Under the pieces are notes generated by a model. That model was not told where the DNA came from. It was given only the letters and a program-made list of their open reading frames with translations, and did no database searches. The position numbers and the translations under genes were made by a program. Source: Denitromonas ohlonensis (GTDB taxonomy: Bacteria > Pseudomonadota > Gammaproteobacteria > Burkholderiales > Rhodocyclaceae). Taken from it: a stretch of DNA of 64,000 nt. Where the stretch lies: NCBI RefSeq assembly GCF_007625205.1, contig NZ_VMNI01000014.1:1-64000 (forward strand), written 5' to 3'. Shown here piece after piece: positions 1 to 64,000 of this stretch; the stretch's first letter is position 1, and each line of letters opens with the position of its first letter.

Positions 1-78
1 CGACGCAGAATGACCCCGCTCCGTGACTTGTTTGACCGCCTCGATTTTGAATTCTTCCGGGTAACGCTTGTTGCTCAT
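1..78 (-). CDS. IS3-family transposase OrfA, N-terminal 26 codons (partial)
   Basis: Reading the minus strand from the ATG at 76-78 gives MSNKRYPEEFKIEAVKQVTE and then RGHSAS up to the window edge. This is the typical start of an IS3-family OrfA, the helix-turn-helix DNA-binding half of the transposase, which is normally fused to OrfB by programmed frameshifting. A strong ribosome binding site (aggaggcgtc) directly precedes the ATG. Only about a quarter of the expected OrfA is visible. The subgroup cannot be decided from this much sequence. Confidence 0.75.
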   Translation of the reverse strand, partial: MSNKRYPEEFKIEAVKQVTERGHSAS

Positions 79-141
79 GACGCCTCCTGTGCATGCCTGA
101 GTTTAAGGCTGCAAAGCGTCTACCGGGGGCGGGGCGATTCA
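1..141 (-). mobile_element. IS3-family insertion sequence, left end only
   Basis: This is the left terminal part of an insertion sequence that continues beyond the window start. On the minus strand it would begin near 141 with TGAATCGCCCCGCCC, the TGA-initiated, C-rich kind of terminus seen in IS3-family elements, and about 60 bases later it enters a transposase OrfA reading frame. The outer boundary is inferred from that terminus and from the point where the reading frame of the neighbouring gene (142-673) stops making family sense. The other end and the target-site duplication are outside the window, so the boundary cannot be confirmed here. Confidence 0.6.
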
Positions 142-673
142 AAGCCTTCTGGTGTGCGGCCCAGTCCCCTGCAGCGCCAACGTCGGCAACACGATCGATA
201 AATCGCCCATAGAGGCCGTCTTGAACGTCGCCTTTAAGACGCATCTTTTCCACGGCAACGTTGGGGTTCAGCAACAAAATAAAGTGAAATTCGCCCGATG
301 GGCCAGGTTTTGTGACGATGAACTCGAGTTCCCGCAAGCGACGCATGCGTTTGCGCCACGTGTCTGTCGCTCGCTCCCCAGTGAAACCAGTTTCGGCGGC
401 GAAGGTCGCTGGATTCTCAACAATCACAAGCGGATTGTCCGGCGCTCGTGCCCACAAACAGAAAAGAGAGTGGCCGGCCGGTGCGCCCTTGCACCTCGCG
501 TCAATAGCCTGCATTGCAATGGGAAGAGTTCGAGGAACCGTAGTGAACCCATCGTTGCGCGTGCGACGCCACAAAAGCGTGTCGGGTACATGCGGGAAAT
601 GCAGGTCGAGTTGCTGCTGCGCGCGCTCCGACATCTTGAGACGTCGAGTCTGGGATTGCTTTGAGTTTGCCAT
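142..673 (-). pseudogene. Winged-helix protein gene interrupted by the IS element
   Basis: The minus-strand frame from the ATG at 671-673 has a good ribosome binding site (ggag, spacing 6) and encodes about 177 residues starting MANSKQSQTRRLKMSERA. The frame then runs without a stop through the IS end to the window edge. Roughly residues 85-140 (around ENPATFAAETGFTGERATD, a basic RMRRLRELEF helix, then a glycine-containing turn and FHFILLLNP) look like a winged helix-turn-helix with a beta wing. Replication or partition regulators of plasmids and integrative elements often have this fold. I do not recognise a named family with certainty. The body ends at the IS terminus near 141, so the native C-terminus is lost and replaced by IS-encoded residues. 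Overlapping plus-strand frames here are antisense shadows. Confidence 0.6.
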
Positions 674-1454
674 GTTGGACTCCGTTTCTGATGACGGAAG
701 TGTCCTTCTAACGGTGGCTAACTGCAACGACTAAGTTAGTACGACTTATTAGATACTTAAGTAGTTAAACTAGCTATTGACGACTAATTAGATTGCGCAT
801 TTACTATTCAACTTAGCCATCGCAGTTGCGCGGAAATTTCCGAAGGTACGAAAAATTACTACGATTTTTCAATAGCATGGGGGAATGCGCAGTGCTCCAC
901 GTGCTGCTGTCCTGCCGTGCTTCTGTGCTGCTGTGCTGCAGGTGGGGTTCGCAAAGGGGAGGGGAGCGCGCGCACCAAGCGTCAAATGAAATTCCAACTT
1001 GAATGCCCGTGCGTCGATGCAACGCATAGGCAGATGGCCCCTGTGGCCCTAACGGCATACGTCGGCGATTGCAGCCTGCCGGTCGTTCAAGGAAGTAATT
1101 CTCGGCGTCCGCTCCGGCCGAAGAGCCGCTGTATTTCATAATCAAAGCCCCCAAACGGACTGCCGCTCGGCGACGGCCAAGCGCCAGGCCGGCGCCGTCA
1201 GTAGAAGGGCCGGCGTGCCCATGGCACGCACGCGCGACGAACTCTGTGGTGATTCCACCGCCGCATGCATTGCATCATTGCCGGAGACCCTTCACGACTA
1301 TCGTCGTTATGATGGTTGAAACGTCGTTGTCATGCGGGATTGTCTGCAGATTCCGGCGCATCGTGCTTGCCGCGTGCTGGATTGTGCGGTGTCTGTATCA
1401 ACATCAACCCTGCCGAGGCGGGCGACAGAGCATCGAATGGCGTAATTAACGTAG
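674..1454. other. Gap of about 780 bases without a supported gene
   Basis: The first 150 bases are AT-rich and hold the direct repeats at 728-793, presumably the control region of the minus-strand gene ending upstream. At 900-940 there is a short run of imperfect GTGCTGCTGT-like repeats. Short open frames exist (for example 813-1154 minus, 917-1141 plus, 1246-1449 plus), but their translations are rich in Arg, Cys, Pro and Ser, resemble no family I know, and lack convincing ribosome binding sites. I take this as degenerate sequence at the edge of an accessory element. Confidence 0.5.
728..793. repeat. AT-rich direct repeats upstream of the winged-helix gene
   Basis: Two 13-base direct repeats, CGACTTATTAGAT (742-754) and CGACTAATTAGAT (781-793), differ at one position. 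A third, looser copy, CGACTAAGTTAGT, lies at 728-740, and ACTTAAGTAGTTA at 755-767 is related. The stretch is far more AT-rich than its surroundings and lies 55-120 bases upstream of the start at 673. Repeats in this position could be an autoregulatory operator, iterons or a partition site. The repeats are visible; the function is inferred. Confidence 0.5.
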
Positions 1455-2174
1455 CCCAAATGCCTGGTTCTGGACTTCGAGCTCGCCTTTGAGCAGCTGG
1501 CGGTTGAATACGGGGCGTGTCAGCTTGCCCCCGCGACCGTGATCAACTGGCTCTACGACTATGCGCGAGAGATGCGCCAGCAACGGCAGCCCGGGCTTTT
1601 TCTGGGTACCGTTCACGCCGCCAAAGGGCTGGAGTTTCGCCATGTCGCCTTGCTCGACGGACAGTGGGACGTGGCCGCCGAGCAGGTGGAGGAAGGCCGG
1701 AGGCTCTACTACGTGGGAATGACACGGGCGGAGGAAACGCTGACGCTGTGCGATTTCGCGCCCGGCAACCCATTTGTCTCCACGCTCGCCCCTTGTGTTC
1801 AGACCCGTCGTTTTGAAGGCGCGCCTGATCCGGCCTTGGACGTTCGGTACCAGACGCTGTCGCTTGGGGATGTTGATCTTGGTTTTGCGGGCAGGCAGCG
1901 TGCTGGCGCGCCAGTCCACGATGCGATCCGCAAGCTCAACCCTGGCGATCCGCTGGAATTGCGACCGGAAGGAGACCGGCTCTTGATTGTCGACATTGAG
2001 GGCAATCGGGTGGGGCGGACGGCAAAGTCCTTCAGACTGGCGCTCGCACCGGAAAGCTGCGAGGTTGCGGGCATCGTTACACGCTACAAAGAGGACACCG
2101 AGCCGGCGTTCATGGCCACGGTGCGTTGTGAGCACTGGGAGGTTGTTGTGCCGCGGTTGCGTGGGCGGCAGTGA
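1455..2174 (+). pseudogene. C-terminal remnant of a large RecQ/UvrD-like helicase
   Basis: An open frame of about 239 codons starts right after a stop at 1452-1454, with no start codon that fits a helicase N-terminus; the first usable start is a GTG at 1539. It contains the superfamily-1 motifs GTVHAAKGLEF and RRLYYVGMTRAEETL, equivalent to motifs V-VI of UvrD-type helicases. A C-terminal tail of about 110 residues follows, which I associate with long RecQ-UvrD fusion proteins of betaproteobacteria. All N-terminal motifs, including Walker A and B, are missing, so it cannot be an active helicase. The abrupt left end at about 1455 probably marks a deletion or insertion junction. The tail is in good condition with no internal stops, so the truncation is probably recent. 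Confidence 0.65.
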
Positions 2175-2236
2175 ATCGGGGCGAGGCGCGAACGCACGTC
2201 CGTATTCCGTCGTCCTGCTGCGTTGCAGATGCCGTC

Positions 2237-4015
2237 TCAATGCGCCAGTGCGGAAAGTCCGGTGTAGGCGAGCCAGGCCACACCCCACGCCAAGGCCAGC
2301 GGCCATGCGACGGCGAGCGTGGTAAAGCGCCAGTCGCGCGATTCGCTTTGCAGCGTGGCGAGTGTCGACAGGCAGGGTGTGTACAACAGTGTGAAGAGCA
2401 TGAAGCTGTAGGCCTGCGCGATGTTCATGTGCTGGGCGAGGGTGTCGCCGAGCGCGCCGGTTTCCTGACCGAAAATGACCGCCATGGCGCCGATCATGAC
2501 TTCCTTGGCGACAAAGCCGAAGAGCAGCGCGAGGGTGAGTTGCGCGTCGATGCCGATGGGGCTGAGCAGCGGCTGGAGCCAGCTGCCGATCTGTCCGGCC
2601 CAGGAGGCTGTGCTGGCCGCATCGACACCGACCGGCAGGTGGGTGAGCAGCCACACCAGCGCGACGCCGGCGATGATGAAACGGCTGGCGCGATTCACGA
2701 AATGGCGTACCTCGTGCCAGCCGCGCAGCAACACATGGCGCAGGGTGGGCAGGCGATAGGGCGGCAGTTCCAGCGCGAAGGGCTCGCGGCTGGCGAATTT
2801 CTTGCGAAACAGCCAGGCGGTGAGCACGGCGGCGGCAATGCTGAAGAGGTAGAGGCTGAGCAGCGCCCAGGGCGCCCATTTGGCCGGGAAGATCGCTGCG
2901 CCGATGAACAGGAAGACCTGCAATCGGGCCGAGCACAGCGACAGCGGGATGATCAGCATCGAGAGCAGGCGCAGCGGCCGTGCACGCATGATGCGGGTGC
3001 CCATCAGGGCCGGGACATTGCAGCCGAATCCCATGACCAGCATGACGAAGCTTCGCCCGTCCAGCCCGATCCGGGACATGAAGGCGTCCATCAGGAAGGC
3101 GGCGCGGGAGAGGTAGCCGGAGTCTTCCACCAATGCCATCAGGAAGAAGAACAGCACGATCAGCGGGACGAAAGTGGCGACGGTGCTGACGCCGTTGTAG
3201 ATGCCTTCGATCAGAAAGCCGCTGGCCCAGGCCGGCAGGGGCGCGAGCAGCGGCACGAGGGCGGCGCTGCGCAGCCAGTCGAAGAGGCCGCCGATGCCCT
3301 CTTGAAGCGGTGCGCCGAGCAGGAAGACGGCATTGAAGACCAGCGCCATGGCGGCGATGAACAGGGCCGGGCCCAGCAGCGGATGCAGGGCGGCGCGGTC
3401 GATGCGATCGGTGTGTCGGGCCGAGAGGGTGACCGGCGTGTCGATGCTCTGGTGCGCGAGTTGATCAAGGGCGTGCTCAAGATCGGCGGCGGCCAGTGCG
3501 TCGAACGACGGTGTGCTTGGTGCGGTGTCGCTCAGCAGATGGCCGATCTGCGCGAGGGCCTGAGGCACGCCATCGCCGAACTTGGCGCTGATGCTGTGGG
3601 CGGTAATGCCGGTGTGTTCGGTGAAGGCGTCGCGATCGATGCTGATGCCGAGGCGACGCGCTTCGTCTGCCATGTTGAACAGCACCACCATCGGCACGCC
3701 CAGGGTGCGCGCTTGCAGGAAAAGGCGCAGTTGCCGCTCGGCCTGGGCTGCGTTGATGACCATCACCAGCAAGTCGACCGGCTGGCTGCCGAGGAAGTCG
3801 CGCACCACCTGCTCGTCTTCGGTATAGCCATTCAGGTCGTAGATGCCGGGCAGGTCGACCACTTCGACCATGTGAGCGCCGAGCAGGATGCGCGCACGCA
3901 TCAGGTCGACCGTGATGCCGGGCCAGTTGCCGATGCGCGCGGAGGCGCCGGTGACGCGGTTGAATAGCGAGGACTTGCCACAATTGGGCATGCCCAGCAG
4001 GGCGATGCGTTTCAC
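2237..4015 (-). CDS. feoB: Ferrous iron transport protein B (GTPase-coupled permease)
   Basis: FeoB imports Fe2+ across the inner membrane. The 592-residue product opens with a G domain: G1 GMPNCGKSS (about residues 8-16), G3 DLPG near residue 55, and G4 NMAD near residue 115. A helical linker to about residue 270 and a polytopic membrane region with Gate-type motifs (for example GFGCNVPALMGTR) follow. It is shorter than the roughly 770-residue enterobacterial FeoB and ends soon after the last membrane segments, as many betaproteobacterial versions do. The start is a GTG overlapping the feoA stop by 4 bases, so the two genes are translationally coupled. No feoC follows; downstream is the helicase remnant. 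Confidence 0.95.
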   Translation of the reverse strand: MKRIALLGMPNCGKSSLFNRVTGASARIGNWPGITVDLMRARILLGAHMVEVVDLPGIYDLNGYTEDEQVVRDFLGSQPVDLLVMVINAAQAERQLRLFLQARTLGVPMVVLFNMADEARRLGISIDRDAFTEHTGITAHSISAKFGDGVPQALAQIGHLLSDTAPSTPSFDALAAADLEHALDQLAHQSIDTPVTLSARHTDRIDRAALHPLLGPALFIAAMALVFNAVFLLGAPLQEGIGGLFDWLRSAALVPLLAPLPAWASGFLIEGIYNGVSTVATFVPLIVLFFFLMALVEDSGYLSRAAFLMDAFMSRIGLDGRSFVMLVMGFGCNVPALMGTRIMRARPLRLLSMLIIPLSLCSARLQVFLFIGAAIFPAKWAPWALLSLYLFSIAAAVLTAWLFRKKFASREPFALELPPYRLPTLRHVLLRGWHEVRHFVNRASRFIIAGVALVWLLTHLPVGVDAASTASWAGQIGSWLQPLLSPIGIDAQLTLALLFGFVAKEVMIGAMAVIFGQETGALGDTLAQHMNIAQAYSFMLFTLLYTPCLSTLATLQSESRDWRFTTLAVAWPLALAWGVAWLAYTGLSALAH

Positions 4016-4251
4016 GCCCGGACCGCGGTTTCGGTGGTGTCGATCAAGGCGGCTTCGGTGCGTCGCAGCATGATGTCGGTGGTGCCGATGCGCAGTTGCA
4101 AGGGGCCATTCAGCGCGCCGCGGCGAATGATGCGGACACTGCGGCCGATGCGAACGCCCAGCGCGTGCAGGCGCTGAACGAAGTCGTGGTCGGCGCGCAA
4201 GCCGACGACGGTGGCGTCCTGCCCGGTTTTCAGTTCAGAAAGTGCGCACAT
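4012..4251 (-). CDS. feoA: Ferrous iron transport protein A
   Basis: A 79-residue SH3-like FeoA-domain protein, a cytosolic accessory of FeoB needed for full Fe2+ uptake. The sequence has the usual features: an N-terminal LSELKTGQDATVVGL strand pair, a central helix with HALGVRIG, and a C-terminal beta strand region ending before a short tail. It is the first gene of feoAB and overlaps feoB by 4 bases. The ATG at 4251 is weakly preceded by a ribosome binding site. Control elements for the pair lie immediately upstream (4260-4325). Confidence 0.93.
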   Translation of the reverse strand: MCALSELKTGQDATVVGLRADHDFVQRLHALGVRIGRSVRIIRRGALNGPLQLRIGTTDIMLRRTEAALIDTTETAVRA

Positions 4252-4259
4252 GATCGAAA

Positions 4260-4325
4260 CGAGAATAATTGTTACTACGATTCGATTCTAGCCATGCGGC
4301 GACGCACAACATTGATCTAAATCGA
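4260..4325 (-). promoter_or_regulatory. feoAB promoter with FNR-like and Fur-like sites
   Basis: Reading towards feoA: TTGAT-CTAA-ATCGA (4312-4325 with flanks) matches the FNR/Anr box TTGAT-N4-ATCAA at 9 of 10 positions. A -10 candidate TAGAAT lies at 4285-4290 (minus strand), giving a start near 4278 and placing the FNR box centre at about -41, the class II activator position. At 4260-4274 CGAGAATAATTGTTA matches about 10 of 14 informative positions of the 7-1-7 Fur box and would overlap the start of transcription. Anaerobic activation with iron repression is the known logic for feo in enterobacteria. The sites here are read by eye only. Confidence 0.5.
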
Positions 4326-4420
4326 TTTATCTCAATTCTGTCGGGCGTGAACTGCGCCGCGAAAAGCGTGCAGCTGAGCGGGTTTCTGGCGCGAGGCGAG
4401 CCAATGGCGCGGGGGCTGGT

Positions 4421-4447
4421 TTGTGCGTCGGCAGTAAGGAGTACAAT
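4421..4447 (+). promoter_or_regulatory. Candidate accA promoter
   Basis: A TACAAT -10 box at 4442-4447 lies 34 bases before the accA ATG. The best -35 is TTGTGC at 4421-4426, with a short spacer of 15 bases. Only the -10 is convincing. Confidence 0.35.
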
Positions 4448-4480
4448 AGCGCCCTTTAAACGACGCTAAAGACGGATTCG

Positions 4481-5446
4481 ATGAAGACCACATTCCTCGA
4501 TTTTGAACAGCCCATCGCCGAGCTCGAAGCCAAGATTGAAGAGCTTCGTTTCGTGCAGGACGATTCTGCCGTCGACATCTCCGAAGAGATTTCGCGCCTG
4601 GAGACCAAGAGTCAGGCTCAGACCAAGGACCTGTACGCCAAGCTGACGCCGTGGCAGATCGCGCAGGTGGCACGCCACCCGCAGCGACCTTACACGCTGG
4701 ACTACGTCGAGCACATGTTCAGCGACTTCCAGGAGTTGCACGGCGATCGCAGCTTTGCCGACGACCACGCCATCGTGGGCGGCATGGCGCGCTTCAATGG
4801 GCAGTCGTGCATGGTGATCGGGCACCAGAAAGGGCGCGACACCAAAGAGAAGATTCATCGCAACTTCGGCATGCCGCGGCCCGAGGGCTATCGCAAGGCG
4901 CTGCGCCTGATGAAGCTGGCCGAGAAATTCTCCATGCCGGTGTTCACCTTTGTCGACACGCCGGGGGCGTATCCCGGCATTGGCGCCGAAGAGCGCGGCC
5001 AGTCTGAAGCGATCGGCCACAATCTGTTCGTGATGGCATCGCTCAAAGTGCCCATCATCTCTACCGTGATTGGTGAAGGCGGCTCGGGCGGCGCGCTGGC
5101 CATTGCCGTGACCGATCAGCTGCACATGCTCCAGTACAGCACCTACTCGGTGATTTCGCCCGAAGGCTGCGCTTCCATTTTGTGGAAGAGCGCGGATCAG
5201 GCCTCGGTGGCGGCCGAAACCATGGGTATCACTGCGGCGCGCCTGAAGGCGCTCGGCCTGATCGACAAGATCGTGAACGAGCCGGTGGGCGGCGCTCACC
5301 GCAATCATCGCGCGATGGCGCAAACGCTCAAGCGCGCACTGGCTGACTCGCTCCGTCAGGTGGCCGACTTGAACCCGATGGAGTTGGTGGAGCAGCGCCA
5401 GGCGCGGTTGATGAGTTATGGCAAGTTCAAGGAAGTCGCAAACTAA
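4481..5446 (+). CDS. accA: Acetyl-CoA carboxylase carboxyltransferase subunit alpha
   Basis: This subunit pairs with AccD to transfer carboxyl groups from carboxybiotin to acetyl-CoA, giving malonyl-CoA for fatty acid synthesis. The 321-residue protein is the usual length (E. coli 319) and begins [20 protein letters not shown], a typical AccA start. Family features include the [15 protein letters not shown] segment, the DTPGAYPG loop and the glycine-rich [11 protein letters not shown] oxyanion-type motif. It overlaps tilS by 29 bases, so the two are probably co-transcribed, a common betaproteobacterial arrangement. Confidence 0.97.
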
Positions 5447-6791
5447 GTTCAGCTCGGCAATCCAGCGCGGGGTTGCCGATGTTCTCTCGCGGGCAGGCGT
5501 CCGCGCCGATCAGACCTTACAGCTCGCACTCAGCGGCGGCATGGATTCCATGGTGCTGCTCAGTGTGCTGGCCGGCTTGCGCGAGCGCTTCGGCTTTGTG
5601 CTGCGTGCGCATCATGTTCACCATGGTTTGAGCCCCAACGCCGACGAGTGGGCGGCGTTTTGCGCGGCCCGTTGTGCGTCGCTTGAGGTGCCGCTCAGCG
5701 TGTCGCGCGTGAGCGTACAACCCGCCGCCGGCGAAGGCTGGGAGGCGGCGGCGCGGCGCGAGCGCCAAGGCGCCCTGGCGAGCGAGGCGGCTGACTGGCG
5801 CGTGAGCGCGCATCATCTGGATGATCAGGCCGAAACGGTGATGTTCCGCCTGCTGCGCGGCGCCGGTGTGCATGGCGCGGCGGCGATGCGGGCGATTGAA
5901 GTGCTGCCGTCGGGCGGCGGCCGTTTGCGGCCCTTGCTGGCGTTTTCGCGTGGTCAGATTCTCGCTTTTGCGCAGGCCGAGTCATTGGCCTGGGTCGAGG
6001 ACGAGAGCAATACCGACCCGCGCTTCTCGCGCAATTTTCTGCGTCATTCGGTCATGCCCGCGATGGGCGAGCGCTGGCCGTCCGCGGCGACCACGCTGGC
6101 GCGCGCGGCGGCCAATTTTGACGAGGCCGCCGGCTTGCTCGACGAGCTGGCCGTGCAGGATGCCCAAGCCTGCGGACTGCCGTGGTCGCGCGATGTGATG
6201 CGCGGTATGTCCGCGCCGCGCCTCGCGAATCTGCTGCGCTGGCGGATGCGAGCCTTGAGTTTGCCGGTGCCCGATCAGGCACGATTACATGAAGCGATTC
6301 GTCAGGTGCAGTCGTGCGCGAACGACCGTCCGCTGACCTTGCCGCTCGGCGGCGCGGTGCTGCATGCCTATCGCGAGGTGGTGTGGGTGTCGCCGACCTA
6401 TCCGGACCTGCCCGAAGACGGCGTGTTGTGGCCGGGTGAGGCCGTGGCTTGGGGCGAAGGCGTGGTCGAGGCGGTGGCAGTCGTTGGTGCGGGTGTGTCG
6501 CAGGCACGACTGGCGCAGGCGACGCGCTGCGAAGTCATGGCGCGCTGGCCGGGTTGCCGGGTGGCCTTGGTGGGGCGGCCGCGCAAGGATGTGCGCAGCC
6601 TCAGTCAGGGCGCCGGCCTGGCGCCGGTCGACCGCGACCGGGTGCCGATCTTGCGTGTGGATGGCCAGGTGGCCTGGATTGCCGGGCTGGGTGTGGCCGG
6701 CACATTTGCCTGCCCTGTGGGCGAGCCGGGCTGGCAGTTTGTGTGGCGTCGGCCCGAGGCTTATTCGGCGGACGGCGTCGCGCTGTTGTAA
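5418..6791 (+). CDS. tilS: tRNA(Ile)-lysidine synthase
   Basis: TilS converts C34 of tRNA-Ile(CAU) to lysidine, so that the tRNA reads AUA and is charged with isoleucine. The 457-residue protein has the N-type ATP pyrophosphatase motif SGGMDS near residue 40, then [14 protein letters not shown], and a C-terminal TilS substrate-binding domain from about residue 350 (around [10 protein letters not shown]). The start lies inside accA (29-base overlap) and leaves about 35 residues before the P-loop, which fits the family. Its end overlaps the convergent response-regulator gene by 31 bases. Confidence 0.95.
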
Positions 6792-7402
6792 AGCCCGGCC
6801 AAGGTGAGTTGCTGGGCCAGTTCGACGGCTGAGCGCACACCCATTTTCTCGAAGACCCGCGCCCGATGGACCTCGACGGTGCGCATCGAGATGTTCAATT
6901 CGTCGGCAATCACCTTGTTGAATTTGCCGGCCAGAATCAGCCCCATGACTTCGCGTTCGCGCCCGGTGAGCTGCTCCAGGCGGGCGGCGACGTCGACCCG
7001 CGCCGAGCGCCGCGCCTGATTGCGGGCGTCTTCATCGAGTGCGGATTGCACGATGTCGACCAGCGCGTTGTCATCAAAAGGTTTTTCAATGAAATCGAAG
7101 GCGCCGCGCTTGAGTGCGCCGACGGCCATTGGCACGTCGCCGTGGCCGGTGATGAAGATGATCGGCAAGGTGCTGCCACGCTGGCGCAAGGCGGTGGAGC
7201 AGTCGAGCCCGCTCATGCCATGCATGCGGATGTCCATGACGATACAGCCGCGCCAGTCTTCCTGGTAGGCGGCGAGAAAGTCTTCGGCAGACGCCCAGGT
7301 GGCGCAGGGCACGTTGCGGGTGCGAAACAACCACGACAGCGCGTCGCGGATGGCTTCGTCGTCGTCGACGATGTGAGTCAGGGGTGTGGTGTCTGTCGTC
7401 AT
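6761..7402 (-). CDS. FixJ-family two-component response regulator
   Basis: A 213-residue regulator with an N-terminal receiver domain (acidic pocket DDDE at 13-16, phospho-acceptor Asp57 in CIVMDIRM, conserved Lys in IEKPF near residue 106) and a C-terminal LuxR-type helix-turn-helix (LTGREREVMGLILAGKFNK to the RTVEVHRARVFEKMGV recognition region). It is the partner of the upstream histidine kinase, whose stop codon overlaps its ATG by 4 bases. DctR/FixJ-type regulators commonly control dicarboxylate uptake. A TRAP binding-protein gene divergent from this pair makes that the likely target, but this is inferred from position. The gene runs 31 bases into the tail of the convergent tilS. Confidence 0.92.
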   Translation of the reverse strand: MTTDTTPLTHIVDDDEAIRDALSWLFRTRNVPCATWASAEDFLAAYQEDWRGCIVMDIRMHGMSGLDCSTALRQRGSTLPIIFITGHGDVPMAVGALKRGAFDFIEKPFDDNALVDIVQSALDEDARNQARRSARVDVAARLEQLTGREREVMGLILAGKFNKVIADELNISMRTVEVHRARVFEKMGVRSAVELAQQLTLAGLYNSATPSAE

Positions 7403-9390
7403 GAGGCCAGCGGCAGCGAGAAGGTGAAGATCGTACCACCTTCCGGATTGGGTTCGAACCCGAGCCGGCCGCCGTGCAACTCGGCGATGGAGCGGCAGAT
7501 GTTGAGGCCCATGCCCATGCCCTCGTCCTTGGTGGTGAAGAAGGGGTCAAAGATGCGTCGCGCCGCGTCTTCATCAATGCCGCGCCCCCAGTCGGTGACC
7601 CGGAAAATGAGCGTATCGCCGTCGGCCAGGGTTTCGATGCGGATGGTGCGCCGGGCGCCGGGGGCGTCGCGCATGGCATCCATGCCGTTGCGGATCAGAT
7701 TGACCGCGACTTGCTCGAGCATGACCGGGTCGGCATTGACCGGCAGGGGGCGGTCGGCAAGGTGGGTTTGCAACTCGACACCGCGCTTGCGCACATCGGG
7801 GTCGATCAGGCCGATGGCTTCGGAGAGGACCGCGTTCAGGTCGATGGTCTCGCGTTTGGGTTCGCTGCGGCGGACAAAGTCATGCACGCGCCGGATGATG
7901 TCGCCGGCACGACGCGCCTGCCGGGTGATCTTGCTGATGATGTCGTGCAGTTCGTCGGTGTCGGCGCGGCCCTCGTCGAGCCGGTTGAGGCAGCCCGCGC
8001 TGTAGCTGGAGATCGCGGCCAGCGGCTGGTTGAGCTCATGCGCCAGGGTGGAGGCCATTTCGCCCATGGTGATCAGGCGCGAGGTGGCGTGCAGGCGTTC
8101 TTCTTGCTGGCGGGCCAGTGCTTCGGCGGCGGTCTGTGCGGTGATGTCGAGAAAGGAGCCCATCCAGCCGGTCTGCTCGCCCGTGGTGTCGATCAGCGGC
8201 GCTTCGAAGATGAGCATGTCGATGGCATGGCCGTCTTTGTGCCGAAAGTGGATTTCCACCCCTTCACGCGGCGCGCTGCCGGCCAGAATGCCGTCGTGAA
8301 TGGCCTGGGTGCGTTCGAGGTGCTCCGGGTCCCAGTAGGGCATGGGCGGCATGGCGCCGAGCAGTTCTTTTTCGGAATAGCCGACCATCCGGCAGAAGGC
8401 GGGGTTCACATAGGTGATCTTGCCGGTGGTGTCCCGGGCGCGCAGCCCGGTGAGCAGGGAGTCTTCCATGGCCTTGCGGAAGGCCATTTCGCTGCGCAGG
8501 GCTTGTTCGGCGGCCTGGCGCCCGAGGGTGTGCTGACGCAGCTGCCACAGACTCCAGACGATGACGCCGCCGAGAAAGATCATGGCGCTGATCAACAGCA
8601 CCGGCACCCAGCGCGTGGGCGCTTTGTAGGCGGTGACCTTGAGCGTGAGGCCGTAGCCCGGCGGATCGAAGGGAATCGTGTATTGCTGGTGGCTGGCCTG
8701 CGCCGCGACCTTGGACTTTGCGGCGATCTCCTTGCCGTCCGGGTCGTGCACGCTGACCCGGTAGCGCTCGGAGAACCACCATGGCAGCTCGCGCACGACG
8801 AGCTGCTGAAGCGAATAGACGCCGACGACGGTGCCAGTGTGGCGGCTGCCCACGAAGATGGGCACATGCACATTGAAGCGCCAGTGACCGCCAATGACCG
8901 GGTAGGTGGGGCCGTAGATGGGGCGGCCGACGGCGCGGGCGAGGCGGTTGGTTTCGTTTGACGGGATGGCGCCGCGCGCTTCGCCGACCAGCACATCGTC
9001 CGAGGCGAAGGGGCGCGCGGCGATGGTCTTGTCGTTTGCGTCCAGCCACAGAATCTGGACGAGTCCGCTGTCTGGCTTCAGCAGTTGCTCGAGGCTGGCC
9101 TCGGTGCGCGGTGACATGCTCTGGGTGGCGAGCAGTTCGCTGCCGATCTGCGCCAGCTGCTCTTCGTTCCGGTCGAGCCGGAAGCGCAAGTCCTGCTCCA
9201 TCCACAGCACGTCATTGATCAGCACCTCGTGCTGTTTTTCGTCGTCGAAATGGCGGGTCATCCATACCAGGGCGATGATGGCCAGAAGCATCAGGCCGAT
9301 CGTCAGCGACGGCAGTCGCCAATACCAGGCGGGCGTGGAGGGGAGGGGACGGGTGCTGGGAGAGGGCATCGGCGGCAGGCTTGCGGTCAT
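7399..9390 (-). CDS. Membrane sensor histidine kinase (DctS/FixL-like) with PAS domain
   Basis: A 663-residue kinase. A membrane segment near residues 28-44 and a second near 265-288 (VPVLLISAMIFLGGVIVW) bracket a periplasmic sensor region of about 220 residues. A PAS domain follows (about 300-415, around GKITYVNPAFCRMVGYSEKE), then a HisKA helix with phospho-acceptor His451 in LAHELNQPLA, and a HATPase domain with N-box RNGMDAM and G boxes DWGRGID and GMGMGLN. The HELNQPLA motif is typical of DctS/FixL/TodS-like kinases. The ATG at 9390 is preferred over a TTG two codons upstream. It is divergent from the TRAP binding-protein gene, so a dicarboxylate or other carboxylate ligand is a reasonable guess, not shown. 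Confidence 0.92.
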   Translation of the reverse strand: MTASLPPMPSPSTRPLPSTPAWYWRLPSLTIGLMLLAIIALVWMTRHFDDEKQHEVLINDVLWMEQDLRFRLDRNEEQLAQIGSELLATQSMSPRTEASLEQLLKPDSGLVQILWLDANDKTIAARPFASDDVLVGEARGAIPSNETNRLARAVGRPIYGPTYPVIGGHWRFNVHVPIFVGSRHTGTVVGVYSLQQLVVRELPWWFSERYRVSVHDPDGKEIAAKSKVAAQASHQQYTIPFDPPGYGLTLKVTAYKAPTRWVPVLLISAMIFLGGVIVWSLWQLRQHTLGRQAAEQALRSEMAFRKAMEDSLLTGLRARDTTGKITYVNPAFCRMVGYSEKELLGAMPPMPYWDPEHLERTQAIHDGILAGSAPREGVEIHFRHKDGHAIDMLIFEAPLIDTTGEQTGWMGSFLDITAQTAAEALARQQEERLHATSRLITMGEMASTLAHELNQPLAAISSYSAGCLNRLDEGRADTDELHDIISKITRQARRAGDIIRRVHDFVRRSEPKRETIDLNAVLSEAIGLIDPDVRKRGVELQTHLADRPLPVNADPVMLEQVAVNLIRNGMDAMRDAPGARRTIRIETLADGDTLIFRVTDWGRGIDEDAARRIFDPFFTTKDEGMGMGLNICRSIAELHGGRLGFEPNPEGGTIFTFSLPLAS

Positions 9391-9509
9391 CCACAATAGC
9401 GGCGCAGGTCGCGCTCGGTCGACACTCTATCAAGGCCAGCCACAGTCGGGCGAGTTGTGGCCGGCAATACCGCAGAGACGGTGCACCGAAAAAATTCAAG
9501 GAGGAGCTG

Positions 9510-10514
9510 ATGACATTGCGTAGCTTGCTGGTGCTTGTGCTGTCGATGAGTGTGTTGGGGCTCGCGCATGCGGCCGATCCGATTGTTGTCAAATTCAGCC
9601 ATGTGGTCGCACCCAATACCCCGAAAGGGATGGGCGCGCTGAAATTCAAGGAGCTTGCGGAGCGCTATAGCGATGGCGCGTTGCGGATTGAGGTCTATCC
9701 CAACAGCACGCTCTACAAGGACAAAGAGGAGATGGAGGCGCTGCAGCTGGGGGCGGTCGAAATCATTGCGCCCTCGCTGGCCAAGTTCGGTCCGCTCGGT
9801 TTGCGCGTGTTCGAAGCCTTCGACTTGCCCTATATCTTTGATAGCTACGCCGAACTGCACAAGGTTACCAACGGCGCGCTCGGCGCGCGCATGCTCGAAT
9901 CACTGGAGCCGCGTGGCATTGCCGGGCTGGCCTTCTGGGATAACGGCTTCAAGTCGTTGTCGGCCAACGCGCCGATCCGTCTGCCCGAGGATCTGCGGAA
10001 CAAGAAAATGCGGATCCAGTCGTCGAAAGTGCTCGATGCACAGATGCGCGCGCTCGGCGCCCTGCCTCAGGTGACGGCGTTTGACGAAGTCTATCCGGCA
10101 CTCAAGGCGGGGGTGGTCGATGGCACCGAGAACCCGCACTCCAATTTCTACACCCAGCGCATGCATGAAGTGCAGTCGCACATGGTGATTACGGATCACG
10201 GCTACCTCGGCTATGCGGTGATCACCAACAAGAAGTTCTGGGACGGCCTGCCCGGTGCGATGCGCGATGTGCTGGCGCGCGCCATGCGCGAAGCGACCGA
10301 ATACACCAATCAGATCGCCAAGGCTGAAAACGACAAGGCGCTCGAGGCCATCAAGGCCGCCGGCACGACGCAGGTGTACACGCCGACGGCGGACGAGCGC
10401 CTAGCCTTCAAAAAGGCGCTGATGCCGGTCCACAAAGCGATGGCACCGCGCATTGGCAAGGCACTGATTGAAGCGATTTACGAAGAAACCGGCTTCGACC
10501 CGGACGCACTATGA
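9510..10514 (+). CDS. TRAP transporter substrate-binding protein (DctP family)
   Basis: A 334-residue periplasmic solute receptor with a clear Sec signal (MTLRSLLVLVLSMSVLGLAHA, cut before ADPIVVKF). The DctP fold is recognisable from VKFSHVVAPNTPKG, the KMRIQSS segment with the arginine that binds the substrate carboxylate, and EVYPALKAGVVDGTENP. The start is fixed by an excellent ribosome binding site (aaggaggagctg). TRAP systems also need DctQ and DctM membrane subunits. None follows here, because an intrinsic terminator ends the unit after this single gene. It must work with permease subunits encoded elsewhere, or act as a sensory binding protein for the adjacent kinase. Confidence 0.92.
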   Translation: MTLRSLLVLVLSMSVLGLAHAADPIVVKFSHVVAPNTPKGMGALKFKELAERYSDGALRIEVYPNSTLYKDKEEMEALQLGAVEIIAPSLAKFGPLGLRVFEAFDLPYIFDSYAELHKVTNGALGARMLESLEPRGIAGLAFWDNGFKSLSANAPIRLPEDLRNKKMRIQSSKVLDAQMRALGALPQVTAFDEVYPALKAGVVDGTENPHSNFYTQRMHEVQSHMVITDHGYLGYAVITNKKFWDGLPGAMRDVLARAMREATEYTNQIAKAENDKALEAIKAAGTTQVYTPTADERLAFKKALMPVHKAMAPRIGKALIEAIYEETGFDPDAL

Positions 10515-10606
10515 ATCAAGGCGTGAGCCGCGTGCTTGCGTCGTCCCGAGCATCTCCCTGAGCCTGCCGGCAACGGCGGGTCGTGATGCAAACCGTGTCC
10601 TTTGTT

Positions 10607-10633
10607 CCCGGCCCTTGTGGCCGGGTTTTTTTT
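10607..10633 (+). terminator. Intrinsic terminator after dctP-like gene
   Basis: A perfect 7-bp stem CCCGGCC/GGCCGGG with a 5-base loop is followed by eight T residues. It isolates the single-gene TRAP receptor unit from ndk. Confidence 0.9.
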
Positions 10634-10728
10634 AGTTACCGACGGGAGATGGGAGGAGTGACAAAATCTTGCTAAAATGCTCCGTTATTCTTTTTACGTC
10701 CAACCGGATTCTTCGGAGCAAAAGTACC

Positions 10729-11154
10729 ATGGCAATTGAACGCACCCTGTCCATCATCAAGCCCGACGCCGTCGCCAAGAACGTGATCGGCAAGATCTAT
10801 CAGCGTTTTGAAGACGCTGGCCTGAAAGTGATCGCCGCCAAGATGGTGCATCTGTCTGTTGAAGAGGCCGGCCAGTTCTACGCGGTCCACAAGGCACGCC
10901 CCTTCTTCAAGGATCTGGTCGAGTTCATGACCTCCGGCCCGGTGATGATCCAGGCGCTCGAAGGCGAGGGTGCCATTGCCAAGAACCGCGAGCTGATGGG
11001 TGCAACCAACCCGAAAGAAGCCGCTGCGGGCACCATCCGCGCTGACTTCGCCGAGTCGATCGACGCCAACGCGGTTCACGGCTCCGACGCCGCTGAAACC
11101 GCCGCCGTGGAAATCGCTTTCTTCTTCCCCGGCATGAACGTTTATAGCCGTTAA
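10729..11154 (+). CDS. ndk: Nucleoside diphosphate kinase
   Basis: Transfers the gamma-phosphate of ATP to NDPs through a phospho-histidine, balancing NTP and dNTP pools. The 141-residue length and the start [18 protein letters not shown] match the family. The catalytic His117 lies in [12 protein letters not shown]. An upstream in-frame ATG at 10669 would add 20 unrelated residues and is rejected. The gene begins the long plus-strand series, but a hairpin at 11177-11199 separates it from rlmN. Confidence 0.97.
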
Positions 11155-11176
11155 TACCGGCCGAGGCTGAAACCGC

Positions 11177-11199
11177 ATCGGCCCGGCTCCCGGGCCGAT
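11177..11199 (+). terminator. GC-rich hairpin after ndk
   Basis: A perfect 10-bp stem ATCGGCCCGG/CCGGGCCGAT with a 3-base loop is followed by only a short T-rich tract (tgcatttt). It is probably a leaky terminator or a processing/attenuation hairpin between ndk and rlmN. Confidence 0.5.
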
Positions 11200-11226
11200 T
11201 GCATTTTCGCCAAAGGCACACACCCC

Positions 11227-12324
11227 ATGACGAAACAGGTCAACCTGCTGGATTTTGATGTCGACGGATTGATCGACTGGTTTGCGACGCAAGGCGAAAA
11301 GCCTTTCCGTGCCAGGCAGGTCTTGCGTTGGCTGCACCGTTTCGGGGTGAGCGACTTCGATCAGATGACCGACGTCGCCAAGAGTTTGCGCGCGCGCCTG
11401 GGTGAGCACGCCTGTGTGCGCACGCCCGAACCGGTGCGCGACTCGGTGTCCACCGACGGCACCCGCAAGTGGCTGCTCGATGTCGGGCAGGGCAATGCGG
11501 TCGAGACGGTGTTCATTCCCGAGACCAGCCGTGGCACCTTGTGTATCTCCTCGCAGGCCGGGTGTGCGCTCGACTGCTCTTTTTGCTCGACCGGCAAGCA
11601 GGGTTTCAACCGGAACCTGACGGCCGGCGAGATCATCGGCCAGTTGTGGTTGGCCAACCGCCTGCTCGGTGCCACCGCCGAGGGCGATCGCGTGATCAGC
11701 AACGTGGTCATGATGGGCATGGGCGAGCCGCTGGCCAACCTCGACAATGTACTGGTGGCCTTGCGCCTGATGCTCGACGACCACGGCTATGGCCTGTCGC
11801 GTCGGCGCGTGACCGTCTCGACCTCCGGCATCGTGCCGGCCATGGATCGCCTGCGCGAAGCCTGCCCGGTGGCGCTGGCCGTGTCGCTGCATGCGCCCAA
11901 CGACGCCCTGCGCGACCAACTGGTGCCGATCAACCAGAAATACCCGCTCAAGGAGTTGCTGGCCGCGTGCAATCGCTACCTGGTCGCCGCGCCGCGTGAC
12001 TTCGTAACCTTCGAGTATGTGATGCTCGACGGTGTGAATGACTTTGATACCCATGCGCATGAACTGGTCGCCATTGCGCGCGAAGTGTCGTGCAAATTCA
12101 ACCTGATCCCGTTCAACCCTTTCCCGAATTCCCCTTACCGGCGCTCGCCCTCCGAGCGCATCCGGCGCTTTGCCGGTATCCTGCAGGACGCCGGTATCGT
12201 GGCCACCACCCGCAAGACGCGGGGAGATGATGTCGATGCCGCGTGCGGTCAGCTTGCCGGTCAAGTTCAGGACAAGACCCGCCGTACCCAGCCCATTCAT
12301 TTCACAGGTACCTCTCGCTCATGA
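11227..12324 (+). CDS. rlmN: Dual-specificity 23S rRNA/tRNA adenine-C2 methyltransferase
   Basis: RlmN is a radical-SAM enzyme that methylates C2 of A2503 in 23S rRNA and A37 of several tRNAs. The 365-residue protein has the [4Fe-4S]-binding CxxxCxxC motif ([15 protein letters not shown], about residues 115-129), [14 protein letters not shown], and the second catalytic cysteine near the C-terminus ([11 protein letters not shown]). The stop codon overlaps the pilW start as ATGA. Position upstream of pilW-rodZ-ispG-hisS is conserved in proteobacteria and supports the assignment. Confidence 0.97.
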
Positions 12325-13127
12325 AGACAGCGCACCTTCTTGCCGCCCTGGGATTCGCAGGCTTGCTTCTGTCCGGCTGCACGACCAATCCGTCGGCACC
12401 CGGCAGCAGCGGCTCGCTCGATCTGCGGCCGGCGGCAGAGCGCCCCGTGGCGAGTGAGAACCAGGCCCGAGCCAAGATTCATACCGATCTGGGGATGGCC
12501 TATGTGACGGCGCAGCGCGTTGGTGTGGCACTGGATGAAGTGCGCACTGCCTTGGCGTATGACCAGACTTACGCGCCGGCGCATCACCTCCAGGCGCTCG
12601 TCTATATGGCACTGAACGACCCGGCGTCGGCGCGCGGCGCCTTCGCACGTGCCGACGCGCTGGCCCCGGGCGACCCCGAGATCAACAACAGTTATGGCTG
12701 GTTTTTGTGCGTGCAGGGCGAAGTCGACGAAGGCATTCGCATGCTTGAGCAATCCGCCCGCAATCCTTACTACACTACGCCGACCCGGCCGTTGACCAAT
12801 GCTGGTTTGTGCCGCATGGGGCAAGGGCAGCTGGAGGCGGCCGAGACCTATTTTCGCCGTGCGATGACCTTGGATGCCAACAATATTCAGGCCATCTTGA
12901 ATCTGGCCGCCATTGCCTACCGCCGCAACAACCCCGAAGCGGCTCACGTGTATTTGAATACGGTGCACCAGAAGAGCCCGCCGACCGCCGAGTCGCTGTG
13001 GCTGGGTGTTCGCGTCGAACGGGCACGTAACGACAAAGAGACCGAGGCGAGCTACGGCAGCCAGCTGAAAAGCCGCTTCCCCACCTCACCGGAATATCAG
13101 AAATTGATCGAAGGGAAATACGAGTGA
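12321..13127 (+). CDS. pilW: Type IV pilus biogenesis/stability lipoprotein PilW (PilF)
   Basis: A 268-residue lipoprotein with signal peptide and lipobox LLLSGC, followed by tetratricopeptide repeats across residues 50-250 (for example the [17 protein letters not shown] and [16 protein letters not shown] units). PilW/PilF is the outer-membrane pilotin that places and multimerises the PilQ secretin for type IV pili. The ATG at 12321 overlaps the rlmN stop and gives the lipobox directly; the longer upstream frame is rejected. Its 3' end overlaps the next gene by 4 bases. Confidence 0.92.
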
Positions 13128-14116
13128 GCGAGAACGCAGACATGCTCGACGTGTCAGCTGAACAGGCCGCAGCAGTGGTTGGTGTTGGCGACATGCTCCG
13201 CACGACCCGGGAGCATCATGGGCTGAGCCTGGTCGATGTGGCGCAGGCACTCAAGCTGACCCAGCGCCAGGTGCAGGCGCTGGAAGATGAACGTTTCGAC
13301 GCCTTGCCTGGTGCGGCGTTTGCGCGAGGGTTTCTGCGCAACTACGCGCGCCTGCTCGGACTCGATCCCGAGCCCTTGATCCAGTCGCTCGCGCAAACCA
13401 GCGGTGTTGCTGCGCCGGCAGAGCTCGCGCCGATCAGCAATGCGCACGGCACCCTGCCGAACGGCGACGGCGCCTTGCGCCCCTCCGCATTGCCGATGGC
13501 GCTGATTGCCGCGTTGTTGATGCTGGCGGTGGTGGGCGGGTGGTATTTCGATTGGTTCCAGACCACTGAGGATCCGGCTGCCGGGGCCGCAGTGGCCGAC
13601 ACGCCGGTGGCACCGGCCGCGCTGACCCCCGTTGTGCCGCAGCCCGATTCCGCGCCTCTCGTGATTCCCGACGACGCGCCCACTGCGCAGGTCGCCCCCG
13701 CGACGGCGCCGACTGCGCTTGAAGCGCCCGCTGTGCCGTCGATGCCTGGCGCGCCTGCACCGGTCGTGCCGTCGGCACCGCAGTCGGATGCCGCGACGCC
13801 GGCAGCCGCGGCCGTGGTGCCTGTGCCGGCACCGGCGGCGCCTAAGCCCGATGTGGCCGCCCCCGTCGAGCCAGTGAAGAGTTCGCGGCTGGTGTTCCGA
13901 TTCGGCAAGGAGTCGTGGGTCGAGGTGCGCGACGCGTCGGGTGAAATTATTTTCTCGCGGACCAACCGCGCCGGTTCGGTGCAAGAGGTCAGCGGAAAGC
14001 CGCCGTATCGCCTGGTGGTTGGCAACGCCAAGAGCGTTGAGCTCGAATACGGCGGCAAGCCGGTTGATCTGGCGCCGCACACGAATGTCAGCGTCGCCCG
14101 GCTGACTCTGGAGTGA
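13124..14116 (+). CDS. rodZ: RodZ-like helix-turn-helix membrane protein
   Basis: A 330-residue protein with a cytoplasmic Xre-type helix-turn-helix (about residues 22-90, including [20 protein letters not shown] and [18 protein letters not shown]), one transmembrane segment (about 125-143, [16 protein letters not shown]), a long Ala/Pro/Val-rich periplasmic linker (about 150-245) and a C-terminal DUF4115 beta domain ([17 protein letters not shown] onwards). This is RodZ architecture; RodZ links MreB to the cell-wall elongation machinery. It starts at GTG 13124, overlapping pilW by 4 bases. The low-complexity linker makes its length likely to vary between strains. Confidence 0.9.
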
Positions 14117-14124
14117 GCGCATCC

Positions 14125-15369
14125 ATGAACGGAGCGATTGACGGTCAGGCAGCGTTGCGTCGGCAGAGCCGGCAGGTGCGTATTGGCAAGGTGCTGGTGG
14201 GCTCGGATGCGCCGGTTGTCGTTCAATCGATGACCAATACCGATACCGCCGATGCCATTGCTACGGCCATCCAGGTGGCCCAGCTGGCGCGTGCCGGTTC
14301 GGAGATGGTGCGCATCACCGTTAACAACGAAGAGGCCGCGCGCGCCGTGCCGGCCATTCGTGAGCAACTGGCGCGCATGAACGTGGACGTGCCGCTGGTG
14401 GGCGACTTCCATTACAACGGTCACAAACTGCTGACCGATGTGCCTGAGTGCGCCGAGGCGCTGGCCAAATTGCGCATTAATCCGGGTAACGTGGGCGCGG
14501 GCACCAAGCGTGATCCGCAGTTCGCGTCGATCATCGAGATTGCCTGCAAGTACGACAAGCCGGTGCGCATCGGCGTCAACTGGGGCAGTCTGGACCCCTC
14601 GGTGCTGGCGCGCATCATGGATGAGAATGCCAGCCGCAAAGTGCCGCTTGATGCCGGCGCGGTGATGCGCGAAGCGCTGGTCACGTCCGCACTCGAATCC
14701 GCCGCCAAGGCCGAGTCCTATGGCTTGCCGGGCGACCGGATCATCCTGTCGGCCAAAGTGTCGAGCGTGCAGGACTTGATCGCGGTGTACCGCGATCTGG
14801 CACGCCGCTGCGACTACCCGCTGCACCTCGGTCTGACCGAGGCCGGCATGGGCTCGAAAGGCATCGTGGCGTCGACCGCGGCGATGGGCGTGCTGCTGCA
14901 AGAAGGCATTGGTGACACCATCCGTGTCTCGCTCACGCCCGAACCCAACGGCAGTCGCACGCAGGAAGTGGTGGTGGCGCAGGAAATCCTGCAGACCATG
15001 GGCTTGCGCGCCTTCACCCCGATGGTGACAGCGTGTCCCGGCTGCGGCCGGACCACCAGCACGTTTTTCCAGGAATTGGCCTCGCGCATCCAGAATCATG
15101 TGCGCGAGCAAATGCCCTTGTGGCGCGAGCAGTACGACGGCGTCGAGAACATGACGCTGGCCGTGATGGGCTGCGTCGTCAATGGCCCCGGCGAGAGCAA
15201 ACACGCCAACGTGGGCATTTCGCTGCCGGGTACGGGCGAGACGCCGGCCGCGCCGGTGTTTGTCGATGGGCAAAAAACCGTCACACTGCGCGGTGGCAAC
15301 ATTGCCACCGAGTTCCAGGCCATCGTCGACGAGTATGTTGCGACGCGCTACCGAAAAAAAGCGGGCTGA
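14125..15369 (+). CDS. ispG: 4-hydroxy-3-methylbut-2-en-1-yl diphosphate synthase (flavodoxin)
   Basis: IspG catalyses the penultimate step of the MEP isoprenoid pathway, reducing ME-cPP to HMBPP with a [4Fe-4S] cluster. The 414-residue product has the start [15 protein letters not shown], the barrel segment [12 protein letters not shown], and the cluster region [11 protein letters not shown] plus [12 protein letters not shown]. It could also start at GTG 14113, which overlaps the rodZ stop; I chose the ATG at 14125. hisS follows 30 bases downstream in the same transcription unit. Confidence 0.97.
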
Positions 15370-15399
15370 CCCGCGTAGAACAGAAGAAAGACAGCAGAC

Positions 15400-16695
15400 A
15401 TGAGTCAAAGCCTGCGTGCCGTACGTGGCATGAACGATATTTTCCTGGACGAAGCCGAGACCTGGGAGCAGTTCGAATCCTTGATTCGTGACTGGCTCAA
15501 GAGCTACGGCTATCGGCCGATTCGCACCCCCATTGTTGAGCCCACGCCGCTGTTTCGCCGCGCCATCGGTGAAGTGACCGACATCGTTGAAAAAGAGATG
15601 TACTCCTTCGAAGACGCGCTCAACGGTGAGCATCTGACGCTGCGCCCCGAGAACACCGCCTCCTGCGTGCGCGCCGTGATGCAGCATAGCCTGCTGCACA
15701 GCGGCCCGAAGCGGCTCTATTACTACGGCCCGATGTTTCGCCACGAGCGCCCGCAAAAAGGGCGCTATCGGCAGTTTCATCAGATCGGTGCCGAGGCGCT
15801 GGGCTTTGCCGGGCCGGACATCGACGCCGAACTGATTCTGATGTGCGCCCGGCTGTGGGACGATCTGGGCATTCAGGATATCCACCTCGAGCTCAATTCA
15901 CTCGGTTCTTCCGAGGAGCGGGCAGTGCACCGGGCGGCCCTGATTACGTATTTTGAAGCGCATGCCGAGCAACTGGACGAAGAGGCCAAGCGCCGGCTGT
16001 ACTCCAATCCGCTGCGTATTCTCGACACCAAGAACCCGGATATGCAGGCGCTGGTCGAAGCCGCGCCCACCTTGATGGAGTACCTCGGTGAGGAGTCCCT
16101 GGCGCATTTCAATGGTGTCCAGAGCATCCTCAAAGACAACGCCATTCCGTATCGCATCAATACCCGTCTGGTGCGTGGTCTCGATTACTACAATCGCACG
16201 GTGTTCGAATGGGTGACCGATCAGCTCGGCGCGCAGGGCACGGTGTGTGCGGGCGGCCGTTACGACGGCCTGATCGAGCAACTCGGCGGCAAGAGCGCAC
16301 CTGCCGCCGGCTTTGCGATGGGTGTTGAGCGATTGCTCGCGCTTTGGCAAAGTTCGGGCGGCGAGCCCGAGCGCGAAGTGCCCGATATTTACGTGGTCCA
16401 TCAGGGTGAGGCGGCGCAAACCTTCGCCTTCCGGGTGGCCGAAGACATGCGGGCGCACGGCTATTCCGTGCTGCTCCATTGCGGTGGCGGCAACTTCAAG
16501 GCGCAGATGAAAAAGGCCGACGGCAGCGGTGCGCCCTGTGCCGTGATTATCGGTGACGATGAAGCCGCTGCGGCTGAAGTGACACTCAAACCCTTGCGCG
16601 ACGGCGGCGAGCAGCGACGCGTTGCCGCCGATCAACTGGCCGATGTGCTGGCCGACCTCCTATTTGCCGTGGAAGATGACGATGGCAGTCTATGA
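15400..16695 (+). CDS. hisS: Histidine-tRNA ligase
   Basis: Charges tRNA-His with histidine. The 431-residue class II synthetase shows motif 1 around [20 protein letters not shown], motif 2 around [18 protein letters not shown] (about residues 112-129), the histidine-specific loop [15 protein letters not shown], and motif 3 around [13 protein letters not shown] plus GFAMGVERL, followed by the anticodon-binding domain. Its 3' end overlaps yfgM by 14 bases. A hisS paralogue, hisZ, lies at 23698-24867; this copy keeps the catalytic motifs. Confidence 0.97.
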
Positions 16696-17335
16696 TCTTG
16701 AAGAGCAGGAACAACTCGCCGAACTGAAGGCGTGGTGGGCGCAGTACGGCTGGATGGTGACGACGGTGGCGGTGATCGCCGCGGTCGCCTCGGTCAGCTG
16801 GCAAGGCTGGCAGTGGTATCAGCGCAAACAGACGGCCGAAGCGGCCGCCTTGTATAGCGTGGTGCAAAAGGCCGTGGTCGACAACGACGCGGCGGCGGCG
16901 CGCCAGGCGGCCGGCCAGATTCTTGAGAATTTTTCCGGTACGGCCTACGCACCGCTGGCGGCGTTGATGTCTGCCAAGGTGCAGCAGGCGGCAGGAGATA
17001 CCGGCAATGCGGCGCTGCCGCTGGAGTGGGTCACCAAAAACGCCAGCGAGCCCGTCATGCGCGATATCGCCCGCCTGCGCCTTGCCGCCGTGCGCCTGGA
17101 CGCTGGCGACACCGCCGCGGCGCTGGCCTTGCTGGCCGACGAGCCGCCGCCGGCCTTGAAAGTGCGTCATCACGATCTGCGTGGCGATGCTTTGGTCGCG
17201 GACGGCAAAATTGACGATGCGCGCAAGGCCTACCAGGCAGCGCTTGACGCCGCCGATGCGGTGATCGTGCCGGGCGACCGCAGTGCAGAAATCATCCGAA
17301 TCAAGCTCGAAGCGCTTATGGGAGGTGCTCGCTGA
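16682..17335 (+). CDS. yfgM: YfgM-family tetratricopeptide membrane protein (periplasmic chaperone)
   Basis: A 217-residue protein with the family start [19 protein letters not shown], a single N-terminal membrane segment (about residues 22-42, [18 protein letters not shown]) and a TPR-like domain exposed to the periplasm. E. coli YfgM (AncA) sits with SecYEG and PpiD and helps hand proteins to periplasmic chaperones. The ATG at 16682 lies within the hisS tail and gives the conserved start; another ATG two codons earlier is possible. The stop overlaps the bamB ATG by one base. Confidence 0.9.
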
Positions 17336-18480
17336 TGCGTTCATTCCGTTTGTTCACGGCGCTGGCCGCCACCTCCTTGCTGGTCGGCTGCAGCTCGCTC
17401 GATGCGCTTAACCCGTTCTCGACGCCCGCGCCGAAGATGGCGCCGCTACCGGAATTCAAAGCCTCGGCCACGTTGTCGCCGGTGTGGTCCGCCAAAATCG
17501 GCGAGGCCGATATTTACCGGTTTGAACCTGCGGTGCTCGATAGCGAGGTGATCGCAGCCGGGGCAGCGGGCGATGTGGCCCGTTTTTCCGGTGGGCAGAC
17601 CCGGTGGCGTGTGCGTGTCGATGGCGGTCTGACCGCCGGTGTCGGCGCCGATGCGGATCTGGCCGTGGTGGCCAACGGCGCGGGTGAAGTCGTTGCGCTG
17701 GATGCCAGCTCAGGCGCTGAACGCTGGCGCGCCAAGGTCAATGCCGAGGTGCTCGCCGCACCTGGCGTCGCCAAGGATTTCGTGGTGGTGCGCAGCAGCG
17801 ACAACCGGGTGTTCGGCCTGGACCGTAAAGACGGCGCCATCAAATGGACCTACCGACGCACCACGCCGGCGCTGACCCTGCGCAACCCCTCGGGCATGTT
17901 GCTCGAAAACAACGTGGCGGTGCTCGGCTTCCCCGGCGGCAAGCTGGCGGCGCTTGATTTGAACAACGGCGGCTTGATCTGGGAGCTGTCGGTGGCCTTG
18001 CCGGCGGGCGCGACCGAGCTTGAGCGCATTGCCGACGTGGTCGGCGACCCGGTGCTGCATCGTCAGACCCTGTGCGCCGCCGCCTTCCAGGGGCGCGTCA
18101 GCTGCTTTGACGTGACAAATGGCAAAACCCTGTGGAGCCGGCCGGTGTCGGCCCGTGGCGGGATGAGTCGCGATGTGCGTCAGGTGTATGTCACCGAAGA
18201 TACCGATGCCGTGGCCGCGCTGGACGCCTTCAGTGGCGCCAGCATGTGGCGCCAGGATCAACTCGTGCGCCGGGTGCTGACCGCGCCTTTGGCCACCAGT
18301 GCTGGTGTGGTGGTGGGTGATACCGAAGGTTATGTGCATCTGCTCAGCCTCGAGAACGGCGCCTTCATCGGCCGCACTCAGGCCGATAGCAGCGGCGTCT
18401 CCGTGGCACCGCGCGCGTTGGGCGAGCTTGTGCTTGTGCAGACGCGCGCGGGTGGCATTCATGTGTTTCAGCCGCGCTGA
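17335..18480 (+). CDS. bamB: Outer-membrane assembly lipoprotein BamB
   Basis: A 381-residue lipoprotein of the BAM complex, which inserts beta-barrel proteins into the outer membrane. It has a signal peptide with lipobox LLVGC and a PQQ/WD-type beta-propeller visible as repeats such as VVALDASSGAERWRAKV, VFGLDRKDGAIKW, LAALDLNNGGLIWEL and VSCFDVTNGKTLWS. Size and position between yfgM and der are standard for proteobacteria. The yfgM stop and bamB start share bases (TGATG), so translation is coupled. Confidence 0.96.
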   Translation: MRSFRLFTALAATSLLVGCSSLDALNPFSTPAPKMAPLPEFKASATLSPVWSAKIGEADIYRFEPAVLDSEVIAAGAAGDVARFSGGQTRWRVRVDGGLTAGVGADADLAVVANGAGEVVALDASSGAERWRAKVNAEVLAAPGVAKDFVVVRSSDNRVFGLDRKDGAIKWTYRRTTPALTLRNPSGMLLENNVAVLGFPGGKLAALDLNNGGLIWELSVALPAGATELERIADVVGDPVLHRQTLCAAAFQGRVSCFDVTNGKTLWSRPVSARGGMSRDVRQVYVTEDTDAVAALDAFSGASMWRQDQLVRRVLTAPLATSAGVVVGDTEGYVHLLSLENGAFIGRTQADSSGVSVAPRALGELVLVQTRAGGIHVFQPR

Positions 18481-18492
18481 TAAAGGTCGAAA

Positions 18493-19821
18493 GTGATCCC
18501 TACGCTGGTACTGGTTGGTCGGCCGAACGTCGGTAAATCAACCCTTTTCAATCGCTTGACCAAAACGCGCGATGCGCTGGTTGCGGATCAGCCCGGCCTG
18601 ACGCGGGACCGTCACTACGGTGTCGGTCGCCTCGGCTCGCGCGACTATCTGGTGGTCGATACCGCCGGTTTTGACCCGGTCGCCAAAGACGGCATCATGC
18701 ACGAGATGGCGCGGCAGGCCGAGCAGGCCATCGCCGAAGCCGACGTGCTGCTGTTCATGGTCGACGGTCGCAGCGGCCTGACTCCGCACGACCAGGAAAT
18801 TGCCAATCGGCTTCGCCGCGTCGATCGACCGGTGTTTCTGGTGGTGAACAAAGGCGAGGGGGCGAATCGTGCCGTGCTCGGCGCTGAATTCCATGCACTG
18901 GGCCTGGGCGCGCCGCTGGTCATTTCCGCGGCGCACGGCGACGGTGTGCACCCCTTGCTTGACGAAATCTTCGAGGTGCTGCCCCCCGAGACGCCGCCCG
19001 CTGAACTGGAAGACGTCGGGCCGCGCGTGGCGATTGTGGGCCGGCCGAACGTTGGCAAGTCCACCCTGATCAACACCTTGCTGGGCGAGGAGCGGGTCAT
19101 TGCCTTCGACATGCCCGGCACAACGCGCGATGCAATTTCCATCCCGTTTTCACGCAACGGCCGCGAATACAAACTGATCGACACCGCCGGTCTACGTCGG
19201 CGTGGCAAGGTGTTTGAAGCGGTCGAGAAGTTCTCGGTCATCAAGACGCTGCAGGCCATCGAGCAGGCGAACGTGGTCGTGCTGGTGCTGGACGCCAGTC
19301 AGGACGTGTCGGACCAGGATGCGCACATTGCCGGTTTTGTGCTTGAAACCGGACGCGCCCTGGTGCTGGCCATCAACAAGTGGGACAGCGTTGACAGCTA
19401 TCGGCGTGAGCAGATCAAGAGCGACGTGATGCGAAAGCTGCCGTTCTTGAGCTTTGCCCGCCAGCATTATGTATCCGCCCTGAAGTCGCAGGGCATCAGC
19501 GGCGTCATGTCGTCCGTCGACAAAGCCTTCGCCGCGGCGATGGCCAAATTGTCGACCCCGAAGCTGACCCGCTTGCTTGAAGAGGCGGTGACCAAGCAGG
19601 CGCCGCCCAAGGTGCGGATGTTCCGTCCGAAGATGCGGTACGCCCACCAAGGCGGCAGCAATCCGCCGATTATTGTGATTCATGGCACGGGTCTGGAGGG
19701 AATTCCGGCCAGCTATACGCGGTACCTGGAGCGCATGTTCATGGAGGCGTTCAAGTTGCAGGGGACGCCGTTGCGCATCCAGTTCCGGTCATCGACCAAC
19801 CCGTATAGCGATCGAAAGTAG
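18493..19821 (+). CDS. der: Ribosome-assembly GTPase Der (EngA)
   Basis: A 442-residue double-G-domain GTPase required for 50S subunit maturation. Both P-loops are visible: [14 protein letters not shown] near residue 8 and [14 protein letters not shown] near residue 182, with DTAG in each and NKG/NKWD for G4. A C-terminal KH-like domain contains [17 protein letters not shown]. The start is GTG (18493), 12 bases after bamB. It continues the bamB operon, an arrangement conserved across gamma- and betaproteobacteria. Confidence 0.97.
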
Positions 19822-19909
19822 CATCCACACCACCTCCGTCAGGCGCGCCGATTGGTGTTGCACTGCGGAATCAATTAAATTACGCCCACATAACGATAGA
19901 GGCTAAAAC

Positions 19910-20155
19910 ATGAGCAACAAAGGCCAACTCCTGCAGGACCCCTTCCTCAACGCGCTGCGTCGCGAGCACGTGCCGGTGTCCATCTACCTGGTCAATGGCA
20001 TCAAGCTGCAGGGCCAGATCGAGTCCTTCGATCAATACGTGGTGTTGCTGCGCAACACCGTGACGCAAATGGTTTACAAGCATGCGATTTCGACGGTTGT
20101 GCCGGCCCGCCCGGTCAACTTCCAGCAGCAGGAGCCGGGTGAGCCCGAAGCCTAA
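19910..20155 (+). CDS. hfq: RNA-binding protein Hfq
   Basis: An 81-residue hexameric Sm-like RNA chaperone that pairs small RNAs with mRNAs. Start [20 protein letters not shown], Sm1 motif in [19 protein letters not shown] and Sm2 motif YKHAIST are all typical, followed by a short acidic C-terminal tail (GEPEA). It lies 88 bases after der and 41 bases before hflX; the hfq-hflX-hflKC order is conserved. The 88-base gap may hold its own promoter, but I cannot identify a convincing one. Confidence 0.98.
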
Positions 20156-20196
20156 GGTGTTGTTCATACCCATCGGGCAGATTGCCGGGGCGTCTT

Positions 20197-21354
20197 ATGT
20201 TTGACCGCCCCGAAGCGGGAGAGCGTGCAGTCCTGGTGCAGATTGATCTGGGCCAGGACGCCATTGAAGAGCGTCTGGCCGAGTTGGTCTTGCTGGCACA
20301 GAGTGCTGGTGCGACGGTCGAAACCATCGTCCGCGCCAAACGCCGTGCGCCGGACCCAGCCTTGTTTGTCGGTAAGGGCAAGGCGCAAGAGATTGGTGAT
20401 CTGCTCGCCGGCCATGAGGCAGATCTCGTGATCTTCAATCACGCCCTGAGCCCGGGCCAGCAGCGCAACCTCGAGCGCGTGCTGCAGTGCCGGGTGGTTG
20501 ATCGTACGGCGCTGATTCTCGATATCTTTGCCCTGCGGGCGCGTAGCCATGAGGGCAAGCTGCAGGTCGAGCTGGCGCAACTCGAGCATCTGGCGACGCG
20601 TTTGATTCGTGGCTGGACTCACCTCGAGCGGCAAAAGGGCGGTGTGGGTTTGCGCGGCCCGGGCGAAACCCAGCTGGAAACCGACCGCCGACTCATTGGC
20701 GCTCGGGTGAAGACGCTGCGTGGCAAACTCGAAAAGCTGGAAAACCAGCGCCGGGTTCGCCGGCGTGCGCGAGAGCGTCGCGACGTCTTGTCTGTATCGA
20801 TTGTCGGTTACACCAACGCCGGCAAGTCGACGCTTTTCAACGCATTGACCAAGGCCGGTGCGTACGCCGCCAATCAGTTGTTTGCCACGCTGGACACCAC
20901 CTCCCGCCGACTGTTTTTGGGCGAGGCGGGGAACATTGTGCTGTCGGACACGGTCGGATTCATCCGGGATCTGCCACATAGTCTGGTGGCAGCATTCCAT
21001 GCAACGCTCGAGGAAACGGTCAACGCTGATTTGCTGGTGCACGTGGTCGACTCCGGTAGTGATGACCGGGATGCGCAAATTGCCGCTGTGAATGGTGTTC
21101 TGGGCGAGATCGGTGCGGGAGATATTCCGCAGATTCTGGTCTGGAACAAGATTGACGGCAGCGGGACGCCAGCCCGGTTTGAGCGGGACGGCTGTGATAG
21201 AATCGGCCGCGTTTTCGCGAGCGCCAAGACAGGCGAGGGGCTTGATTTGCTACGACTGGCGCTGGCTGAGGAAGCGGAGCGCTTTGCCGCAGGCCTGAGG
21301 GCAGATGATTCAGATCATCAGCCGTCTTCTCATTTCGATCCACTCCATTCCTAA
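20197..21354 (+). CDS. hflX: Ribosome-associated GTPase HflX
   Basis: A 385-residue GTPase that splits stalled or heat-damaged ribosomes. It has the N-terminal HflX domain (VETIVRAKRRAPDPALFVGKG, GGVGLRGPGETQLETDRR) and a C-terminal G domain with P-loop GYTNAGKSTLFN, G3 DTVGFI and G4 NKID. The ATG at 20197 is preferred to a TTG at 20182 because it gives the family-like start MFDRPEAGERAVLVQ. Its stop overlaps a possible hflK start (TAATG). Confidence 0.96.
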   Translation: MFDRPEAGERAVLVQIDLGQDAIEERLAELVLLAQSAGATVETIVRAKRRAPDPALFVGKGKAQEIGDLLAGHEADLVIFNHALSPGQQRNLERVLQCRVVDRTALILDIFALRARSHEGKLQVELAQLEHLATRLIRGWTHLERQKGGVGLRGPGETQLETDRRLIGARVKTLRGKLEKLENQRRVRRRARERRDVLSVSIVGYTNAGKSTLFNALTKAGAYAANQLFATLDTTSRRLFLGEAGNIVLSDTVGFIRDLPHSLVAAFHATLEETVNADLLVHVVDSGSDDRDAQIAAVNGVLGEIGAGDIPQILVWNKIDGSGTPARFERDGCDRIGRVFASAKTGEGLDLLRLALAEEAERFAAGLRADDSDHQPSSHFDPLHS

Positions 21355-21365
21355 TGGAAACACTC

Positions 21366-22610
21366 ATGTCGCTGAATGATCCTCGCTGGGGTAACCAGGG
21401 GAACGATCAGGAGCGGGACCGCCCAAAAGACGGCCCTCCTGACCTTGATGAATTGTGGCGCGACGTCAATCGTCGTCTCGGAGGTCTTTTTGGTCGCCGT
21501 AGCGGTGGTGGCGGCAATGGCAACGGCGGTGGTGGGGGCGGCATGCCGTCCCTGAGCCCACGGCAGTTCGGAGGTGGCCTCGGTGCGCTCATCGTGCTGG
21601 TGCTGCTCGTTTGGGGTGCCAGTGGTTTCTATATTGTTGATGCCAACCAGCGCGGGGTCGTGCTGCGTTTCGGCGAGTACAACGAGACCACCGAGCCGGG
21701 TCTGCACTTGCGTCTGCCGTTCCCCATCGAGAGCCACGAACTGGTCGACGTGACCGGCGTGCGAACCATCGAAGTGGGTTATCGCGGCGCGGAGCGCAAC
21801 AAGGTGCTGCGCGAAGCGCTGATGCTGACCGACGATGAGAACATCATCAATATTCAGTTCGCGGTTCAGTACATCCTGAAGAGCCCGGAAGACTATCTGT
21901 TCAACAACCGTCACCCGGATGAGGCGGTTGCTCAGGCCGCCGAAACGGCAGTGCGCCAGATCGTCGGTCGCAACCGCATGGACTTCGTACTGTACGAAGG
22001 CCGTGAGGAAATCGCCGTCCGTGCCAAGGACTTGATGCAGGAAATCGTTGACCGTTACCAGACGGGCATTCAGATCAGCCAGGTCACCATGCGCAACGCC
22101 CAGCCGCCAGAGCAGGTGCAGGCCGCGTTTGACGATGCGGTCAAGGCCGGTCAGGACCGTGTGCGTCAGACCAACGAAGGTCAGGCCTACGCCAATGACG
22201 TCATTCCGAAGGCGCGCGGTACGGCGTCCCGGTTGGCTGAAGAGGCGAGTGGTTATGCTGCACGTGTGGTGGCCAATGCCGAGGGTGAAGCGAGTCGGTT
22301 CTCCCAGGTGCTGGCGGAGTACCGCAAGGCGCCCAAGGTGACGCGCGACCGCATGTACATTGAGACCATGCAGGACATGTACTCCAACACCACGAAGGTC
22401 ATGGTGGATACGAAAGGCAGTGGAAACCTGATGCTGATGCCGCTGGACAAACTGATTCAATCGTCGGGCGCAAGCGAGGCGGCGCGCGCAGAAGCCCGCA
22501 ATACGACCAGCGTCGTGGCCGGGACCGAGACACCGCGATCGGCTTCGATTGGTGACGATGTGCGCAGTCGGGATTTCCTTCGTAACAGCCGTGAGTTGGG
22601 AGGCCGCTGA
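21366..22610 (+). CDS. hflK: FtsH protease regulatory subunit HflK
   Basis: An SPFH/band-7 protein that forms with HflC a membrane complex enclosing the FtsH protease. The 414-residue product has a Gly-rich N-terminal cytoplasmic segment, one membrane span (about residues 75-95, LGALIVLVLLVWGASGFYIV), the SPFH domain, and a coiled-coil Ala/Glu-rich region (about 250-330). The start MSLNDPRWGNQG is typical of betaproteobacterial HflK; an ATG four codons earlier (21354) is the alternative. Its stop overlaps the hflC start (TGATG). Confidence 0.95.
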   Translation: MSLNDPRWGNQGNDQERDRPKDGPPDLDELWRDVNRRLGGLFGRRSGGGGNGNGGGGGGMPSLSPRQFGGGLGALIVLVLLVWGASGFYIVDANQRGVVLRFGEYNETTEPGLHLRLPFPIESHELVDVTGVRTIEVGYRGAERNKVLREALMLTDDENIINIQFAVQYILKSPEDYLFNNRHPDEAVAQAAETAVRQIVGRNRMDFVLYEGREEIAVRAKDLMQEIVDRYQTGIQISQVTMRNAQPPEQVQAAFDDAVKAGQDRVRQTNEGQAYANDVIPKARGTASRLAEEASGYAARVVANAEGEASRFSQVLAEYRKAPKVTRDRMYIETMQDMYSNTTKVMVDTKGSGNLMLMPLDKLIQSSGASEAARAEARNTTSVVAGTETPRSASIGDDVRSRDFLRNSRELGGR

Positions 22611-23500
22611 TGCGTGAGCGTACACCGATCCTATTGGGGGCCGTGCTCTTTGCCTTGGCCCTTGTCTCCATGTCGATGTTTACCGTCGATAAGCGCCAGT
22701 TCGCCATCGTTCGTCAGTTCGGTGAGATCAAGCGGGTCATCAAAGAGCCGGGTTTGAATTTCAAGGTGCCGCTGGTCCAGAACGTGACTTTCTTCGAGAA
22801 GCGCATTCTGACCATGGATACGCCGGAGCCCGAGCGCTTCATTACCTCTGAAAAGAAAAACGTGCTGGTTGACCTGTTCGTCAAGTGGCGCATCTCCGAT
22901 CCGCAGCTCTTCCTCGAATCCGTCGGTGGCGATGAGCGGCGAGCGATTACCCGTCTCGAACAGACCGTGAACTCGGGTTTGCGCGAAGAGTTTGGTAAGC
23001 GGACGGTGCATGAAGTGGTCTCGGGTCAGCGCGATGAGATCATGGAGCAGATGCGTGCCAAGGCCGATCAGGACTCCCGGAAAATCGGCGTGCAGATTCT
23101 GGACGTGCGACTGAAGCGGGTTGATCTGCCGACCGAGGTGTCCGAATCGGTGTATCGCCGAATGGAAGCCGAGCGCAAGCGGGTGGCCAATGAGTTGCGT
23201 TCAGAGGGTGCGGCGGAGGCCGAGAAGATCCGCGCCGATGCCGATCGTCAGCGCGAGGTCATCATTGCCAATGCGTATCGTGACTCCCAGCGCATCAAGG
23301 GTGAGGGCGATGCCAAGGCTACCGAGATTTACGCCGAAGCCTTTGGTGCCGACGCCGAGTTCTACTCCTTCTACCGCAGCCTGCAGGCCTATCGTCAAAG
23401 CTTTGCTGACAAGGGTGACGTGCTGGTGGTGGAGCCGAGCAGCGACTTCTTCAAGTATCTGAAAGGTGGCGCGACGCTTCGGAAAAGCCCGACGGAATGA
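22610..23500 (+). CDS. hflC: FtsH protease regulatory subunit HflC
   Basis: A 296-residue SPFH-domain partner of HflK, anchored by an N-terminal membrane span (about residues 6-24, PILLGAVLFALALVSMSMF) with the domain in the periplasm. Recognisable segments are [33 protein letters not shown] and the coiled coil rich in Arg/Glu/Ala around residues 190-240. Start and stop overlap hflK and the DUF2065 gene, showing tight coupling. Confidence 0.95.
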   Translation: MRERTPILLGAVLFALALVSMSMFTVDKRQFAIVRQFGEIKRVIKEPGLNFKVPLVQNVTFFEKRILTMDTPEPERFITSEKKNVLVDLFVKWRISDPQLFLESVGGDERRAITRLEQTVNSGLREEFGKRTVHEVVSGQRDEIMEQMRAKADQDSRKIGVQILDVRLKRVDLPTEVSESVYRRMEAERKRVANELRSEGAAEAEKIRADADRQREVIIANAYRDSQRIKGEGDAKATEIYAEAFGADAEFYSFYRSLQAYRQSFADKGDVLVVEPSSDFFKYLKGGATLRKSPTE

Positions 23501-23685
23501 AATCCTCCCTGATAACGGCCTTCGCCCTCATGTTGTTGATTGAGGGCGTGCTACCGTTCGTTTCCCCCGGGCGTTGGCGCGAGGTGTTCCGGAAAGCCGT
23601 TCTCATGGAGGATGGGCAGATTCGTTTTATCGGATTGAGCTCGATGTTGATCGGGCTCATTCTCCTTCTTGTTTTCAATGACTAA
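23497..23685 (+). CDS. DUF2065 small membrane protein
   Basis: A 62-residue protein with two membrane segments (about residues 5-22 and 44-60) joined by a short loop (SPGRWREVFRKAVLM). It matches the DUF2065 (YjeT-like) family, often found directly after hflC in proteobacteria; the function is unknown. The ATG overlaps the hflC stop by 4 bases, so it is co-translated with the HflKC complex. Confidence 0.88.
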   Translation: MKSSLITAFALMLLIEGVLPFVSPGRWREVFRKAVLMEDGQIRFIGLSSMLIGLILLLVFND

Positions 23686-23697
23686 ACGGCACGCGTG

Positions 23698-26170
<2,473 letters not shown>

Positions 26171-26256
26171 TCAGGCGTGGCGTAGCGGCGAGAACCTTGC
26201 CGCTACGCTGTGCTTGAGTCGGCGGTGCTCGAGTCGCTTTTGAGCCGGGTGAACGT

Positions 26257-26287
26257 AAAAGAGCCGACCTTTCGGTCGGCTCTTTTT
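26257..26287. terminator. Bidirectional terminator between purA and tRNA-Leu
   Basis: A 9-bp stem GAGCCGACC/GGTCGGCTC with a 4-base loop is flanked by AAAA on the left and TTTTT on the right, so it can stop purA transcripts (plus) and the first tRNA-Leu transcript (minus). Confidence 0.88.
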
Positions 26288-26292
26288 GAAAC

Positions 26293-26379
26293 TGGTGCCC
26301 AGAAGAGGACTCGAACCTCCACATCCGTAAGAATACTAGCACCTGAAGCTAGCGCGTCTACCAATTCCGCCATCTGGGC
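26293..26379 (-). tRNA. tRNA-Leu (anticodon CAG), copy 1
   Basis: An 87-base class II tRNA on the minus strand with encoded CCA. The acceptor stem starts GCCCAGA and ends TCTGGGC-A-CCA. The anticodon loop TTCAGGT (anticodon CAG) sits on a GCTAGC/GCTAG-type stem, the long variable arm is TATTCTTACGGATG, and the T arm contains GTTCGAGTC. It differs from copy 2 at one base in the variable arm, which here creates a G-U pair. Confidence 0.95.
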
Positions 26380-26389
26380 AAGAGCGCAA

Positions 26390-26417
26390 ATTATAGCTTC
26401 AGGAAAAAAAAGTGCAA
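26390..26417 (-). promoter_or_regulatory. Promoter of tRNA-Leu copy 1
   Basis: On the minus strand a perfect TATAAT -10 (26390-26395) lies 10 bases before the tRNA 5' end. TTGCAC (26412-26417) with a 16-base spacer is the best -35, a weak match. The -10 is convincing. Confidence 0.6.
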
Positions 26418-26470
26418 TTATTATTTCAAGAAAAACAGGGCTGGCGAACGCTGACTCTTTACCCGGTCCG

Positions 26471-26507
26471 GAAAAAGAAAAAGCCAGTCAGAAATCTGAC
26501 TGGCTTT
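26471..26507 (-). terminator. Terminator after tRNA-Leu copy 2
   Basis: A perfect 12-bp stem AAAGCCAGTCAG/CTGACTGGCTTT with a 4-base loop is followed on the minus strand by a T-rich tract (ttttctttttc). It lies 8 bases downstream of copy 2, so each tRNA gene has its own promoter and terminator. Confidence 0.88.
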
Positions 26508-26515
26508 CCCGGATT

Positions 26516-26602
26516 TGGTGCCCAGAAGAGGACTCGAACCTCCACATCCGTAAGGATACTAGCACCTGAAGCTAGCGCGTCTACCAATTCCGCCATCTGG
26601 GC
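26516..26602 (-). tRNA. tRNA-Leu (anticodon CAG), copy 2
   Basis: An 87-base tRNA, identical to copy 1 except for one base in the variable arm (TATCC instead of TATTC), which restores a Watson-Crick pair. Anticodon CAG, CCA encoded. It has its own strong promoter and terminator, so the pair is not a simple polycistronic duplication. Confidence 0.95.
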
Positions 26603-26611
26603 GAGCCGCGC

Positions 26612-26639
26612 ATTATATCTGTTCAAAAAAGGTTGTCAA
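26612..26639 (-). promoter_or_regulatory. Strong promoter of tRNA-Leu copy 2
   Basis: On the minus strand, a perfect TTGACA (-35, plus positions 26634-26639), a 16-base spacer and a perfect TATAAT (-10, 26612-26617) lie 9 bases before the tRNA. The -35 box overlaps the first base of the divergent rnr start codon at 26639. Confidence 0.85.
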
Positions 26640-28924
26640 TGAATCGACCCACAAAAAAAACAAAACCCCAGGTCAGCCAGGCTGAAGCCGCGCCGGCGCG
26701 CAAGTCAAAACGTAAACTCAGCGCCATTCGCCGCGCCGATCCGTTCTTTGCGCGCGAGACCGAGCGCTACGAGTACCCCTTGCCCAGCCGCGAGTATGTG
26801 CTCCAGATGCTGGTTGAGGCGGGCCATCCGATGCAGTTGCCGCAACTGGCCGAGGCGCTGGATATCCGTGCCGATGAGCTGCCGTTTTTCGAGCGTCGGG
26901 TGCGCGCCATGGAGCGCGAAGGCGAGTTGGTGCGTAACCGGCGCGATGCCTATCTCATCCCCGACAAGGCCGCGCTGATTCGCGGCCGGGTCGAGGGTCA
27001 TCCCGATGGCTTTGGCTTTCTCATTCCCGACGATGGGTCGGGCGATGTGTTTCTCGGTCCGCGTCAGATGCGTGAAGTGCTGCATGGCGATCGCGCCATC
27101 GTCCGCGTCTCCGGCATGGACCGCCGGGGTCGGCCGGAAGGTCAGATCGTCGAAGTGCTCGAACGCGCCAACACGCGCGTGGTCGGCCGTGTGGTCAGCG
27201 AACATGGCGTACTTGTCGTGGTGCCGGAGAACCGACGCATCGCGCGTGACATCCTGCTCGCGCCGGGCGGCCGCAAGAAAAAGGTCGAGGCCGGCGAAGT
27301 GGTGGTAGTCGAGCTGGTCGAACAGCCCAGCAAGCATGCGCCGCCGGTAGGCCGCCTCGTCGAAACGCTGGGGCGCTATGCCGATCCGGGCATGGAGGTG
27401 GAGGTTGCGCTGCGCAAGCACGAGCTGCCGTTTGAGTTCTCGGCGGAGTCCAAGGCACAGGCCCGCGCCCTGCCCAAGGGCGTGCGCAAAAAAGACCTGG
27501 CCGGGCGGGAGGACATTCGTCATCTGCCGCTGGTCACCATTGATGGTGAGACTGCCAAGGACTTTGACGATGCGGTGTATTGCGAGCGCGTTGGTCGGGG
27601 CTTCCGCCTGCTGGTGGCAATTGCCGACGTGTCGCACTATGTTGAGCCAGGTTCGGCGCTGGATTCGGACGCGGTCGACCGTGGCAACTCGGTGTATTTC
27701 CCCCGTCGTGTGATCCCGATGCTGCCGGAGAATCTGTCCAACGGCCTGTGTTCGCTCAACCCGCAAGTCGACCGCCTGTGCATGGTGTGCGACATGAACA
27801 TCTCCCCGACCGGGGCGATCAAGCAGTTCCGCTTTTATCCGGCGGTGATGTTCTCGCATGCGCGGCTGACCTACAACCAGGTCGCGGCGGCGCTGTATGA
27901 AAAGGATCCCGAGGTTCGCGAGGCGCTGGCCGAGCGTCTGCCGCAGCTCGAGAACCTCGATCAACTCTTCCGTGTGCTGCTCAAGGCGCGCGCCAAGCGC
28001 GGTGCCATCGACTTCGAGACCACCGAAACACGGATGATCTTCAACGACGAAGGCAAGATCGACCGGATCGTGCCCGAGGTGCGCAATGATGCGCATCGCG
28101 TGATCGAAGAATGCATGCTGGCGGCCAACGTCTGTGCGTCAGACTTCTTGCAGGCCAATCACCATCCGGCGCTGTACCGGGTGCACGAGGGGCCCAAGCC
28201 CGAGAAGATCGAACAGTTGCGCAGTTTTCTTGGCGAGTTCGGCCTGCAACTCGGGGGCGGGGATGACCCCACGGCCAAGGATTACGCAGCCTTGCTGGCC
28301 AAAGTAAAAGACCGGCCAGACATGCCGCTGTTGCAGACGGTGATGCTGCGCTCCTTGCGTCAGGCGATTTACAGCCCGGACAACGTCGGCCACTTTGGCC
28401 TGGCCTACGAGGCTTACACGCACTTCACCTCGCCCATTCGACGCTATCCTGACCTGCTCGTTCACCGGGCGATCAAGGCGGTGCTCACCGGTCAGCAATA
28501 CCGGCCGGGCGACTGGGAGCAAATCGGTCTGCATTGCTCGCAAACCGAGCGGCGTGCTGACGAAGCCTCGCGCGATGTCGAGTCCTGGCTGAAGTGTTTT
28601 TACATGCAGGATCGGGTCGGCGAGGTGTTCACCGGCAGCGTGTCCTCGGTGGTACCCTTCGGCCTCTTCGTCGCGCTGGACAATGTGTTCATCGAAGGCT
28701 TGGTGCACATCTCCGAGCTGGGCGAAGACTATTTCCATTACGACGAGTCGCGTCACGAGCTACTCGGTGAGCGCAGCGGCAAGCGCTTCCGCTTGTCGGA
28801 CCGCATCACCGTGCAGTTGATGCGCGTCGATATGGAAACCACCAAGATCGATTTTCGTCTGGTCACCGAGACATCTCCCGGTGCGGGCGCTGGCAAACAA
28901 AAGAAAGGCAAACGACGTGGCTAA
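26639..28924 (+). CDS. rnr: Ribonuclease R
   Basis: A processive 3'-5' exoribonuclease that degrades structured RNA and takes part in rRNA quality control. The 761-residue product has an N-terminal winged-helix domain ([20 protein letters not shown]), cold-shock domains, the RNB catalytic centre ([17 protein letters not shown], holding the metal-binding aspartates), LTSPIR-type [20 protein letters not shown], and a C-terminal S1 domain ([20 protein letters not shown]) with a basic tail KQKKGKRRG. The ATG at 26639 follows an aaaagg ribosome binding site. A TTG six bases earlier is possible. It overlaps rlmB by 8 bases. Confidence 0.96.
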
Positions 28925-29669
28925 TCCCTCCGGGCGCGAGACCCGCTTCATTTTTGGTTTTCATGCGGTGCGCTCGCGCCTGCGCAACGATCCCGAGGGC
29001 GTGGTCGAAATCCATGTCGCTGCGCAGCGCAATGATGGTCGCGCGCGGGATCTGGTCGCGCTGGCCGAGACGCACAATGTCCGTGTGATTCCGACCGATA
29101 CTGGCCGTCTCGACGGCATGGCCGGTGGGGCGGTGCACCAGGGCGTGGTCGCCCGCGTCGATGCTCGCCACAAGGTACTGCAGCTCGACGACATTCTCGA
29201 CACACTCGAAGGTCCCGCGCTGCTGCTGGTGCTCGACGGCGTGACCGATCCGCACAATCTGGGTGCGTGCCTGCGGGTGGCCGATGCGGCCGGCGCGCAA
29301 GCGGTGATTGCGCCCAAGGACCGCTCGGCCAGCCTTAACGCCACGGCCATCAAGGTGGCCAGCGGCGCCGCCGACACGGTCCCTTATGTGACGGTCACCA
29401 ATCTGTCGCGGGCCTTGCGCCAGATGCAGGAAGCCGGCGTGTGGATCATCGGTGCGGCAGGGGAGGCCGAGCAAGACCTCTACGCTGTCGACCAGACCGG
29501 CCCGATCGCCTGGGTGCTGGGCGCCGAAGGCGACGGCTTGCGCCGTTTGACGCGTGATACCTGCGATGTGCTGGCGCGTATCCCGATGTATGGCTCGGTC
29601 GATAGTCTGAATGTGTCGGTGGCCAGCGGCATCTGTTTGTTTGAGGCCGCAAGGCAGCGCCGCGCTTGA
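28917..29669 (+). CDS. rlmB: 23S rRNA (guanosine-2'-O-)-methyltransferase RlmB
   Basis: Methylates G2251 of 23S rRNA (E. coli numbering). The 250-residue SpoU/TrmH-family protein has an N-terminal substrate-binding domain ([16 protein letters not shown]) and the knotted methyltransferase domain with motif 1 [20 protein letters not shown], motif 2 [13 protein letters not shown] and motif 3 [18 protein letters not shown]. It starts at a GTG inside the rnr tail; rnr-rlmB coupling is widespread in proteobacteria. Confidence 0.95.
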
Positions 29670-29714
29670 TGCGAGTCAACTCATCGGCCGAGATGCCGAT
29701 TTCGGCTTGCATTA

Positions 29715-29774
29715 CGTTGACGTCAACGGTATCAATGCGCTCTTGCCTGTACGGTGCCGTATGGCACCGTACAG
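29715..29774. promoter_or_regulatory. Two palindromes upstream of the acyl-CoA synthetase gene
   Basis: CGTTGACGTCAACG (29715-29728) is a perfect 14-base palindrome. CTGTACGGTGCC-gtat-GGCACCGTACAG (29747-29774) is a perfect 12-bp inverted repeat with a 4-base centre. The second lies 40 bases before the start codon at 29814. There is no T-tract to make it a terminator for rlmB. Perfect dyads of this kind in front of a single catabolic gene suggest operators for a dimeric repressor (for example of the TetR or GntR type), or a leader hairpin; no regulator gene is adjacent. Confidence 0.5.
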
Positions 29775-29813
29775 CGATTCAGCCACGGATACACCGTTGA
29801 GGGAGACGTCTAG

Positions 29814-31490
29814 ATGAGCGCTGTCGCCAAATTTCTTGAGGCCCGCGATTTTCTGCTGGCCAACCGCACCGACTACGACACGGCCTACGCCGGGTTTCAG
29901 TGGCCGCAGTTGAGTGAGTTCAACTGGGCCATCGACTACTTCGACGCCATGGCCAAGAACAACGATCAGCCGGCGCTGTGGCTTGTCGAGCAGGACGGCA
30001 GCGAGTCGAAGCGCAGCTTTGCGCAGATGTCGGCGCGCTCCAATCAAGTGGCCAACTGGCTGCGTGCGCAGGGCGTGGCGCGTGGCGATCACATTCTGAT
30101 CATGCTCGGCAACGAGGTTCCGCTTTGGGAGACCATGTTGGCCGCCATCAAGCTGGGGGCGGTGGTGATCCCCGCGACCACGCTGCTCACGCCGGACGAT
30201 CTGGATGACCGGATCGAGCGTGGCCAGGTCAGGCACGCGGTGATCGGGCATGCGCATGTCGACAAGTTCGAAGGCAAGAGCGGCTTTACCCGCATCGCCG
30301 TCGGCGCGCCGTGTGCGGGCTGGCTGTCGTACGACGACGCAAGTGCGGCCAACGAGACCTTTGTGGCCGATGGCATGACCCAGGTCACCGATCCGCTGCT
30401 GCTGTACTTCACCTCCGGCACCACCTCCAAGCCCAAACTGGTGCAGCACAGCCACCAGTCCTACCCGATCGGTCACTTGTCGACCATGTTCTGGATCGGC
30501 CTGCAGCCGGGCGACCGGCACATGAATATCTCGTCGCCGGGCTGGGCCAAGCATGCCTGGAGCTGCTTCTTCGCGCCGTGGAACGCGGGCGCCACGGTCT
30601 TTCTCTACAACTACACCCGTTTCGACGCCAAGGCCTTGCTCGATGTGCTGGTCAAGTACGAGATCAACACCCTGTGTGCGCCGCCGACCGTATGGCGCAT
30701 GCTCATCCAGCAGAATCTGGCCGCCTACAAGACCTCGTTGCGCGAGTTGATCGGTGCGGGCGAGCCGCTCAATCCGGAAGTGATCGAGCAGGTCGAAAAA
30801 GCCTGGGGCATCACCATTCGCGACGGTTTCGGCCAGACCGAAACCACCGCCCAGATCGGCAACCCGCCGGGCCAGCGGCTCAAGCCGGGTTCGATGGGGC
30901 GCCCGTTGCCCGGTTACAAGATTGCGCTGATCGACAGCGAAGGCAAGCCGGCCGAGGAGGGCGAAGTCTGCCTCGACCTGTCGGCCCGTCCGATGGGGCT
31001 GATGCTGTGCTACGCCGGCGATGAGGACAAAACCGCCGAAGTGATGCGCGACGGCTTCTACCACACCGGCGACGTGGCGCAGATCGATGCCGAGGGCTAC
31101 ATCACCTATGTTGGCCGTGCCGACGATGTGTTCAAGGCCTCCGACTACCGGATCAGCCCCTTCGAGCTCGAAAGCGTGCTCATCGAGCATCCGGCGGTGG
31201 CCGAAGCGGCCGTGGTGCCCAGCCCCGATCCGCTGCGGCTGGCGGTGCCCAAGGCCTTCGTGATTCTGGTCGAAGGTCAGAGCCCGAGCGCTGAGCTGGC
31301 GCGCGACATCTTTGCCTTCACGCGTGAGAACCTGGCGCCCTACAAGCGCATCCGCCGCCTGGAGTTTGCCGATCTGCCGAAGACCATCTCGGGCAAGATC
31401 CGTCGCGTCGAACTGCGCAAGCAGGAAGAGGCGCGTGGCGACAAAGGGGCGATGGAGTTCTTTGAGGACGACTTCCCCGATCTCAAATAA
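29814..31490 (+). CDS. AMP-forming acyl-CoA synthetase, substrate unknown
   Basis: A 558-residue ANL-superfamily enzyme that activates a carboxylic acid to its CoA thioester through an acyl-AMP. Visible motifs are the P-loop YFTSGTTSKPK (about residues 200-210), DGFGQTETT, the hinge/ATP motif YHTGDVAQIDAEGYITYVGR, and the catalytic lysine in LPKTISGKIRRVE near the C-terminus. Layout and the ending resemble medium-chain or acetyl/propionyl-type synthetases. The substrate cannot be read from the sequence; fatty or aromatic acids are both possible in this kind of bacterium. Palindromes upstream suggest dedicated regulation. There are no pathway neighbours: the next gene is SRP RNA. Confidence 0.85.
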   Translation: MSAVAKFLEARDFLLANRTDYDTAYAGFQWPQLSEFNWAIDYFDAMAKNNDQPALWLVEQDGSESKRSFAQMSARSNQVANWLRAQGVARGDHILIMLGNEVPLWETMLAAIKLGAVVIPATTLLTPDDLDDRIERGQVRHAVIGHAHVDKFEGKSGFTRIAVGAPCAGWLSYDDASAANETFVADGMTQVTDPLLLYFTSGTTSKPKLVQHSHQSYPIGHLSTMFWIGLQPGDRHMNISSPGWAKHAWSCFFAPWNAGATVFLYNYTRFDAKALLDVLVKYEINTLCAPPTVWRMLIQQNLAAYKTSLRELIGAGEPLNPEVIEQVEKAWGITIRDGFGQTETTAQIGNPPGQRLKPGSMGRPLPGYKIALIDSEGKPAEEGEVCLDLSARPMGLMLCYAGDEDKTAEVMRDGFYHTGDVAQIDAEGYITYVGRADDVFKASDYRISPFELESVLIEHPAVAEAAVVPSPDPLRLAVPKAFVILVEGQSPSAELARDIFAFTRENLAPYKRIRRLEFADLPKTISGKIRRVELRKQEEARGDKGAMEFFEDDFPDLK

Positions 31491-31549
31491 GGGGTGCTGC
31501 CGGCAATTGACGCAGTGCGACAGACGCTACGCCCACGGTCGGGAGAAGC

Positions 31550-31558
31550 TGATACAAT
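31550..31558 (+). promoter_or_regulatory. Extended -10 promoter of the SRP RNA gene
   Basis: TGATACAAT is an extended -10 element (TGn plus TACAAT at 31553-31558) ending five bases before the inferred RNA 5' end at 31564. No good -35 is present 17 bases upstream; a TTGACG at 31507 is too far away. Confidence 0.55.
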
Positions 31559-31563
31559 GCCGC

Positions 31564-31663
<100 letters not shown>

Positions 31664-31677
31664 CCCTGAATACAAAA

Positions 31678-31705
31678 ACGCCGATCCGCAAGGGTCGGCG
31701 TTTTT
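31678..31705 (+). terminator. Terminator of the SRP RNA gene
   Basis: A 10-bp stem ACGCCGATCC/GGGTCGGCGT (one G-T pair) with loop GCAA is followed by TTTTC TTT. Upstream AAAA lets it act also on the convergent ZIP transporter gene. Confidence 0.88.
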
Positions 31706-31721
31706 CTTTGCGCAGCGGCGC

Positions 31722-32636
31722 TCAGGCGAGCGCGGTGTCGAGCAGCATCATCACGCAAAAGCCGATCAGCAGGCCCTTTGATGCTGCGCCCTCGTGGCCG
31801 CTGCGATGCGATTCCGGGATGATCTCGTGGCTCACCACCAACAACATCGCGCCGGCCGCCAGCGCCAGACCCCAGGGCAGGGCGACGGCCGAGACCTGAA
31901 TCAGGCTGGCACCGAGCACGGCAGCCACCGGCTCGACCAGACCCGAGGCCGCCCCCACCAGGGCCGCCGTCCCGGCCCGGTAGCCCGCGCCGCGCAAGGC
32001 CAGGGCCACGACCAGCCCCTCCGGGATGTCCTGAATCGCGATGCCCATGGCCAGTGCGGCCGCACCCGCGCCGTCCTTGGCTGCGGCCACACCGATGGCC
32101 AGGCCTTCGGGCAGGTTGTGCAGGGCGATGGCAAACACGAACAGCCAGACGCGGGCCAGCGCTTCGGTGTCGACGCCGTCAGTACCGTTCAGGAAGTGTT
32201 CGTGCGGCAGCCGCCCGTCCAGCCAAAGCAGCGCACCGCCGCCCGCGAGAATGCCGATGGCCATCACGCCGCCGGCAATCCACGGGTCGTTCCAGATTTC
32301 GCGCGCCGCATCCAGCCCTGGCAGCACCAACGAAAACGCGGTCGCCGCCAGCATCACGCCCGCGCCGAAGCCGAGCATCGCCGCCTGCGTGCGGGCCGAC
32401 AAGGGCCGCGCGAACAGCACCGGCAGCGTGCCCAGCGCGGTGGCCATGGCGGCCAGCATGCCGCCGGAAAAGGCGCGCCCGACCACCGGGTCGGTGGCCA
32501 TGCCTGAGGCGAGCTGATACAGATCGCGGCCGTAGATGGCGATGCCGACAAGAAGCAAGGCCGCGCCGATCCAATGGCGGGGCAGGGGGTGCGGCATCAG
32601 CGTGTGGGACAGGAGACGAAGCTCGCGGGTGCTCAT
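31722..32636 (-). CDS. ZIP-family divalent metal transporter
   Basis: A 304-residue membrane protein with about eight predicted spans. ZIP signatures are present: the metal-binding helix FAIALHNLPEGLAIGVAAAK (about residues 185-205) and the following DIPEGLVVALALRGAG helix, both with the conserved histidine/glutamate or HNxPEG-type ligands. The family moves Zn2+ or Fe2+/Mn2+ into the cytoplasm; the metal is not readable from sequence. The ATG at 32636 with ribosome binding site cggagaac is preferred to the longer frame. It lies convergent to ffs and divergent from dnaX. A Zur- or Fur-like site was looked for upstream and not seen. Confidence 0.9.
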   Translation of the reverse strand: MSTRELRLLSHTLMPHPLPRHWIGAALLLVGIAIYGRDLYQLASGMATDPVVGRAFSGGMLAAMATALGTLPVLFARPLSARTQAAMLGFGAGVMLAATAFSLVLPGLDAAREIWNDPWIAGGVMAIGILAGGGALLWLDGRLPHEHFLNGTDGVDTEALARVWLFVFAIALHNLPEGLAIGVAAAKDGAGAAALAMGIAIQDIPEGLVVALALRGAGYRAGTAALVGAASGLVEPVAAVLGASLIQVSAVALPWGLALAAGAMLLVVSHEIIPESHRSGHEGAASKGLLIGFCVMMLLDTALA

Positions 32637-32958
32637 GGCGTTCTCCGGTAAATGATCTTGATGCCTCAGTGTCCCCAAATCTGAGAATAGTTTCCAACGA
32701 TAAATAACTAAGTTGTCTATAGCCTACGCAAATGCCTTCAGGTCGATGGAGGGGTCTCGATGCGACCGTCAGGCATGGCCTGAATCTGTGGGGCAGTCCA
32801 TGGCGGCGCTGCGGGCGCACGCGCTGGCGTGTTGCCAGGAGGTGCCGCCTGACAAAGCATTGATAATGTATTGATATTTTTTTTTTTTGTAGCTTTTGAC
32901 TATTGCGAATGCCTTGCGACACTGCCGGTGAAACCGCCGCCTCTGCTAGAATCCCGCC
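32637..32958. other. Divergent intergenic region between ZIP transporter and dnaX
   Basis: About 320 bases with no convincing gene. The part next to the ZIP gene is AT-rich (gataaataactaagttg around 32700-32716) and could hold its promoter. A run of 12 T residues lies at 32877-32888, about 70 bases before dnaX, preceded by TTGATAATGTATTGATA, which reads like overlapping promoter hexamers. Confidence 0.5.
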
Positions 32959-34827
32959 ATGAGTTATCAGGTCCTCGCGCGTAAATGGCGTCCCAAGGGT
33001 TTTGACACCCTGGTGGGGCAGGAACATGTGGTTCGGGCGCTGACGCACGCGCTCGACACCGGGCGTTTGCATCACGCCTACCTGTTTACCGGGACGCGCG
33101 GCGTGGGCAAAACCACCATCGCCCGAATCCTCGCCAAGGCGCTCAATTGCGAGACCGGCGTGACCGCCACGCCTTGTGGGGTGTGCTCGTCCTGCCAGGA
33201 GATCGACGCCGGGCGGTTTGTGGATTTGCTCGAGGTCGACGCGGCCACCAACACGCGCGTCGACGAGATGCGCCAGCTGCTCGAAAATGCCGTGTACGCA
33301 CCGACGCGCGGTCGCTTCAAGGTGTATGTGATCGACGAAGTGCACATGCTCTCCAACTCGGCCTTCAATGCCATGTTGAAGACGCTGGAAGAGCCGCCTG
33401 AGCACATCAAGTTCATCCTCGCCACCACTGATCCGCAGAAGATTCCGGTCACGGTGCTGTCGCGCTGCCTGCAGTTCAACCTCAAGCAGATGCCGCCGGG
33501 GCATATCGTCGAGCATCTGTCGCGCATTCTCGAGACCGAGGCGGTGCCGTTTGACCCGCCTGCGCTGCGCCACATTGCCAAAGGCGCCAGTGGATCGATG
33601 CGCGATGCGCTGTCGCTGCTCGATCAAGCCATCGCGCACGGCGCCGGCAAGGTCGAAGAAGCCGGCGTGCAGGCCATGCTCGGCTCGGTCGGCGAAGACC
33701 ACCTGTTTGAAATTCTCGACGGGCTGATCAGCAACGACGTGTCCGCCATGCTGGCCGTGGCCGAGGCGATGGACGCGCGCAGCCTGTCTTTTGATGCCGC
33801 GCTGCAGGCGCTGGCCTCGCTGCTGCAGCGAATCGCGGTGTTCCAGTTCGCGCCGAGCGCGATTGCCGATGAGGTGGAGCGCGCCCGGCTGCAGCCGTAT
33901 GTCGATGCCTTCGACCCTGAATTCCTTCAGCTGGCCTATCAGATTGCCATTCACGGCCGCGATGAGTTGCCGCTGGCGCCGGATGAGCCGGCCGGTTTTG
34001 TCATGACGCTGCTGCGCCTGCACGCCTTCCGGCCCGCGCAAGCGGCGCCTTTGGCCGGCGGAGGTGGTAGCGTGCCGGCGCTCGCCGCGCGGACGCCGAC
34101 GCGCCCGATTGCGGCTGCGGTTGATTCGACACCCGGCGCTGCACCCGTTTCAGCGCGGGTTTCGCCCGCAGCGCCAACCCCGTCGCCCGTCGCAGACAAG
34201 CCCGTCGTCGTCGCGCCGGTCGCGACGCCAGAGCCCACGCCTGAACCGGTTGTCGCAGCGCCGGCGCCGAAACCCGTGTCGCGGGGCGATGTCCCTCCGT
34301 GGGAAGATTTGCCCGAAGAGGCGCATGCCGCCTCGTCTGATGATTCCGGCGCTTCAGAACCGCCTGAGCGAGAGTCCGCAGAGGTCACCGCGCCGGCGAT
34401 AGCACCGCCGGCAGCGCAGCGCGCGGTTGCCGAAGTGCCCTCCGGCGACGTCGATTGGCACGGTCTGATCGTCGAGATCGGTTTGAAGGGCTTGGTGCGT
34501 GAGCTGGCGCAGCACTGCGAATGGCTCGGCATGGCCGAAGGCAGCATCCGCCTGCGATTGAGCGAAGCGCATCGCCACTTGATTGCCATGAACCGTGGCA
34601 ACCTTGAACGGCTGCAGGCCGAGATCGATCGCCATTTTGATCGCCCCGTGAAGCTGAACATCGAGATCGGCGGCATCGAGGGCGAAACCCCGGCGCAGCG
34701 CGATGCGGCAACGCGTGAGGCCCGGCAGGCGCAGGCGATTGCCTCGCTGGAACAGGATCCTTTTGTACAGGAAATGATCGAGCGTTTTGACGCAAGCTTG
34801 CAGGAAGCGTCGGTACGCCCCTTGTGA
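32959..34827 (+). CDS. dnaX: DNA polymerase III subunits gamma and tau
   Basis: The 622-residue clamp-loader ATPase. AAA+ motifs: Walker [10 protein letters not shown] (about residues 45-53), four zinc-binding cysteines (C-x8-C-x2-C-x2-C between about 64 and 79), Walker B VIDEVHML and the SRC arginine-finger motif LSRCLQ. A Pro/Ala-rich linker (about 360-490) leads to the tau-specific C-terminal domain ([20 protein letters not shown]) that binds the polymerase and DnaB. I saw no A-rich slippery heptamer with a frameshift hairpin, so a shorter gamma form by that mechanism is not supported. ybaB and recR follow, the usual order. Confidence 0.96.
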
Positions 34828-34855
34828 CACACCGAATTGCATTGGAGAAAGCACG

Positions 34856-35179
34856 ATGATGAAGGGCGGTATTGCAGGCCTGATGAAGCAGGCCCAGAAG
34901 ATGCAGGAAAACATGCAGAAGGCGCAGGAAGAGCTGGCGTCGATCGAGGTCGAAGGCCAGGCCGGTGCCGGTATGGTCAAAGTGACCATGACCTGTAAGC
35001 ACGATGTGCGTCGCGTTCAGATCGACGACTCGGTGATGGACGACCGCGAAATGCTCGAAGACTTGCTGGCCGCGGCCGTCAACGACGCGGTGCGCCGCGT
35101 CGACGCCACCAGTCAGGAAAAAATGGCGGGGTTCTCGGCCGGACTAAATCTGCCCCCCGGCTTCAAGATGCCGTTCTGA
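34856..35179 (+). CDS. ybaB: Nucleoid-associated protein, YbaB/EbfC family
   Basis: A 107-residue DNA-binding protein of the YbaB/EbfC family, starting [20 protein letters not shown] and with an amphipathic N-terminal helix, a beta core ([15 protein letters not shown]) and a C-terminal [12 protein letters not shown]. It follows dnaX by 28 bases. Two consecutive ATG codons (34856, 34859) follow the ribosome binding site ggagaaagc; the first is used here. Longer upstream frames run through the dnaX tail and are rejected. Confidence 0.95.
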
Positions 35180-35205
35180 GCTTGACGATGGCCGTTGAGG
35201 GCGTA

Positions 35206-35290
35206 GGTTGGGTTGAGCAACGCGAAGCCCAACATGCGGTGTGCCGATTTGGCAGGGTGTGTGGTGGGCTTCGCTGCGCTCAACCCAACC
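35206..35290. repeat. REP-like inverted repeat between ybaB and recR
   Basis: Left arm GGTTGGGTTGAGCAACGCGA plus AGCCCA (35206-35231) and right arm (35265-35290) are reverse complements at 23 of 26 positions, closing a 33-base loop. GGTTGGGTTGAGCGCAGCGA-type sequence is a dispersed repeat I know from many proteobacterial genomes, usually intergenic. Here it separates ybaB from recR without a T-tract, so it may affect message stability rather than terminate. It also creates a false N-terminal extension of recR. Confidence 0.75.
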
Positions 35291-35335
35291 GACACGGCAT
35301 GTCACCGGCGCTTCAAAGGCACGACACGACCCCCC

Positions 35336-35929
35336 ATGACCCCTTCTACGCTTGATGCCCTCATCGAAGCCTTGCGCTGCCTGCCCGGTGTTGGGCCGAA
35401 GTCGGCGCAGCGCATGGCCTACCACATGCTGCAGCGCGACCAGCGCGGTGCGGCGCGGCTGGCGAGCGCCCTGAGCAAGGCGCTTGAGGTGCTGCGCCAT
35501 TGCGCGCGATGCAACACCTTTACGGAAGACGACATCTGCCAGCGCTGCGCCAACCCGCAGCGCGATCCGCGCTTGCTGTGCGTGGTCGAGATGCCGTCCG
35601 ATCTGGCCATGATGGAGCAGACGCACGCCTTCAAGGGCATGTATTACGTGCTCATGGGTCGCATGTCGCCGCTCGATGGCATCGGCCCGCGCGAACTCAA
35701 GCTCGAAAAGCTGGTCGAGCGGGCCACCGATGGTCAGGTCGAAGAAGTGATTCTGGCCACCAATTTCACCAATGAAGGTGAAGTGACGGCGCATACCGTC
35801 GGCGCGCTGATGCGCGCGCGCGGCCTGAAGGTCAGTCGTATCGCGCGTGGCGTGCCGGTGGGGGGCGAGCTGGAACACACCGACATCGGCACCATCGCCC
35901 AGGCGCTGATCGAACGGCGTTCGGTCTGA
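35336..35929 (+). CDS. recR: Recombination mediator protein RecR
   Basis: RecR with RecO/RecF loads RecA on SSB-coated gaps. The 197-residue protein has a helix-hairpin-helix start ([20 protein letters not shown]), a zinc finger with [16 protein letters not shown], and a Toprim domain ([28 protein letters not shown]). The ATG at 35336 gives the family start [13 protein letters not shown]; the GTG at 35213 would translate the REP-like hairpin and is rejected. Confidence 0.96.
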
Positions 35930-35942
35930 GGCGGAAGCGCAC

Positions 35943-37166
35943 ATGTCTGATGCACCCAAGGCCGAGCAGGGCGTGACCGACAAACCGCTGCAAGGCGTGC
36001 GGGTGATCGAGTTCGGTACCTTGATTGCGGGCCCATTCTGCACCCGCATCCTGGCCGAATTTGGCGCCGAGGTGATCAAGATCGAGACGCCGGGCACCGG
36101 CGACCCGCTGCGCAAGTGGCGCAAATTGCATGGCGATACCTCGCTGTGGTGGTATGTGCAGGCACGAAACAAGCAGTCGGTAACGCTCAATCTGAAGTCG
36201 CCAGAAGGTGTCGCCATCGCGCGTCAACTGGTCGCGAACGCCGACATCGTCGTCGAAAATTTCCGCCCTGGCGTGATGGAAAAACTGGGTTTGGGCTGGG
36301 ATGTACTCAGCGCCGACAACCCGGGGCTGGTGATGGTGCGTTTGTCGGGCTTTGGTCAGACCGGGCCCTATCGCGATCAACCGGGTTTTGGCGCCATTGG
36401 TGAATCCATGGGCGGCTTGCGCTACATCACCGGCGACCCGGAACTGCCGCCGTTCAAGACCGGCATCTCGATCGGCGATTCGATCGCTGCGCTGTGGGCT
36501 GCGTTGGGTGCCTTGATGGCACTGCGTCATCGCGAGGTCGCCGGGGGGCAAGGGCAGGTGGTCGATGTGGCCCTGTACGAGGCCGTGTTCGCCATGATGG
36601 AGAGCATGGTGCCGGAGTTCGATCACTACGGATTCATCCGCGAGCGCACCGGTAATGTGATGCCAGGGATTACGCCGTCGAACACGCACACCGCGCGCGA
36701 CGGCAAGCACATCATCGTCGGCGGCAATGGCGACGCCATTTTCAAGCGTCTGATGCGCGCTGTCGGTCGGCCGGATCTGGCGGACGATGCGGCGCTGGCG
36801 GACAACGCGGGGCGTGATGCCCGCGCGGCTGAAATCTACGGTGTCATCGACGACTGGGTCGGTCGGCATGACGGGCAGGTTGTCCTCGAGACGCTCAAGG
36901 CGGCCGATGTGCCCGTCTCAAACATCTACTCCGTGGCCGACATGTTTGCGGACCCGCAGTATCTGGCGCGACAAATGATCGAACGGGTGGGTTTGCCCGG
37001 TGGCGAATCGCTGGCGATCCCCAGCGTGGTGCCGAAACTGACGGCAACGCCCGGGGCGACTGAATGGATCGGCCCGGCCCTGGGGGCGCATACCGATTGC
37101 GTATTGAAGGGCTTGGGTTTGGACGAGGCCGCGATCAGCCAGCTTCGTCAGAAAGGTGTTGTTTGA
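35943..37166 (+). CDS. CaiB/BaiF family CoA-transferase
   Basis: A 407-residue class III CoA-transferase that moves CoA between acyl-CoA and free acids. Typical segments are GVRVIEFGTLIAGPFCTRIL (Rossmann start), RNKQSVTLNLKSPEG, SGFGQTGPYRDQPGFG and TGISIGDSIAA, which holds the probable catalytic aspartate. It lies 13 bases after recR. Many relatives are annotated as formyl-CoA or succinyl-CoA:dicarboxylate transferases; the substrate cannot be chosen from the sequence. No partner dehydrogenase or decarboxylase is adjacent. Confidence 0.88.
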   Translation: MSDAPKAEQGVTDKPLQGVRVIEFGTLIAGPFCTRILAEFGAEVIKIETPGTGDPLRKWRKLHGDTSLWWYVQARNKQSVTLNLKSPEGVAIARQLVANADIVVENFRPGVMEKLGLGWDVLSADNPGLVMVRLSGFGQTGPYRDQPGFGAIGESMGGLRYITGDPELPPFKTGISIGDSIAALWAALGALMALRHREVAGGQGQVVDVALYEAVFAMMESMVPEFDHYGFIRERTGNVMPGITPSNTHTARDGKHIIVGGNGDAIFKRLMRAVGRPDLADDAALADNAGRDARAAEIYGVIDDWVGRHDGQVVLETLKAADVPVSNIYSVADMFADPQYLARQMIERVGLPGGESLAIPSVVPKLTATPGATEWIGPALGAHTDCVLKGLGLDEAAISQLRQKGVV

Positions 37167-37337
37167 GCGGGCGAGACGGATTCTCGGATGGAAAATTAGC
37201 CAGTTGCGATGTTGTTGTGCAGCATTTTTGGCGGGTTGGGCCTGATTTGTATCAAAAAACGCTTCCGACTTTCGTTCTAAATTATTGATTTTAAAGGTTT
37301 TTGAAAGATCGGGGTTTTTTCGCGCTGCCATATTCGT

Positions 37338-37343
37338 TATACT
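37338..37343 (+). promoter_or_regulatory. Candidate -10 of the petABC promoter
   Basis: TATACT at 37338-37343 is a good -10, 53 bases upstream of petA, in an AT-rich intergenic region of 230 bases. No -35 at the proper distance is convincing (TTGAAA at 37301 is too far). Confidence 0.35.
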
Positions 37344-37396
37344 CTCGCGGTTTTTGTATCTAGCATTTTTGCTTCCTTTTTGCGGGGAATGGGCTC

Positions 37397-37990
37397 ATGA
37401 GCGTTGAGGAAAAGATGGACAGTGGCCGTCGGCAGTTGTTGCTGGCCACGTCGGTCGCAGGTGGCGCGGCGGCGGCGGCAACAGCCGTTCCGTTTGTGGC
37501 AAGCCTGACACCGTCGGAGCGTGCCAAGGCAGCGGGTGCGCCGGTCGAAGCCGACGTCAGCAAGCTGGCGCCGGGTGAAATGATGACGGTCGAGTGGCAA
37601 GGCAAGCCGGTCTGGATTCTGCGTCGCACCGAAGAGATGCTGGCGACCTTGGACAAGCTGGATGATCAGTTGGCCGATCCGGCGTCGGACAAGTCGATCC
37701 AGCCCGAGTATGCCAAGAACAAGGCGCGTTCGATCAAGCCCGAGTTCCTGGTCACCATCGGCATCTGTACGCACCTGGGCTGTTCTCCGTCCCAGAAGTT
37801 CAAGATTGGCGCGGACAGCGGTCTGGGCGATGCCTGGCCGGGCGGCTTCCTGTGCCCCTGCCACGGTTCGACCTTCGACCTGGCCGCTCGGGTGTATGCC
37901 GGCAAGCCGGCCCCGACGAACCTGGACATTCCGCCGCACAAGTATCTGGCGGACACCAAGATCCTGATTGGCGAAGATGGGACGGCATAA
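37397..37990 (+). CDS. petA: Ubiquinol-cytochrome c reductase iron-sulfur subunit (Rieske)
   Basis: The Rieske subunit of the bc1 complex, which takes the first electron from ubiquinol. The 197-residue protein has an N-terminal Tat-type signal anchor (RRQLLLATSVAGG followed by an Ala-rich hydrophobic stretch), and the two [2Fe-2S] ligand boxes CTHLGC and CPCHGS, about 20 residues apart as expected. It is first in petABC, with 3 bases to petB. Confidence 0.97.
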   Translation: MSVEEKMDSGRRQLLLATSVAGGAAAAATAVPFVASLTPSERAKAAGAPVEADVSKLAPGEMMTVEWQGKPVWILRRTEEMLATLDKLDDQLADPASDKSIQPEYAKNKARSIKPEFLVTIGICTHLGCSPSQKFKIGADSGLGDAWPGGFLCPCHGSTFDLAARVYAGKPAPTNLDIPPHKYLADTKILIGEDGTA

Positions 37991-37993
37991 CTC

Positions 37994-39265
37994 ATGACGA
38001 CGAAATCTCAAGCTCTGCTGAACTGGGTTGACGAGCGTTTTCCGCTGACGTCGACCTGGAAGGCGCATTTGTCCGAGTACTACGCACCGAAGAACTTCAA
38101 CTTCTGGTACTTCTTCGGTTCGCTGGCGCTGATGGTGCTGGTGATCCAGATCGTGACCGGCATCTTCCTGGTCATGCACTACAAGCCGGATGCCTCGCTC
38201 AACGCCTCTGGCGTGCCGGTGGCGTTTGCGGCGGTCGAGTACATCATGCGTGATGTGCCGGGCGGCTGGCTGATCCGCTACATGCACTCGACGGGCGCTT
38301 CCGCGTTCTTCGTTGTGGTGTATCTGCACATGTTCCGCGGGATGCTCTACGGCTCCTACCGGAAGCCGCGGGAACTGATCTGGCTGTTCGGCGTGGGCAT
38401 TTTCCTCGCGCTGATGGCTGAAGCCTTCATGGGCTATCTGTTGCCTTGGGGGCAGATGTCGTTCTGGGGCGCACAGGTGATCGTGAACCTGTTCTCCGCG
38501 ATTCCCGTCATCGGACCGGATCTGGCACTGGTCATTCGTGGCGACTTCGTCGTCTCGGACGCCACCCTGAACCGCTTCTTCTCCTTCCATGTCATTGCTG
38601 TGCCGCTGGTGTTGATCGGCCTCGTGCTCGCCCACATCGTGGCGCTGCATGAAGTCGGCTCCAACAACCCGGACGGTGTCGAAATCAAGAAGAAGAAAGA
38701 CGCCAACGGTATTCCGCTCGACGGCATCCCCTTCCACCCGTACTACACGGTGAAGGACATTGTCGGCGTGGTCGGCTTCCTGTTCGTGTTCTCGGCAGTG
38801 CTGTTCTTCGCCCCTGAGGGCGGCGGCTACTTCCTGGAGTACAACAACTTCCTGCCGGCCGACCCGCTGGTGACGCCGCCGCACATCGCGCCGGTGTGGT
38901 ATTTCACGCCGTTCTACTCGCTGCTGCGTGCCGTGACCTATCCGCTGTTCGGTCTGGACGCCAAGTTCTGGGGCGTGATTGCGATGGGCGCCGGTGTGGT
39001 GATCTTCGCCTTCCTGCCCTGGCTCGATCGTAGCCCGGTCAAGTCGATCCGCTACAAAGGTCCGATCTTCAAGACGGCGCTGGTGCTCTTCGTGATCATC
39101 TTCTTCATTCTTGGCTATCTGGGCGTTCAGCCGCCTGACAACGGTGGCATCAAGGACCGTACGACGCAGATCTGCTCGGTGCTGTACTTCGCGTTCTTCC
39201 TGCTGATGCCGTTCTACAGCAAGATGGATAAATGCAAAGCCGAACCGGAAAGGGTGACTTCCTGA
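37994..39265 (+). CDS. petB: Ubiquinol-cytochrome c reductase cytochrome b
   Basis: The 423-residue membrane core of the bc1 complex with about eight or nine helices. Heme bL/bH ligands are found in HSTGASAFFVVVYLHMFRG and FHVIAVPLVLIGLVLAHIV; the Qo-site PEWY motif appears in the variant PVWYFTPFYSLLRAV. Length and full fusion of the b6-like and subunit-IV-like halves are as expected for proteobacteria. Its stop overlaps the petC start (TGATG). Confidence 0.97.
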   Translation: MTTKSQALLNWVDERFPLTSTWKAHLSEYYAPKNFNFWYFFGSLALMVLVIQIVTGIFLVMHYKPDASLNASGVPVAFAAVEYIMRDVPGGWLIRYMHSTGASAFFVVVYLHMFRGMLYGSYRKPRELIWLFGVGIFLALMAEAFMGYLLPWGQMSFWGAQVIVNLFSAIPVIGPDLALVIRGDFVVSDATLNRFFSFHVIAVPLVLIGLVLAHIVALHEVGSNNPDGVEIKKKKDANGIPLDGIPFHPYYTVKDIVGVVGFLFVFSAVLFFAPEGGGYFLEYNNFLPADPLVTPPHIAPVWYFTPFYSLLRAVTYPLFGLDAKFWGVIAMGAGVVIFAFLPWLDRSPVKSIRYKGPIFKTALVLFVIIFFILGYLGVQPPDNGGIKDRTTQICSVLYFAFFLLMPFYSKMDKCKAEPERVTS

Positions 39266-40032
39266 TGAAAACGCGTGCAATGAAATTCGTAAAGCGCCTG
39301 TTGGCGGCTGCTCTGTTTGCGCCAGTTGTGGCCATGGCCGCGGGTGCAGCGCTGCATCTGGACAAGGCGCCGGTCAGCACTGACCCGGCCGCCTTGCAAA
39401 ATGGCGCCAAGGTGTTTGTGAACTACTGCCTCAACTGCCACGCCGCCAGCTTTGTGCGTTACAACCGCCTCAAGGATATCGGGCTGTCCGAAGATCTGAT
39501 CAAGGACAACCTGCTGTTTACCGCTGACAAGATCGGTGAGCAGATGAAGATCGCCATGACGCGGGACAACGGCAAGCTCTGGTTTGGCGCGCCGCCGCCG
39601 GATTTGACCCTGGTTGCCCGGGCACGTGCGTCGGGCGACGGCAGCGGTGCGGATTGGCTCTACACCTATCTGCGCCAGTTCTACCGTGATCCGAGCCGGC
39701 CCACTGGCTGGAACAACAAGGTCTTCGAAAACGTCGGCATGCCCCATGTGTTGTGGGAACTGCAGGGCGATCAGGTGGCCCATGTTGAAGAAAAGGATGA
39801 CGGTCACGGCGGCATGCGCAAGGAAGTCTCGCTCGAACTGAGCAAGCCGGGTACGCAAACGGCTGCTGAGTACGACAAGACGGTTGCCGACCTCGTGTCC
39901 TTCATGGTCTGGATGGGTGAGCCGATGGCGGAAAGCCGCAAGAACATCGGCACCTTCGTTCTTCTATTTCTGGCTGGTTTGTTCGTCCTGAGCTACCTGC
40001 TCAAGAAGAACTTCTGGAAAGATATTCACTGA
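39265..40032 (+). CDS. petC: Ubiquinol-cytochrome c reductase cytochrome c1
   Basis: A 255-residue c-type cytochrome with a signal peptide (LLAAALFAPVVAMAAG), heme-binding CLNCH near residue 56, and a C-terminal membrane anchor (FVLLFLAGLFVLSYLL) ending in basic residues. The sixth heme ligand methionine is probably in the GMPHVLWEL segment or nearby. It starts at the ATG overlapping the petB stop; the longer frame from 39232 is rejected. Confidence 0.96.
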   Translation: MKTRAMKFVKRLLAAALFAPVVAMAAGAALHLDKAPVSTDPAALQNGAKVFVNYCLNCHAASFVRYNRLKDIGLSEDLIKDNLLFTADKIGEQMKIAMTRDNGKLWFGAPPPDLTLVARARASGDGSGADWLYTYLRQFYRDPSRPTGWNNKVFENVGMPHVLWELQGDQVAHVEEKDDGHGGMRKEVSLELSKPGTQTAAEYDKTVADLVSFMVWMGEPMAESRKNIGTFVLLFLAGLFVLSYLLKKNFWKDIH

Positions 40033-40037
40033 TCGGC

Positions 40038-40098
40038 TGACCGCCATGTTGGCGGTCACCGGTGATCATTGGCGCCGTATGCCTTTTGGCATGCGGCG
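40038..40098 (+). other. Two hairpins between petC and sspA
   Basis: TGACCGCC/GGCGGTCA (40038-40045/40051-40058) and CGCCGTATGCC-tttt-GGCATGCGGCG (40073-40098, 11 bp with one G-U) follow one another in the 93-base gap. Neither has a downstream T-tract. They may stabilise the petABC message or attenuate read-through into sspA. Confidence 0.45.
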
Positions 40099-40125
40099 TT
40101 GAGCATTCATGGAGCTGTTACTGTC

Positions 40126-40722
40126 ATGATGAATTTGTATTCCGGAACGACGGACCCTTTTAGCCACCGTTGCCGGATTGTGCTCTTTGAAAAAGGTATG
40201 GATTTTCAGGTGATCGATGTCGATCTCGATCACAAGCCTGAAGATATTGCCGTGATCAACCCGTACAACCGTGTGCCCGTGCTGGTCGATCGCGACCTCG
40301 TTTTGCATGAGGCCAACATCATTAATGAATATATTGATGAGCGCTTTCCACACCCGCAGCTGATGCCGCCTGATCCGATCATGCGTGCCCGCGCGCGTCA
40401 GTTTCTGCACACGTTTGAGCAGGAACTGTTTGCCGGTATCGATCTGCTGGAAAAGAACCAGAAAGGCGCCGACAAGGTGCGGGCTCAGGTGCGTGAGCAA
40501 CTGACCCAGTTGGCACCGATGTTTACCAATCAGAAGTTCATGCTCGGTGATGACTTCTCGATGCTCGACGTGGCCGTTGCGCCGCTGTTGTGGCGTCTGG
40601 AGCACTACGGTATCGATCTGCCGAAAGCGGCCGCACCGCTCATGAAGTATTCCGAGCGTGTGTTCAGCCGTCAGGGCTTTATCGATTCGCTGACCCCGTC
40701 CGAAAAGGTCATGCGCCGTTGA
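40126..40722 (+). CDS. sspA: Stringent starvation protein A
   Basis: A 198-residue glutathione-S-transferase-fold protein that binds RNA polymerase and affects stationary-phase and stress gene expression. The thioredoxin-like N-terminus (MMNLYSGTTDPFSHRCRIVL) and the C-terminal helical domain with FMLGDDFSMLDVAVAPLLWR fit SspA. petABC-sspA-sspB is a typical betaproteobacterial order. Two adjacent ATG codons (40126, 40129) are possible starts; the frame from 40069 is rejected. Confidence 0.94.
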   Translation: MMNLYSGTTDPFSHRCRIVLFEKGMDFQVIDVDLDHKPEDIAVINPYNRVPVLVDRDLVLHEANIINEYIDERFPHPQLMPPDPIMRARARQFLHTFEQELFAGIDLLEKNQKGADKVRAQVREQLTQLAPMFTNQKFMLGDDFSMLDVAVAPLLWRLEHYGIDLPKAAAPLMKYSERVFSRQGFIDSLTPSEKVMRR

Positions 40723-40783
40723 TTCGACACTGCGGGGATGGTGAAACTTCCGCCAGACCCGCAGCCGAGCTGCAGGAAATGCA

Positions 40784-41209
40784 ATGTCAGACGTCTCTAC
40801 AAAACCCTACTTGATTCGTGCGATCCACGCGTGGTGCACCGACCAGGGACTGACCCCGCATATTGCGGCGGTGGTCGATGAACACGTGCGTATTCCGCCC
40901 GGAACGGCACAGGACGGGCAGATCGTGCTCGACGTGAGCACCGACGCGACACATCAGCTCGACTTGGGCAATGACATCATCCAGTTTCAGGCACGCTTTG
41001 GTGGCGTGGCGCAGTGGGTGCGCATTCCGGTGAGCAACGTCGTCGCCGTCTACGCCCAGGAAAATGGCCACGGGATGGGTTTCGAGGCCGAAACCTATGC
41101 CGGGGCGCCCGACGCCGACATGCCGGACACCGCCGATGAGCCCCCGCCGCCCAGTGCTGGGGGAGATAAACCCGCCGCCGGGCGCAGCCACCTCAAGGTT
41201 ATCAAGTAA
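40784..41209 (+). CDS. sspB: ClpXP protease specificity-enhancing factor SspB
   Basis: A 141-residue adaptor that delivers ssrA-tagged proteins to ClpXP. The substrate-binding domain begins TKPYLIRAIHAWCTDQGLTP and includes FQARFGGVAQWVRIPVSNV. A flexible Pro/Asp-rich linker (about residues 105-130) leads to the C-terminal ClpX-binding peptide HLKVIK, equivalent to LRVVK in E. coli. It lies 61 bases after sspA. Confidence 0.95.
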   Translation: MSDVSTKPYLIRAIHAWCTDQGLTPHIAAVVDEHVRIPPGTAQDGQIVLDVSTDATHQLDLGNDIIQFQARFGGVAQWVRIPVSNVVAVYAQENGHGMGFEAETYAGAPDADMPDTADEPPPPSAGGDKPAAGRSHLKVIK

Positions 41210-41326
41210 ATCTGTACGCATACCGTGTCGCCGCCTGCCGGATGGCAGCGCGAGATTGATATGCGTCACCCCTTTGCTGTCGTGCCTTCGCTATAAACAA
41301 GGTCAGGACTCACCCCGGAGCGCGTA

Positions 41327-41782
41327 ATGGCAATCATGGAATGGACCGACAATCTTGAGCTTGGGCTCGCCCCGATGGACGACACCCATCGTGAATTCGT
41401 CGATTGCTACAATGCGATGGTTCAGGCCGACGATGCCGACTTTCTGGACCGCCTGGACGCGTTTGTCGCGCACACCGTTGCCCACTTCGACCAGGAAAAT
41501 GCCTGGATGGAGAAGGTGAATTTTCCGGGGTGCCACCGGGCCGAACATGACCGTGTGCTGGCCGTCGTCAATGACGTGCGCAAGCGCGTCGCCAACGGTG
41601 ACCTCGCGTTGGGGCGTCGTTTGGCGGAAGAATTGCCGGCCTGGTTTGAAACGCACGCGACCGGGATGGATGCCGCACTGGCCTTCCATCTTCAAACCTT
41701 GGGCTTTAATTTCGAGACCGGCGAGATCGGCAATCCTGCGGCACTGGCAGATGTCAGTTGTAGTACCGCGAGCGCGGATTAA
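41327..41782 (+). CDS. Bacteriohemerythrin
   Basis: A 151-residue non-heme diiron oxygen-binding protein. The four-helix bundle ligands are visible as DTHREF, HTVAHFDQEN, CHRAEHDRV and the last helix WFETHATGMDAAL, giving the usual H-HxxxE-HxxxH-HxxxxD pattern. Such single-domain cytosolic hemerythrins bind O2 and may supply or sense it in microaerobic bacteria. A good ribosome binding site (ggagcg) precedes the ATG. Its end and that of the convergent dadA flank a small hairpin AGGGC-aaac-GCCCT (41782-41795). Confidence 0.93.
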   Translation: MAIMEWTDNLELGLAPMDDTHREFVDCYNAMVQADDADFLDRLDAFVAHTVAHFDQENAWMEKVNFPGCHRAEHDRVLAVVNDVRKRVANGDLALGRRLAEELPAWFETHATGMDAALAFHLQTLGFNFETGEIGNPAALADVSCSTASAD

Positions 41783-41793
41783 GGGCAAACGCC

Positions 41794-43059
41794 CTAGTCG
41801 AAGCGCGCCGCGAGAAAAGGAAAGGCCGGTGCCGGCGGCGTACCTGACATCAAATCGGCCAGCGCCGCCGCCGAGCCGCAAGCCAGCGTCCAGCCGAGCG
41901 ATCCGTGGCCGGTGTTGTAGTACAGATTGATCATCTTGCCCTTGCCGATCAGCGGGCGATTGCTCGGTGTCGAGGGGCGCAGCCCGCACCAGGGTTCGGC
42001 AGCCGACAAATCGGTGGCGCCGGGGAAGTTCTGGCCGACCCAGTCGAGCAGATTGCGGCAACGCGCCGCGTCGATTTTCAGATCGTAACCATTGAGTTCG
42101 GCCGTTCCGGCCACCCGAAACTGATCGTCAAAGCGCGAACAGACGATGCGTCGCGCCTCGTCGGTGAGGCTGACTTCGGGGCAAAGGGTGGGGTCGATCA
42201 CCGGCAGCGTGACTGAATACCCCTTGACCGGATACACCGGCAGATATTCGCCCAGCGGCGCCACCACCAAGGGGCTGTAGCTGCCGAGGCAGATCACATA
42301 GGCGTTGGCATCGAGGCGTTCGGTCTGGCCGTCGGTGGTAGCAACTTCAACGCCGGTGACGCGCCCACCTTCGTGGTGGATGCGCTCGATGCTCGTGTCG
42401 TAGCGAAACCTCACCCCTTTGGCCTGCAAGGCGTGTGTGAGCGCCACGGTGAAACCATGGGCATCACCGGACTCATCGTCGGGCGCGTAGAGCGCGCCGG
42501 TTGGCGCGACCGGCAGTTGCCCGAGTGCGGGTTCAATCGCGATGCAGCGCGCCGGGTCGCAGGCTTCGGCGTGAATGCCAAGGTGTGCCAATGCCTTGGC
42601 GCGTTTGAGGGGTTCGTCGGCTTCGCCGGCGCCGAAAAACAAATGCAGAATGCCTTTTTTCTGGTGGCGATAGTCGATTCCGCTGTCGTCACGCAAGCGC
42701 TGCAGTTGCTCGCGACTGTAGCGGGCGAGGGCGGCGATGGCCGCCGTGTTGCGATCGGTTCGCCAGGGCAGGCACTCGCGCAGAAATGCGGCGCTCCATA
42801 GCCACTGTCGCCAGTCGGCGCGCGGCCGGAAGCGCAGTGGTGCGGCGTCATCACCCAGCCAGCGCAACACGGTCATTGGTGCCGAGGGGTTGGCCCAGGG
42901 TTCGGGATGGCTCACCGAAATCTGTCCGCCGTTGGCGAAGCTGGTCTCCATGGCCGGCGCGCTCTGGCGCTCGACAACGGTCACGTCGAAGCCGGCTTTG
43001 TTCAGATACCAGGCGGAGGTGACGCCGGCGAGGCCGGCGCCCAGAACCATGACGTGCAT
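41794..43059 (-). CDS. dadA: D-amino acid dehydrogenase, small subunit
   Basis: A 421-residue FAD-dependent dehydrogenase that oxidises D-alanine and other D-amino acids at the membrane and feeds electrons to quinone. The dinucleotide motif VLGAGLAGVTSAWYLNKAGF lies at residues 4-24, followed by VVER, and the C-terminal FAD region GLRPSTPSNRPLIG and NTGHGSLGWTLACGSA is typical (E. coli DadA has 432 residues). The start at 43059 gives the family N-terminus MHVMVLGAG; the long upstream frame is antisense to fbp and rejected. No dadX racemase is adjacent. Confidence 0.93.
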   Translation of the reverse strand: MHVMVLGAGLAGVTSAWYLNKAGFDVTVVERQSAPAMETSFANGGQISVSHPEPWANPSAPMTVLRWLGDDAAPLRFRPRADWRQWLWSAAFLRECLPWRTDRNTAAIAALARYSREQLQRLRDDSGIDYRHQKKGILHLFFGAGEADEPLKRAKALAHLGIHAEACDPARCIAIEPALGQLPVAPTGALYAPDDESGDAHGFTVALTHALQAKGVRFRYDTSIERIHHEGGRVTGVEVATTDGQTERLDANAYVICLGSYSPLVVAPLGEYLPVYPVKGYSVTLPVIDPTLCPEVSLTDEARRIVCSRFDDQFRVAGTAELNGYDLKIDAARCRNLLDWVGQNFPGATDLSAAEPWCGLRPSTPSNRPLIGKGKMINLYYNTGHGSLGWTLACGSAAALADLMSGTPPAPAFPFLAARFD

Positions 43060-43204
43060 TCGGGGAATCGTGTGTGCTTTTGGAGAATTGGCACCGGCGC
43101 AGGCGCCGGAAGTGAGCCGGAATGATACCGCCAACGTGCAGTGAAGCGCCGAAAACGGGATAATTCGCCAGTCACGACACATGAACCCCCCTGGAGTCTG
43201 TTCC

Positions 43205-44206
43205 ATGCAACGAATTTCGCTCACCCAGTTCCTCATCGAACAACAGCGCGCCGGGCGCACGACCGCCGATTTGCGCCTGCTGATCGAAGTGGTGGCTCGG
43301 GCGGTCAAGGCAATCAGCGTCAATGTCTCCAAAGGCGCGCTGGCCGGCGTGTTGGGCGAAGCGGGCTCGGACAATGTGCAGGGCGAGGCGCAAAAGAAGC
43401 TCGATGTGATCGCGAACGAGATCCTGATCCAGGCCAATGAGTGGGGCGGTCACCTGGCCGGCATGGCCTCGGAGGAGGTTGAGGATGTGCGCCCGATCCC
43501 GCGCGAGTTCCCCAAGGGCGGCTACCTGCTGCTGTTTGATCCGCTCGATGGCTCGTCCAATATCGATGTGAATATTTCTGTCGGCACCATCTTCTCGGTG
43601 CTGCGTTGCCCCGAGGGCTGCGTCGAGCCGGTAGAGGCCGATTTCTTGCAGGCCGGCCGCGAGCAGGTGGCGGCGGGCTATGCGCTGTACGGCCCATCCA
43701 CCCAGTTGATTCTCACCGTGGGGGATGGTGTGCATGGCTTCACGCTCGATCGCGAGATGGGCAGCTTCATCTATACCCACCCGTTCATGACGGTGCCGGT
43801 CGACACCCAGGAGTTTGCGATCAACGCGTCGAATGCACGTTTCTGGGAGGCGCCGATCAAGCGCTACGTCAGCGAAATGCAGGAAGGCAAGAATGGTCCG
43901 CGTGGGCGCGATTTCAATATGCGTTGGGTCGCCTCCATGGTGGCTGACGTGCATCGCATTCTCACCCGCGGTGGTGTGTTCATGTATCCGGTGGACGACA
44001 AATGCCGCGCGCAGGGCGGCAAGCTGCGTCTGATGTACGAAGCCAATCCGATGGCAATGATCGTCGAGCAGGCGGGCGGCGCGGCGACCACCGGCCACGA
44101 GCGCATTATGGATATTCAGCCGCACAAGCTGCACCAGCGTGTGCCGGTGATTCTGGGCTCGAGAAATGAGGTTGAGCGAGTCTCCCGCTACCACGCCGAA
44201 GCGTAA
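43205..44206 (+). CDS. fbp: Fructose-1,6-bisphosphatase class I
   Basis: A gluconeogenic phosphatase giving fructose 6-phosphate. The 333-residue product has the metal site in [20 protein letters not shown] (about residues 110-130), the EE pair in [10 protein letters not shown], and the C-terminal signature [20 protein letters not shown]. The ATG at 43205 gives the start [14 protein letters not shown]; the frame from 43181 is rejected. It is transcribed divergently from dadA across 145 bases and has its own terminator. Confidence 0.97.
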
Positions 44207-44230
44207 TTTCACGCACTCAGCGACCACCCA

Positions 44231-44262
44231 CCGCGGCCCGATATTGGCCGCGGTTTTTTTTT
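44231..44262 (+). terminator. Terminator of fbp
   Basis: A perfect 8-bp stem CCGCGGCC/GGCCGCGG with a 7-base loop is followed by nine T residues. Confidence 0.93.
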
Positions 44263-44489
44263 GCGCGACCCGCTCCGGGGCGGTGTCGGCGAGGGCGAAT
44301 TTTTCCTTCTTGATGCGCCGGTGGAACAGGGTTGCCAAGACGTTCAGACATGCCCCTGGCTTGATTTACCTGCGGCTCGGGAGTCCTTAGACTGCGGGGC
44401 TTGATGGCCGTGTGCCGTCGTCCGTTTGCATCCCCAACCCGTGTCACGCCGGGCATCGCAATGGCGAAACCGGTCCAAAGGAGTCTTGC

Positions 44490-47400
44490 ATGGCCCTGTC
44501 ACCCCAAAGCCGTGAAGCGGCAGCGCTGACGCCGGAAGATCGCGGCGACCTGCGTCTGGCAATTGATGCGGCTTACCGGACGCCGGAGCCGGACTGCGTG
44601 CCGGTATTGGTGGCGGCAGCCCGGACAGACGCCAAATTGGGCGTACAGATTCACGCGCTGGCCCGCAAACTGGTGGTCGGCTTGCGCGAGAAGCGTACCC
44701 GCTCCAGCGGCGTCGATGCGCTGATGAAGGAGTTCTCGCTCTCCAGCCAGGAGGGCGTGGCCTTGATGTGTCTGGCCGAAGCGCTGCTGCGCGTGCCCGA
44801 CCGCGCCACTGCCGACAAGCTGATTCGCGACAAGATCGCCCGTGGCGACTGGCGCGCGCACATCGGCCAAAGCCCGTCGCTGTTCGTCAACGCCGCGACC
44901 TGGGGCTTGCTGGTCACCGGGCGTCTGGTGTCCACCAATAGCGACAAGCGCCTCGGTGCGGCACTGAACCGGATCGTCGCCCGTGGTGGCGAACCCTTGA
45001 TTCGCAAGGGCATGGACCTGGCGATGCGCATGCTCGGTGAGCAGTTCGTGACCGGCCAGGACATCGACGAAGCCATCGATCGCGCCAAGGTCTGCGAGAA
45101 GCGCGGCTACCGCTATTCCTTCGACATGCTGGGCGAAGCGGCCATGACCGCCGCCGACGCCGAGCGCTACACCCGCGATTACGAAACCGCCATCCACGCC
45201 ATTGGTCAGGACGCCGGCCAGCGCGGCGTGGTCGACGGCAACGGCATCTCGGTCAAGCTCTCGGCCTTGCACCCGCGCTATGTGTGGGCGCAGCGAGACC
45301 GATTCATGCGCGAGCTGCCGCCACGCCTGAAAGCCCTGTGCCTGCTGGCCAAGGGCTACAACATCGGCCTGAACATCGACGCCGAAGAGGCCGATCGCCT
45401 CGATGCCTCGCTCGATTTGCTCGAAGCCCTCGCGCTCGACCCCGAACTGGCCGGCTGGGATGGCATTGGTTTTGTCGTTCAGGCCTATCAGAAGCGCGCC
45501 CCCGCGGTGCTCGATTTCATCATCGATCTGGCCCGTCGCAGCGGTCATCGGCTGATGATCCGTCTGGTCAAAGGCGCCTACTGGGATAGCGAGATCAAGC
45601 GTGCGCAGATCGACGGTCTGCCCGGCTACCCGGTGTATACCCGCAAGGTCTATACCGACGTGTCCTACCTCGCCTGCGCCCGCAAGTTGCTGGCCGCGCG
45701 CGACGTGGTATATCCGCAGTTTGCCACCCACAACGCCCACACGCTGGCAGCGGTGTATCACATGGCCGACGGCACTTATCATGTCGGCGACTACGAGTTC
45801 CAGTGCTTGCACGGCATGGGCGAGACCTTGTACGACCAGGTCGTTGGTGCGGGAAAAATGGGCCGTCTGGTGCGCATCTACGCGCCGGTCGGCAGCCACG
45901 AAACCCTGCTGGCCTATCTGGTGCGTCGCCTGCTCGAAAACGGTGCCAACTCCAGTTTTGTGAACCGCATCGTCGATGAAAACGTCCCCGTAGAAGAACT
46001 GATTGCCGATCCGGTCGAGATCGCAGCGCGCCTGGCCGGTGCGCCGCATCCGGCCATAGCGCTGCCGCGGGATCTGTACGGTGCCGCGCGGGCCAATTCG
46101 GTCGGTTTCGATCTCTCCAGCGAGGCTGTCCGAGCGCGTCTTGCCGCGGCGCTGGAGGCATCGCGTGCCACGCCCGTCAATGTGCAGCCCATGGTGGTTG
46201 GTGCAGCCGCGGGCGGCACCCCGCAGAAGGTGACCAATCCGGCCCGTCGCGATGATGTAGTCGGCACGGTCATCGAGGCGGATGCCGCCACGGTTCAGGC
46301 CGCGTTGGCGGCCGCCGCCGAAATCGCGCCCGAATGGGCCGCCACACCGGCGCCGCAGCGCGCCGCGATGCTGTTTGCCGCCGCCGATGCCATGGAGGCC
46401 GACGCTCCTGCGCTGATCGCGTTGCTCGTGCGTGAGGCGGGCAAAACCTACGCCAACGCGATTGCCGAGATCCGCGAGGCGGTCGATTTCTGCCGCTACT
46501 ACGGTCGTCAGGCGGCGGATCATTTTGACCCCGTGGCGCATCCGGCGCTCGGTCCGGTGGTGTGCATCAGTCCGTGGAATTTCCCGCTCGCCATCTTCAC
46601 CGGTCAGGTCGTCGCGGCGCTGGCCGCCGGCAATCCGGTGCTGGCCAAGCCGGCTGAGCAGACGCCGCTGGTCGCGGCCAAGGTTGTGGCGCTGCTCCAT
46701 GCGGCTGGCGTGCCGCTGGCCGCCTTGCAGTTCTTGCCGGGCTCCGGCGAGGTGGTCGGTTCGGCCTTGGTGGCCGATGCGCGCACCTGCGGCGTGATGT
46801 TCACCGGCTCGACCGAAGTGGCGCGCCTGATTCAACGCACCCTGGCCCAACGCGGCGGCGACATTCCGCTGATTGCCGAGACCGGCGGGCAGAACGCGCT
46901 GATCGTCGATTCCACCGCCTTGCCAGAGCAAGTCGTGGCCGATGTGATTGCCTCCAGCTACGATTCCGCCGGTCAGCGTTGCTCGGCGCTGCGGGTGCTG
47001 TGCCTGCAAGATGAAATCTACGATCGCACCATTGGCATGCTCAAAGGTGCGGTGGCTGAACTGCGCATCGGCTCGCCCGAAGATGTCCGCAACGACATCG
47101 GCCCGGTGATCGATGCCGCCGCGCGCGAGCAACTTGAAGCCCACGTGGCGTCGATGCGTGATCGCTACGACTGCTCGGCCATGCCGCTGCCCGAGGCTTG
47201 CGCCGCCGGCACCTTCATGGCACCGACGCTGATCGAGATCACCTCGCTGGCCAGCCTCAAGCGCGAGGTGTTTGGCCCGGTGCTGCACGTGCTGCGCTAT
47301 CGCGCCCAGGACCTCGGTGTGTTGGTGGACGCCATTAACGACACCGGCTACGGCCTGACGCTGGGCGTGCATTCGCGCATCGACGAGACCATCGCCTTTG

Positions 47401-48155
47401 TGGCCAGCCGGGCGCACGTAGGTAATGTCTACATCAACCGCAACATCATTGGCGCGGTGGTGGGCGTTCAGCCTTTTGGTGGCGAGGGGCTCTCGGGCAC
47501 CGGCCCGAAAGCGGGCGGCCCGCTGTATCTGCATCGCCTGGTGCGCGGCGCCGCTGCGCCGCATGAGGCCGCCGCGCTGGCGCCGATCGCCGATCCGGTG
47601 CTGACGGCGTTTGCCGAATGGCTGGACGGCCCGGCGCGCGCGTTCATCAGCGGCGATGACGTGGTGCTGCTTCTCGATCACTTTGACGCCTATTGCCAAG
47701 CCAGCATGGCCGGGCGCGAGCTGGTGATGACCGGCCCGACCGGTGAAGACAACCGGATGCGCTTCCTGCCGCGCACGCAACTGGCCGGCGTGGCCGAGAC
47801 CAACGCCGCCTGGCTGCATCAGATTGCCGCCACGCTGGCCACGGGCAGCCGGATTGCGCTGGCCGCGCGGCCGGGGCTGGAGACGATGGTCAACGCTTTG
47901 CCCGCGCCGGTGCGCGAGCGGGTGAGTGTGGTGGCCGATGTCATGGCCGCGTCTTTCGAGGTGCTGCTGTTCGATGGCGACGCGGCGCTTGCCGACGACC
48001 TGCGTCGCCAATTGGCCGGCCGGCCCGGTCCCATCGTGTCACTGCTGTGCCCGTCGGTTGCCTATGATCTGACCCGCTTGGTGATTGAGCGTACGGTCAG
48101 CATCAACACCGCCGCCGCGGGCGGCAACGCGAGTTTGATGGCGATTTCCAATTGA
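44490..48155 (+). CDS. putA: Bifunctional proline dehydrogenase / P5C dehydrogenase
   Basis: PutA oxidises proline to glutamate in two steps at the membrane. The 1221-residue protein has a proline dehydrogenase barrel (about residues 90-520, with GNGISVKLSALHPRY and MIRLVKGAYWDSEIKRAQ) and an aldehyde dehydrogenase module (about 590-1030, with ISPWNFPLAIFTGQVVAALA, the glutamate in ETGGQNALIVD and the catalytic cysteine in SAGQRCSALR). A C-terminal ALDH-fold-like domain ends in SINTAAAGGNASLMAISN. No ribbon-helix-helix DNA-binding domain is present at the N-terminus, so unlike E. coli PutA it cannot autoregulate. The ATG at 44490 follows a strong aaaggag site; earlier frames are rejected. Confidence 0.95.
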   Translation: MALSPQSREAAALTPEDRGDLRLAIDAAYRTPEPDCVPVLVAAARTDAKLGVQIHALARKLVVGLREKRTRSSGVDALMKEFSLSSQEGVALMCLAEALLRVPDRATADKLIRDKIARGDWRAHIGQSPSLFVNAATWGLLVTGRLVSTNSDKRLGAALNRIVARGGEPLIRKGMDLAMRMLGEQFVTGQDIDEAIDRAKVCEKRGYRYSFDMLGEAAMTAADAERYTRDYETAIHAIGQDAGQRGVVDGNGISVKLSALHPRYVWAQRDRFMRELPPRLKALCLLAKGYNIGLNIDAEEADRLDASLDLLEALALDPELAGWDGIGFVVQAYQKRAPAVLDFIIDLARRSGHRLMIRLVKGAYWDSEIKRAQIDGLPGYPVYTRKVYTDVSYLACARKLLAARDVVYPQFATHNAHTLAAVYHMADGTYHVGDYEFQCLHGMGETLYDQVVGAGKMGRLVRIYAPVGSHETLLAYLVRRLLENGANSSFVNRIVDENVPVEELIADPVEIAARLAGAPHPAIALPRDLYGAARANSVGFDLSSEAVRARLAAALEASRATPVNVQPMVVGAAAGGTPQKVTNPARRDDVVGTVIEADAATVQAALAAAAEIAPEWAATPAPQRAAMLFAAADAMEADAPALIALLVREAGKTYANAIAEIREAVDFCRYYGRQAADHFDPVAHPALGPVVCISPWNFPLAIFTGQVVAALAAGNPVLAKPAEQTPLVAAKVVALLHAAGVPLAALQFLPGSGEVVGSALVADARTCGVMFTGSTEVARLIQRTLAQRGGDIPLIAETGGQNALIVDSTALPEQVVADVIASSYDSAGQRCSALRVLCLQDEIYDRTIGMLKGAVAELRIGSPEDVRNDIGPVIDAAAREQLEAHVASMRDRYDCSAMPLPEACAAGTFMAPTLIEITSLASLKREVFGPVLHVLRYRAQDLGVLVDAINDTGYGLTLGVHSRIDETIAFVASRAHVGNVYINRNIIGAVVGVQPFGGEGLSGTGPKAGGPLYLHRLVRGAAAPHEAAALAPIADPVLTAFAEWLDGPARAFISGDDVVLLLDHFDAYCQASMAGRELVMTGPTGEDNRMRFLPRTQLAGVAETNAAWLHQIAATLATGSRIALAARPGLETMVNALPAPVRERVSVVADVMAASFEVLLFDGDAALADDLRRQLAGRPGPIVSLLCPSVAYDLTRLVIERTVSINTAAAGGNASLMAISN

Positions 48156-48313
48156 TATGCGGCAGCGATATGCTGACTGCTGCACACGAATGCACGGGCT
48201 GTCATGGCCCGGAACTGGGACATGGCCCAAGCATCCATGATGAGACGGAAGGGCACCAACACGGCGCCCATGGCCGTTTGTACTGAACCACGACAAAACA
48301 AGGAGACGACCCC

Positions 48314-49504
48314 GTGGAACGTAGAATGATTCTCAAGCTGTCGGCGCTGGCAGTAGCAGCAGCCCTGGTCAGTGCCTGCGGCAAGGAAGAGGCCAAGGCA
48401 CCGGCAACCGCTACAGCACCCGCCGCACCGGCCCCGGTCGCGGAAATGGTCGTGAAGCTCGGTTTTGCCGCGCCCTTGACCGGCCCCCAGGCGCACTACG
48501 GCAAGGAAATGCAGAACGGCGTCGTGCTGGCAGTGGACGAGGCCAACGCGAGCAAGCCGATGTTCGGCGACAAGCCGGTGCGTTTTGAGCTGATGTCCGA
48601 AGACGACATGGCCGACCCGAAAACCGGTACCTCTGTGGCCCAGAAGCTGGTCGATGAAGGTATCAACGGCATGATTGGTCACTTCAACTCGGGCACCTCG
48701 ATCCCCGCGTCCAAGGTTTACTCTGATGCCGGCATTCCGCAGATCGCCATGGCGACCTCGCCGGTGTATACCGCTCAGGGCTACAAGACCACCTTCCGCG
48801 CCATGACCTCCGACACCCAGCAGGGCTCGGTGGCCGGCAAGTTTGCGGTTGAGAAGCTGCAGGCCAAGAAAGTCGCCATCATCGACGACCGCACCGCTTA
48901 TGGTCAGGGTCTGGCCGACGAGTTCGAGAAAGCCGTCAAGGCCGCTGGCGGTGAAATCGTCAAGCGCGAGTTCACCAATGACAAGGCCACCGACTTCTCC
49001 GCCATCCTGACCAACATCAAAGGCACCGCGCCTGACCTGATCTACTACGGCGGCGCTGATGCGCAGGCCGGCCCGATGGTCAAGCAGATCAAGCAGTTGG
49101 GGATCGAAGCCAAGTTCATGGGCGGCGAGATGGTCAAGTCGCCGACCTTCGTGAGCCTGGGCGGCGAAGCCGCCGAAGGTGCCATTGCCTCGCTGGCCGG
49201 TGTTCCGCTTGAGCAAATGCCGGGTGGCACCGACTACGCCGCGCGTTACAAGGCCAAGTTCAACTCAGACGTGGAGATTTATTCGCCCTACGCCTATGAC
49301 GCGACCCGCGCCATGATTGAGGCCATGAAGCAGGCTGGGTCGGCCGAACCGAGTGCCTATCTGCCAAAGCTGGCGGCGATTCAGTTTGCCGGTATCACCT
49401 CCAGCAATATCGCTTATGACGAAAAGGGTGACCTCAAGTCCGGCGGTATCACGCTGTATCAGGTCAAAGGCGGTGAATGGACCGTGATGGAAACGGTGCA
49501 ATAA
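48314..49504 (+). CDS. Branched-chain amino acid ABC transporter substrate-binding lipoprotein
   Basis: A 396-residue type I periplasmic binding protein (LivJ/LivK family). It carries an apparent lipobox (LVSAC, near residue 22) followed by an Ala/Pro-rich spacer, then VVKLGFAAPLTGPQAHYGKEMQNG, the amino-acid-binding GHFNSGTSIPASKVYSDAGI and DDRTAYGQGLADEFEK. A lipid anchor is unusual for this family in Gram-negatives, but the cysteine and spacer are clear. It starts at GTG 48314 behind aaggagacg; an ATG four codons later is the alternative. No livHMGF permease/ATPase genes follow, only a terminator. Position after putA hints at proline or glutamate-type substrates, not shown. Confidence 0.88.
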   Translation: MERRMILKLSALAVAAALVSACGKEEAKAPATATAPAAPAPVAEMVVKLGFAAPLTGPQAHYGKEMQNGVVLAVDEANASKPMFGDKPVRFELMSEDDMADPKTGTSVAQKLVDEGINGMIGHFNSGTSIPASKVYSDAGIPQIAMATSPVYTAQGYKTTFRAMTSDTQQGSVAGKFAVEKLQAKKVAIIDDRTAYGQGLADEFEKAVKAAGGEIVKREFTNDKATDFSAILTNIKGTAPDLIYYGGADAQAGPMVKQIKQLGIEAKFMGGEMVKSPTFVSLGGEAAEGAIASLAGVPLEQMPGGTDYAARYKAKFNSDVEIYSPYAYDATRAMIEAMKQAGSAEPSAYLPKLAAIQFAGITSSNIAYDEKGDLKSGGITLYQVKGGEWTVMETVQ

Positions 49505-49529
49505 GTCCGTGGCAGTTCCCGGTAAAGAG

Positions 49530-49553
49530 GCGGCCTTCGGGCCGCTTTTTTTT
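49530..49553 (+). terminator. Terminator after the binding-lipoprotein gene
   Basis: Stem GCGGCC/GGCCGC with a UUCG tetraloop, then eight T residues. It overlaps the false upstream extension of the tamA frame. Confidence 0.92.
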
Positions 49554-49595
49554 GCGTCGGTCCTTTGCAATTGGGCGACGTTCTACAATGGCGCC

Positions 49596-51332
49596 ATGAC
49601 TATGATCTTTCGACCCGTGTGTCGCTGGGTGCTTGGGCTTTGTTGGTGTTTTTCCGCCGTCAGCTACGCTGCCGCACCCATTGCACTAGATGCGCCGGAG
49701 GCCGTCCGCGATCTATTGACCGCGCATCTGAGCACCTTGCGTGAGGACGCCTTGCCTAATGCAGCCGATGACCGGGAGCGGCAGGCGCTGATTAGACGAA
49801 CCCGTAAAGAAGTTGAAGCCTTGCTGGCCACCGAGGGGTATTTCACCCCGACCGTATCGCGGGTTGGGGACAGTCGCTCACCAATGGAGGTCAAGGTGAT
49901 ACTTGGGCCGCGCGCCGAAATTTCGGTGGTGGACATCGCGTTTTCGGGTGCGCTTGCTGACCCGGCCCATGCCGATCGACGAGATCAACTCAAGCAATCC
50001 TGGCAACTGCCGGTTGGCGCGTCGTTTCGGCAAGCGGATTGGGACGGCGCTAAAGGGCATTTGCTGGATGCGGTCGCGTATCGGGATTTTGCGGCCGCCC
50101 GTTTGGTGAAGACCCGTGCCGAGGTGGATCCGGAGACCGCCCGGGTGCGCCTGGCGGTGACGATCGATTCTGGCCCGGCGTTTACGATGGGGTCGCTCAA
50201 TATCGAAGGGCTTCAAGACTATCCGTCCGACTTGGTGTCCCGTTACAACCTGATTGAGCCGGGCGACCCCTATGATCTGGATCGCCTGCTTGAGTTCCAG
50301 CGCGTGCTGCAGTCAACCGCTTATTTTTCGTCGGTTGTTGTCAATGTCGCCACGCGCGATGTGTCGCCCGAGCAAGTGCCGATTCAGGTCAGTGTGGTAG
50401 AGGCGCCGCCCAAGCGGGTCGGGCTGGGCGTTGGTTTCAGTAGTAACAACGGCTATCGCACCGAAGCGTCTTACCGTAATGCGAACCTCCTCGGCCGGGG
50501 GTGGATTCTGACGACAGGCTTGCGTTTGCAGCAGCGCGAACAGCTGGCCTATGCCGATGTGTTTCTCCCGCCCGAGCGCGGCGGGCGTCAGGATAGCTTC
50601 GGCGCCTTGACCGAACGCAGCGATACCCAGGGCCTGAAAATCACCAATAGTGCGATCGGTATTGCGCGCAAACACCAGCGCGATGACATCGAAACGCATC
50701 TCGCGCTCAAGCTCCAGCGTGAAACCTATGCGCCCGAAGGCGTTGAGGAGTCGAACCGCAAGGCGCTGTCGCTTAACTGGACATGGACCTGGCGCAAGGT
50801 CGATAACCTGCTCGATCCGCGTGAGGGCTTTGTCCTGAGCGGGCAGATCGGCGGCGGCGCCAAGGCGGCCTTGTCCGACCAGAACTTTCTCCGCTTGGCC
50901 GGTCGGCTTGTGCGCTATCAACCGGTGGGTGAGCGCGATGTGTTTATTTTGCGAGCCGATGGTGGCATCACACTCGCGCCGAGCCGCGATGACATCCCGC
51001 AGGACTTCCTGTTCCGTACCGGCGGCGCCCAGAGCGTGCGTGGCTACGCCTATCAAAGCCTGGGCGTGGCGGAGGGGAGCGCCACGGTGGGTGGGCGCTA
51101 TATGGCCGCGGTGAGCGCCGAATACGTGCATTGGCTCGACAACACCTGGGGTATCGCAGGGTTTGTTGACGCAGGCAATGCCACCGACGAGCGCGAGACC
51201 TTTCGCTTCAAGGCGGGCTACGGTCTTGGTGCCCGCTGGCGCAGCCCGGCCGGGCCGCTGGCGGTTGATCTTGCCTATGGTCATGACGATCGGACGCTGC
51301 GGCTGCATTTCGCGATTGCCGTGGCGTTCTAG
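49596..51332 (+). CDS. tamA: TamA/BamA-family outer membrane protein
   Basis: A 578-residue Omp85 protein: signal peptide (about residues 1-25 up to AVSYAAA), three POTRA domains (about 30-265, with FTMGSLNIEGLQDYPSD in the last) and a C-terminal 16-strand barrel with the lid-lock motif VRGY (GGAQSVRGYAYQSLG) and a C-terminal aromatic residue (AVAF). Length and three POTRA-like units fit TamA, which helps assemble autotransporters and moves phospholipids with TamB. No tamB gene follows; the next gene is a porin. The ATG at 49596 follows the terminator of the previous gene and gives the signal peptide. Confidence 0.85.
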   Translation: MTMIFRPVCRWVLGLCWCFSAVSYAAAPIALDAPEAVRDLLTAHLSTLREDALPNAADDRERQALIRRTRKEVEALLATEGYFTPTVSRVGDSRSPMEVKVILGPRAEISVVDIAFSGALADPAHADRRDQLKQSWQLPVGASFRQADWDGAKGHLLDAVAYRDFAAARLVKTRAEVDPETARVRLAVTIDSGPAFTMGSLNIEGLQDYPSDLVSRYNLIEPGDPYDLDRLLEFQRVLQSTAYFSSVVVNVATRDVSPEQVPIQVSVVEAPPKRVGLGVGFSSNNGYRTEASYRNANLLGRGWILTTGLRLQQREQLAYADVFLPPERGGRQDSFGALTERSDTQGLKITNSAIGIARKHQRDDIETHLALKLQRETYAPEGVEESNRKALSLNWTWTWRKVDNLLDPREGFVLSGQIGGGAKAALSDQNFLRLAGRLVRYQPVGERDVFILRADGGITLAPSRDDIPQDFLFRTGGAQSVRGYAYQSLGVAEGSATVGGRYMAAVSAEYVHWLDNTWGIAGFVDAGNATDERETFRFKAGYGLGARWRSPAGPLAVDLAYGHDDRTLRLHFAIAVAF

Positions 51333-51359
51333 TGGCTGCGAATGCCGGGTGCCGTGTAG

Positions 51360-51396
51360 GGTCGGCATCAGCCGACCTGGCGGGTTGAAACCCGCC
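51360..51396. repeat. Two adjacent REP-like hairpins after tamA
   Basis: GGTCGGC-atca-GCCGACC (51360-51377) and GGCGGGT-tgaa-ACCCGCC (51379-51396) follow directly on each other, 28 bases after tamA, with no T-tract. Their form (short perfect GC stems with tetraloops, embedded in GTAGGGTCGGC-type sequence) is that of dispersed intergenic repeats. The rest of the 297-base gap to the porin holds no gene I can support. Confidence 0.6.
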
Positions 51397-51629
51397 CTGG
51401 CGGGGCCCGTAAAATGCCAGGCAAGTCGTCAGACGGCGTTGGCTGATGGGGCGGATGTTTCGCGATGTTGCGCAAAAGCAACAAACAGCGCCGAGATGTG
51501 GCGGTATTTAGTCAGGGTGCTTGCGGCAAGGCGCGAAGGTTTGCAAAATTGCCACAACTTCTCGGCTTGAGAGGTCAGTCGGGCCCGGGCCACCCCCGGG
51601 ATTCAACTACACAATCTTAGGAGAAATCC

Positions 51630-52652
51630 ATGCAGAAGAAACTGATCGCCCTGGCCATCGCCGGCATGATCGCCGCTCCGGCCTTCGCTCAGTCCAACGT
51701 GACCGTTTACGGCATCATCGACACCTTCGTTGGTGTTGGTAAAGCTGGTGACGCCAAGTTCTCGGGCGTTGCCAACGGAGTGCTGAACGGCCCGCGTATC
51801 GGCTTCAAGGGTGAAGAAGACCTGGGTAACGGCCTGAAGGCCAAGTTCGTGCTGGAGCAGGGCTTCAACTCCGACGACGCTTCCCCGGCTTCCTCCAAAG
51901 AATTCCACCGTCAAGCTTGGGTTGGTCTGGAAGGCGGCTTCGGTTTCATCGGTCTGGGTCGTCAGTACTCGCCGGGTTACTATTCTTTCCGCAATGACGC
52001 CGTCGCCGCTGGCGCCCTGGATCCTGCCGCCATCCTGACGGGCGGTGGTCTGCAGATCGACGCTGGTTCGGACGCTCGCTGGGATAACTCGGTCAACTAC
52101 CAGTCGAAGAAATTCGGTGGTTTCAGCGGCCAGCTGATCTATAGCTTTGGTTCGACCGAAGCTGACGACAAAGCAAAGAACCCGAACCGCAACACCGATG
52201 ACAAAGTTGGTCTGGGCCTGAACTACGCCAATGGTCCGCTGAACGTTGATTACATCTACATCAACGCTGGCGACTCGACCCTGGGCGACGACCACAAAGA
52301 GCACTACATTGGTGCTGGCTACGACTTCGGCGGCTTCAAGCTGGTCGGTTCCTACCAGACTGCTAGCGTCGATGCGAATGACAGCGACGTGAAGGTGTAT
52401 CAGATCGGCGGTATCGTTCCGGTCGGCATGGGCAACATCCACGTTGCTTACGGTGCCCGTAACGAAGATGCGCAGGATTCGGACAGCCGTTCGTTCACCG
52501 TGGCCTACACCCACAACCTGTCGAAGCGCACCATCGCTTACGTCGGTGTGAACCGCACCACGAACGACGACAACGTTGGTCTGGGCGCGCTGGCCAAGCA
52601 AGACGGCGAGAGCTCCACCGCTCTGGGTCTGGGCATCCGCCACGCTTTCTAA
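51630..52652 (+). CDS. Gram-negative general porin (16-strand trimeric type)
   Basis: A 340-residue porin with a Sec signal (MQKKLIALAIAGMIAAPAFA, cut before QSNVTVYG). It starts with the betaproteobacterial porin signature VTVYGIIDTFVGV, contains a NGPRIGFKGEEDLGNGLKA strand pair, and ends with RHAF, the terminal aromatic residue that the BAM complex recognises. Codon use is strongly biased (ggt/ctg/gac), indicating high expression. It is preceded by an aggag site and followed by a strong terminator, so it is a single-gene unit. Ion preference is not readable. Confidence 0.95.
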   Translation: MQKKLIALAIAGMIAAPAFAQSNVTVYGIIDTFVGVGKAGDAKFSGVANGVLNGPRIGFKGEEDLGNGLKAKFVLEQGFNSDDASPASSKEFHRQAWVGLEGGFGFIGLGRQYSPGYYSFRNDAVAAGALDPAAILTGGGLQIDAGSDARWDNSVNYQSKKFGGFSGQLIYSFGSTEADDKAKNPNRNTDDKVGLGLNYANGPLNVDYIYINAGDSTLGDDHKEHYIGAGYDFGGFKLVGSYQTASVDANDSDVKVYQIGGIVPVGMGNIHVAYGARNEDAQDSDSRSFTVAYTHNLSKRTIAYVGVNRTTNDDNVGLGALAKQDGESSTALGLGIRHAF

Positions 52653-52675
52653 TCGATTCGTCGATCTGAAAGTTG

Positions 52676-52701
52676 AAAAAGGCACCTTCGGGTGCCTTTT
52701 T
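52676..52701. terminator. Terminator of the porin gene
   Basis: GGCACC-ttcg-GGTGCC flanked by AAAAA and TTTTT; it works for the porin (plus) and probably for the convergent LolA-like gene as well. Confidence 0.92.
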
Positions 52702-52743
52702 CTTTACAAGCGCCGCGCGATGCGGCGCTTTGTTTTGGTGCTT

Positions 52744-53514
52744 TCAGTTCAGTTTCTTCAAATACTCTTTGGTGAATAGCTTGTCCGGCAGCGGACGGGG
52801 GTTCATCGCGCTGTAGCTCATGACGGACACGTTGCCTGCCTTGAGCGCGTCGGTCATGACGAGGCGGGTGGGGCGAATGGCGCCGGCCATCTCTTTGTAG
52901 TCCATGTACTCGCAGGTTTTCAGCAGCCGACCCGAAATCGCGTAGAACGCGGCCTTGATTGGGCGTGTTGTGGCAGCGTCAATCCAGTACTCAACCTTGG
53001 CGTAGGTGACGCCGTCATCGACGGCGGTCAGTTCAAGCACATGCGCCGCTTTCCCTTCCATGGCTTCTTCACGCAGGTATTTCGCGGTGTAGTCACCGGT
53101 GAAGTTCGCGCGGGCGAGATCGCCGTTGGCAACCTGGCCGGTAAGGCGTTGGGCCAGCGACAAGCGGACGGGCTGAGAGACGGAGGGCATGAATATCCAC
53201 AGGTCCCGGTGCTTCATAAGCAGGATCTGGCCGCGCTCGCTGGCGGGCTCCATGGTCAGCACAACGGTGTCTTCACGCCCCTTTGATAGCACACGGTAGC
53301 GATGATGGTCGGCGTCTTCACCGTCGTTTTGGCGGCTTTCGATGTCAATGTCGACCTGGAAGCTTTCCTGCGGGAAGCGGATCGCATCGGTGCTGGAAAG
53401 CAGGGCGTTGGCGTCGGGCGCGTCCGCTGCGCTCGTCAATCCGCTGAGGGGCATGAGCGCCGATAAAACGGCGATGCGCAGGACCGTACGACGAAGTCGA
53501 AATGGCTGTGTCAT
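52744..53514 (-). CDS. LolA-like periplasmic protein (outer-membrane lipoprotein-sorting type)
   Basis: A 256-residue secreted protein with signal peptide (about residues 1-29, RIAVLSALMPLSGLTSAADA) and the beta-rich LolA-like fold commonly annotated as outer membrane lipoprotein-sorting protein: repeated DLWIFMPSVSQPVRLSLAQR, GKAAHVLELTAVDDG and EYWIDAATTRPIKAAFY segments. It is distinct from the housekeeping LolA and lacks a lipobox. Genes of this family usually sit beside a LolD/MacB-like ATPase and an FtsX-like permease and handle hydrophobic cargo. Here it is divergent from an ATPase gene, 44 bases apart, with no permease next to either. Confidence 0.82.
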   Translation of the reverse strand: MTQPFRLRRTVLRIAVLSALMPLSGLTSAADAPDANALLSSTDAIRFPQESFQVDIDIESRQNDGEDADHHRYRVLSKGREDTVVLTMEPASERGQILLMKHRDLWIFMPSVSQPVRLSLAQRLTGQVANGDLARANFTGDYTAKYLREEAMEGKAAHVLELTAVDDGVTYAKVEYWIDAATTRPIKAAFYAISGRLLKTCEYMDYKEMAGAIRPTRLVMTDALKAGNVSVMSYSAMNPRPLPDKLFTKEYLKKLN

Positions 53515-53558
53515 GAGTGCTATCCTTGTGGCAGTGTCACTTCTATTACGGCAACGAA

Positions 53559-54308
53559 ATGGCGATAGTTCAGGTCGAAAATGTCTCCAAGCGTTATCGC
53601 TTGGGCGATCAAACCGTGACGGCGCTTCGCGACGTCACCTTGTCCATTGAGCCGGGCGTTTTTCTGGCCATCGCCGGGCCGTCTGGAAGCGGTAAGTCGA
53701 CAGTACTGAATATTATCGGTTGCATCGACACCCCTTCGAGTGGTCGTGTGCTGATCAATGGCCAGGATGTGTCCGGACAGAGTCCCGATGATCTGGCGGA
53801 TTTGCGTGCGCGAACGATCGGTTTCATCTTCCAGACTTTCAATTTGATGCCCGTGCTGTCGGCGGAAGAGAACGTCGAGTACCCGCTGCTGCAGTTTCCT
53901 GAACTTTCCAAGGCGGAGCGTCAGGAGCGGGTCAAGCACTACCTGTCCATGGTGGGCTTGCGCAAGTATGCCTCGCACCGGCCGAATCAACTGTCGGGTG
54001 GTCAGCGGCAGCGGGTAGCGATTGCGCGAGCGTTGGCAACCCATTCGAAAATCGTGCTGGCCGATGAGCCCACCGCCAACCTCGATCGGAAGACCGGCGA
54101 GAGCATTCTGAAGCTGATGAAGCAGATCAACAGGGAGTCTGGAACCACGTTCGTGTTTTCGACCCATGATCGACGCGTGATGAATATGGCGGACCGTTTG
54201 GTGCGCATTGAAGATGGTGAAATCAAGGCGCTGGGGATGCGACAGTCTGATGGGTGGATGTTCGTCCAGGATCGTCGGGCGCAAGACGAAGAAGATCCGG
54301 AAATCTAG
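53559..54308 (+). CDS. LolD/MacB-type ABC transporter ATP-binding protein
   Basis: A 249-residue ABC ATPase: Walker A GPSGSGKST (about residues 37-45), Q-loop FIFQTFNLMPVLSAEENV, signature LSGGQRQRVAIARAL, Walker B IVLADEPTANLD and H-loop STHDRRVM. The LMPVLSAEENVEYPL stretch is typical of the MacB/LolD subfamily, whose partners are FtsX-like permeases that push substrates from the inner membrane outward instead of importing them. No permease is encoded in this cluster. The outer-membrane barrel gene starts 10 bases downstream, so the two are probably co-transcribed. The ATG at 53559 has only a weak ribosome binding site. Confidence 0.9.
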   Translation: MAIVQVENVSKRYRLGDQTVTALRDVTLSIEPGVFLAIAGPSGSGKSTVLNIIGCIDTPSSGRVLINGQDVSGQSPDDLADLRARTIGFIFQTFNLMPVLSAEENVEYPLLQFPELSKAERQERVKHYLSMVGLRKYASHRPNQLSGGQRQRVAIARALATHSKIVLADEPTANLDRKTGESILKLMKQINRESGTTFVFSTHDRRVMNMADRLVRIEDGEIKALGMRQSDGWMFVQDRRAQDEEDPEI

Positions 54309-54318
54309 GGAGAGTTTG

Positions 54319-55617
54319 ATGAATCGATGGCGTTTGGGTGTTGGCCTTGGCCTGGTAGCGATGACTGGCTGTGCGCTTGCTGCGGGCGATCTGGATGATT
54401 TGCTCGATGTGGCCAGGCCTGCCGACAGCGGTGGTGGTTTGCATGGGTTTGCCGAGTTTTCCGCTGCGCGGGCGTATAACTCGCCGTCGCACTGGTCCAA
54501 GCTGCGTGCACGCTTGAATCTCGAGAGCAGTGGGCGGCTGAGCGAGACGGTGAAGTGGAAGCTCTCGGGGCGATTTGACGCGGATGCCGCGCCGGACATA
54601 GAGTCGGATGTGTATCCCTCTGCGGTTCGCCGTGATCTGCGCAGTGAAGCCACGATTCGCGAAGCGTATCTCGATATCTCCGCGGGCAAGTGGGACTACC
54701 GGCTGGGGCGGCAGCATGTCGTCTGGGGGGAGATGGTCGGTCTGTTCTTTGCTGATGTGGTGTCTGCGCGAGATACCCGTGAGTTCTTTCTCCCTGAGTT
54801 TGATCAGATGCGGATCCCGCAATGGGCCGCACGTGCCGAGTACTTTGGCGACGGATGGCATGGTGAGCTGCTTTGGATACCGGTCGCCACGGTCGACAAT
54901 ATCGGAAAGCCGGGTGGCGATTTCTATCCGTTTGCTGCCGATGGTGCGCAGTTTGAGGGTGAGGATCGCCCCGATCAACGACTGGGCAACATGAATTGGG
55001 GCGCGCGTTTGTCGGCCTTGCTCAACGGGTGGGATGTTTCCGGGTTTTTTTATCGAAGCACCGATACCGCGCCGACCTTTTATCGCACGTCGCTCGCGCC
55101 TTTGACGTTCGAGGCACGTCATGACCGAATCAACCAGTTTGGAGCGACGTTCTCCAAGGATATGGGAGGTTTTGTGCTCAAGGGTGAGGCTGTTCACACC
55201 GCTGGGCGTCAGTTCAATACGACGGATCTTGCGGCGCCGAATGGATTGGTGGCGTCAGATACGCTGGATTACGTGGTCGGCGTGGATGTACCCGTCGGGC
55301 AGCGGTGGCGTGTGAACACGCAGTATTACGCGCGGCGCTACTTGAATCATCGCGAGGGTCTGGTGTGGGACAAGAGCGAGGACGGTGCGACGCTGCTGGT
55401 GAATCGCCAGTTTGGTGACGATCTGGAGGCGGAGGTGCTACTCGTGTCGAGTCTGAATGGCGGTGGCTATATGCTGCGGCCGAAAGTCGTATGGCAGATG
55501 GACGCCAACTGGCGTGGAACAGCGGGTCTCGACGTGTTTGGTGGCCCGGAGCAGGGCGTGTTCGGCCGGTTCGACCGCAGTGATCGCGCGTATGTTGAGG
55601 TGCGGCGCGCGTTCTGA
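54319..55617 (+). CDS. DUF1302-like outer-membrane beta-barrel protein
   Basis: A 432-residue protein with a signal peptide (about residues 1-20) and alternating amphipathic strands ending in VRRAF, the C-terminal aromatic signature of outer-membrane barrels. The segment YRLGRQHVVWGEMVGLFFAD followed by VVSARDTREFFL strongly recalls DUF1302 proteins (RxGxQxVxWG... D.xxxxDxREF). Such barrels accompany LolD-like ATPases and LolA-like proteins in several proteobacterial clusters of unknown cargo. A strong site (agggag) precedes the ATG, 10 bases after the ATPase gene. The longer frame from 54208 overlaps the ATPase and is rejected. Confidence 0.8.
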   Translation: MNRWRLGVGLGLVAMTGCALAAGDLDDLLDVARPADSGGGLHGFAEFSAARAYNSPSHWSKLRARLNLESSGRLSETVKWKLSGRFDADAAPDIESDVYPSAVRRDLRSEATIREAYLDISAGKWDYRLGRQHVVWGEMVGLFFADVVSARDTREFFLPEFDQMRIPQWAARAEYFGDGWHGELLWIPVATVDNIGKPGGDFYPFAADGAQFEGEDRPDQRLGNMNWGARLSALLNGWDVSGFFYRSTDTAPTFYRTSLAPLTFEARHDRINQFGATFSKDMGGFVLKGEAVHTAGRQFNTTDLAAPNGLVASDTLDYVVGVDVPVGQRWRVNTQYYARRYLNHREGLVWDKSEDGATLLVNRQFGDDLEAEVLLVSSLNGGGYMLRPKVVWQMDANWRGTAGLDVFGGPEQGVFGRFDRSDRAYVEVRRAF

Positions 55618-55659
55618 GCGGGGCGGTGCGCTCAGGTTTCGTTCCTGAGTGGGCGCGCC

Positions 55660-56469
55660 TTACAGGGCAATCAGCGAAGGGTCGGCCTGCAGGCGCTTGA
55701 GTAGGCCGCGCTGTTCGTTGTCATTGAAGAAGTAGGAGTAAAGGCTTCGGGCACCAGAATCTGGGCGCCCCGCTTGGCGATCGACCTGTTCGTCGACGTA
55801 GCTTAGGGGGAGGTGCAGGAGTACTGCCGGCGCATTGACCCGGGGGCAGATGCGTTCTTCTCCCGCGATCCGGAAACCGAGCATGCGTCGGTAGAAGGCC
55901 ACATGGCGAGGATTGACCTCAATGAACAGGTCAGTTTTGTTGTGGATCAGCCGGCCGAAGATGTAGGCCAGGTGAAAGATCGAGGCGAGAACCTCTTTTG
56001 AGTTGAAGGCCGGGTCGATGGCGAGTCGAGTCAGTTCGCATACTTTGGCGCCGGCCTTTCGTGCGGCGCCGATTTCTTTCGAGTACAACTCGTCCGCCAG
56101 CAGGCCTTCGTCTGAATCCAGCTTCAGGGTCAGGGTGCCGAACATGGTGGTTCCGCGTGAGGCAATCAGCGTCAGCTGGTTGGGCTGGTCGTCGATGCGC
56201 GACGGGGCGTGTGTGAGCAGGCCGCGCCATGCATACATCCGTTGAATCAGCATGCTGACATTGCTTCGCTGCCCGTCGGCGCCATTGCCCAAGCGGATCT
56301 GAAAATCGCTGCGCGAAAGTACGAATTCACGGCTGTCCCGATCATCCGCGGGAGGGATGCCAAGCGAGTGGAGCGCGCCCGAATCGTTTGTCACGTTTCT
56401 TCGTGGAATAGCGTGATAAGCTGCTTGCAACCTCGGGTTGTTGGATTGACTTGCTTCGAATGTACTCAC
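55660..56469 (-). CDS. XrtA/PEP-CTERM-associated acyltransferase, FeeM-like
   Basis: A 269-residue protein whose central part (about residues 65-230) is a FeeM-type N-acyltransferase of the GNAT superfamily: SNVSMLIQRMYAWRGL, LTLIASRGTTMFGTLTLKLD, KVCELTRLAIDP and FIEVNPRHVAFYRRMLGFRI. Members beside exosortase loci form the PEP-CTERM/exosortase system-associated acyltransferase family (TIGR03694 type), with N-acyl amino acids as suspected products. The GTG at 56469 has a good gaggg site; the alternative ATG at 56514 has none. It is divergent from the export operon and may be co-regulated with it. The first 60 residues are polar and of low conservation. Confidence 0.82.
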   Translation of the reverse strand: MSTFEASQSNNPRLQAAYHAIPRRNVTNDSGALHSLGIPPADDRDSREFVLSRSDFQIRLGNGADGQRSNVSMLIQRMYAWRGLLTHAPSRIDDQPNQLTLIASRGTTMFGTLTLKLDSDEGLLADELYSKEIGAARKAGAKVCELTRLAIDPAFNSKEVLASIFHLAYIFGRLIHNKTDLFIEVNPRHVAFYRRMLGFRIAGEERICPRVNAPAVLLHLPLSYVDEQVDRQAGRPDSGARSLYSYFFNDNEQRGLLKRLQADPSLIAL

Positions 56470-56715
56470 TTGGTGACCCTCTGATGACCGATCAGTTGCA
56501 GCGGAATTTGTCATGCCAGGTCGCAGTGCGCTCAGCCAAATAATGCCAATGGACTGAGCTGCGCGGCGTGTATTGCATCGTACTTTAGTCATTCTCGCGG
56601 GGGAAGGCTGTAAGCGTTTGTGTAATTGTTCCTTTTGGACCGTGCCCGGCGTCGCTAGGATTCCGATGGAATGTCGGAAGCCACTGCCGACACAATGACA
56701 TTGGAGGGGTTGGAA

Positions 56716-57336
56716 ATGAAGCTCATGCGAACCATGCTGGGGCTCTTTAGCGTTGCTCTCGCTTCGCTCGTCGTGCTGTCGGGGTGCGCCAGCAGCAGTT
56801 TTCCGCCAGCGCCCGCGGTGGCCGCTGATTCGGAGTACAGCTATGTGATCGGACCGGGTGATACGGTCAATATCGTTGTGTGGCGCAATCCGGAGTTGTC
56901 GATGTCTGTGCCGGTGCGTCCGGACGGAAAGATCACTACACCGCTGGTTGAAGACCTGCAGGCGATGGGAAAGGATGCCAGCACGCTTGGGCGTGACATC
57001 GAGAAGGCGCTGGAAAAGTACATTCGCGAGCCGGTCGTTACGGTGATCGTGACCAGTTTTGTCGGCCCGTATAGTGAGCAGATTCGCGTGGTTGGCGAAG
57101 CAGCCAAGCCGATGATTCTGCCGTATCGCCAAAAGATGACTGCGCTCGATGTGATGATTGCAGTGGGTGGCATGACCGAGTTTGCTGATGGCAACAAAGC
57201 GTCGATCCTGCGCACCGGCGAGGGAAACAAGCAGTACAGCGTTCGCTTGTCGGATTTGCTCAAGCGCGGCGATGTGTCAGCTAACGTTGAGATGCGTCCC
57301 GGCGATGTTCTGATCATTCCGCAAAGCTGGTTCTGA
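56716..57336 (+). CDS. XrtA-type polysaccharide export lipoprotein (Wza family)
   Basis: A 206-residue outer-membrane export protein with lipobox VLSGC (near residue 21), a polysaccharide export domain (YVIGPGDTVNIVVWRNPEL and DGKITTPLVEDLQAMGK) and a SLBB domain (IRVVGEAAKPMILPYRQ). It is the short Wza-like form found in exosortase A loci (TIGR03027 type) and lacks the C-terminal helix that crosses the outer membrane in E. coli Wza. The ATG at 56716 follows ggagggg. It is the first gene of the operon; a small hairpin TGTCGG/CCGACA (56672-56692) lies in its leader. Confidence 0.9.
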   Translation: MKLMRTMLGLFSVALASLVVLSGCASSSFPPAPAVAADSEYSYVIGPGDTVNIVVWRNPELSMSVPVRPDGKITTPLVEDLQAMGKDASTLGRDIEKALEKYIREPVVTVIVTSFVGPYSEQIRVVGEAAKPMILPYRQKMTALDVMIAVGGMTEFADGNKASILRTGEGNKQYSVRLSDLLKRGDVSANVEMRPGDVLIIPQSWF

Positions 57337-57401
57337 TCTCCGTTCCGAACTGACCGGCCGCCGCGACGGCGGCCGGCGTACACAGAAGCTGAATTGAATC
57401 T

Positions 57402-58943
57402 ATGGAAGACGTCCTCCGACAACTCGTCGCGTATCTGCGCGGCATGTGGCTATATCGCTGGTGGGGCTTGGCTGCGGCCTGGCTGGTCGGCGCCATTGCA
57501 GCGGGTGCCATCTATATGTTGCCCGACCGTTACGAATCATCGGCGCGGATTTTTGTTGATACGCAGTCGGTGTTGAAGCCACTGATGTCAGGTTTGGCGG
57601 TTCAGCCGAACGTGGATCAACAGATCACCATTCTTTCGCGGACGTTGATCAGCCGCCCGAACATCGAGAAGCTGATCCGTATGGCTGACCTTGACCTGAC
57701 GGTCAAGACCAACAAGCAGCGCGAAGAATTGATTGTTGAGTTGAACAAAACGCTGCAGATCAAGGGTACGGGGCGGGACAATCTTTTTACTCTCTCGTAT
57801 GAAGACACGCAGCCGGATCGCGCCAAGCGTGTCGTGCAATCTCTGGTGTCGATTTTTGTGGAGTCGGGCCTTGGCGATAAGCGCAAGGATACGGATTCTG
57901 CTCGTCGATTCATCGAGGAACAGATCAAGACCTATGAGCAGCGGCTGGATGAGGCAGAAAACCGGCTCAAGGACTTCAGAATCAAAAACATGCACCTGAT
58001 GGGTAGCGGCAAGGATTACCTCACCCAGGTCGGGGAGGTTGCGGCTCAACTGGCGGCAGCACGCCTCGCTTTGCGCGAAGCGGAAAATTCTCGAGACGCG
58101 CTGCAGCGTCAGCTCACCGGTGAAGAGCCCGTGCTGTTGCCGGAGAATACCGTCGAGCGCAAGGTGTCGATTCCCGAGATTGACGGTCGTGTTGATGCGT
58201 TGGAGAAAAATCTGGATGGTTTGCTTCAGCGTTACACCGAGGCGCATCCGGATGTGGTTGGGACTCGCCGTATCATCGAGCAACTGAAAGAACAGAAAAA
58301 GGTCGAAGTGGCTGCTCGCCGCAGCGAAGGCGGCGGCTATGGCGACGTGAACTCCAATCCGGTCTATCAGCAAATGAAGCTCGCGCTGGCCGACGCTGCC
58401 GCCAATGTCGCGTCGCTCAGAGCGCGGGTGGCCGAGTTTGAAGGCCGCCAGGTTCGCTTGCAGGAGTCAGCCAAGCTGCTGCCGCAGGTCGAGGCGGAGC
58501 TGGCCCAGTTGAACCGCGATTACGAGATCAACAAGAAGAACTACGAAACGCTGGTGAGCCGCCGTGAATCGGCCAACATGTCAGTGGAGATGGAGTCTTC
58601 GTCGGGCATGGCCGAGTTCCGCCTGATCGATCCACCGAGCGTGCCGCTCAAGCCGTCAGCGCCCAATCGCATCCTGCTGATGCCACTGGGCGGGGGCGCT
58701 GCCTTGCTGTTTGGTCTGGCATTTACGTTCATTCTCAGCCAGATGCGGCCGACGTTCCTGGATGGGCGGGATTTGCGCGAAATCTCTGGCTTGCCCTTGC
58801 TCGGCACGGTCAGTGCGACCGCTGATCCGGTGCGTAAGCGCCGGCGGCAGCGTCTCAATCTGGCCTTCTTTGGCGGTGTTGGAGGTTATGTTGGCGCATT
58901 TGGCGTGCTGACTGTGGCCATCGCCATGCTGAAACTTTCGTGA
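57402..58943 (+). CDS. XrtA-type polysaccharide chain-length determinant protein
   Basis: A 513-residue Wzz/BY-kinase-activator protein with two membrane spans (about residues 18-37 and 428-447, plus a third hydrophobic segment near 490-510) and a long periplasmic coiled-coil region with many Gln/Glu/Arg residues between. The Wzz motif with proline-rich end is seen at RLIDPPSVPLKPSAPNRILL. It corresponds to the TIGR03007-type protein of PEP-CTERM exopolysaccharide loci and should set polymer length and activate the kinase encoded next. It lacks a fused kinase domain. Confidence 0.9.
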   Translation: MEDVLRQLVAYLRGMWLYRWWGLAAAWLVGAIAAGAIYMLPDRYESSARIFVDTQSVLKPLMSGLAVQPNVDQQITILSRTLISRPNIEKLIRMADLDLTVKTNKQREELIVELNKTLQIKGTGRDNLFTLSYEDTQPDRAKRVVQSLVSIFVESGLGDKRKDTDSARRFIEEQIKTYEQRLDEAENRLKDFRIKNMHLMGSGKDYLTQVGEVAAQLAAARLALREAENSRDALQRQLTGEEPVLLPENTVERKVSIPEIDGRVDALEKNLDGLLQRYTEAHPDVVGTRRIIEQLKEQKKVEVAARRSEGGGYGDVNSNPVYQQMKLALADAAANVASLRARVAEFEGRQVRLQESAKLLPQVEAELAQLNRDYEINKKNYETLVSRRESANMSVEMESSSGMAEFRLIDPPSVPLKPSAPNRILLMPLGGGAALLFGLAFTFILSQMRPTFLDGRDLREISGLPLLGTVSATADPVRKRRRQRLNLAFFGGVGGYVGAFGVLTVAIAMLKLS

Positions 58944-58953
58944 AGGTCGTGAC

Positions 58954-59907
58954 ATGAGTCTTATTGAAAAAGCTGTTGAACGGCTTGGGCAGTTGAAGCA
59001 GGCGGGGCAAGACGCCCCGGTGATTACGCCAGCATCTGTGCCGGTTGAGCCGGTTGAGCCGGTTGAGCCGGTTGAGCCGGTCGTCGAGGCCGTCCCGCTT
59101 CAAGAGCGTTCGCGGGTGGAAATTCATGCGCCAGAGGCGGAGCCGGTCAGTCGAGAGGTGAATATTGATCTTGACCGGCTTGCCCATATGGGATTTGTGA
59201 CGCCAGATCAACAGCGCACTTCGATCTCGGAAGAGTATCGTGTGATCAAGCGTCCCTTGCTGCGGAACGCGTCCTCAATGAGAGGGACAAGCCGCGTCGC
59301 GAATGGGAACCTGATCATGGTCACCAGCGCGTTGCCGGGTGAGGGTAAGAGCTTTACAGCCTTGAATCTGGCCATGAGCATGGCGATGGAACTGGATCAC
59401 TCGGTGTTGCTGGTCGATGCTGATGTGTCCAAGCCCTCGATTCTCAAACAGATGGGCCTGCCGCAGGAACGTGGCTTGATGGATGTGCTGGTCGACGGGA
59501 CACTCGATCTGCCGGACGTTATTCTGCGAACCAATATCGAAAAGCTTCGTATTCTGCCGGCGGGTACGGCCACGCAGCGGGCGACTGAACTGCTTGCCAG
59601 TGAAGGGATGAACCGCTTGCTGGATGAGATGGCCAGTCGCTATTCCGATCGGATTATTATTTTCGATTCGCCGCCCTTGCTGGTGACCACGGAGTCGCGC
59701 GTCCTGGCAACGCACATGGGGCAGATCGTGGTGGTGGTTGAGGCCGAGCGCACGACGCACGCAGCGCTGAAGCAGGCGCTGGCAACGATCGAGGCGTGCC
59801 CGATCAAAATGATGCTGTTGAATAAATCGACCGTCCAAGGGCCGGGGGGCTATTACGGATATGGCTACGGATATGGGCAAGAACCGGAAGATGACAAAGC
59901 AGCCTGA
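58954..59907 (+). CDS. XrtA-type bacterial tyrosine autokinase
   Basis: A 317-residue cytoplasmic BY-kinase (CpsD/Wzc family). ATPase motifs: Walker A TSALPGEGKSFTALN (about residues 128-142), Walker A' LLVDADVSKPS, Walker B IIIFDSPP. A tyrosine cluster near the C-terminus (GGYYGYGYGYGQEPEDD) is the usual autophosphorylation site. The N-terminal linker carries the tandem PVE repeat (see 59041-59081). Together with the preceding Wzz protein it forms the two-part regulator of polymer export. Its end overlaps the next gene by 17 bases. Confidence 0.91.
   Translation: MSLIEKAVERLGQLKQAGQDAPVITPASVPVEPVEPVEPVEPVVEAVPLQERSRVEIHAPEAEPVSREVNIDLDRLAHMGFVTPDQQRTSISEEYRVIKRPLLRNASSMRGTSRVANGNLIMVTSALPGEGKSFTALNLAMSMAMELDHSVLLVDADVSKPSILKQMGLPQERGLMDVLVDGTLDLPDVILRTNIEKLRILPAGTATQRATELLASEGMNRLLDEMASRYSDRIIIFDSPPLLVTTESRVLATHMGQIVVVVEAERTTHAALKQALATIEACPIKMMLLNKSTVQGPGGYYGYGYGYGQEPEDDKAA
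59041..59081 (+). repeat. Tandem 9-base repeat inside the tyrosine kinase gene
   Basis: CCGGTTGAG is repeated four times without change (59041-59076), followed by a partial fifth copy. It encodes Pro-Val-Glu repeats in the kinase linker. The period is a multiple of three, so slippage would change linker length without frameshift. Confidence 0.95.
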
Positions 59908-61402
59908 TACTCGCCGCGTGGTGAAGCGAAGCCTTGTGGCGCTGTTGTGCGCGCTGGCGGGGAGTGCATGGGCGCAATCGACGGTGCTAGTTACGCCGAG
60001 CGTAAACACGCGGATGACCTTTACGGACAACGTTGATACGTCGGCTGACGGGAAGAGCGATTTCCTGGTGGAGGTGTCGCCGGCCATCAATGTGCGGCGG
60101 GCCTCGGGCCGGATCAACGGCAACCTGGACGCGTCATTGCGCAACGTGCTCTACGCCAACTCTGACGATCGCAACTCGACCTTCCTGGCCTTGCGTGGCC
60201 GGGGAGAAATCGAGGCCATCGAGCAGCTGCTGTTTGTCGATATGGGCGCTTCGGTCAGCCGAACGAATCAGTCGCTCTTCAGCGGGCGTTCAGGTGACGA
60301 CCCCTTGAACACCAGTGAAGACAACGAGGTGCGCTCCTTCAACCTAGGGCCCCGTCTCGAGTTCGCTTTCGGCAATTCCGCCAAGGGGCGATTAGGCTAC
60401 AAGAGCCAATGGTTGAGTGGCGGTAGTGGCACGGTGAGCAATCGGCGAACCGATACCTTTTCAGGTGCGTTGCAGGATGGCGAGGCCTTCGGCCCCCTCG
60501 GCTGGTCGGCCTCTTACGACAAGGTCGATACGCACTATCGCGATAGCGACACGGAAGCATCCCGGCAAAATGGTCGCGTGGGACTGAGCTATACCGTCAC
60601 GCCTCAATTCATTCTTCGCGCGTCGGTCGGCCGCGAATCAAACAACTATAACGCAGGCCAAACCGAAGAAGGCAGCACGCATGGATTCGGCTTTGACTGG
60701 TATCCGACGACTCGAACCTCGGTCACGGCCTTTACTGAAAAGCGCCTGTTTGGTCGGGGCTATGATGTCAAAGTCTCGCATCGCGGCCCTCGCAGCAGCT
60801 GGCGATTGAGCTATGTGCGCGACTACACCTCGGCCGAAGAGTTGGTGTCGGAGTCGCTTGAGGACTACTACTACCGCCTGATTTACGACAGCCTGGCGAC
60901 CCAGTTCCCGAACCCCGTCCAGCGCGATGCGGCGGCGCGCGCCTTGTTGGCTCAGTCGGGCATTACGGGCTCCGGCTTGCAGTTGGGCTTTATCACCAAT
61001 GCGCAGTATGTCAGCCGCAATCTGCGAGGTGACTTCACCTTGTCGGGCGTGCGCAATTCGCTCACGTTCTCGCTCTACCGCACTGAACGCAGCCGCGTCG
61101 CTCAGAACCTCATCGTTTCGGCGACGGATGATTTCTTCAACAACGACCAGATTCGCGATAGCGGCGTGATCGTGTCCTTGAATCACAAGTTGTCGGCGTT
61201 TTCGACGCTCACTGCGTCGGTGGGACGCAACAATGTGCAAGCGACCACGCAGGACAACAAGCGAACAACACTCAATCTGGGTGTTTCCCGAAAACTCGGT
61301 CCGAAATCGACCGGGGGGCTGATCTATCGGCACCAGAAGTCCGACGGCGGCACTTCATTCACCGAAAACGCGCTGACAGCGACGCTGGGCGTACGGTTCT
61401 AA
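59891..61402 (+). CDS. XrtA-associated outer-membrane beta-barrel protein
   Basis: A 503-residue protein with a signal peptide (SLVALLCALAGSAWAQS, cut before STVLV), many alternating strands and a C-terminal GVRF typical of outer-membrane barrels. It matches the PEP-CTERM system-associated TIGR03016 family by position and features (TPSVNTRMTFTDNVDTSADG; FNLGPRLEFAFGNSAKGRLG). A role as the outer-membrane pore for the polymer is likely but not proven for this family. Possible starts are ATG 59873 and 59891; the second is used, within the kinase gene tail. Confidence 0.86.
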   Translation: MTKQPDTRRVVKRSLVALLCALAGSAWAQSTVLVTPSVNTRMTFTDNVDTSADGKSDFLVEVSPAINVRRASGRINGNLDASLRNVLYANSDDRNSTFLALRGRGEIEAIEQLLFVDMGASVSRTNQSLFSGRSGDDPLNTSEDNEVRSFNLGPRLEFAFGNSAKGRLGYKSQWLSGGSGTVSNRRTDTFSGALQDGEAFGPLGWSASYDKVDTHYRDSDTEASRQNGRVGLSYTVTPQFILRASVGRESNNYNAGQTEEGSTHGFGFDWYPTTRTSVTAFTEKRLFGRGYDVKVSHRGPRSSWRLSYVRDYTSAEELVSESLEDYYYRLIYDSLATQFPNPVQRDAAARALLAQSGITGSGLQLGFITNAQYVSRNLRGDFTLSGVRNSLTFSLYRTERSRVAQNLIVSATDDFFNNDQIRDSGVIVSLNHKLSAFSTLTASVGRNNVQATTQDNKRTTLNLGVSRKLGPKSTGGLIYRHQKSDGGTSFTENALTATLGVRF

Positions 61403-61405
61403 GTC

Positions 61406-62485
61406 ATGTATGAGAATTTCTATCGGCTGAGCGGGAAACCGTTTCAGCTTAATCCTGATCCGGCTTTCTTCTACGGCAGCCGCGGCCATCGCCGCGCCAT
61501 GGCCTATCTGGAATACGGCTTGCACCAGAATGAAGGCTTTATCGTCATTACCGGTGAGATTGGCGCGGGCAAGACCACGCTGGTGCGTAGCCTGCTGCAA
61601 AAGCTTGATTCGAACAAAGTGGTGGCCGCCCAGCTGGTCAGCACGCAAATCGATGCGAACGATATTCTGCAGTTGGTCGCGGCGGCGTTTGGCGTGCCAA
61701 GCAAGGGGCTGGACAAAGCCGGGCTGCTGCTTGCGATCGAGACGTTTCTTGTTTCGGTCACGGCAGCCGGCAAGCGGGCGCTGCTGATTGTTGATGAGGC
61801 TCAGAACCTGACACCGCGCGCGGTCGAAGAGCTTCGCATGTTGTCGAATTTCCAGCTTGAAGAGCATGCACTGCTCCAGAGTTTTCTGGTGGGCCAGCCG
61901 GAATTCCGCGACATCATGCAGAGCCCCGAAATGCAGCAGCTTCGCCAGCGCGTCATTGCGTCTTACCATCTCGGCCCGCTGGATATGGAAGAGACTCGCG
62001 CCTATGTCGAGCACCGCCTGAAGCATGTTGGCTGGAAAGACGACCCGCATTTTGATAATGCGATTTTCCCATCGATATTTCGCGCGTCGGGCGGCGTGCC
62101 TCGCCGAATCAACACTTTATGCGATCGGCTGATGCTGGCGGGTTTCCTGCTCGAGAAACGCTCGCTCGGTGAATCCGAGGTGGACGAAGTCCTCGCGGAA
62201 ATGAAAGAAGAGCAGCGCAGTGGCCGGGGCAGCGGTACGGCGCGTCTCGCACCGTTGTCCAGCGTTGCCGCGCCGGCGGCGCTACCGTTGTTGGACATGG
62301 ACAAGCTGAACGTCGATCCGGCAATCGCCCAGCAGTTCGCCCAACTGGCGGCCGGATTTGACGCCGCAAGAATCGAGGCGCGTCTGGCGCAGCTCGAGCG
62401 GACGATGTCCACTACGCTGGCGCTGATGAGCCAGATCGTGTCGGCCTCGACTGATCAGAATGAAAAGGATGAGGCCGCGAAATGA
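61406..62485 (+). CDS. XrtA-associated ATPase, ExeA-like
   Basis: A 359-residue AAA ATPase with the start MYENFYRLSGKPFQLNPDP, Walker A TGEIGAGKTTLVRSLLQ (about residues 48-64), Walker B LLIVDEAQNLTP and a sensor arginine-containing GVPRRINTLCDRLML. This is the ExeA/GspA-type protein found in exosortase A loci (TIGR03015 type), thought to help assemble or energise the export machinery. The C-terminal part (about 270-359) is a low-complexity linker plus helical region. Its end overlaps wecB by 4 bases. Confidence 0.9.
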   Translation: MYENFYRLSGKPFQLNPDPAFFYGSRGHRRAMAYLEYGLHQNEGFIVITGEIGAGKTTLVRSLLQKLDSNKVVAAQLVSTQIDANDILQLVAAAFGVPSKGLDKAGLLLAIETFLVSVTAAGKRALLIVDEAQNLTPRAVEELRMLSNFQLEEHALLQSFLVGQPEFRDIMQSPEMQQLRQRVIASYHLGPLDMEETRAYVEHRLKHVGWKDDPHFDNAIFPSIFRASGGVPRRINTLCDRLMLAGFLLEKRSLGESEVDEVLAEMKEEQRSGRGSGTARLAPLSSVAAPAALPLLDMDKLNVDPAIAQQFAQLAAGFDAARIEARLAQLERTMSTTLALMSQIVSASTDQNEKDEAAK

Positions 62486-63645
62486 CGGAGTCCGCCGTGA
62501 CCCCGGTGATCTGCATCGTCGGCGCTCGCCCAAATTACATGAAAATGGCGCCGATCATGCGTGCCTTTGCGGCGCATTCTCCCGCGATTCCAACGCTGTT
62601 GGTGCATACCGGCCAACACTATGATGCGGCGATGAATGATCGACTGTTCACCGATCTGGAACTGCCCCGAGCGGACATCAATCTGGAAGTGGGCTCGGCC
62701 TCGCACGCGGTGCAGACCGCCGAGGTGATGAAGCGATTTGAACCCGTGATCGAAGCCCATGGTGCGCGCGCCGTGCTGGTGGTGGGCGACGTGAATTCAA
62801 CGCTTGCCTGCGCGCTTGTTGCGGCCAAGCGTCACGTGCCGGTGATCCATGTCGAGGCCGGATTGCGCAGTGGTGATCGGCGCATGCCTGAGGAGGTCAA
62901 TCGTGTCCTCACCGACCAGATCTCCGACATTCTCTACACTACCGAGCGGTCGGCGCACGACAACCTGGCGCGAGAGGGGATTGATCCCGCACGGGCGGTG
63001 TTTGTCGGCAACGTCATGATCGACACCCTGATGGCCAACCAGAAGAAGGCCGTCGCGCCCGAGGCCCTGGTGGCGCAGGCAGGGCTGGATCCGCAGCGTA
63101 TCCGCGCCGGTTTCGGCGTGGTGACCTTGCATCGTCCGTCCAATGTGGACGATCCGGCCATGCTGCGCCGTTTGATCGAAACCTTGCATGTGGTCAGCCA
63201 GAAATTGCCGCTGGTTTTTGCCTTGCACCCGCGAACCCGCAAGAATATTGAGGCGCACGGGCTGTCTGCCTTGCTCGACGCCCCCGGTTTTCTCGTGCTG
63301 CCACCGCAGGGCTACCTCGAAATGCTGGGCCTGATGGCCAGCGCGCGTCTTGTGCTGACCGATTCCGGCGGTATTCAGGAAGAAACGACCGCGCTCGGCG
63401 TACCGTGCCTGACCATGCGGGAAAGCACTGAACGTCCGATTACGGTCACCGAGGGCACCAATACCATCGTCGCGGGTGACGCAAAAGCGATCATCGACGG
63501 CGTGGATGCCATTCTCGCTGGTGGTGGGAAGGGCGGCCGGATTCCCGAAGGTTGGGACGGATGTGCAGCAGAGCGCATCGCGGCGCATCTGTCCGCTTGG
63601 CTGGTCGAGCGCGAAGCGCAGGCGGTGGCCGGGTTGCCTGCATGA
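62482..63645 (+). CDS. wecB: UDP-N-acetylglucosamine 2-epimerase (non-hydrolysing)
   Basis: Interconverts UDP-GlcNAc and UDP-ManNAc, a precursor for the exopolysaccharide. The 387-residue GT-B-like enzyme shows the N-terminal IVGARPNYMKMAPIMRAF, HTGQHYDAAMND, VHVEAGLRSGDRRMPEEVNR, TLHRPSNVDDP and TDSGGIQEETTALGVPCLTMR motifs. Placement between the ATPase and the deacetylase is standard in XrtA loci. It overlaps both neighbours by 4 bases, so translation is coupled. Confidence 0.96.
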   Translation: MTESAVTPVICIVGARPNYMKMAPIMRAFAAHSPAIPTLLVHTGQHYDAAMNDRLFTDLELPRADINLEVGSASHAVQTAEVMKRFEPVIEAHGARAVLVVGDVNSTLACALVAAKRHVPVIHVEAGLRSGDRRMPEEVNRVLTDQISDILYTTERSAHDNLAREGIDPARAVFVGNVMIDTLMANQKKAVAPEALVAQAGLDPQRIRAGFGVVTLHRPSNVDDPAMLRRLIETLHVVSQKLPLVFALHPRTRKNIEAHGLSALLDAPGFLVLPPQGYLEMLGLMASARLVLTDSGGIQEETTALGVPCLTMRESTERPITVTEGTNTIVAGDAKAIIDGVDAILAGGGKGGRIPEGWDGCAAERIAAHLSAWLVEREAQAVAGLPA

Positions 63646-64000
63646 GTATCGTCAACGCGCTGACCATCGACGTGGAGGACTACTTCCAGGTCTCAGCCCT
63701 CGCGCCGCATTTTCCGCGCCGGCAGTGGGATACCGTCCCGTGCCGTGTTGAGCGCAATGTGGATCTGATCCTGTCCTTGCTTCACGAATATGGCGCCAAA
63801 GGCACCTTTTTTACCTTGGGCTGGATCGCTGAGCGCTATCCGCATCTGGTGCGTCTGATCGCCATGGAAGGGCACGAAGTGGCCAGTCATGGCTATGCCC
63901 ATCAGCGGGCGAGTGATCAAACGCCGGACGCTTTCGGCGCGGATATTCGCCTCGCAAAATCGGTACTGGAGGATATTGCGGGCACCGAAGTCAAGGGCTA
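63642..64000 (+). CDS. XrtA-type polysaccharide deacetylase, N-terminal part (cut by window end)
   Basis: The first 119 codons, beginning MSIVNALTIDVEDYFQVSAL. The NodB-type deacetylase motifs visible are TIDVEDYFQ (catalytic aspartates) and GHEVASHGYAHQ (metal-binding histidines). Exosortase-associated deacetylases of the TIGR03006 type modify the exported polymer by removing acetyl groups. The start overlaps the wecB stop as ATGA. No stop codon is reached before 64000, so length and C-terminal motifs cannot be checked. Confidence 0.92.
   Translation, partial: MSIVNALTIDVEDYFQVSALAPHFPRRQWDTVPCRVERNVDLILSLLHEYGAKGTFFTLGWIAERYPHLVRLIAMEGHEVASHGYAHQRASDQTPDAFGADIRLAKSVLEDIAGTEVKG

Follow-up and report, generated by a model that had tools for sequence, protein, structure and literature searches.

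As listed in Table 1, genes for a LolA-like periplasmic carrier, an ABC ATPase and a DUF1302-like outer-membrane barrel lie together in the window, the 64,000-nucleotide stretch of Denitromonas ohlonensis DNA analysed here. Profile matches confirmed all three at the positions given in an earlier sequence-only reading. The carrier contains a signal peptide and no lipobox (judged by eye only), and the solved structure 3buu (NE2245) is that of its ortholog (profile E 2.7e-118). The ORF of the ATPase opens at GTG 53517 and its likely start is ATG 53559, which also gives the 44-base gap to the divergent carrier gene reported in that reading. The barrel matched PF06980 locally, with 47.2 bits over profile positions 133-436 of 541. 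In the genome-wide comparison it is a distant member of the family (43.7 bits), and the four full-length DUF1302 proteins of the genome (360-489 bits) are encoded on other contigs.

Table 1. Positions of the gene set, its neighbours and the permease pair.
Feature	Position	Strand	Length and evidence
LolA-like periplasmic carrier	52744..53514	-	256 aa; PF17131, E 2.6e-48, 164.6 bits (cut-off 30)
Divergent intergenic region, carrier/ATPase	53515..53558	.	44 bases
ABC ATPase, LolD/MacB/DevA kind	53559..54308	+	249 aa; ABC_tran, E 1.2e-34
DUF1302-like outer-membrane barrel	54319..55617	+	432 aa; PF06980, above cut-off 23.2
FeeM-type N-acyltransferase	55660..56253	-	PF21926, E 6.7e-54, 182.4 bits (cut-off 27)
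XrtA/PEP-CTERM exopolysaccharide export protein	56671..57336	+	TIGR03027, 239.5 bits (cut-off 180)
Wzc-like chain-length protein, XrtA/EPS cluster	57402..58943	+	Named by reading the sequence
permA-permB, tandem LolC/LolE-like FtsX pair without ATPase	C25:31300-33761		

The ATPase had been described as LolD/MacB. It is of the LolD/MacB/DevA kind, but scored below the curated cut-offs for both proteins: 225.2 bits against the LolD equivalog TIGR02211 (cut-off 307.75) and 221 bits against the full-length MacB model NF007826 (cut-off 966). The genome's own LolD is located on contig C26, above the cut-off with 333.2 bits (TIGR02211) and adjoining a LolC/E permease of 486.0 bits, and the window ATPase is therefore ruled out as the LolD of this genome. 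A sole LolD or MacB standing in a gene set without conservation is thus not what was found, because LolD is encoded at C26 and the set is conserved.

Conservation was analysed in 80 loci, the best of 296 confirmed relatives on genome contigs, from many genera. Among these, the ATPase gene is divergent from the LolA-like gene and at most 1.5 kb away in 80/80, and the barrel gene is located downstream of the ATPase gene on the same strand in 75/80. The divergent gap was measured in the 25 related loci whose two alignments reach both starts: it spans 42-46 bases in 19 of them and 56-1164 bases in the other 6. Several of the 80 loci share genomes with the sample of relatives described below, so the counts are not independent. 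The divergent orientation of carrier and ATPase would suit neighbours by chance with no joint function, but an arrangement kept at this frequency across many genera contradicts that explanation, which we regard as extremely improbable. Clustering of neighbouring genes yielded, besides known genes, chiefly antisense artefacts. By tblastn, no ATPase was found in genome G033 at its locus with carrier, barrel and permeases.

The absence of a permease, also claimed in the earlier reading, holds for the window locus, where none was found, but not for the genome. A search for an orphan FtsX/LolC-like permease, as had been suggested, detected 14 FtsX domains at 10 places, 8 of which have an ATPase homolog nearby; none was detected near the permA-permB pair on contig C25 or near a YbbP-like protein on contig C28. 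Orthologs of permA and permB lie near the set in many relatives and co-occur with the carrier, which rules out that the permease was lost. Both proteins scored below the cut-off of the lolCE model TIGR02212 (362.45), with 98.6 bits for permA and 112.0 bits for permB. One permease of the pair was modelled, and the model of a permA ortholog (mean pLDDT 85) has a predicted LolC/LolE-like fold. It matched the LolCDE chain 9rld_C with Z 29.4 (rmsd 4.5, 373 aligned), the Gram-positive exporter 5xu1 with Z 27.0, which is within the LolC/LolE range, and MacB with Z 21.1; a family missing from this structural comparison is no evidence against that family. The Hook of E. coli LolC, residues 168-178, recruits LolA (PMC10865981). 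A six-column gap appears at the Hook loop in 3/3 permA and 3/3 permB sequences aligned, and hand-over to a LolA-like protein would therefore need a different docking mode.

Carrier and permA are distributed together. In 369 genomes of the class, carrier orthologs were detected in 14 and permA orthologs in the same 14, with 0/355 in the others (Fisher 1e-25; by genus, 10 of 272, 2e-18, relatedness uncorrected). The two genes are on one contig and at most 6 kb apart in 13/14 of these genomes, the exception being the Denitromonas genome studied here. In 61 relatives, carrier orthologs were present in 21, permA in 22 and both in 21; the remaining genome, G007, is 86% complete and contains permA and permB, and a carrier ortholog was not found in it. 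The cut-offs for orthologs were chosen after the score gaps were known. In the class set, carriers scored at least 338.8 bits (next 157.8) and permA at least 529 bits (best outside the 14, 315), with permB and one paralog of 345 bits in a set genome falling under the permA cut-off. In the 61 relatives, carriers scored at least 269 bits (next 144) and permA at least 335 bits, plus a fragment of 226 bits at a contig end in G041. This fragment was counted because it adjoins carrier and ATPase, though a paralog on contig C6 of G022 scores higher (270 bits). Carrier paralogs of 27-39% identity were set aside as another operon type, not as orthologs.

In the best 80 loci, permA and permB lie at most 10 kb from the carrier in 40, and in 0 of the 29 loci that have wza at most 5 kb away, which is the architecture of the window. 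One locus (L109) holds a complete cluster of permA, permB, carrier, ATPase, barrel, nitroreductase, ThiF and two FeeM genes, and ATPase and permA are adjacent on the same strand in two further loci (L209 and L105). Where the permease pair occupies a place of the C25 type (12 genomes), a TIGR03694-type acyltransferase is near in 12/12 and a close ATPase homolog in none. In G015 and G027 the pair is also away from the carrier, and the stretch examined contained no acyltransferase or ThiF.

These data strongly support the pairing of the window trio with permA/permB, and the ATPase and the two permeases very probably form one transporter. In the ATPase tree, the window ATPase falls into one clade (100/98) with ATPases near permease pairs elsewhere, apart from LolD; 2/35 rows were left out for stop codons at the coordinates used. 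Both this position and the exact co-occurrence and co-location of the set with permA/permB in other genomes stand against a different partner, be it LolC/E on C26 or the YbbP-like orphan on C28. For the latter, a double FtsX protein judged from its families and the surrounding 15 kb, no ATPase homolog was detected in that stretch; either partner is very unlikely.

Directly beyond the barrel gene lies a FeeM-type N-acyltransferase gene. Its product aligned with FeeM (2g0b, E 5e-10) including the active-site Glu block, the aligned Glu being chain position ~96 of 2g0b by count and Glu95 in PMC4897644, and it is predicted from sequence to be an N-acyl amino acid synthase of the FeeM family. The exopolysaccharide export gene that follows is the start of an XrtA cluster extending beyond the window end, with exosortase A at C21:66894-67601 (TIGR03109, 333.4 bits, cut-off 208), ~11 kb beyond the barrel gene. 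Among the 80 best of the 296 relatives, FeeM-type homologs were present in 53 loci (45 at 40% identity or above), Wzc-like homologs in 38, ThiF nearby in 24 and nitroreductase in 19, 3 of these weak. No FeeM-type homolog was found in the stretch examined in the other 27, some of which end at contig ends and 9 of which have the permeases. The C25 pair is accompanied by genes for an exosortase-associated N-acyltransferase (TIGR03694, 255.6 bits, cut-off 111.95), ThiF-like and nitroreductase-like enzymes and PEP-CTERM proteins, though TIGR03694 itself occurs in only 11/14 set genomes. Since each half adjoins a gene for a FeeM- or TIGR03694-type N-acyltransferase, the product of such an enzyme is a concrete candidate for the cargo. 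Knockout of a methanotroph synthase negatively affected polysaccharide band formation and growth (PMC11072679).

The conserved set resembles a route for a hydrophobic cargo across the envelope, as the sequence-only reading proposed, and a lipid or lipoprotein would be the cargo. Computation gave the gene identities, the conservation of the set, the joint occurrence and proximity of its halves and a predicted LolC/E-like fold for permA; in addition, we propose that a LolCDE-like ABC exporter is split in this genome, with the window trio as one half and permA-permB on C25 as the other. In the inner membrane, the ATPase would assemble with permA/permB and extract the cargo from that membrane, an amphipathic N-acyl amino acid or a derivative that FeeM-type acyltransferases would produce jointly with ThiF-like and nitroreductase-like enzymes. 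Transit of the periplasm would fall to the LolA-like protein, and passage across or insertion into the outer membrane to the 18-strand barrel; the product would serve the PEP-CTERM/exosortase surface matrix. We favour this scheme as a whole by a little over even chances. Export is the probable direction of transport, and for an N-acyl amino acid type lipid as the cargo the chances appear even.

Exosortase matches were found in 14/14 set genomes and in 113/369 class genomes overall. A rival reading in line with this is a second, Hook-less Lol pathway, whose cargo would be PEP-CTERM proteins instead of a free lipid: exosortase would attach them to a lipid of the N-acyl amino acid type from the neighbouring FeeM/ThiF/nitroreductase enzymes, and complex, carrier and barrel would take the lipidated products to the outer membrane and the exterior. 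Archaeosortase attaches proteins to lipid, the permA fold is nearest to LolC/LolE, and N-acyltransferases stand by both halves, with a PEP-CTERM gene by the C25 half and the XrtA cluster by the window half. However, the LolC Hook is absent, and an exosortase match was also found in 99 of the 355 genomes that lack the set, so PEP-CTERM sorting does not require it. We consider delivery of lipidated proteins decidedly unlikely.

The AlphaFold2 model of the barrel (mean pLDDT 80) has 18 long strands by count and a conserved segment, 139-164, of low model confidence. It matched Occ/OprD channels with Z ~21-22 and AlgE with Z 20-21, and OmpF-type porins ranked first in Foldseek. The model is thus as close to general porins and to the Occ/OprD channels, which serve uptake, as it is to AlgE, and import is possible: a carboxylate or lipid would enter through the barrel and be brought to the inner membrane by the LolA-like protein, for uptake or for outer-membrane lipid balance. 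But AlgE, which scores about equally, is an exporter, the set is associated with biosynthetic genes, and its permease type is that of LolC/E and MacB, whose function is extraction or export. Inward transport is accordingly unlikely, and we retain export of an N-acyl amino acid or derivative as the preferred reading. Two halves at distant loci, each by a gene for fatty amino-acid synthesis, suggest a possible route to the cell surface. Joint occurrence and gene neighbourhood link the transport genes to these enzymes, which makes the proposal testable by gene removal and lipidomics. The ATPase and permeases of one ABC transporter are apparently encoded far apart here, and annotation of single loci misses such cases.

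The set shares an ABC ATPase, two MacB_PCD/FtsX permeases and a periplasmic carrier of the LolA superfamily with LolCDE-LolA-LolB of E. coli. It differs in that ATPase and permeases score under the LolD and LolC/E cut-offs in a genome with its own LolD and LolC/E, the Hook loop is missing, a barrel accompanies the set and the halves are at two loci. In MacAB-TolC, ATPase and permease are in one chain, whereas here the ATPase (249 aa), permA (414 aa) and permB (403 aa) are separate chains; neither MacA nor TolC was recognised among the gene clusters common to at least 7/31 loci, the unlabelled ones being judged by eye. The nearest ATPases in the tree (joint branch 95/94) belong to ATPase-permease-LolA-like operons of relatives. 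These operons encode a single FtsX permease, keep their three genes on the same strand, and have carriers that share 27-39% identity with that of the window; tblastn (E 1e-5) found a homolog of the window barrel in 0/16 of these loci (L110-L125). Other sets in this genome likewise have a DUF1302 barrel near a PF17131-like match, and sets of this kind probably have RND partners. No prior description was found in the open-access literature as far as it was accessible: the set is not described in the available parts of PMC4897644, PMC11072679, PMC11631085 and PMC4886054, and a term search of the available text of Haft 2006 (PMC1569441) gave no mention of acyltransferase, ABC transporter, nitroreductase, autoinducer or ThiF. 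Aryl polyene clusters (ApeL/ApeM/ApeN in E. coli; PMC8253772) also encode a LolA-like chaperone within a lipid biosynthesis cluster that has its own transporter, there an RND transporter with a LolB-like protein and here an ABC transporter with a barrel. The N-acyl amino acid synthases described by Craig, Cherry and Brady 2011 are reported to be FeeM-type acyltransferases encoded beside exosortase genes, as is the case here, where a candidate transport system is found in addition.

The set in the window is made up of genes for a LolA-like carrier (PF17131), a LolD/MacB-kind ABC ATPase and a DUF1302-like barrel (PF06980). Past the FeeM-family gene, an XrtA/PEP-CTERM exopolysaccharide cluster begins; the window covers positions 1-64000 of contig C21, which carries exosortase A and further XrtA-system genes farther along. 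The closest named relative of the carrier is found in Denitromonas halophila SFB-3 (99% identity), which makes a Denitromonas the probable source. Homologs of the Omp85/TamA-like and porin genes were present in only 8/80 and 10/80 related loci, respectively (best 80 of 296). Two more FeeM-family matches (C31:191521-192000, C33:51315-51677) are carried by the genome beyond those of the window and contig C25. Apart from the set it encodes four full-length DUF1302 proteins (C19:49039, C19:76114, C26:23756, C28:195811); a partial PF17131-like match lies no more than ~1.1 kb from every one of them, and one of these matches is below the cut-off.

Genes of the transport set and its immediate surroundings in the window
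Feature	Position	Strand	Remark
Omp85/TamA-like gene	49509-51332		directly upstream of the set
Porin gene	51630-52652		directly upstream of the set
LolA-like gene	52744-53514	-	carrier
ABC ATPase gene	53559-54308	+	
DUF1302-like barrel gene	54319-55617	+	
FeeM-family N-acyl amino acid synthase gene	about 55660-56253	-	after the barrel gene and convergent with it

The sequence-only reading had noted that the permease is missing from this set. The genome contains 14 FtsX domains at 10 places, and at eight of these a nearby open frame encodes an ATPase homolog detected by blastp; at the other two, a tandem pair on C25 and a YbbP-like double permease on C28, none was found by blastp. The C25 pair consists of the LolC/LolE-like permA (414 aa) and permB (403 aa), each with MacB_PCD and FtsX domains. 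A TIGR03694 acyltransferase gene is next after the pair (255.6 bits vs cut-off 111.95). In divergent orientation to the pair are genes for a ThiF-family, a nitroreductase-like and a PEP-CTERM protein, the last barely above the cut-off of the floc_PepA model (80.6 bits vs cut-off 80). The second orphan permease, on C28 (827 aa; L028, G000:C28:84000-99000, 6742-9222, minus strand), has M20 peptidase and YoaA helicase genes as neighbours, and none of the open frames in the surrounding 15 kb matched an ATPase homolog.

Co-occurrence was examined with ortholog thresholds set at score gaps, after searching. Among 61 genomes (the window's own and relatives in genus, family and order), carrier orthologs were detected in 21 and permA orthologs in 22, both in 21 and neither in 39; G007 (86% complete) had permA only, with no carrier ortholog. 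Of the 21 genomes bearing both, 8 had carrier and permeases no more than about 10 kb from each other and 13 had them apart. In 369 genomes evenly drawn from the class, the carrier ortholog occurred in 14 and permA in the identical 14, with neither in 355. In 13 of these 14 genomes the two genes shared a contig and were no farther than 6 kb from each other; the only genome with the halves apart was that of the window. The association gave a Fisher value of 1e-25 (369 genomes), or 2e-18 at one count per genus (10/272), kinship being uncorrected.

A contig scan confirmed 296 carrier relatives, of which the best 80 were taken with flanks up to 10 kb; several of them come from genomes also in the two samples. 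Among these 80, the ATPase gene was divergent from the carrier gene, within 1.5 kb, in all, and the barrel gene was directly downstream of the ATPase gene in 75; L165, L189 and L191 end near the ATPase gene, in L209 the barrel gene occupies another position of the locus, and L159 shows none. Both permeases were present in 40/80, and 17 of the 40 loci without them are stretches shortened by contig ends. The exopolysaccharide export gene wza lay within 5 kb in 29/80, as in the window, with permeases in none of the 29; no permease-bearing locus (0/40) had wza within 5 kb, and 11/80 had neither. The ATPase, permA and permB genes follow in that order on one strand in L209, and in L105 the ATPase and permA genes share a strand, with the contig end next. 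FeeM-type homologs were found in 53/80 loci (45 at ≥40% identity) and were absent from the stretches of the other 27; ThiF was found in 24 (24 at ≥40%) and nitroreductase in 19 (16 at ≥40%). The locus of G033 holds carrier, barrel and permeases; the ATPase was not found there. G033 also has a second permA/permB-like pair on a short contig (C139:5969-9586; L140), with no carrier, ATPase or barrel matches within its stretch.

Permease loci were taken from genomes whose halves lie apart. In the window's genome and 11 others, the pair sits between proB-like and acyl-CoA-synthetase-like genes, both named by eye; in G006 the proB-like gene was not seen and the contig starts at a pepA-like gene. A TIGR03694-type acyltransferase gene was near the pair in 12/12, adjacent except in G008 (~2.5 kb off), and ThiF and nitroreductase were seen in 10/12 and 9/12. 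No ATPase homolog was found near the pair across the 12 stretches, the sole matches being two in G006 (27-28% identity, ~8 kb away). In two more genomes with split halves, G015 and G027, the pair is at other places, and these neighbour genes were not close to it within the stretch examined.

In the ATPase tree (33 rows, after removal of two others that contained stop codons; some of the branches are long), the ATPases of co-located and split genomes, including that of the window, fell on one side of a branch supported 100/98. The rows nearest to these were the ATPases encoded in atp-perm-lolA operons, joined to them by a branch supported 95/94, with the exact sister uncertain, and the LolD of this genome paired with E. 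coli LolD elsewhere (98/83). Sixteen loci from relatives (L110-L125) carry a related operon in which a single permease gene accompanies the ATPase and LolA-like genes.

Modelled from 35 sequences (mean pLDDT 80.2), the barrel is predicted to have 18 long strands by count. Foldseek placed OmpF-type porins at the top (TM about 0.5), and a structural second-look alignment gave similar scores for MOMP, AlgE and the Occ/OprD channels (Z about 20 to 22.6), so the fold suggests a porin-like barrel and gives no direction. Its strongly conserved low-confidence segment at about 139-164 (window 54733-54810, around WGEMVG...ADVVS), left unplaced by the model, may fold into the pore. PermA, modelled from its ortholog L177 of a Thiobacillus MAG (mean pLDDT 85), had its closest predicted likeness in chains of LolC/LolE (Z up to 29.4), vs 27.0 for a Gram-positive exporter (5xu1) and 21.1 for MacB. 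The Hook loop, which PMC10865981 describes as the part of LolC that recruits LolA in E. coli, is absent from permA and permB in the sequence alignment. The structure of one LolA-like ortholog, NE2245 (3buu), has been solved; its deposition describes it as an uncharacterised member of the LolA superfamily.

In the best supported reading, the ATPase and permA/permB would together make up a single LolCDE-like exporter with its genes split between two loci, a reading whose odds derive mainly from the co-occurrence in 369 genomes and the gene arrangement in 80 loci; the carrier and barrel would complete the path. The neighbourhood points to an N-acyl amino acid or derivative as the possible cargo, which the ThiF-like and nitroreductase-like proteins might, speculatively, modify. 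TIGR03694 acyltransferases matched in 11/14 set-bearing class genomes vs 58/369 overall (Fisher 2e-7) and were missing in 3/14. An exosortase match was found in 14/14 vs 113/369 (Fisher 4e-8), and also in 99/355 class genomes without the set; transport of lipidated PEP-CTERM proteins, a bolder reading, is improbable. Craig et al. 2011 is the main publication on synthases linked to exosortases. The modelled barrel resembles uptake channels too, which would speak against export. This likeness, the 27/80 loci without FeeM-type homologs, the 3/14 genomes without TIGR03694, G033, G007 and the lack of a Hook leave the odds of one split exporter unaltered. Within the accessible portions of the open-access literature no description of the transport set was found, and the nearest functional analogue encountered there is the cluster for aryl polyenes, where LolA-like, RND and LolB-like proteins occur (PMC8253772).
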